From: an uncultured Candidatus Poseidoniales archaeon
GTDB lineage: Archaea > Thermoplasmatota > Poseidoniia > Poseidoniales > Thalassarchaeaceae
Direction of reading: 5' to 3'
Assembly: GCA_902560445.1 (NCBI GenBank)
Contig: CACELO010000007.1
Span: 1-47,098 of the forward strand
DNA length: 47,098 nucleotides
This document shows, in pieces, positions 1 to 47,098 of the stretch (within the stretch, counting starts at the first letter, position 1; each line of letters opens with the position of its first letter). A program made the translations under genes and the position numbers. Below the pieces are notes generated by a model. The model was given only the letters and a program-made list of their open reading frames with translations, was not told the DNA's origin and made no database searches.

Positions 1-1
1 A

Positions 2-547
2 TTAGATCTATTTCGAATTCATGGCGCCTATCTATTTGGCATAGGAACTTTCCATGGAGACTTGCATCCTGGTAATTGTATCATTGACGATGATGGGATG
101 TTTGTGTTTATCGATAATGGTGCAATTTGTCACGCCCCGACCCATGTGAGCAGTGCTTTGTTCCGATTCTTTGAACACCTATCTAACAGCAACTTAAATG
201 GTGCATTCGAGGCGTTGCTAGGACTATCCGAAGATACTCTAGATGAAAAGAAAAAAGAGGAATATATGGCGAAAATGTACGATATATATCACGACTTTGA
301 GATGCGTTCTGTTGGAGAACAAAGTCTTACTCAAATCATGATGAAGACTGTTCGTTGTGCGGTCGAGGACGCAGGGGCTGTATTCGGAGAGGAAGCGTTT
401 CCTATCATCCGAGCACTGATGTATCTAGACGGTTTGGTTATCCGAACACATCCAGACGTGAAACTCATCCGTTCGATGAGTCCCTATCTGGAAGAATTCC
501 GTGCTTGTTTACCAATTCCAGAGCCGGTACCGCGATACACCAATTGA
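2..547 (+). CDS. UbiB/ABC1 (ADCK) family atypical kinase, C-terminal part
   Basis: The reading frame is open from base 2, so the N-terminus lies outside the window. The visible part begins in the kinase core: HGDLHPGN (bases 53-76) is the catalytic-loop signature of the ABC1/ADCK/UbiB atypical kinases, and FIDNGA (from about base 110) sits where the DFG metal-binding motif is expected, reading DNG here. The rest is the helical C-lobe. Family members are ATP-binding proteins tied to quinone and isoprenoid-lipid metabolism. A role in quinone or carotenoid metabolism is suggested only by the phytoene synthase gene 70 bases downstream on the same strand. Family assignment is confident; substrate is unknown. 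Confidence 0.85.
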   Translation, partial: LDLFRIHGAYLFGIGTFHGDLHPGNCIIDDDGMFVFIDNGAICHAPTHVSSALFRFFEHLSNSNLNGAFEALLGLSEDTLDEKKKEEYMAKMYDIYHDFEMRSVGEQSLTQIMMKTVRCAVEDAGAVFGEEAFPIIRALMYLDGLVIRTHPDVKLIRSMSPYLEEFRACLPIPEPVPRYTN

Positions 548-587
548 ATAATTTTAGAGTAAAGGGGACAATTGAGAAAACATTTCA

Positions 588-595
588 TTAAATAA
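588..595 (+). promoter_or_regulatory. TATA-like box upstream of crtB
   Basis: TTAAATAA lies about 25 bases upstream of the ATG at 618. Archaeal TATA boxes normally sit 25-30 bases before the transcription start, so a transcript from here would be leaderless or nearly so. This is read from sequence and spacing only. Confidence 0.4.
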
Positions 596-617
596 GAATC
601 TTCGAGGATGTGATTAT

Positions 618-1634
618 ATGATGGGAGACGTAGTGAGGACTGATACTGCTATAGTAGAGCAGTCTTACCTCGAATGCGAAAGAATCGCAAAGAATTCTTC
701 ATCCTCATTTTTGAGAGCATTCAAAACTCTTCCCAAGGCTAAAAGAGACGGTATCAAGGCCCTCTATGCTTTCTGTAGAAGAGCCGATGATGTGGCTGAT
801 GGAGACTGGTTGCCAGATTTTTCTTCATTCACTCCTCAACAGATCGGCTCACTTCGATTTAGAGCTTTGCAGAGATCGAAATATCTAGACGAAAAACATC
901 GCTCCCGCGGGACTCTAAACCATGAGGCTCACATTACTAAGCTATGTGCTCTTATTTATTTGCGAGACAACATCCAAGAAGTGGTAGACGATAATTTTCC
1001 AAAAGAAAAATTCTTCCGAGCCTTTTGGGATACGATTGAGAAATTCGATATTCCTGCTCAACACTTACATTCTTTGATTGACGGTATGGAAGACGATCTC
1101 TATCCCACAAATTACCGAACCTACGAAGATTTGCGACGTTATTGTTACAACGTTGCATCCTCAGTGGGCCTTTGTTTACTCCACCTGTATGGTTACGATG
1201 GACAAGAGGCTGAGCACCACGCCGTTGAGATGGGAGTCTTCCTACAGAAGGTCAACATACTGAGAGATATTCAGTCCGATCTAGCATCAGGTAGAGTTTA
1301 CTTACCCACTTCTGAGTTGGAATCCTTTGGAATTTCTACTTCAGAATTGTCTAGCCCGAATCTTGCTTCAAACCCAAATTGGCAAGAATTCATGAAAGAT
1401 TATATCCAGAGGTGTAACGCTCACAAAGAAGAAGCTGTCAAATTACTTCCAATGATTCATTCAGAGTCGAGAAAAAGTCCGACTATTATGCTCTCTGTAT
1501 ATTCACAATTAATTAAGCAGGCAGAGAAATTGTGTGGAGACGTTGTGTCTCAGCGCCTCAACCTAACCGTCATGCAGAAGGCAAATGTGCTGATGTCGAC
1601 GCTTGGTGTAATTAGCATCGTGCAAGAGGATTGA
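618..1634 (+). CDS. crtB: phytoene/squalene synthase (CrtB-type)
   Basis: This 338-residue enzyme of the head-to-head prenyl synthase family probably condenses two geranylgeranyl diphosphates into phytoene. The first aspartate-rich motif DDVAD is at residues 57-61. The second is the NILRDIQSDL segment, with Asp217 and Asp221 as expected Mg-diphosphate ligands. The helix YCYNVASSVG (175-184) is also typical of the family. Length matches phytoene synthases. The start could be either of two consecutive ATGs (618 or 621). The gene is followed two bases later by crtI, so the two are almost certainly cotranscribed. A squalene synthase role is less likely given that pairing. Confidence 0.92.
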   Translation: MMGDVVRTDTAIVEQSYLECERIAKNSSSSFLRAFKTLPKAKRDGIKALYAFCRRADDVADGDWLPDFSSFTPQQIGSLRFRALQRSKYLDEKHRSRGTLNHEAHITKLCALIYLRDNIQEVVDDNFPKEKFFRAFWDTIEKFDIPAQHLHSLIDGMEDDLYPTNYRTYEDLRRYCYNVASSVGLCLLHLYGYDGQEAEHHAVEMGVFLQKVNILRDIQSDLASGRVYLPTSELESFGISTSELSSPNLASNPNWQEFMKDYIQRCNAHKEEAVKLLPMIHSESRKSPTIMLSVYSQLIKQAEKLCGDVVSQRLNLTVMQKANVLMSTLGVISIVQED

Positions 1635-1636
1635 AT

Positions 1637-3223
1637 ATGCAAGCACAAACGTATTCTCCCCAGCCTGAGGCATCGAAAAACTCAGACCCAGATGTTCTAA
1701 TTGTTGGAGCAGGACCTGGTGGTCTTGCATGCTCATTGTTGCTTGCGAAAGCTGGATTAAAAGTAAAAATCCTAGAAAAAGCGGATAGAGTCGGTGGTCG
1801 GACCAAAGTAATTGAAAAAGATGGTTACCGGTACGATAATGGCCCCACATTTTTCCATTATACAGAAGTGATTGAGGAGATTTTTCAAGCGATTGGTAAA
1901 GATGCACATGAAGAATTGAATCTCATCAAGCTTGACCCAAATTACAGATTAGTGTTCGGCGAAGGGGGTGCTCTAAATGCTAGTACTGATATTGAGTACA
2001 TGGTAAAACAAATCGAGCAATTGTGTGGAAAGAAAGATGCTGAAGGATTTAGAAAATACGTATTGGATAACAGGAAAAAATTGGAATTATCTAAAAGTTG
2101 TTTAAATTCTCCATGGACAAGTTGGACTGATTTAGCAAACAAAAGAGCTCTGCGGGTAGCTAAAGTTCTGAGGCCCTGGAGAAGTGTTGCATCTGATTTA
2201 TCAAAGTTTTTTGATGATGATAGAATGCAATTGGCGATGAGTTTTCAGACTAAATATCTAGGAATGTCGCCATTTCAAGCACCTAGTCTTTTCACAATAT
2301 TGTCCTTCTTAGAATTAGAATATGGTATTTATCATGCCAAAGGAGGATTAGGTACAGTAACTGAAAGAATGGGGATATTAGCAGAAGAGCTAGGTGTAGA
2401 AATATGTCTCAATGAACCTGTAGAAGAGTGTCTTTTTGATGGCAAAAAAATAGTCGGAGTTAAGACAGGAAAGAATACTTACACCGCCAGGAAATATGTA
2501 ATGAATGTGGACTTTGCTACTGGAATGAAGGGGCTTATTCCTGATAAATTAAGGAAAAGATGGTCCAACAAGAAATTAGATCAGAAATCTTATTCTTGTT
2601 CTACATTCATGCTCTATCTCGGAGTAGATAAGAAATATGATTTAGACCATCATCAAATATATGCGTCAAAAGATTATCACTCGAATCTAAAAGATGTGAC
2701 AGAGAATAAGATAACCTGGGATGACCCATCATTGTATGTCCAAAATGCGTGCTTAACAGACCCATCAATGGCTCCAGATGGGCATTCAACAATCTATGTA
2801 TTAGTTCCAGTTTCCAATGTTCATGAATCAATAAATTGGGATGAGATAAAGCATGACTACAGAGATGTAGTCCTTGAAACCATGAAAAAATTAGGATATG
2901 ATGATTTGAAAGAACATATAGTTTCAGAAACCATAGTTACTCCTGATGATTGGGGTGAAAGAGATATTTACAAAGGTGCAGTTTTCAATCTAGCACATGG
3001 ATTAGACCAAATGCTCTGGAGGAGGCCACAAAATAGATTTGAAGAGTTTGATGATCTATTCCTAGTCGGTGGAGGAACACATCCCGGAAGTGGATTGCCC
3101 ACCATATTTGAAAGCGGAAGAATAAGTGCTAAATTGATTTGTTCTGATTTAGGAATGGAACCGGATTGGAATGGTGTAGACACTTGGTTTCCCGATTTGA
3201 AGAAGCAAAAGGCGAGCATGTAG
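1637..3223 (+). CDS. crtI: phytoene desaturase (CrtI-type FAD oxidoreductase)
   Basis: The N-terminal Rossmann motif VGAGPGGLACSLLLAKAG, the following E-K-A-D-RVGGRT segment and the C-terminal block LVGGGTHPGSGLPTIFESGR are hallmarks of CrtI-type carotenoid desaturases. At about 528 residues the length is standard. The enzyme would desaturate phytoene toward lycopene at the membrane, using bound FAD. I chose ATG 1637 over the in-frame TTG at 1631 because GAGGA at 1626-1630 gives a good ribosome-binding spacing and the gene then starts two bases after crtB. The middle of the gene is AT-rich relative to several neighbours. It could act on another carotenoid; the family call is firm. Confidence 0.9.
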   Translation: MQAQTYSPQPEASKNSDPDVLIVGAGPGGLACSLLLAKAGLKVKILEKADRVGGRTKVIEKDGYRYDNGPTFFHYTEVIEEIFQAIGKDAHEELNLIKLDPNYRLVFGEGGALNASTDIEYMVKQIEQLCGKKDAEGFRKYVLDNRKKLELSKSCLNSPWTSWTDLANKRALRVAKVLRPWRSVASDLSKFFDDDRMQLAMSFQTKYLGMSPFQAPSLFTILSFLELEYGIYHAKGGLGTVTERMGILAEELGVEICLNEPVEECLFDGKKIVGVKTGKNTYTARKYVMNVDFATGMKGLIPDKLRKRWSNKKLDQKSYSCSTFMLYLGVDKKYDLDHHQIYASKDYHSNLKDVTENKITWDDPSLYVQNACLTDPSMAPDGHSTIYVLVPVSNVHESINWDEIKHDYRDVVLETMKKLGYDDLKEHIVSETIVTPDDWGERDIYKGAVFNLAHGLDQMLWRRPQNRFEEFDDLFLVGGGTHPGSGLPTIFESGRISAKLICSDLGMEPDWNGVDTWFPDLKKQKASM

Positions 3224-3230
3224 AACCTAT

Positions 3231-3236
3231 GGAGGT
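3231..3236 (+). promoter_or_regulatory. ribosome binding site fixing a TTG start
   Basis: GGAGGT stands six bases before TTG 3243. No in-frame ATG fits the SDR fold, since the glycine-rich motif begins at residue 8, so this site decides the start. Confidence 0.6.
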
Positions 3237-3242
3237 CAGAAA

Positions 3243-3992
3243 TTGTCGGTTGTATGGGTATTAGGTGCTGCGGGCGGAGTAGGTAGTATTGTTTGTCAAA
3301 ACCTTTCGAGCAAGGGCTGGAAAGTTGTAGGAAGCGGAAGAACTGAGGAGAAACTTCGGCTCCTTAGTTCCCAGATAGACAATCTCGATGTCTTACCTGT
3401 CGACGCAAGAGATGATGATGCAATGAAGCAGGCTGTGGCGAATATCGTAGAAACACATGGTAGTCTAGATGCAGTAGTTGTCGCTGTGGGGTCAATACTA
3501 CTCAGACCGTTGCACGCTACCTCCGCCGAACAAGTACAGGATACTATTGAACAAAACCTCACCACTGCATTCAATGCAGTTAGATCGGCAGCAGTTCCAA
3601 TGATGCGTGGTGACGGAGGAAGAATTGTTCTGTTTTCTTCTGTGGCGGCGTCTCATGGTATGACTAATCACGCTGCTATTGCCGCAGCAAAAGGAGCTGT
3701 TGAAGGATTGACTCGGGCCTCTGCTGCAGACTATGCAAAGCGAGGTATTCGAGTAAACGCGATCGCGCCTGCAATGACAGATACGCCAATGTCTGAAAAT
3801 CTACTAAAAAATGAGGCTAGTCGAAAAATCAGTGATTCGATGCATCCAGTAGGAAGAATTGGACAAGCAAAAGAGATTGCAGATGTTGCATCTTGGCTCG
3901 TCGATGGAGCACCTGAATGGATGACAGGGCAAATTATCGGAGTCAATGGTGGATTAGGTACGATAAAACCTCAGGAATCAATCAAGGTTTAA
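3243..3992 (+). CDS. SDR-family oxidoreductase-like protein without the catalytic tyrosine
   Basis: This is a 249-residue short-chain dehydrogenase/reductase fold. The NAD(P)-binding glycine motif GAAGGVG is at residues 8-14, the Ser segment reads LFSSVAAS, and the C-terminal IRVNAIAPAMTDTP block is typical. The usual YxxxK catalytic motif reads IAAAK: Ile146 replaces Tyr while Lys150 is kept. Loss of Tyr would normally abolish classic SDR chemistry, so this is either a divergent subfamily using another residue or a non-catalytic binder. The start is TTG with GGAGGT upstream. It sits between crtI and a thioredoxin-like lipoprotein in a tight same-strand run, so a link to carotenoid modification is possible but unproven. 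Confidence 0.8.
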   Translation: MSVVWVLGAAGGVGSIVCQNLSSKGWKVVGSGRTEEKLRLLSSQIDNLDVLPVDARDDDAMKQAVANIVETHGSLDAVVVAVGSILLRPLHATSAEQVQDTIEQNLTTAFNAVRSAAVPMMRGDGGRIVLFSSVAASHGMTNHAAIAAAKGAVEGLTRASAADYAKRGIRVNAIAPAMTDTPMSENLLKNEASRKISDSMHPVGRIGQAKEIADVASWLVDGAPEWMTGQIIGVNGGLGTIKPQESIKV

Positions 3993-4007
3993 TTTGGAGG
4001 TTTGGGT

Positions 4008-4607
4008 ATGAGGAAAGTCAGTGGTCTTTTACTAACCTTAATTCTACTATCTGCTTCAGCAGGATGTTTGGCTGAAGAAATTCAAGAAGAATTGGAAAAG
4101 GAGGGGGTTGAAGATAAGAGATACACCTTCGCACTGCCTACTTTAGGGAGAGATGTAGATGAAGGTTCTATGTTAGATCTGACTGCTGAATTAGAGCACC
4201 AACCGATTCTATTGTTTTGGGTCAGTTCACAATGTCAAGGTTGCCATGAATGGGCAGAAGGTATCAGAGATAGTAGTCTCAACTACAGCATTATGCAACC
4301 AATCACAATTCACAGATATGGTAACTTCGAATCGGAAGACAAGATTATGCAAGTCTACGGGAATAATTCAAGCGAACACTATTCACCATGGCCAGTGGTT
4401 ACTGAGGCCCACTCGCGTTTAGCATTAGATTTCGATACTCGAGAGCCTTCGGAACTATCTGTTGTTGAGGCCTTCGGAAATCTTCCAACTCCGTCTTTGA
4501 TTTTACTCGACAAAAACGGTAATATTGTTTGGGAAGCGTCGTCATATTGGTATTCTGCTAACCAATTGCAAGAAGCAGGAGAAATTGCAGCCGGATTAAG
4601 TGAATGA
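4008..4607 (+). CDS. thioredoxin-like lipoprotein (TlpA-like)
   Basis: The N-terminus is a lipoprotein signal: MRKVSG, a hydrophobic stretch, then lipobox SAGC with Cys20. A thioredoxin-like domain follows, with FWVSSQCQGCHEW carrying the CxxC pair Cys76/Cys79. A later PTPSLILLDKNGNIVW segment matches the cis-proline and beta-strand region of the fold. It probably works outside the cytoplasmic membrane in thiol-disulfide exchange. ATG 4008 is preferred over an in-frame TTG at 4002 because GGAGG at 3996-4000 gives seven-base spacing. It overlaps or abuts the next gene at TGA 4605-4607, consistent with one operon. The redox partner is unknown. Confidence 0.8.
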   Translation: MRKVSGLLLTLILLSASAGCLAEEIQEELEKEGVEDKRYTFALPTLGRDVDEGSMLDLTAELEHQPILLFWVSSQCQGCHEWAEGIRDSSLNYSIMQPITIHRYGNFESEDKIMQVYGNNSSEHYSPWPVVTEAHSRLALDFDTREPSELSVVEAFGNLPTPSLILLDKNGNIVWEASSYWYSANQLQEAGEIAAGLSE

Positions 4608-4608
4608 T

Positions 4609-5034
4609 ATGGAACCTATTTACACAGCATTATTCCTAATCCCAACGATATGGGTAGGTCCCTTTTGGCTACTAATGTTGGTTGAACCTGATTCTGAAAG
4701 AACCTCGAAGTGGGTAGAGGGTAACCTGTTATTTCTTGGGCCTCTACTTGCTTATTTTGCAACCATACTCGTAGAACCTAACGGGATAATCGAGCTATTC
4801 TCTGGAAATCCTGCTGAAATTATGGATACTATGGTTGAGCTTCTCGGAACCGAATCCGGAACCGTTCTCGCTTGGGCACATTTTGTAGCAGGAGATATAA
4901 TCGCTACTAGGTGGATGTGGCGCAAGGCCGTTGAGAATGAAATCGGACTATATCAAACCCGAGCCGTTGTCTTCTTTGGGGTTGTGCTGATGCCGGTTGG
5001 TTTGTTACTTCACATGGCCCTAAATAGAGAATAA
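4609..5034 (+). CDS. ABA4-like membrane protein (DUF4281)
   Basis: This is a small protein of about 141 residues with roughly four hydrophobic segments. The pattern WAHFVAGDIIATRWMWRKA followed by a C-terminal hydrophobic helix resembles the ABA4/DUF4281 family, named for the plant protein required for neoxanthin formation. I recognise it from the W-H-x(3)-GD-x(4)-RW pattern, not from a search. A GTG at 4600 overlapping the previous stop is an alternative start. Position four genes after crtB on the same strand suggests a carotenoid-related membrane function, which is an inference from context; the biochemical activity of the family outside plants is not established to my knowledge. Confidence 0.65.
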   Translation: MEPIYTALFLIPTIWVGPFWLLMLVEPDSERTSKWVEGNLLFLGPLLAYFATILVEPNGIIELFSGNPAEIMDTMVELLGTESGTVLAWAHFVAGDIIATRWMWRKAVENEIGLYQTRAVVFFGVVLMPVGLLLHMALNRE

Positions 5035-5120
5035 TCACCCAAATTGCAGTGATTTTGGTTGTATTTCTATCCAATACAACTAGGCGTCATAATTGAGTGC
5101 CTAATTGCACCTCATCTACC

Positions 5121-5477
5121 ATGAATTGGCTAAACTTACTGGGCAAAGGGTTGTTTTCCGGAGCGGTGATTGTGACTGCTAGTGAGATCGCAAAGAAATC
5201 AACAGTGTTCGGAGCACTCGTGATTTCTCTGCCCTTGGCGAGTATAATGTCGCTAACATGGTTATACAACGATACGAAGGATACCGCTCAGGTAGCTGAC
5301 TTTGCAGAGAGTATTCTGTGGTTGGTAATCCCAGCAATGCTGCTGTTCATGATCTTACCATATCTACTCAGACGCGGTTGGGGTTTCGAGGCTGCCATGG
5401 CTGTAGGAATAGTATCTACAATCATCGCCTATAGTCTGGGCATTTGGGCTGCACAGACATTTGGTCAAGTCGGTTAG
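5121..5477 (+). CDS. DUF3147-like small membrane protein
   Basis: This protein of about 118 residues has three or four hydrophobic helices. Its N-terminal segment (GLFSGAVIVTASEIAKKS, then GALVISLPLASIMSL) and a later ILPYLLRRG fit the pattern I associate with DUF3147 membrane proteins, whose function is unknown. ATG 5121 is chosen; GTG 5097 in frame would add eight residues lacking membrane character. No clear ribosome-binding site precedes either start. It follows the ABA4-like gene by under 100 bases on the same strand. No catalytic residues are apparent, so only membrane location can be claimed. Confidence 0.6.
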   Translation: MNWLNLLGKGLFSGAVIVTASEIAKKSTVFGALVISLPLASIMSLTWLYNDTKDTAQVADFAESILWLVIPAMLLFMILPYLLRRGWGFEAAMAVGIVSTIIAYSLGIWAAQTFGQVG

Positions 5478-5664
5478 GTTATGAGAGTCTGAGGCCTTCG
5501 CAACTGCCCTCGATTCACGAATTCATGATACGTGACCATACAGAATATGTGCGGCGCCTAAATTATGTGTTCAATAGAAACGGGAGTTTGTCTTGAGGTG
5601 ACTGTAAGCGGAATTTTGCATCCGGATTCCGAACTATTATGAAGAAAAGGTAGGACCGCCGGTC

Positions 5665-6462
5665 ATGCCTGGAGCGTATGACAGAAGTCGGAATGCTGCA
5701 GTCGTTCGCCAGATTTCCGCTAACTTCGAGGCTGCTATGTCTAGTTTCTTTGGAACTAGAACTCCTAACCGAGATGCGGCGCAGGGTGCACACGATGCAT
5801 ATGTTGCGGCTCTTCGTGCTCATGGCACTGATGTGACTATTCTACCTGGATTAGATGAGCATCCCGATTGCTGCTTTGTTGAAGATACTGCAGTGATGGT
5901 AGATGGAAAGGCGATTATTCCGAACATGGGCCACCACTCTAGAGAAGGAGAACAAGTGGCTGTTGCTGAACATCTCTCTTCCAGTGCTGAAATTGTCAAT
6001 ATGCCAGAGGGCGCTAAACTCGATGGTGGCGATGTTGTATTCTTCGATGATCGTTACTTGATTGGGGTTTCAACTAGAACGAATAAGGAGGGGGCTGACT
6101 TTCTTGCGAGTCATGTTCGAGAAGACGGTTTTGATTGTGAGTTCATCGATATACCAACTTCAACTCTACACCTTACAACCGTATGCTCATCGCCTCGACC
6201 TGGTTTGATTATTGCCGCAGAAGGGCATCTTACTGCATCTCAATTGGAGCCACTAGCAGAGAGTGTGATTTGGGTGCCTAATAGAGAGAGTTACGCCGCG
6301 AACACAATCGGTTACAAAGGTGATAGGGTCATCATTGCTGATGGTTTTCCTGTAGTCCGACAAACCATGCTCGATGAGGGCTTCAAAATTACAAGCTTGG
6401 ATATGAAGGAAATCATGCAGGCTGATGGTTCGTTGACTTGTCTCTCGGTTTTTAACGCCTGA
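5665..6462 (+). CDS. dimethylarginine dimethylaminohydrolase (DDAH)-like amidinohydrolase
   Basis: This is a 265-residue protein of the pentein (guanidino-modifying) superfamily. PDCCFVEDTAV (residues 67-77) matches the substrate-binding FxEDT region of DDAH. His169 in TLHLTTV and Cys259 in the C-terminal GSLTCLS align with the catalytic His and nucleophilic Cys, and LDGGDV (119-124) is another conserved strand. DDAH hydrolyses methylated arginine to citrulline and methylamine; arginine or another guanidino compound is a possible alternative substrate. Preceding bases hold a purine-rich AAGGTAGGA. No arginine-catabolism neighbours are present, so the pathway is unclear. Family call is good, substrate uncertain. 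Confidence 0.85.
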   Translation: MPGAYDRSRNAAVVRQISANFEAAMSSFFGTRTPNRDAAQGAHDAYVAALRAHGTDVTILPGLDEHPDCCFVEDTAVMVDGKAIIPNMGHHSREGEQVAVAEHLSSSAEIVNMPEGAKLDGGDVVFFDDRYLIGVSTRTNKEGADFLASHVREDGFDCEFIDIPTSTLHLTTVCSSPRPGLIIAAEGHLTASQLEPLAESVIWVPNRESYAANTIGYKGDRVIIADGFPVVRQTMLDEGFKITSLDMKEIMQADGSLTCLSVFNA

Positions 6463-6517
6463 ATTGGTCTAAGCCAAAAGGCGGCGAGTTCAACAATGGA
6501 GCTGTGCTCCGTTGGGT

Positions 6518-8239
6518 ATGCGCTCACGCGAGTTAGCGGCGTTCTCGATGGTGCTAATCTTGCTGCTAACTCCAATTAGCGGCTGCTTTGGGAGCGAGGA
6601 TTCGAGTTTAGATGCAGGCGACTTGCAGATCAGTTCTGATTCATTGTCTGCGGGTTTTTTCCAAACCCTAGAGTTGACTGCATCTAACAAGATGTCAGTG
6701 TTTGTTCCATTTTTGATTAAGGATCCGGGATCTGGGTTTGTGCTGAATTCTACTGTTATCGATATAGATAATGGCGATACAGTTTCTCTAGAGGTTTTGT
6801 TTCCCCCTCGTTCAGAAGGAATCTATCTACTACTAGGCGAATATGGTCGAGGACACTGGCCGGTTAGAGATGAAGTTGAATCATGGACTTCTTGGTATGC
6901 AAGAGGAGGACATCTGGGGGAAGATAATCTTGGTGCGATTAGGGTACCGGCAAATAATACGACATTCGATACTCTAGAAGTCCATCCAGCAGTAATGCCA
7001 GGTTCTGTTGAGGTCAAATTCGTCCCATCGATTAGAGAATCTACTGTGTCATGGGATGAAGGAGGCGGCCATTCAAGCGGAATGCTACATGGTAGAGTAG
7101 TATACGAACGGCTATACGAGTTATCCGATCCTACTGACACCTTGGATCCTGTGGACGGAAAAGCGGGGTACTACGATAGGTGGGCAGGGCAAGGAAACCC
7201 TGCGTACGAAGATGCTGCTCTGTATATCATTGGAGAATTGGAAAGCTTTGGTCTAGAAGTCATTGCCCATAGGTACGAGTATACAGACATAATGAATGTA
7301 CAGAATCCTGAGGCATACAACATATGTGCATACAAATGGGGGTCCGTTATTCGAGATGAGTGGATGGTTTTTGGCGCGCACTTTGATGTCGCCCCTCCTG
7401 CTAATGCTGTCCTTCTCGATCCTCACATTGTAGGATTCAGAACGTACGGTACTAGAGCTGGTGCGTACGACAACTCTGCAGGGACTGCCATGGTCATGGA
7501 AACCGCTAGAGCTCTTGCAGATTTTGAAACTAGGAGAACGATGGTGTTCTGCCTATGGTCTGGTGAAGAAGGTGGAAAGAGGGGATCGGATTACTGGACT
7601 GAGTACCACGTAAAGGAAGACAACCCCCAGGTGACTGTGATGAACTACATCAATCTCGACATGGCTGGAGTTAATTGGCCCGGTGGAGGTGGTGCGCCTC
7701 ATGGTGACCCTGATCCTCAAATCGACGAAGATGGTTATCCGAAAGACAGTGAGGTGTGGCCTTTGAGAGTATATATTGGCCCGGGCCCAAATCATGACCA
7801 GCTCGACCAGCCAGAGATGGTTGGTCTCTCTAATTGGATAGGTTCTGATGCACTTGGGCTAGAAGAACAAATGGGAACGTTAGTTGGTACAAACTACAGT
7901 GCAGATACTTGGAAAACTTCTGTTTGGCTAGATATGGACCGGCCGGAAGTTATCGTCTATGAAGACACTACAGCTAGGAGTGATCATGCTAGTTTCCAAG
8001 ACAACTTAGGTACTGTAACCATTGGTTTTGGTGGATTAGTAGATGGCTATTGGTGCTATCATCAGGTCTGCGATACGCTAGAAGAAATGGAAGATTGGAT
8101 GGATACAACAGGCAAGGATTACGGAGAAGAAAATACCGGTCTTGCCAATGTTGTAAATAGCCTGGATATGATTACTTGGTGGGCAATGTTGACATTTTTC
8201 CATTGTGATGAACAGCCTATTTTCAACGCTCTTCTTTGA
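6518..8239 (+). CDS. secreted M28-family zinc metallopeptidase, lipoprotein
   Basis: This is a roughly 573-residue lipoprotein: the signal peptide ends in ISGC, followed by about 200 residues of beta-rich N-terminal sequence, then an M28 aminopeptidase domain. Zinc and catalytic residues are visible: His288 (GAHFDV), Asp318 (AYDNSAGTA), Glu350-Glu351 (WSGEEGG), Asp381 (NLDMAG) and His490 (SDHASF). It probably degrades peptides outside the cell, feeding a protein-scavenging lifestyle. ATG 6518 is preferred to the in-frame TTG 6512 because the signal peptide reads naturally from there. It stands alone on the + strand and is followed by a 480-base gene-free region. Confidence 0.92.
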   Translation: MRSRELAAFSMVLILLLTPISGCFGSEDSSLDAGDLQISSDSLSAGFFQTLELTASNKMSVFVPFLIKDPGSGFVLNSTVIDIDNGDTVSLEVLFPPRSEGIYLLLGEYGRGHWPVRDEVESWTSWYARGGHLGEDNLGAIRVPANNTTFDTLEVHPAVMPGSVEVKFVPSIRESTVSWDEGGGHSSGMLHGRVVYERLYELSDPTDTLDPVDGKAGYYDRWAGQGNPAYEDAALYIIGELESFGLEVIAHRYEYTDIMNVQNPEAYNICAYKWGSVIRDEWMVFGAHFDVAPPANAVLLDPHIVGFRTYGTRAGAYDNSAGTAMVMETARALADFETRRTMVFCLWSGEEGGKRGSDYWTEYHVKEDNPQVTVMNYINLDMAGVNWPGGGGAPHGDPDPQIDEDGYPKDSEVWPLRVYIGPGPNHDQLDQPEMVGLSNWIGSDALGLEEQMGTLVGTNYSADTWKTSVWLDMDRPEVIVYEDTTARSDHASFQDNLGTVTIGFGGLVDGYWCYHQVCDTLEEMEDWMDTTGKDYGEENTGLANVVNSLDMITWWAMLTFFHCDEQPIFNALL

Positions 8240-8270
8240 ATGTCGTAAATTTTCTTTAGGTTTAAGTGCC

Positions 8271-8697
8271 TCTCCCCATCGGGGGGGCTTGATGATATTG
8301 GAACACACTCCGCATCTTGCTGGGAAGAATGCAAGTCAATATCATTCCAAGGTTTACGGGTTTAACTCACCCAATAACCCTCTGGCATTTAGCTACAATT
8401 TGTTAGCGGCGGAGATGGTAAGTGAAACTGCATCGAAGAATGCAGAGGGTGGTCCACCCCTCGGACCGAAGGTAGCACAGCCTATTTCTATCGGAGGACC
8501 GTGTGTGCTCACGGATCCTCCTTCTGTACAGAACGAGTTAGAAGGTTATGTAATATGTACTCATCAATATTTAATGAATTATGGATAAGTCGGCAACAGA
8601 GTATTTTTGGTGGTTCGTACCACATTCACCACTCTTTAGTTGACTGTAAAAGATTGCTAGATGATTGTGTAATCCCCCCCTTGAGTAAGGGTGGATT
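8271..8697 (+). ncRNA. gene-free, hairpin-rich region; possible structured RNA or long leader of the viperin operon
   Basis: The space 8240-8721 holds no convincing gene but many inverted repeats: CCCC/GGGG at 8274-8284; ATGATATTG/CAATATCAT (8292-8300 with 8337-8345) enclosing GCATCTT/AAGAATGC; CTGCAT/ATGCAG (8428-8445); GGGTGG/CCACCC (8447-8459); GGAGGACCGTG with CACGGATCCTCC (8493-8521, one bulged A); the palindrome TTCTGTACAGAA (8522-8533); GTGGT/ACCAC with a TCGT loop (8610-8623). The density suggests a folded transcript, either a separate RNA or the 5' leader of the HNH-viperin operon. Strand is assumed from that operon. No known RNA family fits; SRP and RNase P RNA were considered and rejected. 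Confidence 0.4.
8671..8697 (+). promoter_or_regulatory. hairpin just upstream of the HNH-viperin operon ribosome binding site
   Basis: AATCC and GGATT pair around an inner CCCTT/AAGGG stem with loop GAGT. A competing pairing, TGAGTA (8682-8687) with TACTCA (8704-8709), reaches the edge of the AGGAGGT ribosome-binding site at 8709-8715. Two mutually exclusive stems next to a ribosome-binding site could control translation or act as an attenuator. Pairing was read by eye without energy calculation. Confidence 0.35.
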
Positions 8698-8721
8698 TGG
8701 GCCTACTCAGGAGGTTCAGAA

Positions 8722-9306
8722 ATGAGGGGATGGAGAACTCTCTTAGGAGTAGTAAGATTTTTTCTTTTCTACTTCGGCTTGATTTCAAAAGATGATTCTG
8801 TCCTAGAAAAAGATGAGCGCTCTGAATTTCATAAGGAAGGAGATGGGGTTTGTTGCTCGAAATGTGGTCAGAAGATGACACATTATCCTGGTGCTAAAAT
8901 GACTCATCTGACCTACCACGACGGGGTGACGTTCGGCCACTTCTTACCAAAGGCAGTGGGAGGCAAAAATGTTGGGAAAAATTGGGTACAACATGAGTGT
9001 AATCTTTGTAACCGAGCACATGGTAATCTGTTTCTAAAATTAATCCATAAGTATGGACAATATCCTAAAGATGTTCCATTCCTTACTTTACTAAAATTTG
9101 TCATTTACAGTATAGGCGAATTCAATAATTCAATTATTGGTTTTTGGTTCATGGATTACGAAGATCGTTTTCAACAACACAGAGAGGCATTGATTCTGGA
9201 GAAAATGAGTGGAGGAAAGAAGGCAAAATTCAAACAAAAGCGGATTGAAACCGCACGGATGTTGATTGATGCCAGTAGGAAGAGAGCTTTGGAGGGAGCA
9301 ACATGA
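8722..9306 (+). CDS. HNH-type nuclease-like protein with N-terminal hydrophobic helix, coupled to viperin
   Basis: This 194-residue protein starts with a hydrophobic helix (about residues 7-21), then a zinc-knuckle and HNH-like core: CSKC (45-48), GHFLPKAVGG with His73, Asn87 in KNW, and CNLCNRAHGN with Cys93, Cys96 and His100. This matches the H-N-H order of ββα-metal nucleases with two CxxC pairs binding structural zinc. The residue before His73 is Gly rather than the common Asp/His, so catalysis is not certain. AGGAGGT at 8709-8715 gives six-base spacing to ATG. Its stop overlaps the viperin start (ATGA at 9303-9306), so the two are translationally coupled. I do not recognise it as a named family; nuclease activity is inferred. 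Confidence 0.7.
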   Translation: MRGWRTLLGVVRFFLFYFGLISKDDSVLEKDERSEFHKEGDGVCCSKCGQKMTHYPGAKMTHLTYHDGVTFGHFLPKAVGGKNVGKNWVQHECNLCNRAHGNLFLKLIHKYGQYPKDVPFLTLLKFVIYSIGEFNNSIIGFWFMDYEDRFQQHREALILEKMSGGKKAKFKQKRIETARMLIDASRKRALEGAT

Positions 9307-10205
9307 CTCTACCTCCTGCAGTTAATTGGCACTTCTGGCCGTGGTGTAACTATGGTTGCACATTTTGTTTCGCGACGTTTGAGGATATAGATAGGAGTAA
9401 CAGTTTGGAAAAGGAATTGGGATTCAAACTTCTTGAAGAAATGGCTGCTGAAGGTGTCGAGAAGGTGACCTTTGTGGGTGGTGAGCCCACTCTCTGTCCG
9501 TGGCTAGGAGAGTACTTAGTGAAAGCAAAGAGTCTTGCTCTAACTACGTGTATTGTATCTAATGGAACAGGGCTTTCTGAGGAATTCCTCGATTCATGGC
9601 ACGAATACATAGACTGGGTGGGGATCTCAATAGATGCCTCCGATGACAGGCTTCATTACATTATGGGAAGAGGTACGAAAGCAGATCTTGCAGAGGGAAG
9701 AAGTCGTCACCTTGAGGCGGCATTGTTCGCCTGGGAAAGATGTCAAAAGCTAGGAATTAGAATGAAGTTGAACACCGTTGTCTGCAAGGCCAACTTGGAC
9801 AATGACATAACTGAAATAGTTCTTCAAATGATGCCTGAGAGATGGAAGGCATTCCAGGTTCTGCCTATAGATGGGCAGAATGATGGTAGAGTGGAGGATC
9901 TACTGGTTTCAGAAGATGAGTTCTTGGAATGGGTGGAGAGACACAAGGGGGTATCGAACGAAGGAATCAACTTCATTCCGGAGACAAATGAATTGATGAC
10001 TGGTTCCTATGTCATGATTGATTCCCTGGGCCGATTTTACTCCAATATTGAGGGGGCGCACAAGTATACCCGCTCTATTCTCGAAATTGGCATCGAGGAA
10101 GCTTGGAGGGAGAATCAGTTTAACGAACACCACTTCATTGAAAGAGAGGGGATTTACGATTGGAGGACATTGCCCAGCATGGATAATGATTGTAATAGTG
10201 GTTAA
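9303..10205 (+). CDS. pVip: prokaryotic viperin (radical SAM ddh-nucleotide synthase)
   Basis: This 300-residue radical SAM enzyme has Cys15, Cys19 and Cys22 (CNYGCTFC) for the [4Fe-4S] cluster, GGEP (59-62) and SNGTG (86-90). Beyond the generic fold, whole blocks match animal viperin: MKLNTVV then N-x(3)-DIT (154-170), RWKAFQVLPIDGQN (180-193), EWVERHKGV (209-217), the PETNELMTGSYVMID stretch (226-240), SILEIGIEEAW (258-268) and the C-terminal REGIYDW. Viperins convert CTP, or in prokaryotes also GTP or UTP, into 3'-deoxy-3',4'-didehydro nucleotides that terminate viral RNA synthesis. It lacks the amphipathic N-terminal helix of animal viperin and has a short C-terminus. No nucleotide kinase lies beside it, unlike some prokaryotic loci. 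Which nucleotide it uses cannot be told. Confidence 0.93.
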   Translation: MTLPPAVNWHFWPWCNYGCTFCFATFEDIDRSNSLEKELGFKLLEEMAAEGVEKVTFVGGEPTLCPWLGEYLVKAKSLALTTCIVSNGTGLSEEFLDSWHEYIDWVGISIDASDDRLHYIMGRGTKADLAEGRSRHLEAALFAWERCQKLGIRMKLNTVVCKANLDNDITEIVLQMMPERWKAFQVLPIDGQNDGRVEDLLVSEDEFLEWVERHKGVSNEGINFIPETNELMTGSYVMIDSLGRFYSNIEGAHKYTRSILEIGIEEAWRENQFNEHHFIEREGIYDWRTLPSMDNDCNSG

Positions 10206-10729
10206 TCATTCCAAGTGATAGGGAGATGAATCTCGTTCCTTCTCATGAATGGTAATGTCGACATTGGGTTATCGTAAACGGCCAACTTCGCCTCTGAGGT
10301 AGGAGTTAGGCCTTCGGCCTCAACCAACTTACGCAGCTTCTTCTGTAGTCTCAGCGACTTACTTGGGCGAGAGAGGCCAGAGAATTTCAGGACGGCAACC
10401 ACTTCTCCTTCTACATGGAGTAGTTCTACCCCTGAATCATTTGGTTTTGGAAGGTCTTTCATGTTGTGTTCCGATGGCATTGTGAAGGCCATTAGGGATT
10501 CTTCACCAGATTCCCACATGTGAACGGGGGCAGTCATTGCTATGCTTTGTTGCCGTTCGTTTCCTCCAAAGATATATCCAGCGATTCGCCTGAATGGTCT
10601 AGCGGATTCGCCATAATTCATTCCGTCGGTTGAGACTCTAGCTTGTATCGTATCTGTGTATTTACGTACCTCGAAGCCATGATATTTGTGAAGTAACTCA
10701 TACTCGGGTTCCTCGTAATTTGGTGCCAT
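10202..10729 (-). CDS. SOUL family heme-binding-like protein
   Basis: This 175-residue protein carries SOUL/HEBP signatures: FEVRKYTDTIQARV near the N-terminus, FRRIAGYIFGGNERQQSIAMTAPV in the middle (read in two parts, IAGYIFGGN and IAMTAPV), a FTMPSEHNMKDLPKP block, and a C-terminal MRRNEIHLPI. SOUL proteins bind heme or other tetrapyrroles in eukaryotes, and prokaryotic members are poorly characterised. It is convergent with viperin, the two sharing TTAA at 10202-10205 within both stop codons, so no terminator fits between them. It is probably cytoplasmic since no signal peptide is visible. Confidence 0.9.
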   Translation of the reverse strand: MAPNYEEPEYELLHKYHGFEVRKYTDTIQARVSTDGMNYGESARPFRRIAGYIFGGNERQQSIAMTAPVHMWESGEESLMAFTMPSEHNMKDLPKPNDSGVELLHVEGEVVAVLKFSGLSRPSKSLRLQKKLRKLVEAEGLTPTSEAKLAVYDNPMSTLPFMRRNEIHLPITWND

Positions 10730-10766
10730 AGTTTCACTTTCGTATAATATCCGCTAGGTTTAGTAT

Positions 10767-11723
10767 TCAGGATTGGGTTTTAGAAAAGTCAGAGAGGAAA
10801 TTCCACATTAACTCATAGGTGGGTGTTCCATCAATTTCCTCTGGCCAATTGTGATCACGTACTTCCAAACCGTAGTGTTCTATTCTAACGTCATCGATAC
10901 AATCACTGTGGACTATATGCTCGGTGAAAAAACTAGAATCTATTGCATCGGATTCACATCCTGATTTTTCCGCCCAGTAGTCGATGAGTGCTGGAACTTC
11001 GCTCATTGTTCCAACGCCTTCATGCTCTCCTTCTTTCCAATCCCAGTCGGTGTGATAATAGATGATATAATCCAATTTTCCATGAATGTGCATAACCCCC
11101 ATGCCCAAAACTAGGTCGCAGGTTTCTGGATTAACCGGCATAGTCCCGGCGAAGGATGCGACGGCTGCGAATCTATGGTTCAACTGACAGGCAATCTCGT
11201 AAGTGAACATCGCTCCCAAAGAATATCCGATGGCATACAACCTAGTTTGGTCTAGACAATACAACGAAGATAAATTATCTACGATTGCCTCTGAGAAATT
11301 ATTGTCGTCTCTCGAGGTTGCAGCGGTATTCAGGAACCATTCTCCTTCGGCTTCCGTCCTATCTTGTTTTGCAATAGCGTAAGCCATGATGAATTTCTGT
11401 TGTTCCCCCAATTGGTCGAATTGTGCTTGTTGAGCGAAATCCTCTTCTGAATCAGTACCTCCATGGAATGCAATAATCAGAGCCAGTTTTGTTCCAGCTT
11501 CAGAACTTGGAGCGGAGAGTCTGAAAATTCGCTCTTCACCATCTACTATTATTGTTATTTCCTCTTGTAAGATTGCTTCCGATGAAGAAATGCAAGGGTC
11601 ATTTACTGATGTGATTAGATCTGATGTTGATTCTTGGGTTGATGAGGAAATGCCCATACACCCACTAATCGAACTCACTATTATCACAAATGCAAGAAGT
11701 ATTTTTGTCGACTTATTAGGCAT
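10767..11723 (-). CDS. LpqC/PHB-depolymerase-like esterase lipoprotein
   Basis: This is a 318-residue protein with a lipoprotein signal (lipobox SISGC). The alpha/beta hydrolase core shows AFHGGTDSEEDF (oxyanion-loop HGG), the nucleophile elbow GYSLGA, an Asp in HIHGKLDYIIYY, and a C-terminal DHNWPEE His, together a complete Ser-Asp-His triad as in the feruloyl-esterase/polyhydroxybutyrate-depolymerase (LpqC) family. It probably hydrolyses esters of polysaccharides or polymers at the cell surface. It lies just after the M50 protease gene on the same strand (nine bases apart). The substrate is undetermined. Confidence 0.85.
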   Translation of the reverse strand: MPNKSTKILLAFVIIVSSISGCMGISSSTQESTSDLITSVNDPCISSSEAILQEEITIIVDGEERIFRLSAPSSEAGTKLALIIAFHGGTDSEEDFAQQAQFDQLGEQQKFIMAYAIAKQDRTEAEGEWFLNTAATSRDDNNFSEAIVDNLSSLYCLDQTRLYAIGYSLGAMFTYEIACQLNHRFAAVASFAGTMPVNPETCDLVLGMGVMHIHGKLDYIIYYHTDWDWKEGEHEGVGTMSEVPALIDYWAEKSGCESDAIDSSFFTEHIVHSDCIDDVRIEHYGLEVRDHNWPEEIDGTPTYELMWNFLSDFSKTQS

Positions 11724-11732
11724 ACTTAATCC

Positions 11733-12593
11733 TCAAGAAACGTTAGGTAAGAGCTCCGGTAGGATGTTCATGTTAAACCAAAACAAGCCAGCGAAAATTG
11801 AAACCCATATCCAATAAATTGAGTTGGACCAAGTCTTGACCTTTCTTCCATCGAGTGGGCCGAATGGTATCATATTGAAAGCACCAAGTCCAACATTAAC
11901 CCAACACCAATAGTAGAGTAGGCCATTGTCTCCATAGGTGAATTCTGTCGATTCAAGACCGAGGGATATCAATCCAAGTCCGACTGCCCAGAGCATGATG
12001 TTGCTGAGCGGTCCTGCAAGTGCTATCTTACCGAATTGACTCTTTGTTGTGTTACCCATTACCATTACTGCACCGGGGGCCATGAAAACTATTCCAAGTA
12101 AGGCGGCGAGAATTACACCAAATCGAAGGCCGCCGGGTGATGCTCTAAATTCGGCCCAGCAACCATAGTGGCGGGCAGATACTTTGTGGGCCAATTCGTG
12201 AACTATGAAAGCGGGAGCAGCGGGGATCATCCAGAACAAACCACCCATCAAAAATGCGCTGGGTGAATTCAGTGCTCCGAATATACCGCCTACTGACATG
12301 AAGGCCAGAGCTACCGAAAAAGCCAGTGTGGCTTGAAACAGATGTTCGATTTCGATCTTTGAAAAATGCCATATTGAGCCCTTGTGAATATACACTCTTC
12401 GTGGCTGTGGTTCCTCTCCAAAAACTCGGAAGAAGGGTTGGCCTCCTTGGCCATTATTTGCAAATACAACCCTTACATGGGGCTGTCTCCAATTACCATC
12501 GTCTCTCGCCTTAGTGTGACTTGCGGGTGAGCGTCTGCGCTCGAATGGATCGTCTTCCAAGCGCGAGGCGCGAGGGTCTCTCTCCGCTGCCAT
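11733..12593 (-). CDS. M50-family membrane metalloprotease (site-2-protease-like)
   Basis: This 286-residue protein has a hydrophilic Arg-rich N-terminus of about 85 residues followed by roughly six membrane helices. FIVHELAHKVSA holds the HExxH zinc site, and FNMIPFGPLDGRK provides the third zinc ligand in the N/G-P-x-DG motif. This is the standard intramembrane M50 layout, which cleaves membrane-spanning substrates, often in regulated proteolysis. It is followed by the esterase lipoprotein gene, possibly in one transcript with upstream genes 12637-15005. No PDZ domain is evident. The substrate is unknown. Confidence 0.88.
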   Translation of the reverse strand: MAAERDPRASRLEDDPFERRRSPASHTKARDDGNWRQPHVRVVFANNGQGGQPFFRVFGEEPQPRRVYIHKGSIWHFSKIEIEHLFQATLAFSVALAFMSVGGIFGALNSPSAFLMGGLFWMIPAAPAFIVHELAHKVSARHYGCWAEFRASPGGLRFGVILAALLGIVFMAPGAVMVMGNTTKSQFGKIALAGPLSNIMLWAVGLGLISLGLESTEFTYGDNGLLYYWCWVNVGLGAFNMIPFGPLDGRKVKTWSNSIYWIWVSIFAGLFWFNMNILPELLPNVS

Positions 12594-12636
12594 TGCTTAT
12601 CTCACTCTTCTCGTCTCGTTTGAAGGCTCGTTATTC

Positions 12637-13149
12637 TCAATTCTCATCGAGTAATTCTCCAACCTCATCCAACAAATCTTCCCATGTTGGCGCTTCAGGC
12701 CTTGTTGTAGTGCCAAACATTTGCAACATTTCCTCTCTCTCCTCGGAGTCCGGAGCGCGTTCGGCCCAGGGGTTCTGGTTCGCAACTTCACGAATTATCG
12801 ACTTATCCTTCTTGGCTCTCTGTGCGGCGAATCGCGCCTCTACTTGTTCCATCGTTATGACTTGCTCTACTCCCTGGTGAGCGGCGATAAGGTGGACATA
12901 ATTTAGCATGTATTCTCCGTGTTCACTATCGTCGATATATTTGCTGGGGTCTGCTAACATGGTTACCTGCTCGCGTGCTAGGCGTTCTGCCTTCGTAGTC
13001 GCAGGCCCAGAAGTCAATTTGTCTCGTGCCTTTGCGTGGGAGTCTATGCAATGTCTACAGCGCTCGCTTCCGGCGATGTCTGGAGCATCGCAGGTAAGGC
13101 AACAAACCGCGAATCCCATTTGCTCCATAGCTCGTCGTGGTAATGACAT
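12637..13149 (-). CDS. zinc-ribbon protein of unknown function
   Basis: I do not recognise this protein of about 170 residues. Near its N-terminus is a likely zinc site, CLTCDAPDIAGSERCRHC, two CxxC knuckles 11 residues apart. The remainder is helical and charged, ending with an acidic tail (EDLLDEVGELLDEN). ATG 13149 is chosen; a TTG at 13206 overlapping the upstream stop would add 19 residues, and a further internal Met just before the zinc site is also possible. It sits between the S15 peptidase and M50 protease genes on the same strand. Zinc binding is the only function supported by sequence. Confidence 0.6.
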   Translation of the reverse strand: MSLPRRAMEQMGFAVCCLTCDAPDIAGSERCRHCIDSHAKARDKLTSGPATTKAERLAREQVTMLADPSKYIDDSEHGEYMLNYVHLIAAHQGVEQVITMEQVEARFAAQRAKKDKSIIREVANQNPWAERAPDSEEREEMLQMFGTTTRPEAPTWEDLLDEVGELLDEN

Positions 13150-13202
13150 GGACAGAGGTCGCTGTAGGCTCTGAAAGATGAATGCTCCCGCTCGGTGATA
13201 TC

Positions 13203-15005
13203 TCAAGCCTCATGTTGAGGTGTGATCAGGACATTTGAGCCATTTCTGTCAATAAGAGGCGCTTCAAACACAGATAGTGAAGGGAGGATGTGTACCGTAC
13301 ATATATTTCCACAAGCAGGGGCCAAGTAGTCTTGTCCTTGATCACTGAAGATGAAGCGGAGACCGTGGCCAGCAGGAAGTAGTGCGTCTATTCCTTGGAA
13401 CTCCATCAACATGGTTATTTGCTCGCCTGGAATTACTGTCTGTGGCTCATACCCTCCTTCGTAATATCTCACATCCATGGTAGCATGGCCAATGCGCATT
13501 CCCGTTTCGGCATCCTGCATTTCGATGAAAACTTGTCCGCCATTAAAAGTAGGAACTGCAGAAAGATGAAGAGTTGGTAGACCAGAAATATGGAGGTCTA
13601 CATCTTCGTTTATTGATGGGCATTCTACCACGACTGTTTGACCGCCGCCAACAACTGATGGACCGCCGCCAACAAAAGCACCATCATTGACACATTCACT
13701 GAGTGGAAGAGTGAATGGTTGGCTATCTTGTGGAGGCCACGTCTCCTCTATCCTCCACTCCCCGTCGTTCCTTTGTATCTGAGCATCTAAGGTCGGTTTA
13801 GGGCCTCTTTCTTGTAGATAATATTCGAACCATTCGAAGAGGTCCTGCGCCCAATCCCATCTTGTCATGTTTACTAGAGCTTCGTAACCATATCCAGGGT
13901 CCACTCCTTCATGGCTGTTAATCTGGTCTGGATAATGGTGACCCCATTGACCAAGCATACCTCGGATTTCGAATCCTGCATCAATATACGACTGGTACCA
14001 GTTAGTCCCAGGTGGGCCGCCGAAAACCTGGTGTGGATCGACATTCCAATCTTGCATTCCTTGAACCCAGTATACACTCCCATTCCAATTTAGAAATGCT
14101 TTGTCGATATGGCTTCTTTCATCGTAATAGTTTTCCATATATGGATCCATTTCGCCAGCGATATAAGTGACTGGACCCGCAAATATACCCTCTACTATGT
14201 CGGGACATATATTGTCAAAATCGTCCTCATTGTAGTCTACTGTACTGGAAAAATAGTTCATGTGCATAATTTGACTTCTTGCCTCTGCGCTTCCATTCTT
14301 GTAGAGAAGAGGGTGTAATGCTGTAGTTCCAGATACTGGTACTATTGTCTTCAGATACTCACTTCCGATTGCAGCGGCTTCCCACTGCGTCGCTCCTTCA
14401 TACGATTTGCCATATAGCCCGACATTACCATTGCTCCAATTTTGACTGCCCAGCCACTCCACGGCAGAGTGTATTCCCAAACCTTCCCCAGCTCCTCTGT
14501 AGTCGAAACATCCGCTGGATTCCTCTGTACCAAATACTGCCACTTGCGCCATAGCGTACCCATGCGGCACGAAGTTTTGGAAAATGAATTCGCCACGGCC
14601 TGCGCTTACAACATTTGTTGGAGAAGACTCGCTGCCTTGTGCCCCGTAATCGAAGTAAGGGCTGATGATTGCTATTACAGGTACCTGATCTCCATCGAGC
14701 GTATTGTTTGGAAGCCAGTAAGAAAGATGTACTGTTGACTGAGATGGACCGGTCTCCCATACATCGCTGGTATCTACTTCGATGTAAGCTTCTGCAACTT
14801 CCAATGCTTGGTAAGGTCCTGGGTTTAGAAGGAAGGACATTGAATCGTCCATCTGCCATTCCAAGGTATGCCTTTCCCAAATTGGGGTATAGGGGAAGTC
14901 TTCAATTGGAGTTGGTGATTCTTCATCGGCCCAGAATACGCAGCCAGAAAGGCTCATCGTCAACAGTAGCAAAACTGCCGCCCCCGCGTACGTACGCCGC
15001 CTCAC
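13203..15005 (-). CDS. S15/CocE-family hydrolase (X-Pro dipeptidyl-peptidase-like) lipoprotein
   Basis: This is a roughly 600-residue secreted hydrolase. From GTG 15005 the protein begins MRRRTYAG, then a hydrophobic stretch and lipobox LSGC. The catalytic domain has the nucleophile elbow GLYGKSYEGA; an Asp in AGEMDPYMENY and a His in GQWGHHYPD complete a plausible triad. The C-terminal half is the beta-rich domain typical of CocE/NonD and X-Pro peptidases. The frame is open upstream to an ATG at 15110, but that would bury the signal peptide behind 35 residues and overlap the divergent MFS gene. It probably cleaves peptides or esters outside the cell. Confidence 0.87.
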   Translation of the reverse strand: MRRRTYAGAAVLLLLTMSLSGCVFWADEESPTPIEDFPYTPIWERHTLEWQMDDSMSFLLNPGPYQALEVAEAYIEVDTSDVWETGPSQSTVHLSYWLPNNTLDGDQVPVIAIISPYFDYGAQGSESSPTNVVSAGRGEFIFQNFVPHGYAMAQVAVFGTEESSGCFDYRGAGEGLGIHSAVEWLGSQNWSNGNVGLYGKSYEGATQWEAAAIGSEYLKTIVPVSGTTALHPLLYKNGSAEARSQIMHMNYFSSTVDYNEDDFDNICPDIVEGIFAGPVTYIAGEMDPYMENYYDERSHIDKAFLNWNGSVYWVQGMQDWNVDPHQVFGGPPGTNWYQSYIDAGFEIRGMLGQWGHHYPDQINSHEGVDPGYGYEALVNMTRWDWAQDLFEWFEYYLQERGPKPTLDAQIQRNDGEWRIEETWPPQDSQPFTLPLSECVNDGAFVGGGPSVVGGGQTVVVECPSINEDVDLHISGLPTLHLSAVPTFNGGQVFIEMQDAETGMRIGHATMDVRYYEGGYEPQTVIPGEQITMLMEFQGIDALLPAGHGLRFIFSDQGQDYLAPACGNICTVHILPSLSVFEAPLIDRNGSNVLITPQHEA

Positions 15006-15073
15006 AGAGGCGACCTGAAGGGGGTGATATCTCAAACCTGCGTATTCAAAGACCCAGTGTAACCGGTTAAACT

Positions 15074-16594
15074 GTGGATGATGAAACGGTTCACCGACGC
15101 CGCTGGGCAATTCTCGGCGTAATGAGCATGAGTCTGGTTATTGTAATGCTGAATAACGTGACATTGAATGTCGCACTTCCTGAACTCTCAAAGGATCTTA
15201 AAGCAGACAATACAGAACTTCAGTGGATTCTAGATGCTTACGCTTTGGTGTTTGGTGGGCTGCTCCTTGTGATGGGTGCCTTGGGAGATAGATTCGGGCG
15301 GAAGGCAGCCTTACAAATCGGGCTTTTGTTGGTTGCAACCGCCTCGGCACTTACCGCAACTTATGCGACTACTTCTGAAGAGGTGATTGCGGCCCGGGCA
15401 GTGATGGGGATTGGTGCTGCTCTTGTAATGCCGGCCACCCTCTCTGTGGTAGTTGTTGTGTTTCCTCCGGAAGAAAGGGGGAAGGCAGTAGGGATATGGG
15501 CGGCGATGGCCGGAATTGGCGCTCCGATTGGATTACTTGTTGGTGGATGGGCTGTTGAGAATTATGACTGGCAAATGGTCTTCTGGATTAATGTGCCAAT
15601 TATTGCTCTGGCACTACTTCTTGGCCTATTTCTAGTTCCTAAATCCAAGGATAATCAAGAGCGTCCACTGGACCCTATAGGGGCGTTTCTATCCATAGGC
15701 GCATTGGGTTCGATTCTTTACTCAATAATTGAGGCCCCTAGCCACGGTTGGACATCTGTAGAAACTCTCGGGGTTGCTACACTCGGGTTACTATTCACGC
15801 TGGCATTCATTCGATGGGAGAAGCGTGTTGAACATCCAATGCTGCCAATTGAGTTCTTCTCATCACCAGGGTTTTCTATGGGGTTGATTGCAATTATGTT
15901 GGCGTTTTTCGTAATGTTTTCTTTCATGTTTACCCAAATGCTTCACTTCCAATTAGTTAGAGGGCATGGTGCATTAGATGCAGCGCTCAGATTCTTACCA
16001 CTACCGTTGGGATTAATGCCTGCAGCAGCTAATTCAGACCGTTTGGTTGCTAAATTTGGAAGTTCACGAATAGTAAGTACTGGGCTAACTCTTGTCGCTC
16101 TTGGAATGATTCTATTCACGACTGTTACGATTGAAACCGAATACATTCAGATCGCTGTGACCTTCTTTCTTCTTGGGTTTGGTATGGGGCTAACTATGGC
16201 TCCATCGACTACACTAGTAATGGATTCAATACCCTCTGACAAGGCTGGCGTAGGGAGTGCTACAAACGATGCTAGTCGGGAAATTGGGGGGGCGCTTGGA
16301 ATAGCAATTGGTGGTTCTGTGCTAAACGAATATTATCAACGTAGTTTACTGGTACCAGATGGCCTAGAAAATCTCGATTCCGTTCTCAGAGAATCCTTTC
16401 CTGCTGCTATGAGGATTGGAGGCGATATGGTATCAGAAGGTAACATGTTAGGCGCCGAATTAATCCAATCTGCACAACTTGCATTCGTAGATGGTATGAT
16501 TGCTTCCGCGTGGGTTGGAGCGATTATCGCCCTGACAAATGCAATTCTGGTTTGGAGATACATGCCCTCAAGAGCCATCTATGAGGATGAGTGA
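15074..16594 (+). CDS. MFS drug/solute exporter, DHA2 (EmrB/QacA) type
   Basis: This is a 506-residue integral membrane protein with about 14 hydrophobic segments. The N-terminal helix ends in LNNVTLNVALPEL, followed by LQWILDAYALVFGGLLLVMG and GDRFGRKAA, the characteristic motif A of DHA2-type MFS transporters; GAPIGLLVGGWAVENYDWQMVFWIN matches motif C and its following loop. It would export a drug or metabolite using the proton gradient. The start is GTG 15074, only 68 bases from the divergent S15 GTG start, so the two share a short promoter region. Convergent with the MMPL gene, one base separating the stops. Confidence 0.9.
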   Translation: MDDETVHRRRWAILGVMSMSLVIVMLNNVTLNVALPELSKDLKADNTELQWILDAYALVFGGLLLVMGALGDRFGRKAALQIGLLLVATASALTATYATTSEEVIAARAVMGIGAALVMPATLSVVVVVFPPEERGKAVGIWAAMAGIGAPIGLLVGGWAVENYDWQMVFWINVPIIALALLLGLFLVPKSKDNQERPLDPIGAFLSIGALGSILYSIIEAPSHGWTSVETLGVATLGLLFTLAFIRWEKRVEHPMLPIEFFSSPGFSMGLIAIMLAFFVMFSFMFTQMLHFQLVRGHGALDAALRFLPLPLGLMPAAANSDRLVAKFGSSRIVSTGLTLVALGMILFTTVTIETEYIQIAVTFFLLGFGMGLTMAPSTTLVMDSIPSDKAGVGSATNDASREIGGALGIAIGGSVLNEYYQRSLLVPDGLENLDSVLRESFPAAMRIGGDMVSEGNMLGAELIQSAQLAFVDGMIASAWVGAIIALTNAILVWRYMPSRAIYEDE

Positions 16595-16595
16595 T

Positions 16596-18785
16596 TCACT
16601 TCATCCAACTAGGAGCCCACCAATTCGCCTTACCTAGCAACCTCATGGTCGAAGGTACTACGATTGCCCTAACGATTGTTGCATCGACTATTACTGCAAC
16701 CATCAATGCAAAACCAATTGATTTGATGATTAGTACATCCGCTAGGACGAATCCAAAGAATACTGCAACCATGATTGCGGCGGCTCCTGTAATCAGGCTA
16801 CCGGAGGCTTGTAAGCCCTCCGCAACAGCCTGGGTATTATCGCCTGTCTTTTCCCACGCCTCGTGAATTCTAGAAAGCATTAGTACCTCGTAATCCATCG
16901 ATAATCCAAAGGCTATTCCGAATACTAGAGGAGGCACCGTCAGGTCAATTGGTTGAGCGGAATAATTTAGCACCCCTGTTAACAAACCGTCTTGGAATAC
17001 TAGTACGATTATTCCGAAGGATGCAGATACGGAGAGAATGTTCATCATAATTGCTTTTACAGGGACTAGAATTGATCTGACCTGAAAGAATACTAGGAGG
17101 ACTGTTAGGCCTAGTACGAATGCAAGAACGGCTGGAATACGCTCTACAAGATGGTCTTTGAGTTCAACCTCGAATGCGCTCCATCCTCCAATTAGAGCTT
17201 CGAAATCTTCCTCATCTGAGATTTTCATCATATCACGGACGATTCTTTCTGACTCGTCAGAACCACTTCGATATTGTATCGGTACCGACATTCGTAGGAT
17301 GTTTTCTGATACAGAAGCAAGCCATACATCTTGGGTCTCGATTGGCCATTCTGTAAATTCCTGTTCAAATAATTCTGTGTTACAGATTGGATGAGTCACA
17401 CTGATTACACCTTCTATTTCTGCGATATTTTGGCAATATGGAGACACGCGCTCAGAATATTCAACACTCAGTGGAACATCATCGGTGGCGAATACGATAA
17501 CGATGGGGATGCTGGATGCTGTGTAGGCTGGAAATTCTTCTTCCAGTATCTCAAAGCCTATTCTAGATTCCATATCTGGAGGCAGTGCTTCTATTCCACC
17601 AGCACTCATTTCTACTCTTAGGAAAGGTGAGGCGGCTAGCAACAGAACAACGAGGGCGGGAATTAACCACCTGAGTGGTTTATCCATGACCTTAATTGAG
17701 AGTTTTTTCCAAAATTCAGTCTTACGATTGGCTCCGGGAATGGGGACCGGTAGTGAATTGATTTTGGGGCCTAAATATGACAACAGCGCGGGTAATACAG
17801 TAAACGAATAGAGCATTGCTGCTGCGACCGCAAGGAATGCACCCAGTCCCATGGAAGGCATGTGTGTCGCGTCGAAGTAGAATAGGCTGCAGAGGCCAAC
17901 GGCAACAGTTGCGCCGGAATACATCACCGCTCTTCCTGCAGTATCCATCATAGTTGCAATCGCACTTTCTGTTGATTGTCCTTTTGCGATTTCTTCACGG
18001 AATCGACTAATCATGAAAAGGCTGTAATCGATTGAAACTGCTATGCCGATTAGTGAAATCATACTCACTGAGTATTCCGTTAGACCGAAGAACCACCAGT
18101 CAGACATCCAGTAACTTATCCCTGTTGCTAGTGCGATCATCAATAGTGCAATCAGAAGTGGTAGAATCGCTGCAGTAAATGTTCCGAAGACGAATAGAAG
18201 GATTATGAGAGAAAGTGGTAGACCTACTACTTCGGCCCTAATTGTATCATTTTTCATTGCGATATCAAAGTCATTTCCTATGATTAGGCTGCCTGTTATA
18301 ATTACCTCGAGTGTTTCACTGTCGAGTTGCTTGAGTGACGGGATTTCATCTGTGAGATCTGCCTCACTTCCCGCAAGAGAGACGTAAACTGCCGTTTTCT
18401 TGCCGTCCAAGGAACTGTGAGTGGCTATTACCTGTTGATTTGTTGGGTCGTCATAAATCGTCGATATACTGACTATGTCGAGGTTCATTTCTCTAATATC
18501 CGAGACAAATGACTCTACTGCAATTTGGAACTCCTCTTCTTGCCAAGTCATTTCTTGGTGAGATAGGATGTAGGTTACGGTGTTTGCGGCTGAGACTGTA
18601 AGTTGTTCGTCGATTAGGCCCAGCGCTCTTCCGGAATCTGTTGTAGGTGGAGGCGCGTTTCCATCTATGAATTGCTCTCCCTGACTGAGAAGACCAACTG
18701 AAAATAGAAGCGATGCTACTGCAAAAACTACCACTGCTTTACGCTTATCGTGGACATAGAGACCAAAATTGTAGAGGCGTGACAT
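16596..18785 (-). CDS. MMPL/RND superfamily exporter (HAE3-like)
   Basis: This 729-residue protein has an RND layout: one N-terminal helix, a soluble loop of about 150 residues, five or six helices, then a repeat of the same plan. The first helix cluster contains GIAVSIDYSLFMISRFREE and the second FGIAFGLSMDYEVLMLSRIHEAWE, the paired D-Y motifs expected for proton relay in MMPL transporters. The single-chain two-repeat architecture matches HAE3/MmpL exporters of lipids or hydrophobic compounds; archaea lack an outer membrane, so a direct lipid-transfer role is plausible. ATG 18785 is chosen; upstream in-frame codons lie across a TATA-like box. It overlaps no upstream gene once trimmed. Confidence 0.88.
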   Translation of the reverse strand: MSRLYNFGLYVHDKRKAVVVFAVASLLFSVGLLSQGEQFIDGNAPPPTTDSGRALGLIDEQLTVSAANTVTYILSHQEMTWQEEEFQIAVESFVSDIREMNLDIVSISTIYDDPTNQQVIATHSSLDGKKTAVYVSLAGSEADLTDEIPSLKQLDSETLEVIITGSLIIGNDFDIAMKNDTIRAEVVGLPLSLIILLFVFGTFTAAILPLLIALLMIALATGISYWMSDWWFFGLTEYSVSMISLIGIAVSIDYSLFMISRFREEIAKGQSTESAIATMMDTAGRAVMYSGATVAVGLCSLFYFDATHMPSMGLGAFLAVAAAMLYSFTVLPALLSYLGPKINSLPVPIPGANRKTEFWKKLSIKVMDKPLRWLIPALVVLLLAASPFLRVEMSAGGIEALPPDMESRIGFEILEEEFPAYTASSIPIVIVFATDDVPLSVEYSERVSPYCQNIAEIEGVISVTHPICNTELFEQEFTEWPIETQDVWLASVSENILRMSVPIQYRSGSDESERIVRDMMKISDEEDFEALIGGWSAFEVELKDHLVERIPAVLAFVLGLTVLLVFFQVRSILVPVKAIMMNILSVSASFGIIVLVFQDGLLTGVLNYSAQPIDLTVPPLVFGIAFGLSMDYEVLMLSRIHEAWEKTGDNTQAVAEGLQASGSLITGAAAIMVAVFFGFVLADVLIIKSIGFALMVAVIVDATIVRAIVVPSTMRLLGKANWWAPSWMK

Positions 18786-18814
18786 GTTACAATTCTTTTG
18801 TGAACAAATTGTAG

Positions 18815-18820
18815 TTATAA
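18815..18820 (-). promoter_or_regulatory. TATA-like box for the MMPL exporter
   Basis: TTATAA lies 30 bases upstream of ATG 18785 and would place transcription start within a few bases of that codon. This supports the shorter start and a leaderless transcript. Confidence 0.45.
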
Positions 18821-18844
18821 GCGAATGTTTTTCAGTCTCAAAAT

Positions 18845-19741
18845 TCAATTGTAGCGCCTATTCAACTCTGAGAATAATTGGCTTGGTATTTCTGAACCAA
18901 TTGTCATGCGTTCGCCGTCCGGATGATTGAATGAAAGAGAGGTCGCATGGAGGCACAATCTGTTTACACTCGCCTTTCCGAAGCCATGTCTAGTATCTCC
19001 TGCTACTGGACAACCTAGATGTTTCATGTGGAGTCGGATTTGGGCCCTCCTTCCGGTGTCTATTTTGATGCATATTAGACTATGTTCGGGGCCCACTTTT
19101 TCCTTCCGCCAATGTGTTATGGCTTCTCTTCCTCCTCGTCTACCTTTCTCCACGAGTCTGACTCTTTTGTCCTTAGTTTCAAGGATACGGAGATTGATTG
19201 TTCCGCTTTCCTGCGAAGGTTCTCGATGAACCACTGCGTGATAGATTCGCTCTACTGAGCGATCTTTGAATTGTTTTTGAAGCATGTCTTTGGTTTCTGC
19301 AGAGCGCGCAAATATCATACATCCTGAAGTCTCTCTATCGAGTCTGTGAACTAAGTGTGTTCGGGTTTTTCCACTTTCCCATGCCCATTTTGCGACTCTG
19401 TCGTACATCGTATCTAGTTCGCCTCTGTCGGTAGCAACGGAAAGAAGCCCGGCTGGTTTGTTGGCAAGAATTACTTCTGTATCGAAATACAATACCTCAG
19501 GTTCAGGAATTGTTTCTTTTGGTTGAGTCAGAGGTTTGTCACCATCTGCTTTCGAAAGCACTTCTACCAACGAACCTTTTGGCACTTTCATGTTTGCCCG
19601 AGTTGCCTTATCTCCATCAACTCGAACTCGCCCATGATCTACCATTCTACGAAGGGAGTTTCGTTTGGCTGTGGGATGAAGTGATGCCAGAACCTCAAGG
19701 AGAATTGTTTCCTCTTTGGTTTCGACACTGGGGTCGGGCAT
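18845..19741 (-). CDS. RluA-family pseudouridine synthase with S4 domain
   Basis: This 298-residue protein has an N-terminal S4-like RNA-binding region (about residues 25-65, SLRRMVDHGRVRVDG), followed by the RluA catalytic domain. HLVHRLDRETSG contains the catalytic Asp, and the C-terminal TGRRAQIRLHMKHLGCPVAGD is the standard RluA substrate-binding block. It isomerises uridine to pseudouridine in rRNA or tRNA; the exact site cannot be read from sequence. RluA-type enzymes with S4 domains are mainly bacterial, so this gene may have been acquired. It precedes the MMPL gene on the same strand. Confidence 0.93.
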   Translation of the reverse strand: MPDPSVETKEETILLEVLASLHPTAKRNSLRRMVDHGRVRVDGDKATRANMKVPKGSLVEVLSKADGDKPLTQPKETIPEPEVLYFDTEVILANKPAGLLSVATDRGELDTMYDRVAKWAWESGKTRTHLVHRLDRETSGCMIFARSAETKDMLQKQFKDRSVERIYHAVVHREPSQESGTINLRILETKDKRVRLVEKGRRGGREAITHWRKEKVGPEHSLICIKIDTGRRAQIRLHMKHLGCPVAGDTRHGFGKASVNRLCLHATSLSFNHPDGERMTIGSEIPSQLFSELNRRYN

Positions 19742-19793
19742 ATGCTCCGCAGGGGCGAAATCAATTCAAACTGACTGTTTAGTCAGATTGACG

Positions 19794-19952
19794 CTACTCG
19801 GTCATTTGTGCGATACGGTCGCTCAGTAGTAGAAGTGCCGAAGCCCAAAGGCCGACAAATATCCCTAAATCTTGATCTCCATTGTAATATATGCCAATGC
19901 TTCCGAATATAGATGCTAAGCTAGCAAAAAGTCCTATTTTTCTCCAATCCAT
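19794..19952 (-). CDS. small two-helix membrane protein (52 residues)
   Basis: This small gene reads MDWRKIGLFASL, a first hydrophobic helix to about residue 22, a short polar YYNGDQDLG turn, then a second helix (GIFVGLWASALLLL) ending DRIAQMTE and a TAG stop. GGAGGT stands upstream of the ATG with about 11 bases spacing. The clean helix-turn-helix hydrophobicity and the ribosome-binding site argue for a real protein. Function unknown. It lies between the RluA and mosaic-protein genes, all on the minus strand, and fills most of what would otherwise be an empty 309-base gap. Confidence 0.65.
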   Translation of the reverse strand: MDWRKIGLFASLASIFGSIGIYYNGDQDLGIFVGLWASALLLLSDRIAQMTE

Positions 19953-20050
19953 TTTGTATTCCCACCTCCTAAATCAATTCTTGGTTTGCCCTACAGTGTA
20001 TAGAGGTATGTCTTAGAAAAATTGTTGCTAGTTGGGGAAGTGCGCTGTAA

Positions 20051-22873
20051 TTAGTCCTTCCACCATTGGTCATCTTTGGGAACGATCTCAAAGTCGTCTT
20101 GGCTATCCAAAGTGTATCCACTATCTGAGAAAATACGTATGCTCCAGCGGCCCTCGGATTTTTCATAGAATCTTGCTTTGTTCACATCTATGTCCCTCAG
20201 CCAGTGCCAACGAACACCCTCCTCTCCATGATCGGAGTCTTCGCCGCCACGAGGATAGATACCTACCCAAGCATCGTTGCTAGTGGGAGGGTTGTTGATT
20301 CTGAAATACACGCCCTTGTTGGTGGTTGCCTCTAAAATATCGATACTCGATTTTTGGCTATCATCTTGTTTCCTGCGGCTACTTCCGCCCCAGATTATTA
20401 ACAGACTGATTATCGCGATGGAGCTAAGACCCGTCATGATTGAGCCGCCAATTATCATACCGATGGCTCCAACGACTTCTTCTCCGTCTTGGATCCACAT
20501 GACGGCGGCTTCTGAGCCATCAGAATATTCTGCACTAATCGTTGTAGTGCCTTTCATACAACCGTAGCATGCTTGTCCCATTTTGATGATGTTTCTTCCA
20601 TCCTTATGTTTTTGTTGGACGTGGTCGCCGGATTCGCATTGGCCAAGTTCGAACACTTGTCGACTTTCATCTGGAGGGTTGACTTTCTGATATCCCGTCC
20701 ACGGGTCAGACGTCCAGCTTCCTGAGTGGGTGGCGCTCACGATGATGTCTTCACAGTGGTCATAGATGCCATTATTATCGAAGTCCCCCAGTACCGCCTC
20801 GATGAAAATGATGAATCCCTGATCGCCCATATCATCTACATCGAAAATTTCCAGAGTGGCATTGGATTCAGATTGGGCTACGAATGATTCGGCTGAAATA
20901 GACCCGATGACAAGCAGGGTTACGCCGGGCCCCAGGAGTAATACGGCGAACACGGCCCCGAACTTGGTCCACCGAGGAGCAGTCTGGGTTCGGGCAGCAT
21001 TAGATCTGGTCCACGAAGATATGAGGGCAAACCAAGCGCCCACTGCCAAGAATCCGCCAACGCCAGTCAGAATCGCGCCCGGAATTATCATCCCGAGTCT
21101 ATCCTCGCCTGTTGAGCCGGTTCCGATGATAAGAAGCGGTAAACCGGGAATCAACAAGAACAGACCAAATAAAGCCACGAATCCTATTCTTCCGCGTCCT
21201 GGTTTTTCAGCCGTCTCATCAAACGGTTGAGACTCAACAGTCTGAGCCTTGACTTGGAAGTCTTTTCTTTCGTGCAGCGAATGTCCTCCATCAGAGAATA
21301 CCCGTATGCTCCAATCTCCTAGTGCTTGCTTAGGGAACGATGCGTTGTTCGCATCTAAGTTCCGAAGCCATTTCCATCGCTTGTTTTCCTCTCCATGGTC
21401 TTGGTCGAGTGCATTCGGTGGGTAGATGCCCACCCAAGCATCGTTGCTGCTTGGACGATTGCTGATTCTGAAACGAATGGGTTTACCCACTACTGCTTCC
21501 AAAATCTCAATCCCATTGGTCGCCAGAGTTGTATGGGGACTAGTCGACGCTCCCGCAGGAATCGGGAACTCGCCATGTGGCTTGTTGTGAGTAGCATCAT
21601 CACTGCATCGGAAGAGCCCTGTACCTCCGGGCTGCGCAAAGAATGCCGCGTCTTTCGGTGCGCCACCGCCTCTATCGTTCCATATCTGACCACCCAAAGG
21701 TTGCCTGTTCGGGCTAAGGCAGGCCAAGGAAACACAGACCACATCCTTGCGTGAGGGTGGGGTTTCGCTAGTTGTACCCACGTCACCAAGTGAGACGTAA
21801 CCCGCTGGTGGGATAGGGCGCCAGCACCAGAAGCGACGTTTACCGCGTTCCTGCCACCATACTAGATCGAACCTTTCGGGCGGTGCGATGTCTCTACCAC
21901 CAGCACGAATGACCAGTGACGAGAAGGTTGGACGCGAGTGTCCGTTCTTGGCGGTCATGCCAATCAAATGACACCCTGCAGGAACGCGTGGTCTCCAGAC
22001 GGAGACGTCTTGTTCTGCGCCGGAACCACTGTCGTTCCATACCTCATCGTACTCACTAATCGGGATGAATTCGAAGTTGACCTGTTCGTTTGACGACGCT
22101 TTGGTAGGAGATATTGCAGGCATCTCGTAGACTGCGGGGCCACGCCACCTTTCGTCGACATCGTTCCAAGTTCCCCGGGCTTGCAGGCCGAGGTGCACCC
22201 TATTTTCGGCACCTCCGGAGTTGTTGGGCTCGCCATGATACCAGTTAGTGTAAGTCCAAGGTTGGCCATCAGACCAGTACCAGTGGTCAGCACCTGGACC
22301 ATTGCCACTACCTTTCCTAATTCCGCCTATCCATACAGGTTTCCCGCCAGAGATTCTTGTGACCTCTTCGTTTTCCTCAGCACTACTGATTGTAGCAAGA
22401 TGCCTTCCCATCGCCTTAGCACGATCGTTGTGCTCGTTCCATGCCATCTCTTCTGGAACAAACATGTACTGGCCTTGAGTGCGTGGCTGGTTTGACAATC
22501 CAATCTGGATTTCTTCCCAGCCACCTCTTGGCGCATGATCACGGTTCCACTGTGCTGTGCCATTCTGCTGCGCACTCAGGTACTTCCCATGACAAGACCT
22601 CAAACAGACGACATTGTTGCCACGGTCTTCGACCGTAAACTCCTCCCAGCCACCTGGTGGCGCCTCTCTACGATTGATTTGTACGCTACCATCAAGCTGC
22701 GCTGAAACGTACATACCGTGTGCACCCTTGAGTGCAATCTTGCCATTGTACCGCTGTTCTACTTGGAAGTATTCCCAGGTACTTGCATGGTCGCGGTTCC
22801 ATTCCGCACGCCCGTCGGGCTGAGCGCTCAGATACTTCCCGTGCACGCTTCGGAGCGACACGGTTCCTTGCAT
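20051..22873 (-). CDS. mosaic membrane protein: fascin-like, C-type lectin, Vps62-like and duplicated WVGIYP domains
   Basis: This 940-residue protein has, in order: three fascin/beta-trefoil-like repeats (residues 1-125; LRSxHGKYLSAQxDG, then NRDHA); a C-type-lectin-like domain (135-250; WIGGI, WSDGQPWTYTNWYHGEPNN, GTWNDV); a Vps62-like region (about 268-445; VWRPRVPAGCHLIGM and WCWRPIPPAGYVSLGDV); a first domain with SNDAWVGIYP (455-543); three membrane helices (562-585, 592-618, 637-660); a loop with DFDNNGIYDHCED resembling a calcium site and several Cys; a fourth helix (801-829); and a second SNDAWVGIYP domain (845-931). There is no signal peptide, so the N-terminal sugar- or actin-binding-like modules may be cytoplasmic. 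The two terminal domains are clearly duplicates. Function unknown; the domain mix is eukaryote-like. Confidence 0.85.
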   Translation of the reverse strand: MQGTVSLRSVHGKYLSAQPDGRAEWNRDHASTWEYFQVEQRYNGKIALKGAHGMYVSAQLDGSVQINRREAPPGGWEEFTVEDRGNNVVCLRSCHGKYLSAQQNGTAQWNRDHAPRGGWEEIQIGLSNQPRTQGQYMFVPEEMAWNEHNDRAKAMGRHLATISSAEENEEVTRISGGKPVWIGGIRKGSGNGPGADHWYWSDGQPWTYTNWYHGEPNNSGGAENRVHLGLQARGTWNDVDERWRGPAVYEMPAISPTKASSNEQVNFEFIPISEYDEVWNDSGSGAEQDVSVWRPRVPAGCHLIGMTAKNGHSRPTFSSLVIRAGGRDIAPPERFDLVWWQERGKRRFWCWRPIPPAGYVSLGDVGTTSETPPSRKDVVCVSLACLSPNRQPLGGQIWNDRGGGAPKDAAFFAQPGGTGLFRCSDDATHNKPHGEFPIPAGASTSPHTTLATNGIEILEAVVGKPIRFRISNRPSSNDAWVGIYPPNALDQDHGEENKRWKWLRNLDANNASFPKQALGDWSIRVFSDGGHSLHERKDFQVKAQTVESQPFDETAEKPGRGRIGFVALFGLFLLIPGLPLLIIGTGSTGEDRLGMIIPGAILTGVGGFLAVGAWFALISSWTRSNAARTQTAPRWTKFGAVFAVLLLGPGVTLLVIGSISAESFVAQSESNATLEIFDVDDMGDQGFIIFIEAVLGDFDNNGIYDHCEDIIVSATHSGSWTSDPWTGYQKVNPPDESRQVFELGQCESGDHVQQKHKDGRNIIKMGQACYGCMKGTTTISAEYSDGSEAAVMWIQDGEEVVGAIGMIIGGSIMTGLSSIAIISLLIIWGGSSRRKQDDSQKSSIDILEATTNKGVYFRINNPPTSNDAWVGIYPRGGEDSDHGEEGVRWHWLRDIDVNKARFYEKSEGRWSIRIFSDSGYTLDSQDDFEIVPKDDQWWKD

Positions 22874-22970
22874 GATTTGTCGTAAATAGAAGAGAATATG
22901 GATGTTGTTGAGGGGGTTTCAATACAAACAACTTCAATTGATTCGGGTAATACAACATGTTGTGGGAGGT

Positions 22971-24491
22971 ATGTCCTTGGACTCATTGGACTGGCGGGAG
23001 CGCTTCGTCGAGGAAACGCCTGGAGACAGTGTCTCGGGGGGTGGGCCTAGGCAAGTCCCCGGTGCTTGTTGGTCGAAAGTCGAGCCTACTCCTGTTCCGA
23101 ATCCGACTCTCAGACTATGGTCGGATGAACTGGCTGAAATCTTAGGAATAGAAAGAGGAGGGGAGGGTTTTCTTGGAGGTAACAGAATAGCCGATGGAAT
23201 GTCCCCCTATGCGCAACGATACGGGGGTCATCAATTCGGAAATTGGGCCGGACAACTAGGGGATGGACGAGCGATTACATTAGGAGAAGTTGATACTGGT
23301 GAGCAGGTTCTGGAATTACAGCTCAAAGGTTCTGGCGTCACCCCTTATTCTCGCTTTGCGGATGGGAAAGCGGTACTTCGTTCCTCGATTCGAGAGTTCC
23401 TCTGTAGCGAAGCGATGCACCATCTTGGAGTCCCTACCACCCGCGCATTGTCACTGGTCACAACGGGTGAAGATGTAGTGCGAGATATTCTCTATAACGG
23501 GAATCCTGCACCTGAAGACGGTGCGATTGTTTGTAGGGTTGCTCCGAGTTTCATTCGATTTGGGAGCTTTCAGATTCATGCAATGGATGGAAATAGAAGT
23601 GCTCTGCAGGCTCTTGTTAAACACACTGTGAAACATCATTTTAACGGATATTCGGTGGAGGATGATGATGGTATACTAAAGTGGACAAGACACATCGCAA
23701 GAGAGACTGCTTTGATGATTGCACATTGGATGAGAGTCGGTTTTGTTCACGGAGTAATGAATACTGACAATATGTCTATTCATGGCTTAAGCATCGATTA
23801 TGGTCCCTACGGATGGATTGAGGACTTTGATCTCGGATGGACTCCCAATACGACCGACGCTGGGAGGAAGAGGTATAGATTTGGGAATCAGGCTGACATT
23901 GGAGGATGGAATATTGCTCGTTTTTTGGAGGCGGTTTCTCCTCTGATGGAAAAGCCTGAGAATCTCAACGATGTAATGGATGTTTACTATCAGGAATACC
24001 AAGAGGTTCATACAAGGATGTGGATGGATAAGATAGGGGTCGATGATTACAAACAAAATGAAATCGATTTGGTTGCAGACCTGATTCCGCTACTGGAGTC
24101 TTCTAATATCGATATGACGATCTTTTTCCGATTGTTGTCAAATCTAGAAGCCCCGGATGTGGAGCTGCTAAATTTCGCATTCTACTCTCCTGAGAAAATC
24201 CCTGTGGAGAAATGGAATAAATGGCTGAATAGATGGTGGGAGTGTACGGAGAGCGCACCAAATAGAGGGAAAATGAGAGGTGTTAATCCTAAATTTGTCC
24301 TAAGAAATTGGATGGCTCAATTGGCTATAGATGCCGCTGAAAAGGGAGATTATACTGTTGCGGAAGAGCTCCACTATTTGCTAAAATCACCATACGCAGA
24401 GCAGTCGGAATACGAATCTAAGTGGTTCCAGAAGAGGCCGGAGTGGGCTGAACACAGGGTTGGTTGTTCGATGCTTTCTTGCTCAAGCTGA
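22971..24491 (+). CDS. selO: SelO/YdiU family protein AMPylase (pseudokinase)
   Basis: This protein of about 506 residues is a clear SelO homologue: YAQRYGGHQFGNWAGQLGDGRA, ELQLKGSGVTPYSRFADGKAV and LRSSIREFLCSEAM form the inverted nucleotide-binding lobe; GVMNTDNMSIHGLSIDYGP provides the catalytic and metal-binding Asn and Asp. SelO transfers AMP from ATP to Ser/Thr/Tyr of proteins, with roles in redox regulation. The C-terminus ends CSMLSCSS with cysteines instead of selenocysteine, as in many bacterial YdiU. ATG 22971 is chosen; the frame runs upstream to 22902, and GGGAGGT touches this ATG too closely to serve as its ribosome-binding site, so the start is not settled. Confidence 0.92.
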   Translation: MSLDSLDWRERFVEETPGDSVSGGGPRQVPGACWSKVEPTPVPNPTLRLWSDELAEILGIERGGEGFLGGNRIADGMSPYAQRYGGHQFGNWAGQLGDGRAITLGEVDTGEQVLELQLKGSGVTPYSRFADGKAVLRSSIREFLCSEAMHHLGVPTTRALSLVTTGEDVVRDILYNGNPAPEDGAIVCRVAPSFIRFGSFQIHAMDGNRSALQALVKHTVKHHFNGYSVEDDDGILKWTRHIARETALMIAHWMRVGFVHGVMNTDNMSIHGLSIDYGPYGWIEDFDLGWTPNTTDAGRKRYRFGNQADIGGWNIARFLEAVSPLMEKPENLNDVMDVYYQEYQEVHTRMWMDKIGVDDYKQNEIDLVADLIPLLESSNIDMTIFFRLLSNLEAPDVELLNFAFYSPEKIPVEKWNKWLNRWWECTESAPNRGKMRGVNPKFVLRNWMAQLAIDAAEKGDYTVAEELHYLLKSPYAEQSEYESKWFQKRPEWAEHRVGCSMLSCSS

Positions 24492-24497
24492 TTGTCG

Positions 24498-25319
24498 TCA
24501 GAGGAGGTTTTCTTCTACATAATTTACAGCGTTTCTGAAGATTGCCATGCCCTCTCCCTCGCCGTGTTCGCCTTGATCTATATCTCTTGTCCAAGTCGCA
24601 TCTAACCACGTGGAGTGGTTAGCTTCTGGGTGCGGCATCAGCCCAAAGACTAGCCCTGTAGGGTCACATACTCCTGCGATATTCCGCCAACTCTGATTGG
24701 GCGATATTGGGTATGGAAGAACCTCATCACTCGAACTAGGGTATTCCATGGCAGGATCGACGTAGCGAACTGCTAGTTGTCCTGATTCGGACCAACGATC
24801 GAGAAGTTTTCTATCATTGGTAACGAACTTGCCTTCGCCGTGACGAACAGGAACTCTCATTCTCTTGATTCCCTTGGTCCAGATGCAGGGGCTATTGGGG
24901 TCAAACTCTAGAGTTGCCCAGCGATTTTCATAATGGCCACTATCGTTCAATGCAAGCGATGCTGTTTGTGTCAAACTGACTTCTTCGTCGCCTGGAAGTA
25001 GTCCCATCTTGACAAGTACTTGGAATCCGTTGCAAATTCCGATTACCAGTTTGCCCGATTGAACAAAACGCCTTACTTGATCTCTTAGGCCGAATCTCAG
25101 TCTGTTACCCATAAGCCTGCCACTACCTAGGTGATCTCCGAAAGAGAACCCCCCCGGAACCGCCATGATGTGATAGTCATCTAGACTCATTTCTCCGTTT
25201 ACAAGTCGATTGACATGGACTCTGACAGCCGTGGCCCCGGCCATTTCGAAAACCGCCATAGTCTCGGTTTCACAATTAATTCCGAAGCCCGAGAGTACCG
25301 CTACACGAACCTCGCTCAT
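24498..25319 (-). CDS. purQ: phosphoribosylformylglycinamidine synthase, glutaminase subunit PurQ
   Basis: This 273-residue class I glutamine amidotransferase has the nucleophilic Cys in GICNGFQVL and the catalytic His-Glu in LMPHPEANH; VPGGFSFGDHLGSG is the conserved PurQ oxyanion segment. It supplies ammonia from glutamine to PurL for converting FGAR to FGAM in purine synthesis. The start codon overlaps the end of purL (ATGA at 25316-25319), so the two subunits are translationally coupled in correct stoichiometric order. Length is slightly above the bacterial small PurQ (about 230) because of an insertion before the C-terminal block. Confidence 0.95.
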   Translation of the reverse strand: MSEVRVAVLSGFGINCETETMAVFEMAGATAVRVHVNRLVNGEMSLDDYHIMAVPGGFSFGDHLGSGRLMGNRLRFGLRDQVRRFVQSGKLVIGICNGFQVLVKMGLLPGDEEVSLTQTASLALNDSGHYENRWATLEFDPNSPCIWTKGIKRMRVPVRHGEGKFVTNDRKLLDRWSESGQLAVRYVDPAMEYPSSSDEVLPYPISPNQSWRNIAGVCDPTGLVFGLMPHPEANHSTWLDATWTRDIDQGEHGEGEGMAIFRNAVNYVEENLL

Positions 25320-28300
25320 TGTGGACCCCCTCCATCGAGGGCGCCTTTCCAGGCAGCTCGGAGTGAAGACATTGAAGCGGTCAGGATCGTTTCGTCGCCG
25401 TTTGAGATTGAAATTTGGTCGCCTGCTTCAACGTCCCCTAGAGAATAGCAGGCATGGCCGTTCATAGCGGCCTCGAATGCCGCGCAGTGCTGTGGTTCAA
25501 CACTCACTAGAATGCGGCCAAGAGATTCTCCAAAGAGCGCTCCCCATGAATTGATTTCTGTACAGTCACCCATTATTTTCGATACGTCGATGTTTGCTCC
25601 TGCATCTACTCCGAAGCAGCATTCTGCGACCGCTGCGGCCAAGCCACCATCGGAACAATCGTGGGCACTCGCAATGAGTCCTTCGCCCATCGCTGTGGTT
25701 AGTGCTCGATACATTGCGAGGTTGCGCTCGGTGTCGATCACGGGTACACGGCCGCCGATGCCACTTACGCCATCCATTTGCTCGCGCAACATGTAGGAGA
25801 GTTCGCTCGCGCCCAATTCTTGATGTGATTCGCCGCAAAGATATACTCGGTCACCAACCGATTTGAAATCACTCGATACTGCCTTACGGACATCTGAGTG
25901 ATTACCTATCAAACTGAACAGAATTGTTGGTGGAATACTAATCTTCTCTCCGTGGAGAGTCGCGTCGTTCTTCATCGAATCCTTTCCACTGATACAAGGG
26001 AGGTTGTAAGCTCTACATACATCGTCCAGTGCGCGATTCGCGCGAACAAGCTGGGCTAATTTATAGCGTCCATCCGGGGTTTTTGCTGACTCGACTGGGT
26101 CTGGCCAACAAAAGTTATCGAGACCTGCGATTAGGTCCAAATCTACTCCGACGCAGACTGCATTTCGCAAGGCCTCGTCAATACTCGCAGCGGCCATCGC
26201 GTAAGCATCGATATCAGAATAACGAGGAACTATTCCATTCGAAATCACTGCACCTTGAGTCTGGCCTTGAATCGGTGCGATTACAGCGGCATCGCCAGGA
26301 GCGTCGTGATTTACTCCACAAAATGGCTTGATGACCGACTGGGCGATGACTTCATGGTCATACGAGCGTACCCACCATTCCTTACTCGCGACATTCGGTC
26401 GGGCCATCATCATAGTCAGCAATTCGCCCATGCCCACGGCATCGGTATTAGGAAAGGATATCGGCTCATGTTCTGGAGGAGTCCATTCGGATTCCAAATC
26501 TAGTTGAGGGCATCCCTCGTGCAAGAATTCGATAGGTAAGTGGGCCACAACATTCTCGCCCATTCGAACAACAAAGGCTCCTGAATCTGTGAATGTTCCT
26601 ACTACCGTAGCCTCTACCTCATGCAGTGCTGCCAGCGCCTCAAATGCGGCGCAGTCATCCGGCCTAACTCCAACGGTCATCCTTTCCTGAGACTCTGAAA
26701 CTAGTATCTCCCATGGGCTTAGACCTGCTTGTTTGAGGGGGACAACGGCGAGGTCTAGGTCTGCGCCTCCAGTCAATTCAGCCATCTCCCCAACAGAACT
26801 CGATAGCCCGCCTGCTCCATTGTCGGTGATTACTTGGATTAGTCCCTCGTCGCGGGCTTCGAGAATCATATCTATCATTTTCTTCTGAGTGATAGGGTCC
26901 CCGATTTGAACTGCGGAACTCGGGCTCTCTTCAGTAAGCTCTAGGCTAGAGAATGTCGCCCCATGAATTCCGTCCGAGCCGACGCGCCCCCCGACCATGT
27001 ATACAACATCGCCAGGGGTGGGTGTTTTGTCGTGCGATTCGCGTCCGTCTGGCAAGCGACGAGGCATGATACCTACGGTGCCACAATAGACTAGGGGCTT
27101 ACCCAGATATCTATCATCGAAGATAATTGCTCCATTCACAGTAGGTATTCCAGATTCATTGCCACCCGCGCGCACACCCGCATGTACTCCTCGCATTACG
27201 CGAGAGGGGTGGAACAATCCTTCTGGGATTTTTTCAGAGTAGTCGGGCGGGCCGAAGCAGAATACGTCGGTATTCGCAATCGGTCGCGCCCCTAAGCCCG
27301 TTCCGAGGATATCGCGATTAACACCAACGATTCCTGTCATTGCCCCGCCGAAGGGATCGAGTGCGCTTGGAGAATTGTGAGTTTCTGCTTTCATACAGAG
27401 GCTCCAATCCTTATTCCAAGCGATGACTCCAGAGTTGTCGTGGAAGATAGAAAGCAGCCAATCAACTTCGTTTTGGATATCCAAAGTCGGCTTCATGATG
27501 TGCGTTTTAAATAGCGAATCTATTGTTGAGTCTTCTCCGGTCTCTGTGTCTTTGTGGTGGATTTTTGCTGCAAATATCTTGTGAGAACAGTGTTCAGACC
27601 AAGTCTGTGCTAAACACTCCAATTCCGCATCAGTAGGAGCATTTGGTGGCAGCCCCAATTGCTCTCTCGCTTTCCTTACCAAAGGATCTCGATAATGTGA
27701 TTGTATAGCCTTCATCTCATTCAAATTTAGAGCTAGTAAACCGGTCTCTGATATCTCGATTAGTTCATTGTCGGAGATTTCTAAATCTACAATCGCTGGT
27801 GCTGTTTGTTCCAGTGCGGGTTGATTGGGGAAATCTAGAGATGGCCATACTGATTTTTCACAATCCAGTTGACCGGAAATCGAGGCTCGCTCGATCATCG
27901 GATTGTGTAATTTACCGGCCAACCAGTCAGCAGAAGTGTTGTCAGGAACCCCCCAGAATGCATAGGTTCGCGTGGTGGCAACTGCCGAATCAGAGGACAG
28001 ATTAGGGAATAGTGTCAGTAATCCGTCCAAACCGGCTTGACCCGCGTTATCAGTGACCCCCGGCTTAAATCCTGCTTGAATGACAATTTGCGGCGGTACG
28101 GGGAATACTGTTGAGTCGTCGAGTAAACGGGCGTTGACGCTTCCTTGTTCCATCACAGGGTCCGCAAATAGATCGTAAACCGTTCTTTTTGACTCTTCCG
28201 TGGATAGTTTTGCCCGTACTTGATAGCCTAGAATAACTCGCACTGATTGTACATTTAGATTGTAATTTGAGGCTAGCATACTCTTGACTGAGTCTCCTCT

Positions 28301-28369
28301 AGCATCGGGGAGGCCGGCGAGATCTCGGGTTGTGACCTCGAATGAAAAGACCGGGGTTTCCGTGACCAT
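25316..28369 (-). CDS. purL: phosphoribosylformylglycinamidine synthase, PurS-PurL fusion
   Basis: This 1017-residue protein has an N-terminal region of about 210 residues resembling duplicated PurS-like ferredoxin folds (RVILGYQVRAKLS, then FKPGVTDNAGQAGLDGL), joined to a complete PurL synthetase. PurL motifs include LAQTWSEHCSHKIF, KAETHNSPSALDPFGGA, VYMVGGRVGSDGIHGA, ITDNGAGGLSSSVGEMAE and SAHDCSDGGLAAAVAE. With PurQ downstream it forms the two-polypeptide FGAM synthase. GAGGT lies seven bases before ATG 28369. Fusion of PurS to PurL is uncommon compared with separate purS genes. Function is confident; the PurS assignment rests on the GVTDNAG motif and position. Confidence 0.93.
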   Translation of the reverse strand: MVTETPVFSFEVTTRDLAGLPDARGDSVKSMLASNYNLNVQSVRVILGYQVRAKLSTEESKRTVYDLFADPVMEQGSVNARLLDDSTVFPVPPQIVIQAGFKPGVTDNAGQAGLDGLLTLFPNLSSDSAVATTRTYAFWGVPDNTSADWLAGKLHNPMIERASISGQLDCEKSVWPSLDFPNQPALEQTAPAIVDLEISDNELIEISETGLLALNLNEMKAIQSHYRDPLVRKAREQLGLPPNAPTDAELECLAQTWSEHCSHKIFAAKIHHKDTETGEDSTIDSLFKTHIMKPTLDIQNEVDWLLSIFHDNSGVIAWNKDWSLCMKAETHNSPSALDPFGGAMTGIVGVNRDILGTGLGARPIANTDVFCFGPPDYSEKIPEGLFHPSRVMRGVHAGVRAGGNESGIPTVNGAIIFDDRYLGKPLVYCGTVGIMPRRLPDGRESHDKTPTPGDVVYMVGGRVGSDGIHGATFSSLELTEESPSSAVQIGDPITQKKMIDMILEARDEGLIQVITDNGAGGLSSSVGEMAELTGGADLDLAVVPLKQAGLSPWEILVSESQERMTVGVRPDDCAAFEALAALHEVEATVVGTFTDSGAFVVRMGENVVAHLPIEFLHEGCPQLDLESEWTPPEHEPISFPNTDAVGMGELLTMMMARPNVASKEWWVRSYDHEVIAQSVIKPFCGVNHDAPGDAAVIAPIQGQTQGAVISNGIVPRYSDIDAYAMAAASIDEALRNAVCVGVDLDLIAGLDNFCWPDPVESAKTPDGRYKLAQLVRANRALDDVCRAYNLPCISGKDSMKNDATLHGEKISIPPTILFSLIGNHSDVRKAVSSDFKSVGDRVYLCGESHQELGASELSYMLREQMDGVSGIGGRVPVIDTERNLAMYRALTTAMGEGLIASAHDCSDGGLAAAVAECCFGVDAGANIDVSKIMGDCTEINSWGALFGESLGRILVSVEPQHCAAFEAAMNGHACYSLGDVEAGDQISISNGDETILTASMSSLRAAWKGALDGGGPQ

Positions 28370-28452
28370 GAGTTAACCTCGGTGAGTCGCTCCTGTGTCA
28401 TTACGTCAATGAATAAACCGGTCACAGGATTAGAATTTGAATGAATGATATG

Positions 28453-30156
28453 TTATACTATATCATTCAAACATTGGATTATTGTTTCATTTTCTTCTTC
28501 AGAACGGACTGCGAATCGAATGAATCTAGAATTCAAAGTTATTCCCATATTCTCTGCATCCCTAACAAAAACCCCTTTTTCTCGACATTTAGAAACAAAA
28601 GAAGAAGAATTCTTCGGGTATTCTTCGGGTAATTCCGTCAAAATGTAATTTGCCACACCAGGATATACTCTGAAATCTAGATTAGAGAGTTGCTTTGAAA
28701 ATAGTTCGCGGTTTTTGTGTATTTTTTCGTATTGTTCTTTGAAATATTCTGGGTGATTTAGAGATTCTATTGCAGCGATCTGAGCTGGAAGACTAACTGC
28801 CCAAGGGGGTATAAATTTCCGTAAATAATTGGCATTAGATGTTACTGCATATGCTGCTCTCAATCCAGATAATGCGTAGCATTTACTCATGCTCTTACAT
28901 ACAATCAATTCTTGAAATTCTTCAGTTAAATTCTCTAATGATTGGTATCCTTTTACGTACTCGATATATGTCTCATCTACCCATATGGTTTTGCAATTAG
29001 TTTGGCTGTTTTTATTGGATAATATACCTCTAATGATATCCTCCATATCCTCACAATACACTCCCGTTGGACTGTTTGGGTTGACTAAAATCACTGCGTC
29101 GTGTTCTCTAGATATCGAAATGAGTCCTTCTTTATCTATCTCGAATCCCTCATCTGGATAAAGTGGAAAATGAGTGACATTGCAACCGATTAGGTGTGTT
29201 AAAATATGCAGATATTCTCCATACATTGGAGACAGAATCAATACCTTTGATTCTTCGTTAATTAATTGAGGGAATAAAGAAAACATCAGAGATGAGGACC
29301 CGGATGATACCAGAATGTTCTCCTCTTTCACGGACCTTGTTTGTGCGATCTTTTGAATCAATGGTTCGCATTGAGTAGGGGGGGATTCTTTGAAACATCT
29401 TTCGATATTTTTTGTGACAGCATTTGAGGCTTGAGGGCACGGCGGAAACGGGCTATCGAGGACATCGGCTACGATGAGTTGGTCCCTCAAATCGAAGTCC
29501 ATGCCTGATGCGGCCCAAGAGGCCCCTCCGTGATAGCACGCATCGTCTTTGATTTCTGGAGTATCGATAACTATCTGGTCAAGTAAATTGGATGCTCGTC
29601 TCATTGCTTCCTTTATTGAGAGATGCATTGGATAAAATTTCACTTCGCCTGCTTCTGAACTATGTTCCATTAGGATGTTCATCCCTATGCTGTTGTACAA
29701 TGGAAGGGCTTCAGTATGCCCCATTGCAATAAGGTCTGTAGCACCGTTCTGTTCGGAGAATTTCAGAGATGCTAGTATCAGCTTCAGGCCTAGGCCTTTA
29801 CCGCGAAATTGCTTGGCGAGAGTAAGGCCTCTGATCTCGTGTACTGTGCAGTCGGGATGGAAGTTTGTTGCGAGTGTGTCCATCGCATCTTTTGTGAAAT
29901 ATTTCTTCATTCTAAAGCCCGTTTCTGTCGGAAAATTAAGACTAATATATCCAATAAATTTCTCTTTGAGAATAAGGCATATGAAATGCTGTCCTGGGTC
30001 CTCCAATCGCCCCGATTCTTGTGTTTCATATTGGCTTAGTTCGTCTGAAAAAACTGTATGTCGAAGATGTGAAATTTCATCCCACAAATTTCTGATACTT
30101 TCTGATTCCGACAACATGGCGGTATCGGGGCGTTGGAAATATACTAGGCGCTCCAT
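28453..30156 (-). CDS. GNAT acetyltransferase fused to class I/II PLP aminotransferase (HisC-like)
   Basis: This 567-residue fusion has a GNAT domain at residues 1 to about 180, with the acetyl-CoA loop QFRGKGLGLKL at 116-126. A fold-type I PLP enzyme follows from about 210 to the end: NPNSPTG (359-365), DETYIEY (394-400), Lys425 in SMSKCYALSGLR as the PLP lysine, and Arg433 nearby. The latter half resembles histidinol-phosphate aminotransferase or threonine-phosphate decarboxylase. Fusion suggests sequential acetylation and transamination or decarboxylation of one amino substrate. The gene is notably AT-rich compared with purL and pyrF on either side, which may indicate transfer. Divergent from pyrF. 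Substrate unknown. Confidence 0.85.
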   Translation of the reverse strand: MERLVYFQRPDTAMLSESESIRNLWDEISHLRHTVFSDELSQYETQESGRLEDPGQHFICLILKEKFIGYISLNFPTETGFRMKKYFTKDAMDTLATNFHPDCTVHEIRGLTLAKQFRGKGLGLKLILASLKFSEQNGATDLIAMGHTEALPLYNSIGMNILMEHSSEAGEVKFYPMHLSIKEAMRRASNLLDQIVIDTPEIKDDACYHGGASWAASGMDFDLRDQLIVADVLDSPFPPCPQASNAVTKNIERCFKESPPTQCEPLIQKIAQTRSVKEENILVSSGSSSLMFSLFPQLINEESKVLILSPMYGEYLHILTHLIGCNVTHFPLYPDEGFEIDKEGLISISREHDAVILVNPNSPTGVYCEDMEDIIRGILSNKNSQTNCKTIWVDETYIEYVKGYQSLENLTEEFQELIVCKSMSKCYALSGLRAAYAVTSNANYLRKFIPPWAVSLPAQIAAIESLNHPEYFKEQYEKIHKNRELFSKQLSNLDFRVYPGVANYILTELPEEYPKNSSSFVSKCREKGVFVRDAENMGITLNSRFIRFAVRSEEENETIIQCLNDIV

Positions 30157-30200
30157 GGTTGCAGGGTCTCATTCGACTTCTTGAATGATGTCCCGGCATA

Positions 30201-31070
30201 ATGCGAGTCGAAAATGCAGTAAATCTAGGGAAAGACTTGAGACGGTCATGTAGGCGGAATGACCTGATGGAAGCCGAAGACCTCTGGGGCGCGCGCTGGA
30301 CTTCATCCGCAAATCCGTTGGCCCATCGCTACATGGAAACCGCCGCTAGAAAGCAGACTTTGGTATGTTTAGCGGCCGATATGCGGAGTGTAGGCGAACT
30401 GATTGATTTAGTCGAAGAAGTAGGGCCATATATCGCCGCGCTAAAGACTCATGTCGACATGGTAGATGATTTTTCAAGCGAATCTTGGCAGGGCCTTATC
30501 GACTCTGCAAAGAAGCACGATTTGTTACTGTTTGAAGATAGGAAGTTTGCAGATATTGGAAAGGTCTCGCAAAATCAGATGGCTGGGGTACACGATATTC
30601 GTTCATGGGCCGACATTGTTACTGCTCACCGAATATCTGGCCCTGATATTGTAGAAGGTATAGCGGCAGGTTGGGCGGACGTCGCAAGGATAGGAGGTGT
30701 TCTACTTCTTGCTCAAATGTCTAGTAGCGGGAATCTACTGAATGCGGATTACACTGATGAAGTGATTGTCACAGGAAGAGGTTCTCCGAACGTAATTGGA
30801 TTCATTGGCAACGGTAGTTCCGCTGAAGAAGTCGCCGCATTGCGAGCAAAGGTAGGTGATTCGCAGATGATTTGGACACCCGGAGTGAATCTTGCAGTGG
30901 GTGATGGCGAGATGGGTCAAAGGTATGGGCATCCGAAAGGGGCAGTTCTCGCTGGCTCTGATGCGATTATTGTCGGTTCAGGAATACATGGTGCAGATTC
31001 TAGGCAAGAGGCGGCAGCGGAGTACGCACGCGAGTCATTCGAAGCACTTTGTGAGCGCGAGGGGCAATAA
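30201..31070 (+). CDS. pyrF: orotidine 5'-phosphate decarboxylase, eukaryal-like type
   Basis: This 289-residue protein makes UMP from OMP, the last step of pyrimidine synthesis. LFEDRKFADIGK contains the catalytic Asp-Lys-Asp array, and AALKTHVDMVDDFS the substrate Lys. The block NPLAHRYMETAARKQTLVCLAAD, the FEDRKFADIG wording and RSWADIVTAHRISGPDIVEGI look like Ura3/UMPS of eukaryotes rather than the short archaeal enzyme (about 210-230 residues). ATG 30201 is used; an internal ATG at 30267 would drop 22 residues and still keep the whole fold. The stop overlaps the next start (TAATG at 31068-31072). Confidence 0.92.
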   Translation: MRVENAVNLGKDLRRSCRRNDLMEAEDLWGARWTSSANPLAHRYMETAARKQTLVCLAADMRSVGELIDLVEEVGPYIAALKTHVDMVDDFSSESWQGLIDSAKKHDLLLFEDRKFADIGKVSQNQMAGVHDIRSWADIVTAHRISGPDIVEGIAAGWADVARIGGVLLLAQMSSSGNLLNADYTDEVIVTGRGSPNVIGFIGNGSSAEEVAALRAKVGDSQMIWTPGVNLAVGDGEMGQRYGHPKGAVLAGSDAIIVGSGIHGADSRQEAAAEYARESFEALCEREGQ

Positions 31071-31300
31071 TGCTCGAGACTATTTTGAATTTGTTGATTT
31101 TTATCGTCACCCTCTTTTTTGTAGGATTCTTTTTCCTTCGTGAAATCATTAAGCGATGGAGAATAGGTTTGAGGATGGCCTCTGGTGATGAGAGTTTACT
31201 CACAGACAATTCTGTGTCTGTGAAAACAATCACCGATGCACCACAAGGAAGTGTGATTGTATCCCATGTTCCTGCAAAAATAATTGATGACGGTCAATAA
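31070..31300 (+). CDS. small single-pass membrane protein
   Basis: This is a 76-residue protein with one strong N-terminal membrane helix (about residues 4-23), followed by a basic patch RWRIGLRM, giving a likely cytoplasmic hydrophilic tail. It begins at the last base of the pyrF stop codon, so it is probably translated by coupling with pyrF. I do not recognise the family. No catalytic residues are evident. Confidence 0.6.
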   Translation: MLETILNLLIFIVTLFFVGFFFLREIIKRWRIGLRMASGDESLLTDNSVSVKTITDAPQGSVIVSHVPAKIIDDGQ

Positions 31301-31305
31301 TTGGG

Positions 31306-32016
31306 TCAAACCGAACCAGTGACTTGGTCGATGAGTGCGTTTAGGTCGAGAATACCGGCGTAGTGAGCGCCGCCGACTGCTCCGCCTGAAATAATCAGCA
31401 GGAGAAATACTCGAATTATCCAACGCCCTTTTCTCTTGTTTTTTGTTTTAACAGGAGCCGGGGCGGGTTCGCTAGGCTGGAGAGGCGGTAATTCGATACC
31501 TTCCATGGTTGGAATTGGCGCCCCCGGGGGTGGTGGCATTCCGGGCAAAGGTGGTAGTGCAGGAGGTTCCGGTTCGGGTTCTTCCAGAGTTGGGTATAAT
31601 GCGTCCAAATCGGTGAGTCCTGGCGCTTCAGGGATTTTTCCCATCCATTGACTCCATGCTTCTTCGATAGAAGATTCTGTGAATGGCGTCATCAAGACGC
31701 CGACGGCGCCGGCTGAATATGCTGCATCTTCGGCTAAGTCTATTCGACCACGGCTGGATACGAATACTACGCGGGCCTTTGGATCGGTTTCTCTCATCTC
31801 TAAAGCCGCTACATGGCCGTCAAGGGTCGGAATATCTACTGCTATGAATACTAAATCGGGCCTCAATGCAACGAATTCGTCGACTGCTTTATCTCCATCT
31901 TTAACAACTTCGGATTTCCAGTCCCTCTTGCGGAGGACCATCTGCAAGCGGCCTTCTGTGATTGAGTTACCAATCACGATGAGGGCCGTCTTGGATTCAT
32001 CCGCTGACATCTTCAT
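31306..32016 (-). CDS. degenerate receiver-domain protein with C-terminal membrane anchor
   Basis: This 236-residue protein has an N-terminal receiver fold (1-120), a proline-rich linker (about 143-190), a basic stop (KNKRKGR) and one membrane helix (199-222). Receiver strands are recognisable, yet every phosphorylation residue is altered: the acidic pair is Gly16-Asn17, the phospho-acceptor position in PDLVFIAVDIP is Ala59, and the conserved Lys is Thr110. It is therefore a pseudo-receiver, probably a protein-binding module tethered to the membrane. ATG 32016 is chosen because longer versions overlap ftsY. It lies directly downstream of ftsY, suggesting cotranscription with SRP-receptor and prefoldin genes. 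Confidence 0.78.
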   Translation of the reverse strand: MKMSADESKTALIVIGNSITEGRLQMVLRKRDWKSEVVKDGDKAVDEFVALRPDLVFIAVDIPTLDGHVAALEMRETDPKARVVFVSSRGRIDLAEDAAYSAGAVGVLMTPFTESSIEEAWSQWMGKIPEAPGLTDLDALYPTLEEPEPEPPALPPLPGMPPPPGAPIPTMEGIELPPLQPSEPAPAPVKTKNKRKGRWIIRVFLLLIISGGAVGGAHYAGILDLNALIDQVTGSV

Positions 32017-32051
32017 GGTTACACAAGAGGTGTTGTTGAAGAAAGACGCGG

Positions 32052-33350
32052 TCAGTCTTCTTGTGAAAGAATCGTATCGATAAGCCAATCCGGCTCGAAG
32101 TCTTGTAGGTCGTCGTAACCTTGTCCGATACCAGCCAATACGATTGGGCGGCCTGTTGTATGGGCTATCGAAAGCGCTGCTCCTCCTTTGGCGTCTGTAT
32201 CTAACTTACAAAGAACTGCACCATCGAAGCTAAGCATTCTCTGGAATTCTTTTGCTTGGATTACTGCGTCGTTACCGGCTAGGGCATCTGCAACAAATAA
32301 TACTAGATGTGGGCGTGTGACTCTATGCACCTTTCGAAGTTCTTCCATCAAGTTAGTTTTGTTCTGCATCCTTCCTGCTGTATCGATGATAACGATATCT
32401 TCTCCTCTGGCTTTTGCGCTCTCTAATGCATCTCTAGCAACGGCTGCTGCATCTCCTCCTCTTTGACTGCGGATACACCGTACTCCGAGCCTGTCTGCAT
32501 GATTTGCTAGCTGGTCTATTGCGCCGGCTCGGAAGGTATCCGCGGCTGCTAAAACAACTGAGTATCCTTGGTTGCTTAATCGATTGGTGATTTTTGCGGT
32601 GGTGGTGGTTTTCCCTGTCCCGTTTACTCCAACCATCATTATCGAAACCGGAGTCCCTTGATCTGCAAAGGATTTCACTGTTTTATCGAAGTCCCAGTAG
32701 CCCGCCTCTAGCAAAGAAAGGAGCGCGTTTCGTAGAGCGTTCTCGATTACTTCCGATAAATCCGCCTTGCGCGCTATTCGGGCGCCGATTATTGAGCCGC
32801 GAAGTGTCGTCATTACATCGGTAACTGCATCATGACCCATGTCAGCCATCAATAAATCCGTTTCCAATTCTTCGAGAATTTCTTCCAGAGCGTTGCTAGC
32901 AGCAACCACCTTGCCTCCACGTGTTAATTCTACTTCGCCCAAGTCTATCTTGAATTCTGCAGTTTCATTCGCCACTAGCTCTCTTCCAGTGGTACTAATC
33001 ATTGGGTTGTGAGGTCCTTCTTCTTGTGGTTCTTCGTCGGCCTCTGCTTGCGCGACTGATGCGGCTCTTACCGCCTTTTTACGGGATTTCTTGTCAGTTG
33101 GTGTAGAGAATGGGTCTTCTGGTAGCTCTTCGATGAAATCGTCCCACTGGTCCTCTACCTCTTCCTTGAATTGTTCAAAACCTGGTGGTGGTGGAGGGGG
33201 TTGGGCGTTCTTCGCTCTCTCTATTGCTTCCATCAGTTGGCGGCGTTGAAGTAGGGCTTCCTCGGCCTCAATAGAATCTTCTTCGACTGTGAAATCTTCC
33301 TCTTCGGCGGCTTCTACGGCCTTCTTTTTGAAGCGTTCGAACAAACCCAT
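32052..33350 (-). CDS. ftsY: signal recognition particle receptor FtsY
   Basis: This 432-residue SRP GTPase has a charged, acidic A-domain of about 150 residues (with a Pro-run near 51-56), then the NG domain: G1 GVNGTGKTTT (241-250), the DTFRAGA motif (271-277), DTAGR (323-327), and TKLD-like CKLDTDAKGG late in the chain. It docks SRP-bound ribosomes at the membrane. AGGTGA precedes ATG 33350. The order pfdA then ftsY is common in Archaea and supports archaeal identity. Confidence 0.96.
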   Translation of the reverse strand: MGLFERFKKKAVEAAEEEDFTVEEDSIEAEEALLQRRQLMEAIERAKNAQPPPPPPGFEQFKEEVEDQWDDFIEELPEDPFSTPTDKKSRKKAVRAASVAQAEADEEPQEEGPHNPMISTTGRELVANETAEFKIDLGEVELTRGGKVVAASNALEEILEELETDLLMADMGHDAVTDVMTTLRGSIIGARIARKADLSEVIENALRNALLSLLEAGYWDFDKTVKSFADQGTPVSIMMVGVNGTGKTTTTAKITNRLSNQGYSVVLAAADTFRAGAIDQLANHADRLGVRCIRSQRGGDAAAVARDALESAKARGEDIVIIDTAGRMQNKTNLMEELRKVHRVTRPHLVLFVADALAGNDAVIQAKEFQRMLSFDGAVLCKLDTDAKGGAALSIAHTTGRPIVLAGIGQGYDDLQDFEPDWLIDTILSQED

Positions 33351-33367
33351 TTCTTCACCTCAGAATT

Positions 33368-33889
33368 TCAATCGTCAAGTGTGAATTCTGTTCCTCTCTT
33401 ACGTCGTCGGCGCTTGGGCCTTGTTTCTGCTACTTCGGAGTCTGTGCCTTCTGTGGTTTCCTGCGCTTCGTCTTGTAAATCGGCCACGCCTTCATTGAAT
33501 TGTGTTGCGAGTTTGATGACCAATTCCTCAGTCTCGTCGAATTCCGATTTTATACTATCCATAAGACTCAGTAATTCTTGATTTCTTGCAGATAATATCA
33601 CCAGTGCTTCTTCCCGTGTCTTTTCTGCTTGGATTCCGCTGCCGATGTCGACCACCGCTCCAGCTTCTGAGGGTATGTCAGCAATGATTTGTACCCCCCC
33701 TCCGAGTGGGATCATTGCATCACTCGCTCCTGATTCGGGAATAGCTTCCAGTGCCATGATTGCGCGGGCTTGTTCTTGTCTAACTTCTTCCAAACGAGTA
33801 ACTTGAGATTCAAGATTCTGAAGGCGCTCGCGTTTGGCCTCGACCTGTTGCGCGATACGTTGTAATTCTGCCCTGTCGGGGTTACTCAT
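33368..33889 (-). CDS. pfdA: prefoldin alpha subunit
   Basis: This 173-residue protein consists of an N-terminal coiled coil (about residues 5-50), a beta-hairpin region (IPLGGGVQIIADIP, then AVVDIGSGIQAEKTREEAL) and a C-terminal coiled coil (95-135). This is the prefoldin alpha (GimC) pattern; the hexamer transfers unfolded proteins to chaperonin. It ends with a basic RPKRRRRKRG tail that is longer than usual for the family. It sits 17 bases upstream of ftsY on the same strand. Confidence 0.9.
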   Translation of the reverse strand: MSNPDRAELQRIAQQVEAKRERLQNLESQVTRLEEVRQEQARAIMALEAIPESGASDAMIPLGGGVQIIADIPSEAGAVVDIGSGIQAEKTREEALVILSARNQELLSLMDSIKSEFDETEELVIKLATQFNEGVADLQDEAQETTEGTDSEVAETRPKRRRRKRGTEFTLDD

Positions 33890-33977
33890 CGGTTCGTCGA
33901 GAAGTCAGGGTGCAATGAAGCCGTCGATGAATCATCGTCATGATTTGTTTATCTAAGGTAAGTCAGGGCGTTGAGTG

Positions 33978-34889
33978 ATGAGGTTTGTTGCCCATTGCAT
34001 GATTTGTTTGATGTTCGTGTCTTCATTTTCTGGTTGCCTGGCTAGCGAGGAGGATGTCGGTAGTGGACAATATATCGACGATGAGGAGGATTTGATTGAT
34101 TATATCGAAGAAGGAATCTGCGGCGATATTGATGGGGATGGAGTTCCCGATTGCCCATTGAGTGGGTATATCGAAGGAACTGATCCTTGGTGGTGTACCT
34201 CAAGCGGAATTGGTGGTCATCACGTAGACCCTGTTTATGAGAATGCAGAGAAGGGGAGGCTTAGTGACGAAATATGTGAGTCTCTTACCTATGAGTTGAA
34301 GGCTGCGATTGAGTGGTCTCAGGAGTGGCCCACACTAGGAGACGCTGAAGCTGCTGGATACAGTATGTCTGTTGAATATGTAGAAGGAATGGGGACTCAC
34401 CATGTTATACTCAATGATTTCTCAATGGAGGACCCCTCTTTCGATGCAGAAAATCCTGTGTTCCCAGGTACAACAATAGATTCTATGTTTGAATTTGAAA
34501 GACCTGAATTCCTAATGTATGGAGGAGAAGAAGAAGATTCTGAACTCGTCGGTTTCGCTTGGTTCGTACATTCTCCAGTGGATAGCCCTCCTGAGGGGTT
34601 CTCGGGTGAAAACGACTGGTGGCACCGGCATGAAATCATGTGTTTTAGGCCCAGTGATTTTGTATTCAGAGGAGAAGGTTTGACTGACGATGTCTGTGAA
34701 GAAAGGGGTGGTGAGAATATCAACCTAGAGGAGTATTGGATGGTACACGCTTGGATTGTTAGGCCTTGGTTGACTTTTGATGATGTATTCACCAATCATC
34801 ACCCATGCTTGTATGAAGAGGGGCCGGAGACTGACCCAGAAGCGGAATGTTGGTCTGAGAGTACTGAACATGTTGGCCATGAAATCTAA
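33978..34889 (+). CDS. His-rich secreted lipoprotein of unknown function
   Basis: This protein of about 303 residues starts at ATG 33978 (or GTG 33975) with a lipoprotein signal ending in FSGC. An acidic segment with DIDGDGVPDC follows, resembling a thrombospondin-3-type calcium loop. The body has conserved-looking histidine groups: GIGGHHVDP, GMGTHHVIL, WWHRHEIMC, MVHAWIV and NHHPC, plus paired cysteines, suggesting metal binding (perhaps copper or zinc). No enzyme family is recognised. It stands alone between pfdA (divergent) and the APS kinase fusion gene. Confidence 0.7.
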   Translation: MRFVAHCMICLMFVSSFSGCLASEEDVGSGQYIDDEEDLIDYIEEGICGDIDGDGVPDCPLSGYIEGTDPWWCTSSGIGGHHVDPVYENAEKGRLSDEICESLTYELKAAIEWSQEWPTLGDAEAAGYSMSVEYVEGMGTHHVILNDFSMEDPSFDAENPVFPGTTIDSMFEFERPEFLMYGGEEEDSELVGFAWFVHSPVDSPPEGFSGENDWWHRHEIMCFRPSDFVFRGEGLTDDVCEERGGENINLEEYWMVHAWIVRPWLTFDDVFTNHHPCLYEEGPETDPEAECWSESTEHVGHEI

Positions 34890-34963
34890 TTTTGGCCTTT
34901 AGCGATTGTCCCGTTGTAGTCAAATAGGGCCCGTCTGTCGCCCGACTGCTGGAAGGATATCCG

Positions 34964-35845
34964 ATGGGTAGAGTAGTTTGGTTCACAGGCCTATCAGGGG
35001 CCGGTAAAACCACCATTGCAATGGCTGCTGCAGAGCGATTTGGTTGTGAGGTTCTCGACGGCGATACTATTCGCGATTTCTTTGCTAACCACGACTTCAG
35101 TAGAGAAGGTAGAGAGAGGCACCTACTAGGTATTGCCAAAATGGCAAAGATGATCTCCAAGCACACCGATGTCCTATGTTCTTTCATCACTCCTTACGAA
35201 GATGTCCGAGAGAAGATTCTGGATATTCTTCCAGATGATGCATTAATGGTGCACGTCTCTACATCACTCGAGGTTTGTGAAGAGCGGGATGTGAAGGGTC
35301 TGTATGCAAAGGCAAGAACCGGAGAAATTACCAATTTCACAGGCATTTCGGACCCCTTTGATGAGCCTAAATGCGCTCATATTACCCTCAATTCAACTGG
35401 CGGAGAAGGTGGCTCGGTTGACGATATGGTCGAACAATTGGCTCACCTATTTGAGAAGAAAAAGGCGGTTCTGCTTCCCGGTCGATGGCAACCTCTCCAC
35501 GTTGGTCATGAATGGTTAATTCAAAGAGAGTTGGACCAAGGAAAGAGAGTTGTTGTTGGTATTCGTGATACGCCCGTATCGGAGTCTGACCCTTACTCTG
35601 CTGATATGCGGAAGAGGATGATCGAGCACCGCTATGAAGGAGAGAATGTGGAGGCTTGGATTATGCCTGATATCGAAGCCATATCCTATGGTCGGAAGGT
35701 CGGTTACGACCTACGTGAAGCTGATGACATTCCGCCAGAAGTATTTGCAGTGTCTGCAACTGGAGTTAGGGGTGGAAACAGAGCGAATGTGTCTCAGAAG
35801 GTCATGGAGTTCATGATTTCTGAGGGCATTTGGGATGGGGAATAA
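34964..35845 (+). CDS. cysC: adenylylsulfate kinase fused to HxGH nucleotidyltransferase
   Basis: This 293-residue protein has an N-terminal APS kinase (1-165) with Walker A GLSGAGKTT (9-17), DGDTIRD (32-38) and RDVKGLYAKARTGEI (108-122), making PAPS from APS. The C-terminal domain has GRWQPLHVGHEW with the HVGH motif at 179-182 and a late SATGVRGG block, as in cytidylyl-/NMN-adenylyltransferases. The HxGH fold is shared with ATP sulfurylase, but specific sulfurylase motifs are not obvious, so the second reaction is open. I have the impression that similar APS kinase-cytidylyltransferase fusions occur in marine phages, which I cannot verify here. It heads a region rich in sulfotransferases. 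Confidence 0.87.
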   Translation: MGRVVWFTGLSGAGKTTIAMAAAERFGCEVLDGDTIRDFFANHDFSREGRERHLLGIAKMAKMISKHTDVLCSFITPYEDVREKILDILPDDALMVHVSTSLEVCEERDVKGLYAKARTGEITNFTGISDPFDEPKCAHITLNSTGGEGGSVDDMVEQLAHLFEKKKAVLLPGRWQPLHVGHEWLIQRELDQGKRVVVGIRDTPVSESDPYSADMRKRMIEHRYEGENVEAWIMPDIEAISYGRKVGYDLREADDIPPEVFAVSATGVRGGNRANVSQKVMEFMISEGIWDGE

Positions 35846-35848
35846 CTC

Positions 35849-35989
35849 GTGTTTGACAGGGTAATATTTTGGTTAATCGAGAAGGAAGTTGAATTGATTG
35901 TTAACTTGCTTCGTTTAATAGTTAAGCACCCCGCAAAATCAGCCATTTGTTTGACTGCCTTGGGTTTGTTAGTGTATTACAACATTTGA
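35849..35989 (+). CDS. putative small membrane protein (46 residues)
   Basis: A GTG at 35849, four bases after the APS kinase fusion stop, opens a 46-codon frame: an amphipathic N-terminal part with IEKEVELIVNLLRLIVKHP, then a hydrophobic helix (SAICLTALGLLVYY) to a TGA. Position and hydrophobicity favour a real coupled gene. No family is recognised, and a chance frame cannot be excluded. Confidence 0.45.
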   Translation: MFDRVIFWLIEKEVELIVNLLRLIVKHPAKSAICLTALGLLVYYNI

Positions 35990-36014
35990 ATAGCAATGCT
36001 GGCTATTTCGTATT

Positions 36015-36761
36015 GTGACTGAGCCCTTCACCGTCCCCTTGTTTGTGTTGCCTATGGGTATTTTCCCAATGTGCCAAGAGCCGTTAAGGGTGTTTGAGCC
36101 AAGATACAAACAGATGCTTGATGACTGTGTCTTGAATAATTCTGAGTTTGGTTACATCGCAGGAAATATTGACGGAGGCAGCGAAAATGGTTGGAGTTTG
36201 CCGGCAGAATATGGCGTTCTTACCTCCGCAGAGAATCTTCAGGAGCAAGGGACAAATCTGATGTTTACTGCATATGGTGAAAAAAGATTCAGGGTTATGA
36301 AAATAATTCCCGCGGCGCTCTCTGCCGAAGATTTTGGAGATGTATTTCCGTCCGTTGACGAACTAGTGGAGCGATACATTGAGGGCAACACGGAAGGAAA
36401 ATTGTACATCAGGGCCGAAGTAGAGATTTTGCCTCCTGTGGATGGCGTTATTGATGGCGACGATTGGATGGATATCTTGGAAATGTGGGCGTGGCAGATT
36501 GTCGAGATGTCTGGTATGTTTCGAAATGAGGTGTTGGTTCTATCAGAAGTTTTCTCGGTTCTGAAATCTGAGTTTACACCTTATTCAGAGTATTCTCTGT
36601 GGTTCGCTTGCCATTCGTTATTAGATTCCGTTGATGATCGGCAAACCGCTCTCGCTTCTACATCGGCAAGCGAGATTATGCAATTACTGAAGATGACTGT
36701 TACAGAAAAAAACACCCAGTTGAAGGCAATTCGTTCAGTTATGGAAAACGACTCTGAGTAA
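36015..36761 (+). CDS. LON substrate-binding (N-terminal) domain protein
   Basis: This 248-residue protein is made of a stand-alone Lon N-terminal-like domain: VPLFVLPMGIFPMCQEPLRVFEPRY at the start (shown by the PLFVLP and PLRVFEPRY motifs), a FGYI strand and FTAYGEKRFRV later. No AAA or protease domain follows, so it is not the Lon protease. Such proteins are widespread and may recognise protein substrates; their function is mostly unknown. GTG 36015 is the only reasonable start since the conserved motif begins at residue 8. Confidence 0.82.
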   Translation: MTEPFTVPLFVLPMGIFPMCQEPLRVFEPRYKQMLDDCVLNNSEFGYIAGNIDGGSENGWSLPAEYGVLTSAENLQEQGTNLMFTAYGEKRFRVMKIIPAALSAEDFGDVFPSVDELVERYIEGNTEGKLYIRAEVEILPPVDGVIDGDDWMDILEMWAWQIVEMSGMFRNEVLVLSEVFSVLKSEFTPYSEYSLWFACHSLLDSVDDRQTALASTSASEIMQLLKMTVTEKNTQLKAIRSVMENDSE

Positions 36762-36809
36762 GTGTCTCGGAGTCTGTATACTCATAACTACGTAGTTTAG
36801 GCGAGTTGT

Positions 36810-37688
36810 ATGGTTGAAGTGCCTGAAGTAGGTGCTTTCTTGCTCGGCGCGCCTAAGTGTGGCACTACTTGGTTGGCTGAAGTTTTGACGCAGCACCCTG
36901 AAATCTGTGTCTCTGACCCTAAGGAGCCGAATATTGTAGCTAGCCACAAAGGAACCTTTGGACGAGATGATTCGGAGCCCGATTGGGTAGAATATGCGGA
37001 TTGCTTCGATGGAGATGGTTTGCGGATTGATTGTTCGGTTCATGCAATGGCTTGCCCAGTTGCTCCTTTGCGTGTGGTAAATAATTGGCCTAATGCGCGC
37101 CTTATCATTTGTCTTCGAGAGCCTGTTAGTCGAACCGTTTCTCATTGGAACATGATTCTAGATACGAAAGAAGATCGTGAAAATGGTGCAGATTGGAGTG
37201 AGTTTCGGTCGGCTTGGGATGATTCTCGCCTATCTGATGACACCTTGTATGGAGCCGCGGTTGCAAGATGGTTGGAACATTTTGAGAGAGAATCGATTCT
37301 GTTGATTGAGGCGAATCGTATGCGGCATGATGCTTCTATGGTTTTAGAAGAAGTTTGTAATCATCTTTCTATATCTTCTCACTCGTTTGATTTGGATTCT
37401 GTACATAATGCGAATACTGCCGCAGACCGACGGCCGATGACTGTGTTTGGCCGTATTTTCCGATTCACTGCGAGTCTGCTACCTGGTTTCATCAAAGGCC
37501 CTATCGTCAGAAGATTGCAGGCTAGAGGAGTGAATGTGTACAAGATGCCTGTTCTGTCTGGCAGGGCCCCTGCAAAGAGAGAAATCACTGAGGGGCAAAG
37601 GAATTTGTTAGCCAAAGAGGTGAATGCTGATTTGGTATTGCTGGAAGAGTCTATGGGTTTTGATTGTTCGAAGTGGCACATTCAATGA
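36810..37688 (+). CDS. PAPS-dependent sulfotransferase
   Basis: This 292-residue protein has the 5'-phosphosulfate-binding loop GAPKCGTTWL near residues 13-22 and the 3'-phosphate-binding segment LREPVSRTVSHWNM near 108. These are the two defining motifs of cytosolic- and NDST-like sulfotransferases. It would transfer sulfate from PAPS to a carbohydrate or other hydroxyl acceptor, probably for the cell surface; the acceptor is unknown. It lies between the LON-domain gene (+) and the convergent CysQ-like gene, four bases apart at the stops. Confidence 0.87.
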   Translation: MVEVPEVGAFLLGAPKCGTTWLAEVLTQHPEICVSDPKEPNIVASHKGTFGRDDSEPDWVEYADCFDGDGLRIDCSVHAMACPVAPLRVVNNWPNARLIICLREPVSRTVSHWNMILDTKEDRENGADWSEFRSAWDDSRLSDDTLYGAAVARWLEHFERESILLIEANRMRHDASMVLEEVCNHLSISSHSFDLDSVHNANTAADRRPMTVFGRIFRFTASLLPGFIKGPIVRRLQARGVNVYKMPVLSGRAPAKREITEGQRNLLAKEVNADLVLLEESMGFDCSKWHIQ

Positions 37689-37692
37689 CGAA

Positions 37693-38862
37693 TCATTGAT
37701 GTTGAATCCATATCTCTGTCCATCGATTATCTGCAGCAACTAGGAAGTACGGATTGAGTACTTCTTCAACCAAGTCGTAGTCTAGTGTTTTTCCGTTCGG
37801 ACCGACTACTATTCCTCCGGCGCCTGAGACTACAGCATGTGCGGCGGCAATATCCCAACAGGAAGTCGGGCCGAATCTTGGATAGATATCTGCCCCTCCT
37901 TCGGCAACAATGCAGGCCTTGAGTGAAGACCCCATTCGGACTAATTCGTGTTCTCCGACGGCTTCAGCGAATGATTCGTCCTTTTCTCCTCGGTGAGAAC
38001 CACTGGCAACTAATTTCACCTTACCTTCAGTTGGTCGCACCATCATTGGGCCCGACCCTTCTGGGCCGTTTCGCTGGGAAGCTGTCAAGGCGCCCCCAAA
38101 CCAAGTGGTATTGGATGCAGGAGCATGGACTACACCAAACAGGGGTTTCCATCTAGAGTCGTTACGCTGCATCAAAGCAATATTGACAGTAAACATACCA
38201 TTTCTCTTGATGAATTCCTTTGTTCCGTCCAATGGATCAACTAGCCAACATGTGTTAGTTGACATAGGGTCGCCAACCCTTCCTTCTTCGGACACGATAG
38301 GGGTGGAATCGATTGACTGTAAGCCTGCTACAATTACTTCATGGGCTGCGATATCTGCTTTTGTTAGAGGGGATTCGTCTCCTTTCTGTGTGATTTTGAA
38401 GTCGTCAGCGTTCTCGTAGACGTCCATGATTGCTTCACCGGCTTGGATTGCTATCTCAACGATTTTTTCGGGGGTGAATGGTATGGGTGGTTTGGGAGAA
38501 TTTTTAGTTAATTGTCCCTCTATATGGTCCTTCAAAAGTTCAACCGAACCACCAAATGAGGTTAGTTCTTCATCTGTTGCAAGCATAACAAAACCTGAGT
38601 TGGTTTTGGCCACGATGCATGGTGTCTTTCCTTCCGTGGCCTGCTTGACTTCTTCGGGCCTCTCGTTCAAATGAACTAGGTGAAATGGTATTTCTGAAGT
38701 TTTTCTCCATTTCTTCATCTCTCCCTTTTCCCAAGCGACACTATGGGTTATGTCGCAGAGTGAGCAATGTTGGCCTCTGAATGCGACTCCCATCACGTAA
38801 CGTAATTCCCCAAGTAAGCCGCCATCTGCGTGGTACACCCCGTACATCGATTCGAAATTCAT
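37693..38862 (-). CDS. cysQ: CysQ-like 3'(2'),5'-bisphosphate nucleotidase with N-terminal CxxC-DITH domain
   Basis: This protein of about 389 residues has two parts. Residues 1-125 are a separate domain with HADGGLLGELRYVMG, then CSLCDITH (33-40), a possible metal or redox site. Residues 130-389 are an inositol-monophosphatase-fold CysQ: GDESPLTKAD (161-170), SEEG (191-194), DPLDGTKEF (209-217) and a late TSCWDIAAAHAVVSGAGG. CysQ removes the 3'-phosphate of PAP, the product inhibitor of sulfotransferases, or of PAPS. ATG 38862 is used; GTG 38871 is an alternative. Its place beside two sulfotransferase genes and the APS kinase fusion fits PAPS turnover. The N-terminal domain is not part of usual CysQ. 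Confidence 0.87.
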   Translation of the reverse strand: MNFESMYGVYHADGGLLGELRYVMGVAFRGQHCSLCDITHSVAWEKGEMKKWRKTSEIPFHLVHLNERPEEVKQATEGKTPCIVAKTNSGFVMLATDEELTSFGGSVELLKDHIEGQLTKNSPKPPIPFTPEKIVEIAIQAGEAIMDVYENADDFKITQKGDESPLTKADIAAHEVIVAGLQSIDSTPIVSEEGRVGDPMSTNTCWLVDPLDGTKEFIKRNGMFTVNIALMQRNDSRWKPLFGVVHAPASNTTWFGGALTASQRNGPEGSGPMMVRPTEGKVKLVASGSHRGEKDESFAEAVGEHELVRMGSSLKACIVAEGGADIYPRFGPTSCWDIAAAHAVVSGAGGIVVGPNGKTLDYDLVEEVLNPYFLVAADNRWTEIWIQHQ

Positions 38863-38876
38863 CTTCAACACCGGGT

Positions 38877-39413
38877 TCAGAATTCTTGGAGTTCGTCTGA
38901 TGCTTTTTCCAAAGTATCTCTAGCATTTTCTGATAGATGTTGCATGAATGGATCATCGTCGCCTACGATGGTTTTCCATGAATTCATTGTTCGTTGCCAA
39001 ATCTCCTGTTCGGAATTCCACTCGAGCCATCGGTCGACGAAGTCGCAATGGCGTTGTACTTCTTCATCGTCCTCGGACATCTTACGAAGAATTGTATTCG
39101 TCTGAGAGAGGATTATTCCGAATGGAGCGTTTAATTTGTATGTTGTAAAGGGGTTTCGTTCCTGAACAACAGTTAGGTGTTCGCGCCATAGTCCAAACGT
39201 TACGTCATACATCCAGCCGATTGAGAGGACTATTACTACCACTCCTCCAAATATTGCTAAGAGGCCTAAGTAAGTGGGAGATATTCCCATCACAGAGTCC
39301 ATTTCTTCAAATCTCCAACTAGCTAAAGGCCAGATTAGGAGAGTCAATGTTGTACACCAAAAACCCATGGAAATAAGGGTCTGGCTCTGCTGTATTCGCC
39401 AGTATTGGCGCAT
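38877..39413 (-). CDS. two-helix membrane protein of unknown function
   Basis: This protein of about 178 residues has two N-terminal membrane helices (roughly residues 13-33 and 50-72) followed by a cytoplasmic-looking helical domain rich in Trp, Asp and Glu (YKLNAPFGIIL, DFVDRWLEWNSEQEIW). Similarity to a known family was not recognised. The start could be ATG 39413 or an in-frame GTG at 39431. It immediately precedes the CysQ-like gene on the same strand, so joint transcription is likely. Confidence 0.6.
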   Translation of the reverse strand: MRQYWRIQQSQTLISMGFWCTTLTLLIWPLASWRFEEMDSVMGISPTYLGLLAIFGGVVVIVLSIGWMYDVTFGLWREHLTVVQERNPFTTYKLNAPFGIILSQTNTILRKMSEDDEEVQRHCDFVDRWLEWNSEQEIWQRTMNSWKTIVGDDDPFMQHLSENARDTLEKASDELQEF

Positions 39414-39521
39414 GGCTGTCTTCTTCAGCACGGATGGGGCTCCTTGCTATCCTCTTTCACGATTGCGCACACACGTCGTGCCCGGAAGTGGTTCGGCCTT
39501 ACTTATTGGAGCCGTGGTGTA

Positions 39522-40460
39522 TCAATGCGATATTATGAGGCTAGGGTCGATATACGATTCGAGATTATCGAGGAACTCTATCTCTTCTGTGAAGGCGGCT
39601 TCTAAGTCGGCGCGTTGCTCTAAGCTGAGTTCTGGTCTTAGGGTTTTCTTTGGTTTAAACCCAGGACGGCGTAAGGGGTCGAAAATCATCCTTCGAAGGT
39701 TGTGAGAAGGGAGGAGGATCTTGGTGAGTTTTACGAGAAATGTAGGGGGTTGGCGAAGGAATCTAGCCCATCCTGCTTTGTTCATATCGCCGCCCTCGTT
39801 GTGGTGAGGTAATTTTTTGTCTTTAGGGAAGGGTGATTCCCCGAGCCATTCGAGGATGCTGTTGAGGGTGGCTAAGGAATCGTTTCTAATCGAAGAAAGT
39901 GGGATTATTCGGATGCGGTTTGATTTCACTCCGCCCAGGGCTTCGACCCAATGTAATGTTGGATGTTTGAGGCGAGGGAAGGCGAGGAAGCTCCAGGTTT
40001 GTGAGTCATCTGGGTTTGCTTGGTAATCACCGGCTGCTGCTGCAGCGAGCATTTCTGATTGGTTAACGTTGTAGTCGACTAATCGCTTTGAGTGTTCTTG
40101 ATGCATGCTGAGCATCAATTCTATTGGGTCGCGAAGTGTGATGATTACTCGCGCATCCGGCATTTGATCACGGGCGGTTGTTACTGCTCTTTCAGAATAG
40201 AGGTGAAATACGGATTTATCCATCACCCAAGGTTCGTCACTATATTTGTGAAATTCTGGTTCGGGGGTGATGATCGTGTGCCCCTTTGGGTGGATTGGAG
40301 CGGTTGGAAATTCCGCCACGCCCGCCATTAGAAAGTGGCTTTCATTAGGCCATGGGTGGAAAATAGATTCGTGGGTTCGAAGCCAATGCATGAGGGATGT
40401 TGTACCTGTCTTCGGCCCGCCAATGAGCAAGAGGTTCGGGGTCTGGTTGTACCTACGCAA
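39522..40460 (-). CDS. second sulfotransferase family protein
   Basis: This 312-residue protein has the PAPS-binding loop IGGPKTGTTSL (residues 13-23) and the 3'-phosphate segment TLRDPIELMLSMHQEH near 110-125, typical of heparan-like or general sulfotransferases. It is only distantly similar to the sulfotransferase at 36810, so the two probably have different acceptors. The start is TTG 40460, supported by AGGAGG seven bases upstream. No signal peptide is visible, so it acts on a cytoplasmic precursor or lipid-linked sugar. Confidence 0.86.
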   Translation of the reverse strand: MRRYNQTPNLLLIGGPKTGTTSLMHWLRTHESIFHPWPNESHFLMAGVAEFPTAPIHPKGHTIITPEPEFHKYSDEPWVMDKSVFHLYSERAVTTARDQMPDARVIITLRDPIELMLSMHQEHSKRLVDYNVNQSEMLAAAAAGDYQANPDDSQTWSFLAFPRLKHPTLHWVEALGGVKSNRIRIIPLSSIRNDSLATLNSILEWLGESPFPKDKKLPHHNEGGDMNKAGWARFLRQPPTFLVKLTKILLPSHNLRRMIFDPLRRPGFKPKKTLRPELSLEQRADLEAAFTEEIEFLDNLESYIDPSLIISH

Positions 40461-40467
40461 TCTAATT

Positions 40468-40473
40468 CCTCCT
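40468..40473 (-). promoter_or_regulatory. ribosome binding site fixing a TTG start
   Basis: AGGAGG on the minus strand lies seven bases before TTG 40460, deciding the start of the second sulfotransferase. Confidence 0.6.
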
Positions 40474-40533
40474 GCTTATCGCGTGGGGATACTGGTATTG
40501 AACGACGCGCTAAGGTACATCCGAATGTGAGAA

Positions 40534-40800
40534 TTATTCTTCTTCATTACGCGCAGGGGGTGCTGAGAAATCGTGTGTGTCACGGAAGTGGGCCATAACT
40601 CGGGGTTCTGTTGAATCTGTTGGATCAATTTGAGATAATGAGTCGATGTTGATGAAGCGTCGAGATGTTCCATGGCGGCTACCGAAGTTTGAGTAGACTA
40701 GGTGTTTTGCCTGTTCCTCATCGGTAGCTACGACATCTAGAGAGTAGTTTTGGTTGGTCCTTCCATTACGGAATGTACCAACGGCTCGGTATGCCTTCAT
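40534..40800 (-). CDS. rplX: large ribosomal subunit protein eL20 (LX)
   Basis: This 88-residue protein begins MKAYRAVGTFRNGR and continues with NYSLDVVATDEEQAKHLVYSNFGSRH and RRFINIDSL, the ordinary pattern of archaeal LX/eL20, a protein of the 50S subunit with eukaryotic counterparts. The C-terminal extension after residue 60 is acidic and disordered-looking. ATG 40800 is preferred over an upstream ATG at 40845 because the family starts at MKxxRxxG and a TATA-like TTAAAA lies about 26 bases upstream. Confidence 0.92.
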   Translation of the reverse strand: MKAYRAVGTFRNGRTNQNYSLDVVATDEEQAKHLVYSNFGSRHGTSRRFINIDSLSQIDPTDSTEPRVMAHFRDTHDFSAPPARNEEE

Positions 40801-40851
40801 GGCATTCGCGACCCAAGTTTGTGTTTTAACCCAAACGGATGGCATTCGCGA
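40799..40851. repeat. pair of 13-base direct repeats at the eL20 promoter
   Basis: ATGGCATTCGCGA occurs at 40799-40811 and again at 40839-40851, a 40-base period, bracketing the putative TATA box of eL20. It may be a local duplication or a repeated regulator site. Confidence 0.5.
40824..40829 (-). promoter_or_regulatory. TATA-like box for eL20
   Basis: TTAAAA on the minus strand is about 24-29 bases upstream of ATG 40800, implying leaderless transcription and supporting the short start. It lies between two copies of the 13-base direct repeat described at 40799-40851. Confidence 0.4.
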
Positions 40852-40939
40852 AAAGAAAATGAGTGAGGAAGTCGTAATGATTGGCTGATTATACCCTCAA
40901 AATTGAAGTGCGTCGAGGTCGCGATTCTTCTCGATTGTC

Positions 40940-41422
40940 GTGGCGGTAGAAGAAGTCGGCGTTGATGGGTCGTCTGAATCTAGTCCAATGAATAAGGAAG
41001 ATTTGTTGGCTCACCTCAACGCGTTTCCAAAAAACCGTTTGGTCGAAGAGGTTGTTTCGATGTGGGAAGAATTGGGTGAGTTGGAACGTGAGCTTGCCAT
41101 GGCCAGGCAACGCGCACGAGCGCTTGATGGAGAACTAGTGAATGTGCGTTCAAAATCTGGAGGTCGTGCGGATTTGGCTGAATTAGAAGAGAGGTTTCGT
41201 GTCGCTGAAGCTCGACGTAGTCAGTTGGAAACAATGTTGGCTAATGAGCAAGGTCGGCGAAAGGACTTGGAAGAGGTCGTTGGTGCAGGCCGTGTTGATG
41301 AGTTAAGGCGAGAAAATGCGGCTCTTATTCGTCGTGAAGAGGAACATATGTTGTTGATTCTAGATATGGAATCTAAGATAGATCAATTGATGGGAATTAT
41401 TGCAGGACTACAAAACGAATAG
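40940..41422 (+). CDS. coiled-coil protein of unknown function
   Basis: This protein of up to 160 residues is mostly one long charged coiled coil (about residues 35-158; ELGELERELAMARQRARAL, then DLAELEERFRVAEARRSQLE). The first part has NKEDLLAHLNAFPKNRLVEEV. GTG 40940 gives the full length; ATG 40988 would shorten it by 16 residues. A TATA-like TTATA at 40889-40893 could serve it. It is divergent from eL20 and convergent with GGGP synthase. No family recognised; structural or partner-binding role is the most that can be said. Confidence 0.65.
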   Translation: MAVEEVGVDGSSESSPMNKEDLLAHLNAFPKNRLVEEVVSMWEELGELERELAMARQRARALDGELVNVRSKSGGRADLAELEERFRVAEARRSQLETMLANEQGRRKDLEEVVGAGRVDELRRENAALIRREEEHMLLILDMESKIDQLMGIIAGLQNE

Positions 41423-41424
41423 AA

Positions 41425-42237
41425 TTATGAATTCATTATTGAGATAAATTCTGACAAGACTCTTTGTAGTTCGTCTGCATCATCAAATGATTCTGTTAGG
41501 TTGCCAGTAATTATCCAATCTGCACCGGCTTGTACTGCTTTTCGAGCGGTTTCCCCATCTCTTATTCCGCCACCTACAACTAGAGTAAGGTTGCATGAAT
41601 TACGAGCTGCCCGAATCAGTTCTTCGCTGACGGGGGTGGTTGCTCCACTCCCCGCCTCAAGATAGAGGAGTTCGAAACCGTAGGATTCTGCTGTCATGGC
41701 ATAAGCCGAAGCCCTTTCTGTTTGGTCCGCTTCGAGTAGGTCTGCTTTTCCTACTTCTCCTACTCTTCCTCCTGGGGAGCAAACAACATATCCCATTGGT
41801 AGAGTTTCAACCCCGGCCTGGTGAATGAATGGTGCGCCTGCTAATTGTTCCTCGATCAGGAATTTTGGGGTTGTGCTGTTCATGAGCATCATGAATGTAA
41901 TTCCGTCTGCAGAAGGAGACAGGGCGGCTGCGCCTGCTGGGAATAGTACGATTGGTACGCTCCAAGATTCTTCGTCGAGTTCCGAATCTTGGGTAGATGC
42001 CCACGTAACTAACTCTAGAGCTTCTTTGATGGCTACTACTGTGTTGTGGACATTTTTCATATCAGTGCCCGTCGAACCGCCTACTAATACCATACTAGAG
42101 CCGGCTGATACCGCCGCCATACATCGTTTTGCAGCAATTTCTGGTGGTTGGTCAGCTGGATCTATGAGGATGGCGTGCCTAGCTCCATCAGTGGTGTTGC
42201 TGACATAACGGAGGGTCGGGCCTGGTACTCCCACCAT
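41425..42237 (-). CDS. geranylgeranylglyceryl phosphate synthase
   Basis: This 270-residue TIM-barrel prenyltransferase joins geranylgeranyl diphosphate to sn-glycerol-1-phosphate, the first committed ether-lipid step of Archaea. Phosphate-binding and substrate motifs are visible: VLVGGSTGT near residue 51, SADGITFMMLMNS, YLEAGSGA and VVGGGIRDGE. It is somewhat longer than usual (about 245-255). It is followed upstream on the same strand by the reductase-like and ferredoxin genes, which would fit later saturation of the isoprenoid chains. Confidence 0.93.
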   Translation of the reverse strand: MVGVPGPTLRYVSNTTDGARHAILIDPADQPPEIAAKRCMAAVSAGSSMVLVGGSTGTDMKNVHNTVVAIKEALELVTWASTQDSELDEESWSVPIVLFPAGAAALSPSADGITFMMLMNSTTPKFLIEEQLAGAPFIHQAGVETLPMGYVVCSPGGRVGEVGKADLLEADQTERASAYAMTAESYGFELLYLEAGSGATTPVSEELIRAARNSCNLTLVVGGGIRDGETARKAVQAGADWIITGNLTESFDDADELQRVLSEFISIMNS

Positions 42238-42269
42238 GACCTTGCGTAGCGATTTACTGTCTAAGTGTT

Positions 42270-42914
42270 TCAGGCGCTTGATGCAAGTGAACGCCCAAGT
42301 TCTACTTCCTGCTCCAAAGAGAGTAATGGGTCTTCACCAGTCCAATCCATCAATTGTAACCACTTCCCCTCACTACGTGGTGGTTCTTGCTCGGTCGGCC
42401 ACCAAATTTCTACAAGGCCGTCTGGCCTATGGCCCTCATATTTTGAGCCTATCAATTCCTCATTATGCACACCACCACACCATTGATTCAAGAATATATT
42501 CTCTGGTTTTGTGATTACTTTCTCAACTAATAATGTGGACTGGGATGAATGACCTGCGCCGGCAAAGCTGATGGTTGTTTCACCAGATTTTGATTTATTC
42601 TGATTAATTGTGGTTCTCAAGTGAAGGTTTGCTCCTCTTTCAACTAATTTTGTCGCCAGTGCTTTTTCTAGCCAAGATCGGCGTACTGCTGTGTTGGATG
42701 TTGTTGGGATTTGAGAACCCAAGTCACCCAACCATTCATTTGGAATATTATTCGAAAGTGGTTGTGAAATTAATCCTGGTAATTCCCCTATCAAACCGGC
42801 TTCAGCGCGTTCAGAAATTAGGTGTAATTCCTCGCCTGGATTTATGTCAAGGATAGTATGAGCACAAACCAGTTGTGATAGTTCGATACCGACTATCGCT
42901 ACTGTCAATTTCAC
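42270..42914 (-). CDS. truncated or degenerate geranylgeranyl-reductase-like flavoprotein
   Basis: This 214-residue protein starts like an FAD Rossmann fold (KLTVAIVGI, residues 2-10), but the GxGxxG motif is replaced by GIELSQLV. The later RRSWLEKALATKLVERGANLHL (78-99) resembles the FixC/geranylgeranyl-reductase segment that follows the first FAD domain. Full reductases are about 400 residues, so the catalytic half appears missing. It stays an intact frame without stops, so it may have a new role rather than being a pseudogene. Between GGGP synthase and ferredoxin genes. The assignment is tentative. Confidence 0.5.
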   Translation of the reverse strand: MKLTVAIVGIELSQLVCAHTILDINPGEELHLISERAEAGLIGELPGLISQPLSNNIPNEWLGDLGSQIPTTSNTAVRRSWLEKALATKLVERGANLHLRTTINQNKSKSGETTISFAGAGHSSQSTLLVEKVITKPENIFLNQWCGGVHNEELIGSKYEGHRPDGLVEIWWPTEQEPPRSEGKWLQLMDWTGEDPLLSLEQEVELGRSLASSA

Positions 42915-42931
42915 TCAACTCCAAATCTATA

Positions 42932-43246
42932 CTAAGGTTCAATATTTTTCTCAAAGAAAAGGGCGTGAACGGGGCAGGCTGGAATACAGAGATCACAATG
43001 TGTGCATGTTGGTTCATCTATGATTACCAAGAGATTGGATAGATTTAGTGCGTCGACGGGGCATATAGCAACACATGCCGCGCAACCAAAGCATCGCTCT
43101 TCGTTTAGCGAAAGGATTTCTCCTGCACGCCTCGGCATTGATTGTTGGAAGTGGTGTTTGTACTCAAACCCACCCCGACCCCCTCGTTTCCTATGGAATA
43201 TTTTTTCTGAGGTGATGAAGCGATAGAAAGTAGGTTTCCAGTTCAA
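42932..43246 (-). CDS. 2[4Fe-4S] ferredoxin
   Basis: This 104-residue protein has two full cluster motifs, CFGCAACVAICPVDAL and CTHCDLCIPACPVHAL, as in bacterial-type ferredoxins. TTG 43246 gives a basic N-terminal extension of 36 residues (with FHRKRGGRGG); ATG 43138 would give an ordinary ferredoxin of about 68 residues, and I cannot decide between them. Electron delivery to the neighbouring reductase-like protein is suggested by position only, since archaeal geranylgeranyl reductases can use ferredoxin. Confidence 0.85.
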   Translation of the reverse strand: MNWKPTFYRFITSEKIFHRKRGGRGGFEYKHHFQQSMPRRAGEILSLNEERCFGCAACVAICPVDALNLSNLLVIIDEPTCTHCDLCIPACPVHALFFEKNIEP

Positions 43247-43405
43247 TTAGCGATATTCATTGAGCCTATACCGCTAGTAGCCCATAGCCATTGGGTGACT
43301 TCTTCTGGAGCCGATATTGGAATTAACCATTCCAGTAGAAATGTAGGGGGTCCTCATCACAACATCCAGCATAGTTTGATTTGGAAAGAAAAACTCGCCC
43401 CTACT

Positions 43406-44713
43406 ATGGTCCTCTATTCGGCCGGGCGAACTACCTCATATCCATCTGAGACGGTTGAGGAAGGAATCCGCCTACATTTCTTGGGCGGCGGCGACGAAGT
43501 CGGCAACGTCGGCTGTGTACTCGAAGACAAAACAGGTACCAGAATTCTGATAGATTACGGACTAGCTCCTACAAGACCACCAAAATATCCATCCGAAAGC
43601 CCTCCTGTGGACCACGCAATAATCACTCACTCCCACATAGACCATATTGGAATGGCACCTTGGTTAGTCGGCCATCACAACACAACTCTACACGGAACAG
43701 AACTCACTGCAGCGGTTTCTGAAATGATGTGGCGCGACACCTACAAAGTATCCAGTATAGAGGGATATCCGCTTCCATGGGATATGAGAGATCTCGATGT
43801 TGCATTGGGTGCTTGGAATACTCACAAGTTTGGAGAATGGTTCAATATAGGAGAATGGAGGTTAAGATTCCATCGTGCAGGCCACATTCCTGGAGCTGCA
43901 ATGATCGAAATCGAGACTCCAGAACTTCGTTTACTATGGGGTGGAGATATGGACACTAGGACCAGTCCAAATGTTGGTGGAGCGAAAGCTATGGATTGCG
44001 ATATACTTTGCATTGAATCCACGTATGGTGGACGTGAGCACCCCAATCGCCAGGAAGAAGAAGCCCGACTTGTCACTAGAGTGAAAGAAATCGTTGGTAG
44101 AGGTGGTGTGGCACTAATCCCTGCATTCGCCTCAGGTAGGTGCCAAGACATACTTCGAATATTATACGAAGCCGCGCCACATCTCGAAGTTCACTTCGAT
44201 GGTATGGGTACGAGAATCACTCAACATTGGATGAACAACCAACAATACATTCGTAATCCCAGTGGCTTAGAAAAAATGTGGAGATGGGCGAGAAAAGTGC
44301 GTAGTAAATCCGATAGGAAGAAGGCCCTAGGTGCGGATGTTATTGTAACGACTAGTGGTATGTTAGATGGCGGCCCTGCGATTTGGTACCTCAATCGTCT
44401 TAGGCATGATTTATCGAATGCAATTCTTCTAACAGGATATCAAGCCGAAGGTTCGGGTGGTCGGGGCCTCCTAGACAATGGAAAGCTACCAATTTTTGGA
44501 AATTTAACACAAATCGATTTAGATGTAGATCAATTCCAACTTTCAAACCATGCAGGACATTCGGAATTAGAGACATTTGTTCGTGAATGTAAGCCCAAAC
44601 ACGTAGTTTTCTTTCACGGTAATACGGAATCTAGAGATGCTATTAGTGCCGAATTCATACAAACCCCTACACCACACCTTCCAGTAAACGGAACTACTCT
44701 ACTTCTTAAGTAA
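43406..44713 (+). CDS. beta-CASP metallo-beta-lactamase RNase (aCPSF2/aRNase J-like)
   Basis: This protein of about 435 residues has the metallo-beta-lactamase zinc motif THSHIDHIGM, further ligands in RAGHIPGA and WGGDMDT, and beta-CASP motifs: PAFASGR, VTTSGMLDGG, LTGYQAEGSGGR, then NHAGHSE and FFHGNTE. No N-terminal KH domains are present, so it is nearer aCPSF2 or aRNase J than aCPSF1. It processes or degrades RNA in the cytoplasm. ATG 43406 is chosen since the conserved fold begins about 25 residues later; the frame stays open to 43295 without a recognisable domain. Confidence 0.9.
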   Translation: MVLYSAGRTTSYPSETVEEGIRLHFLGGGDEVGNVGCVLEDKTGTRILIDYGLAPTRPPKYPSESPPVDHAIITHSHIDHIGMAPWLVGHHNTTLHGTELTAAVSEMMWRDTYKVSSIEGYPLPWDMRDLDVALGAWNTHKFGEWFNIGEWRLRFHRAGHIPGAAMIEIETPELRLLWGGDMDTRTSPNVGGAKAMDCDILCIESTYGGREHPNRQEEEARLVTRVKEIVGRGGVALIPAFASGRCQDILRILYEAAPHLEVHFDGMGTRITQHWMNNQQYIRNPSGLEKMWRWARKVRSKSDRKKALGADVIVTTSGMLDGGPAIWYLNRLRHDLSNAILLTGYQAEGSGGRGLLDNGKLPIFGNLTQIDLDVDQFQLSNHAGHSELETFVRECKPKHVVFFHGNTESRDAISAEFIQTPTPHLPVNGTTLLLK

Positions 44714-44804
44714 GTGAGTTTTTGACGGTATTTTTCATAAGCCGGACGTATTCTTCACGTTCTACGTAGCCTATGCGCTACATCAAGTAAAGACAGGTGA
44801 AAAA

Positions 44805-46253
44805 ATGGAAGTGAAACAATTAGATGACTACTTTGGATATACTGCGAAAGGCAGTTCCTTAGAGGGCGAAATTAGAGCCGGAATGACAACATTCCTGACG
44901 ATGGCGTATATTTTATTCGTCAACCCAGATATGTTAAATCTCGGTTTTACGGCAACAGCCGACTCTGCCTCAATAGGTATTCCTTTCGATGATGCACTAT
45001 TCGCAACAGCAGTTGCTGCTTTTGTGGGTTGTGTCATCATGGGATTGTGGGCGAACTTACCCTTCGCCTTGGCTCCTGGAATGGGGCTAAACGCGTACTT
45101 CGCGTTTACCGTAGTACTCGGGGACAACGGAATTGGATGGGAGATGGCACTATTCGCCGTTTTCCTTGAAGGTATCCTATTCCTGATATTATCTCTACCT
45201 CAAGTGGGTGCGAGAACCGCTATGATAAATGCAATACCAACCGATTTGAAAATCGCTACTGGCGCCGGTATTGGTATGTTCTTGGCTATTATCGGGCTAA
45301 GAGAAATGGGTTGGATTGTTAATGACAACGCCACCCTAGTACAACTAACTCCTGAGTTAGAAGGAATCGGCTTAGCAAACGGTGAACTCTGGGCAATGCT
45401 ATGTCTTGTCGGTATGGCAGCAATGATGGCTAGAGGGATAAAGGGAGCAATTGCCTATGGTATTCTAGGAACAAGCATCATCGCTTGGCTTCTAGGTGAA
45501 TTCCACAACCCAGTTGTAGACACATACAATGTGACAGATTTCAATACAGCAGAGGTAACCTTCTCTGCATCAGCACTCGTTGATGTAGCAAACTGGCCCG
45601 GTGACTCATTCATGGCCGCCTTCGGCGACAACGGAATGGGTAATCTGGGTGACGGTGTAAGTTACGGTGATTTCTTCATGATAATGGTAGCATTCCTCTT
45701 TGTCGATATATTTGACACAGCAGGAACACTCTACTCTGTCGGCCGCCAAGCAGGATATGTTGACGACGACGATCAACTACACAACTCCGACGAAGCCTTC
45801 ATGGCCGACGCTGGAGCAACAGTTGTTGGTGCAGTATTTGGTACAAGCACCACAACGACATACATCGAGTCAGCAGCTGGTGTTGAAGAAGGTGGAAAGA
45901 CCGGACTAACCGCTGTAACAGTCGGTGTAATGATGCTATCTGGACTATTGTTAGCTGGTCTATTCAAGCAAATCCCAACATTCGCAGCAGCACCCGCTCT
46001 GGTAATCGTTGGAGCAATGATGATGAGGCAAGCAGCAGATATTGACTGGTCTAACACAGGCAACTCAATTCCTGCGTTCATTACAATGGTCATGATGCCT
46101 TTCACATACTCTATTGCAGCAGGTATTGCATGGGGTATCATCAGCTACGTAGCAATCAATGGATTGTCTGGTAAGCACAAGGATGTCAGCATGATAATGT
46201 GGGGCCTAGCAATTGCAATGGTCCTATTCTACGGAAATATCGTTATAGATTGA
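44805..46253 (+). CDS. AzgA/PbuG-type purine permease (NCS2-related)
   Basis: This 482-residue permease has about 12-14 helices. YFGYTAKGSSLEGEIRAGMTTFLTMAYILFVNP (in parts, GMTTFLTMAYI) and ALAPGMGLNAYFAFTVV are hallmarks of the AzgA/GhxP/PbuG family; DIFDTAGTLYSVG and TSTTTTYIESAAGVEEGG are the substrate-binding motifs. It would import adenine, guanine or hypoxanthine with protons. AGGTGA precedes ATG by six bases. The downstream apt gene suggests adenine as substrate. GTAGC/GCTAC arms at about 44766-44781 lie in the upstream space and may be an operator. Confidence 0.92.
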   Translation: MEVKQLDDYFGYTAKGSSLEGEIRAGMTTFLTMAYILFVNPDMLNLGFTATADSASIGIPFDDALFATAVAAFVGCVIMGLWANLPFALAPGMGLNAYFAFTVVLGDNGIGWEMALFAVFLEGILFLILSLPQVGARTAMINAIPTDLKIATGAGIGMFLAIIGLREMGWIVNDNATLVQLTPELEGIGLANGELWAMLCLVGMAAMMARGIKGAIAYGILGTSIIAWLLGEFHNPVVDTYNVTDFNTAEVTFSASALVDVANWPGDSFMAAFGDNGMGNLGDGVSYGDFFMIMVAFLFVDIFDTAGTLYSVGRQAGYVDDDDQLHNSDEAFMADAGATVVGAVFGTSTTTTYIESAAGVEEGGKTGLTAVTVGVMMLSGLLLAGLFKQIPTFAAAPALVIVGAMMMRQAADIDWSNTGNSIPAFITMVMMPFTYSIAAGIAWGIISYVAINGLSGKHKDVSMIMWGLAIAMVLFYGNIVID

Positions 46254-46265
46254 TGAATAAAAACC

Positions 46266-46284
46266 CCTTTCAAATTTTGAAAGG
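46266..46284 (+). promoter_or_regulatory. perfect palindrome between purine permease and apt
   Basis: CCTTTCAAA and TTTGAAAGG form nine-base arms around one T, giving a 19-base palindrome. It could be an operator for a dimeric regulator or an RNA hairpin affecting transcription or message stability before the apt ribosome-binding site (AGGAG at 46295-46299). Confidence 0.5.
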
Positions 46285-46307
46285 AACGCCCTATAGGAGC
46301 GATTAGC

Positions 46308-46850
46308 ATGTCGAATGATATGACGCAAAAGTTGAGGGACGCCGTTCGGACGGTACCGGATTTCCCAATTGAGGGAATCATGTTCCGGGACATTACACCT
46401 GTCTTGTCCGACGGCACCCTCCTTTCTGCTACAACAGATCTGTTCATTGAGAAGATGAATGAAGCGGGCTGGAAGCCCGAAGCAATAGTCGGCCCAGAAG
46501 CTAGGGGCTTCATCTTCGGGGCTTTACTTGCCGCGGGATTAGGAATCTCATTTGTTCCAGTTCGTAAACCAGGAAAACTCCCAGCATCAAAGATGAGAGT
46601 CGATTACTCTCTCGAGTATGGAACCAACTCATTGGAGATGCATGAGGACGCGTTGAAGCCCGGAGAAAGAGTGGTAATAGTCGACGACCTTCTAGCAACC
46701 GGAGGGACGGTAAATGCCTGCGTCGAACTTTGCAAACAGGCCGGCGCAGAAATTGTCGGTGCATTATTCGTAATCGAGTTGGACGGACTAGATGGAAGGC
46801 ATGCGATATCACCAATACCGAGTATTTCACTCTTGGACTTCCCCGCCTAA
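46308..46850 (+). CDS. apt: adenine phosphoribosyltransferase
   Basis: This 180-residue enzyme has VPDFPIEGIMFRDITPVL near the N-terminus, IVGPEARGFIFGALLA in the core and the PRPP-binding loop VVIVDDLLATGGT (about 126-138), all typical of APRT, which makes AMP from adenine and PRPP. AGGAG lies eight bases before ATG 46308. Placed behind the AzgA-like permease, it forms a purine import-and-salvage pair. Confidence 0.95.
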   Translation: MSNDMTQKLRDAVRTVPDFPIEGIMFRDITPVLSDGTLLSATTDLFIEKMNEAGWKPEAIVGPEARGFIFGALLAAGLGISFVPVRKPGKLPASKMRVDYSLEYGTNSLEMHEDALKPGERVVIVDDLLATGGTVNACVELCKQAGAEIVGALFVIELDGLDGRHAISPIPSISLLDFPA

Positions 46851-46909
46851 TAGGCATCAACGTCCCGATTCTTTCATAGCATCACCGGCTTTGCCGTAGG
46901 AGGATTATC

Positions 46910-47098
46910 ATGGCCGAGAAGTCGCCGCCACCCCCACCTCTAAGAAAGAAGGGCGGCGCTCCACCACCACCGCCACCTATGAAACAAGTACCTCCTCCAC
47001 CAGGTCCTCCACCAGGGAAAAAGAAAGTACCACCGCCCCCAAAGAAAAGAACCCCATCTCCAGCAGATATCAAACAACAAATAGCGGCTGCCGTTGAA
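46910..47098 (+). CDS. proline-rich protein, N-terminal part
   Basis: The first 63 codons of a gene running off the window. AGGAGG at 46898-46903 is six bases before ATG. The visible part is a disordered Pro/Lys-rich tract with PPPPPL, PPPPPPM, PPPPGPPPG and KKKVPPPPKK, then SPADIKQQIAAAVE, where a helix may start. Similar Pro-rich linkers occur in the pseudo-receiver and FtsY proteins of this window. No function can be assigned from the fragment. Confidence 0.7.
   Translation, partial: MAEKSPPPPPLRKKGGAPPPPPPMKQVPPPPGPPPGKKKVPPPPKKRTPSPADIKQQIAAAVE

What the first reader, a model, noticed from the sequence alone, without database searches (positions are those of the whole stretch)
8722..10205. 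Archaeal viperin translationally coupled to an HNH-type protein: candidate two-gene antiviral operon
The radical SAM gene matches animal viperin along most of its length, not only at the CxxxCxxC site. Prokaryotic viperins make ddh-nucleotides that block viral RNA polymerases. Here viperin starts inside the stop of a small HNH/zinc-knuckle gene (ATGA), so the two are made together. I know of nucleotide kinases beside some prokaryotic viperins, but not of an HNH partner. A nuclease that destroys viral DNA or RNA next to an enzyme that halts transcription would be a coherent two-pronged defence; this combination is an inference.
Basis: partly seen in the sequence, partly recalled or inferred. 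Interest (0 to 1): 0.9.

Follow-up and report, generated by a model that had tools for sequence, protein, structure and literature searches.

The report
Archaeal viperin beside an HNH gene
A marine archaeon carries a genuine relative of the animal antiviral enzyme viperin, placed directly behind a small HNH nuclease-like gene, but relatives show that the HNH gene lives at the same spot without viperin, so the pair looks like two neighbouring cargo genes rather than a proven two-part defence system.

Summary
Gene 9303-10205 is a true viperin: it passes NCBIfam's prokaryotic viperin cut-off (267.9 vs 180 bits), falls inside the viperin clade (100/100), and its model (pLDDT 92) matches 30 solved viperin chains first. 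It starts inside the stop codon of an HNH-domain gene (8722-9306). The host is a Poseidoniales archaeon.

Both genes fill a ~2 kb cargo slot between an M28 peptidase and a SOUL gene; six contigs in the genus show the empty site. In relative G004 the same slot holds HNH, with the same rare leader motif, and no viperin. Most Poseidoniales viperins (10 of 319 genomes) have other neighbours. ATGA overlaps are common here (5 of 31 co-directional pairs). The HNH's usual acidic residue before its catalytic histidine is glycine. About 96% of ~70 related HNH genes are not beside viperin.

Yet 3 of 10 Poseidoniales viperins have an HNH gene, of differing architecture, next door: more than random placement predicts. 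Published work reports HicA and RelE nucleases beside bacterial viperins. An exchangeable nuclease partner therefore remains possible (about 25%). The viperin is a new member of a known kind; the pairing is suggestive, not shown.

The parts
6512..8239 (+). M28 peptidase gene, left border of the cargo slot (not part of the cargo)
   Evidence: Pfam Peptidase_M28 7.8e-22; directly abuts SOUL in G002, G005, G009:C57, G010, G012, G015
8240..10201 (.). Inserted cargo segment (about 1.96 kb) absent from the empty sites
   Evidence: Window 8100-8235 and 10207/10221-10400 are adjacent in G010, G002 and G009:C57; GC 0.435 vs 0.465 for the window
8678..8715 (+). Leader motif CCCTTGAGTAAGGG-N12-TACTC followed by the SD-like GGAGGT of the HNH gene; candidate hairpin/pseudoknot (structure inferred)
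   Evidence: Found only twice in 146 genomes, both upstream of the HNH gene in this slot: window and G004
8722..9306 (+). HNH-domain protein, 194 aa; CxxC (45,48), H73 preceded by G72, GG (80-81), CxxCN (93-97)
   Evidence: HNH_5 21.7 bits, below the 27.5 cut-off; profile alignments
9291..9298 (+). SD-like GGAGGGAG of viperin, inside the 3' end of HNH
   Evidence: Sequence
9303..10205 (+). Viperin (pVip/SAND), 300 aa, CxxxCxxC at residue 15
   Evidence: NF038283 8.6e-80; 5vsl 3.7e-47; tree; model pLDDT 92, viperins are the top 30 PDB matches
10202..10729 (-). SOUL haem-binding protein gene, right border; its stop overlaps viperin's stop (not part of the cargo)
   Evidence: Pfam SOUL 1.3e-40

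Best explanation
The window carries a genuine archaeal viperin that most likely uses SAM and a [4Fe-4S] cluster to turn a nucleoside triphosphate into a 3'-deoxy-3',4'-didehydro nucleotide that stops viral RNA polymerase. It sits as cargo in a small variable slot between two housekeeping genes, behind an HNH-domain gene that is an independent resident of the same slot. The two are probably co-transcribed and perhaps translationally coupled, but each most likely works on its own: viperin against transcription, HNH as a stand-alone (possibly weakened) nuclease or restriction-type gene. Shown: viperin family membership, fold, slot, HNH without viperin at the same slot. Inferred: the chemistry, antiviral effect, HNH activity and independence of the two functions.
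For: Viperin. Empty site M28|SOUL in six contigs of the genus. G004 carries the interval M28-HNH-SOUL on one contig with no viperin, with the leader motif shared only by G004 and the window among 146 genomes. G008 has the closest HNH relative (about 50% identical) followed directly by M50, and no viperin was detected in that genome. G007 has an unrelated WW-like protein in the slot. About 67 of 70 related HNH hits in 319 Poseidoniales genomes are not beside viperin. HNH relatives in G040 and G068 stand alone among housekeeping genes. Viperins of G015, G271, G180, G121 and G102 have other neighbours.
Against: Genomes with viperin also carry HNH more often (5 of 10 vs 56 of 309, Fisher p=0.025). 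RNases HicA and RelE are reported beside bacterial viperins (PMC10865869). The nearest viperin relative (G009, 96%) has its contig end exactly at the junction, so conservation of the pair in the closest strain is unknown.
Confidence: 0.62

Rival explanations
1. HNH and viperin form a true two-gene antiviral module: the HNH nuclease cuts viral nucleic acid or acts as a toxin triggered when viperin's product alters transcription, and translational coupling fixes their ratio. Across Poseidoniales the nuclease partner is exchangeable (HNH types, NYN), like HicA/RelE beside bacterial viperins.
For: ATGA overlap with an SD inside HNH; HNH genes next to 3 of 10 Poseidoniales viperins, NYN RNases next to the G015 and G428 viperins; statistical excess; published HicA/RelE-viperin neighbours.
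Against: HNH in the same slot without viperin (G004; probably G008); three different HNH architectures and orientations; 4-bp overlaps are common here; atypical HNH active site; in G168 the HNH is followed by an AAA_23 ATPase and viperin has its own thymidylate-kinase-like partner.
Confidence: 0.25
2. The HNH gene is a selfish homing-type or mobile endonuclease that makes this intergenic junction an insertion slot, and viperin is a passenger gained behind it.
For: HNH recurs at or near this junction in three genomes of the genus (G000, G004, G008); stand-alone relatives sit singly between housekeeping genes.
Against: No intron or intein context; no terminal or target-site repeats were found; G007 has an unrelated insert without HNH; the acidic active-site residue is missing.
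Confidence: 0.1
3. The HNH-viperin junction is an assembly artefact joining two strains.
For: The G009 contig starts one base before the viperin ATG, exactly at the junction, and G009 holds a second contig with the empty site.
Against: The junction is a natural gene boundary with an SD, and HNH ends near where its G008 relative ends; viperin and SOUL are joined identically in G009.
Confidence: 0.03

Closest known systems
Prokaryotic viperin / pVip / SAND (NCBIfam NF038283; PADLOC pVip)
   Same: Full-length match above cut-off, CxxxCxxC, fold, phylogenetic position
   Different: No nucleotide kinase beside it; preceded by an HNH gene
Animal viperin RSAD2 (PDB 5vsl, 6q2p)
   Same: 34-35% identity over the fold, TM-score about 0.9 by target length
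   Different: No N-terminal membrane-targeting region (protein starts 7 residues before the conserved NWH); a direct sister relation to animals is not supported by the tree
Viperin loci with HicA/RelE nuclease genes (PMC10865869)
   Same: Small nuclease-type gene directly next to viperin
   Different: HicA and RelE are RNase toxins of toxin-antitoxin families; here the neighbour is an HNH-type protein
Stand-alone HNH endonucleases (Pfam HNH_5; PHROGs HNH families)
   Same: Two CxxC pairs, central H, GG and CN motif
   Different: Below the Pfam cut-off; G replaces the acidic residue before the catalytic H in this protein and in its G008 relative

Membership tests
Viperin (SAND) family | Score above the curated viperin model cut-off | tested here: met
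   267.9 vs 180 bits
Viperin (SAND) family | CxxxCxxC radical SAM motif and viperin-specific conservation through the C-terminal part | tested here: met
   Motif at residue 15; invariant residues to G251 across 17 viperins
Viperin (SAND) family | Placed with viperins, apart from MoaA and other radical SAM proteins | tested here: met
   35-row viperin clade 100/100, Poseidoniales clade 100/99
Viperin (SAND) family | Viperin fold | tested here: met
   pLDDT 92.1; the top 30 PDB matches are viperins
Viperin (SAND) family | Makes ddhCTP, ddhUTP or ddhGTP | not testable with these tools
   Needs an enzyme assay
Viperin-kinase locus type | Nucleotide kinase gene adjacent | tested here: not met
   Neighbours are HNH and SOUL; kinase-type genes do adjoin viperin in G180, G102 and G168
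HNH endonuclease (HNH_5) | Score above the Pfam gathering cut-off | tested here: not met
   21.7 vs 27.5 bits
HNH endonuclease (HNH_5) | CxxC...H...N...CxxCN core | tested here: met
HNH endonuclease (HNH_5) | Acidic metal ligand before the catalytic His | tested here: not met
   GH in the window and G008; EH in the 28 other sequences compared
HNH endonuclease (HNH_5) | beta-beta-alpha metal fold | tested here: inconclusive
   Single-sequence model, pLDDT 46
Conserved HNH-viperin two-gene system | The same HNH gene retained next to viperin in relatives | tested here: not met
   G004 has HNH without viperin; only 3 of 10 Poseidoniales viperin loci have any HNH neighbour, each of a different architecture

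The most novel reading that the evidence does not exclude
Poseidoniales viperins form defence modules with an exchangeable nuclease partner (HNH or NYN), so that an enzyme making RNA chain terminators and a nuclease act together, with HNH expression controlled by a structured leader.
Probability: 0.2. Interest if true: 0.7.

Novelty: new member of a known kind. Interest (0 to 1): 0.36.

Why it matters
Viperin links animal innate immunity with prokaryotic antiviral defence, and most work concerns bacteria and Asgard archaea; this places full-length viperins in an abundant marine archaeal order and shows how one sits as cargo in a variable chromosomal slot. If nuclease partners prove functional, viperin loci would join the defence systems that combine transcription arrest with nucleic acid cleavage.

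Tried and rejected
Viral homologues: one distant viperin hit in IMG/VR and no HNH match in phages or plasmids. The HNH profile could not be used for a viral contig scan. No Rfam family in the segment. The spacer RNA is not unusually stable (z -1.24). No terminal or target-site repeats marking a transposon. Single-sequence HNH model too poor to interpret. No PADLOC family other than viperin among 42 window proteins. Bernheim 2021 and Shomar 2024 full texts are not held, so what they say about viperin neighbours could not be checked. A search for papers with viperin, HNH and operon found only two general papers.

Full report
What is there. The window lies in a Poseidoniales (marine group II) archaeal genome: the nearest named viperin hit is a Euryarchaeota MAG (ARS96, NYXO01000036.1) and the next ones are Poseidoniales (order-level searches). 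Gene 8722-9306 and gene 9303-10205 overlap by ATGA. The second is a viperin by curated model, PADLOC, PDB sequence search, tree and predicted fold. The first has an HNH core but scores below Pfam's cut-off.

The slot. In G002, G005, G009 contig C57, G010, G012 and G015 the M28 peptidase and SOUL genes that flank the pair in the window are directly adjacent and convergent. The window has about 1.96 kb between them. G004 has M28, then an HNH gene (36% identical over 100 residues), then SOUL, on one contig and without viperin. G008 has an HNH gene (48-51%) next to M50 at a contig end, with no viperin detected in that genome. G007 has an unrelated WW-like protein there. G009 contig C8 has a 96% identical viperin followed by SOUL, but the contig starts one base before viperin's ATG, so its upstream gene is unknown.

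HNH has its own leader. CCCT-GAGTAAGGG-N-TACTC just before the SD of the HNH gene is shared by the window and G004 and by no other place in 146 related genomes. This argues that the HNH gene with its leader is homologous between the two slots and independent of viperin. GAGTA can pair with TACTC, so a hairpin or pseudoknot near the SD is possible (inferred from two sequences only).

Survey. True viperins occur in 10 of 319 Poseidoniales genomes and in 12 of 390 genomes sampled across the phylum, four of which are shared with the first set. Immediate neighbours vary: kinase-type gene plus AAA ATPase (G102); CARF-like gene, small overlapping gene, kinase-type gene and UPF1-like helicase (G180); CARF-like gene and the same small overlapping gene upstream (G271); NYN-SAP RNase (G015); AAA ATPase (G121); HNH downstream (G085); thymidylate-kinase-like gene downstream and HNH divergent upstream (G168). 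Outside Poseidoniales none of 26 loci showed this HNH type within the fetched flanks; a Pseudoalteromonas viperin has an annotated DUF262-HNH gene about 4 kb downstream, a different type.

How strong is the HNH association? A 19-sequence profile finds about 70 HNH hits in 61 of 319 genomes. Three are next to viperin. The three HNH proteins differ: 194, 448 and 321 aa; the latter two are weakly related and their viperins are sisters, so there may be only two independent events. Defence genes cluster, so adjacency alone does not show cooperation. ATGA overlaps occur in 5 of 31 co-directional pairs in the window, including pairs with no evident functional link.

HNH activity. All but two of the 30 compared HNH sequences have E before the catalytic H; the window protein and G008 have G. 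In well-studied HNH nucleases that acidic residue binds the metal (established knowledge, not checked here), so activity may be altered; this was not tested.

Mechanism. By family knowledge (stated in PMC10732462), prokaryotic viperins make ddhCTP, ddhUTP or ddhGTP, which end RNA chains. I infer the same here; which base is modified cannot be told from these data. Published work notes HicA and RelE RNases beside bacterial viperins and suggests cooperation (PMC10865869), and viperins are reported in Thermoplasmatota (PMC12988326). I therefore file the viperin as a new member of a known kind, keep the two-gene module as a live rival at 0.25, and treat the HNH as independent slot cargo as most likely.

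Noticed in passing
window 8678-8715; L046:383-421: Leader motif CCCT..GAGTAAGGG..TACTC before the HNH SD, found only in G000 and G004 among 146 genomes; possible hairpin or pseudoknot.
   Followed up: partly
L056, L060, L151, L058, L112 (upstream of viperin): CARF-like/winged-helix regulator genes beside archaeal viperins in Heimdallarchaeota and Thermoplasmatota (Pfam HFX_2341_N and Card1 CARF in L056 and L151; only weak in L058), hinting at control by a cyclic-nucleotide-type signal (inference).
   Followed up: partly
L110:6006-6335 (same gene as L058:1643-1972) and L052:4663-4992: Unknown 110-aa protein gene overlapping the start of the viperin ORF in two Poseidoniales genomes.
   Followed up: no
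L042:8186-8986 and L150:7006-7635: NYN-type RNase genes directly downstream of viperin in G015 (with SAP domain) and G428.
   Followed up: partly
L111:6305-9107: HNH gene followed by an AAA_23/SMC-like ATPase gene beside the G168 viperin, an order reminiscent of Septu-type ATPase-HNH pairs (recalled, not tested).
   Followed up: no
window 10767-11723: Lipoprotein esterase gene between SOUL and M50 present in the window but not in the compared relatives.
   Followed up: no
L041:1: The G009 contig starts exactly one base before the viperin ATG, at the HNH-viperin junction of the window; reason unknown.
   Followed up: partly
L101:4182-4991: A WW-like membrane protein gene occupies the M28-SOUL slot in G007, showing that the slot accepts unrelated cargo.
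   Followed up: no
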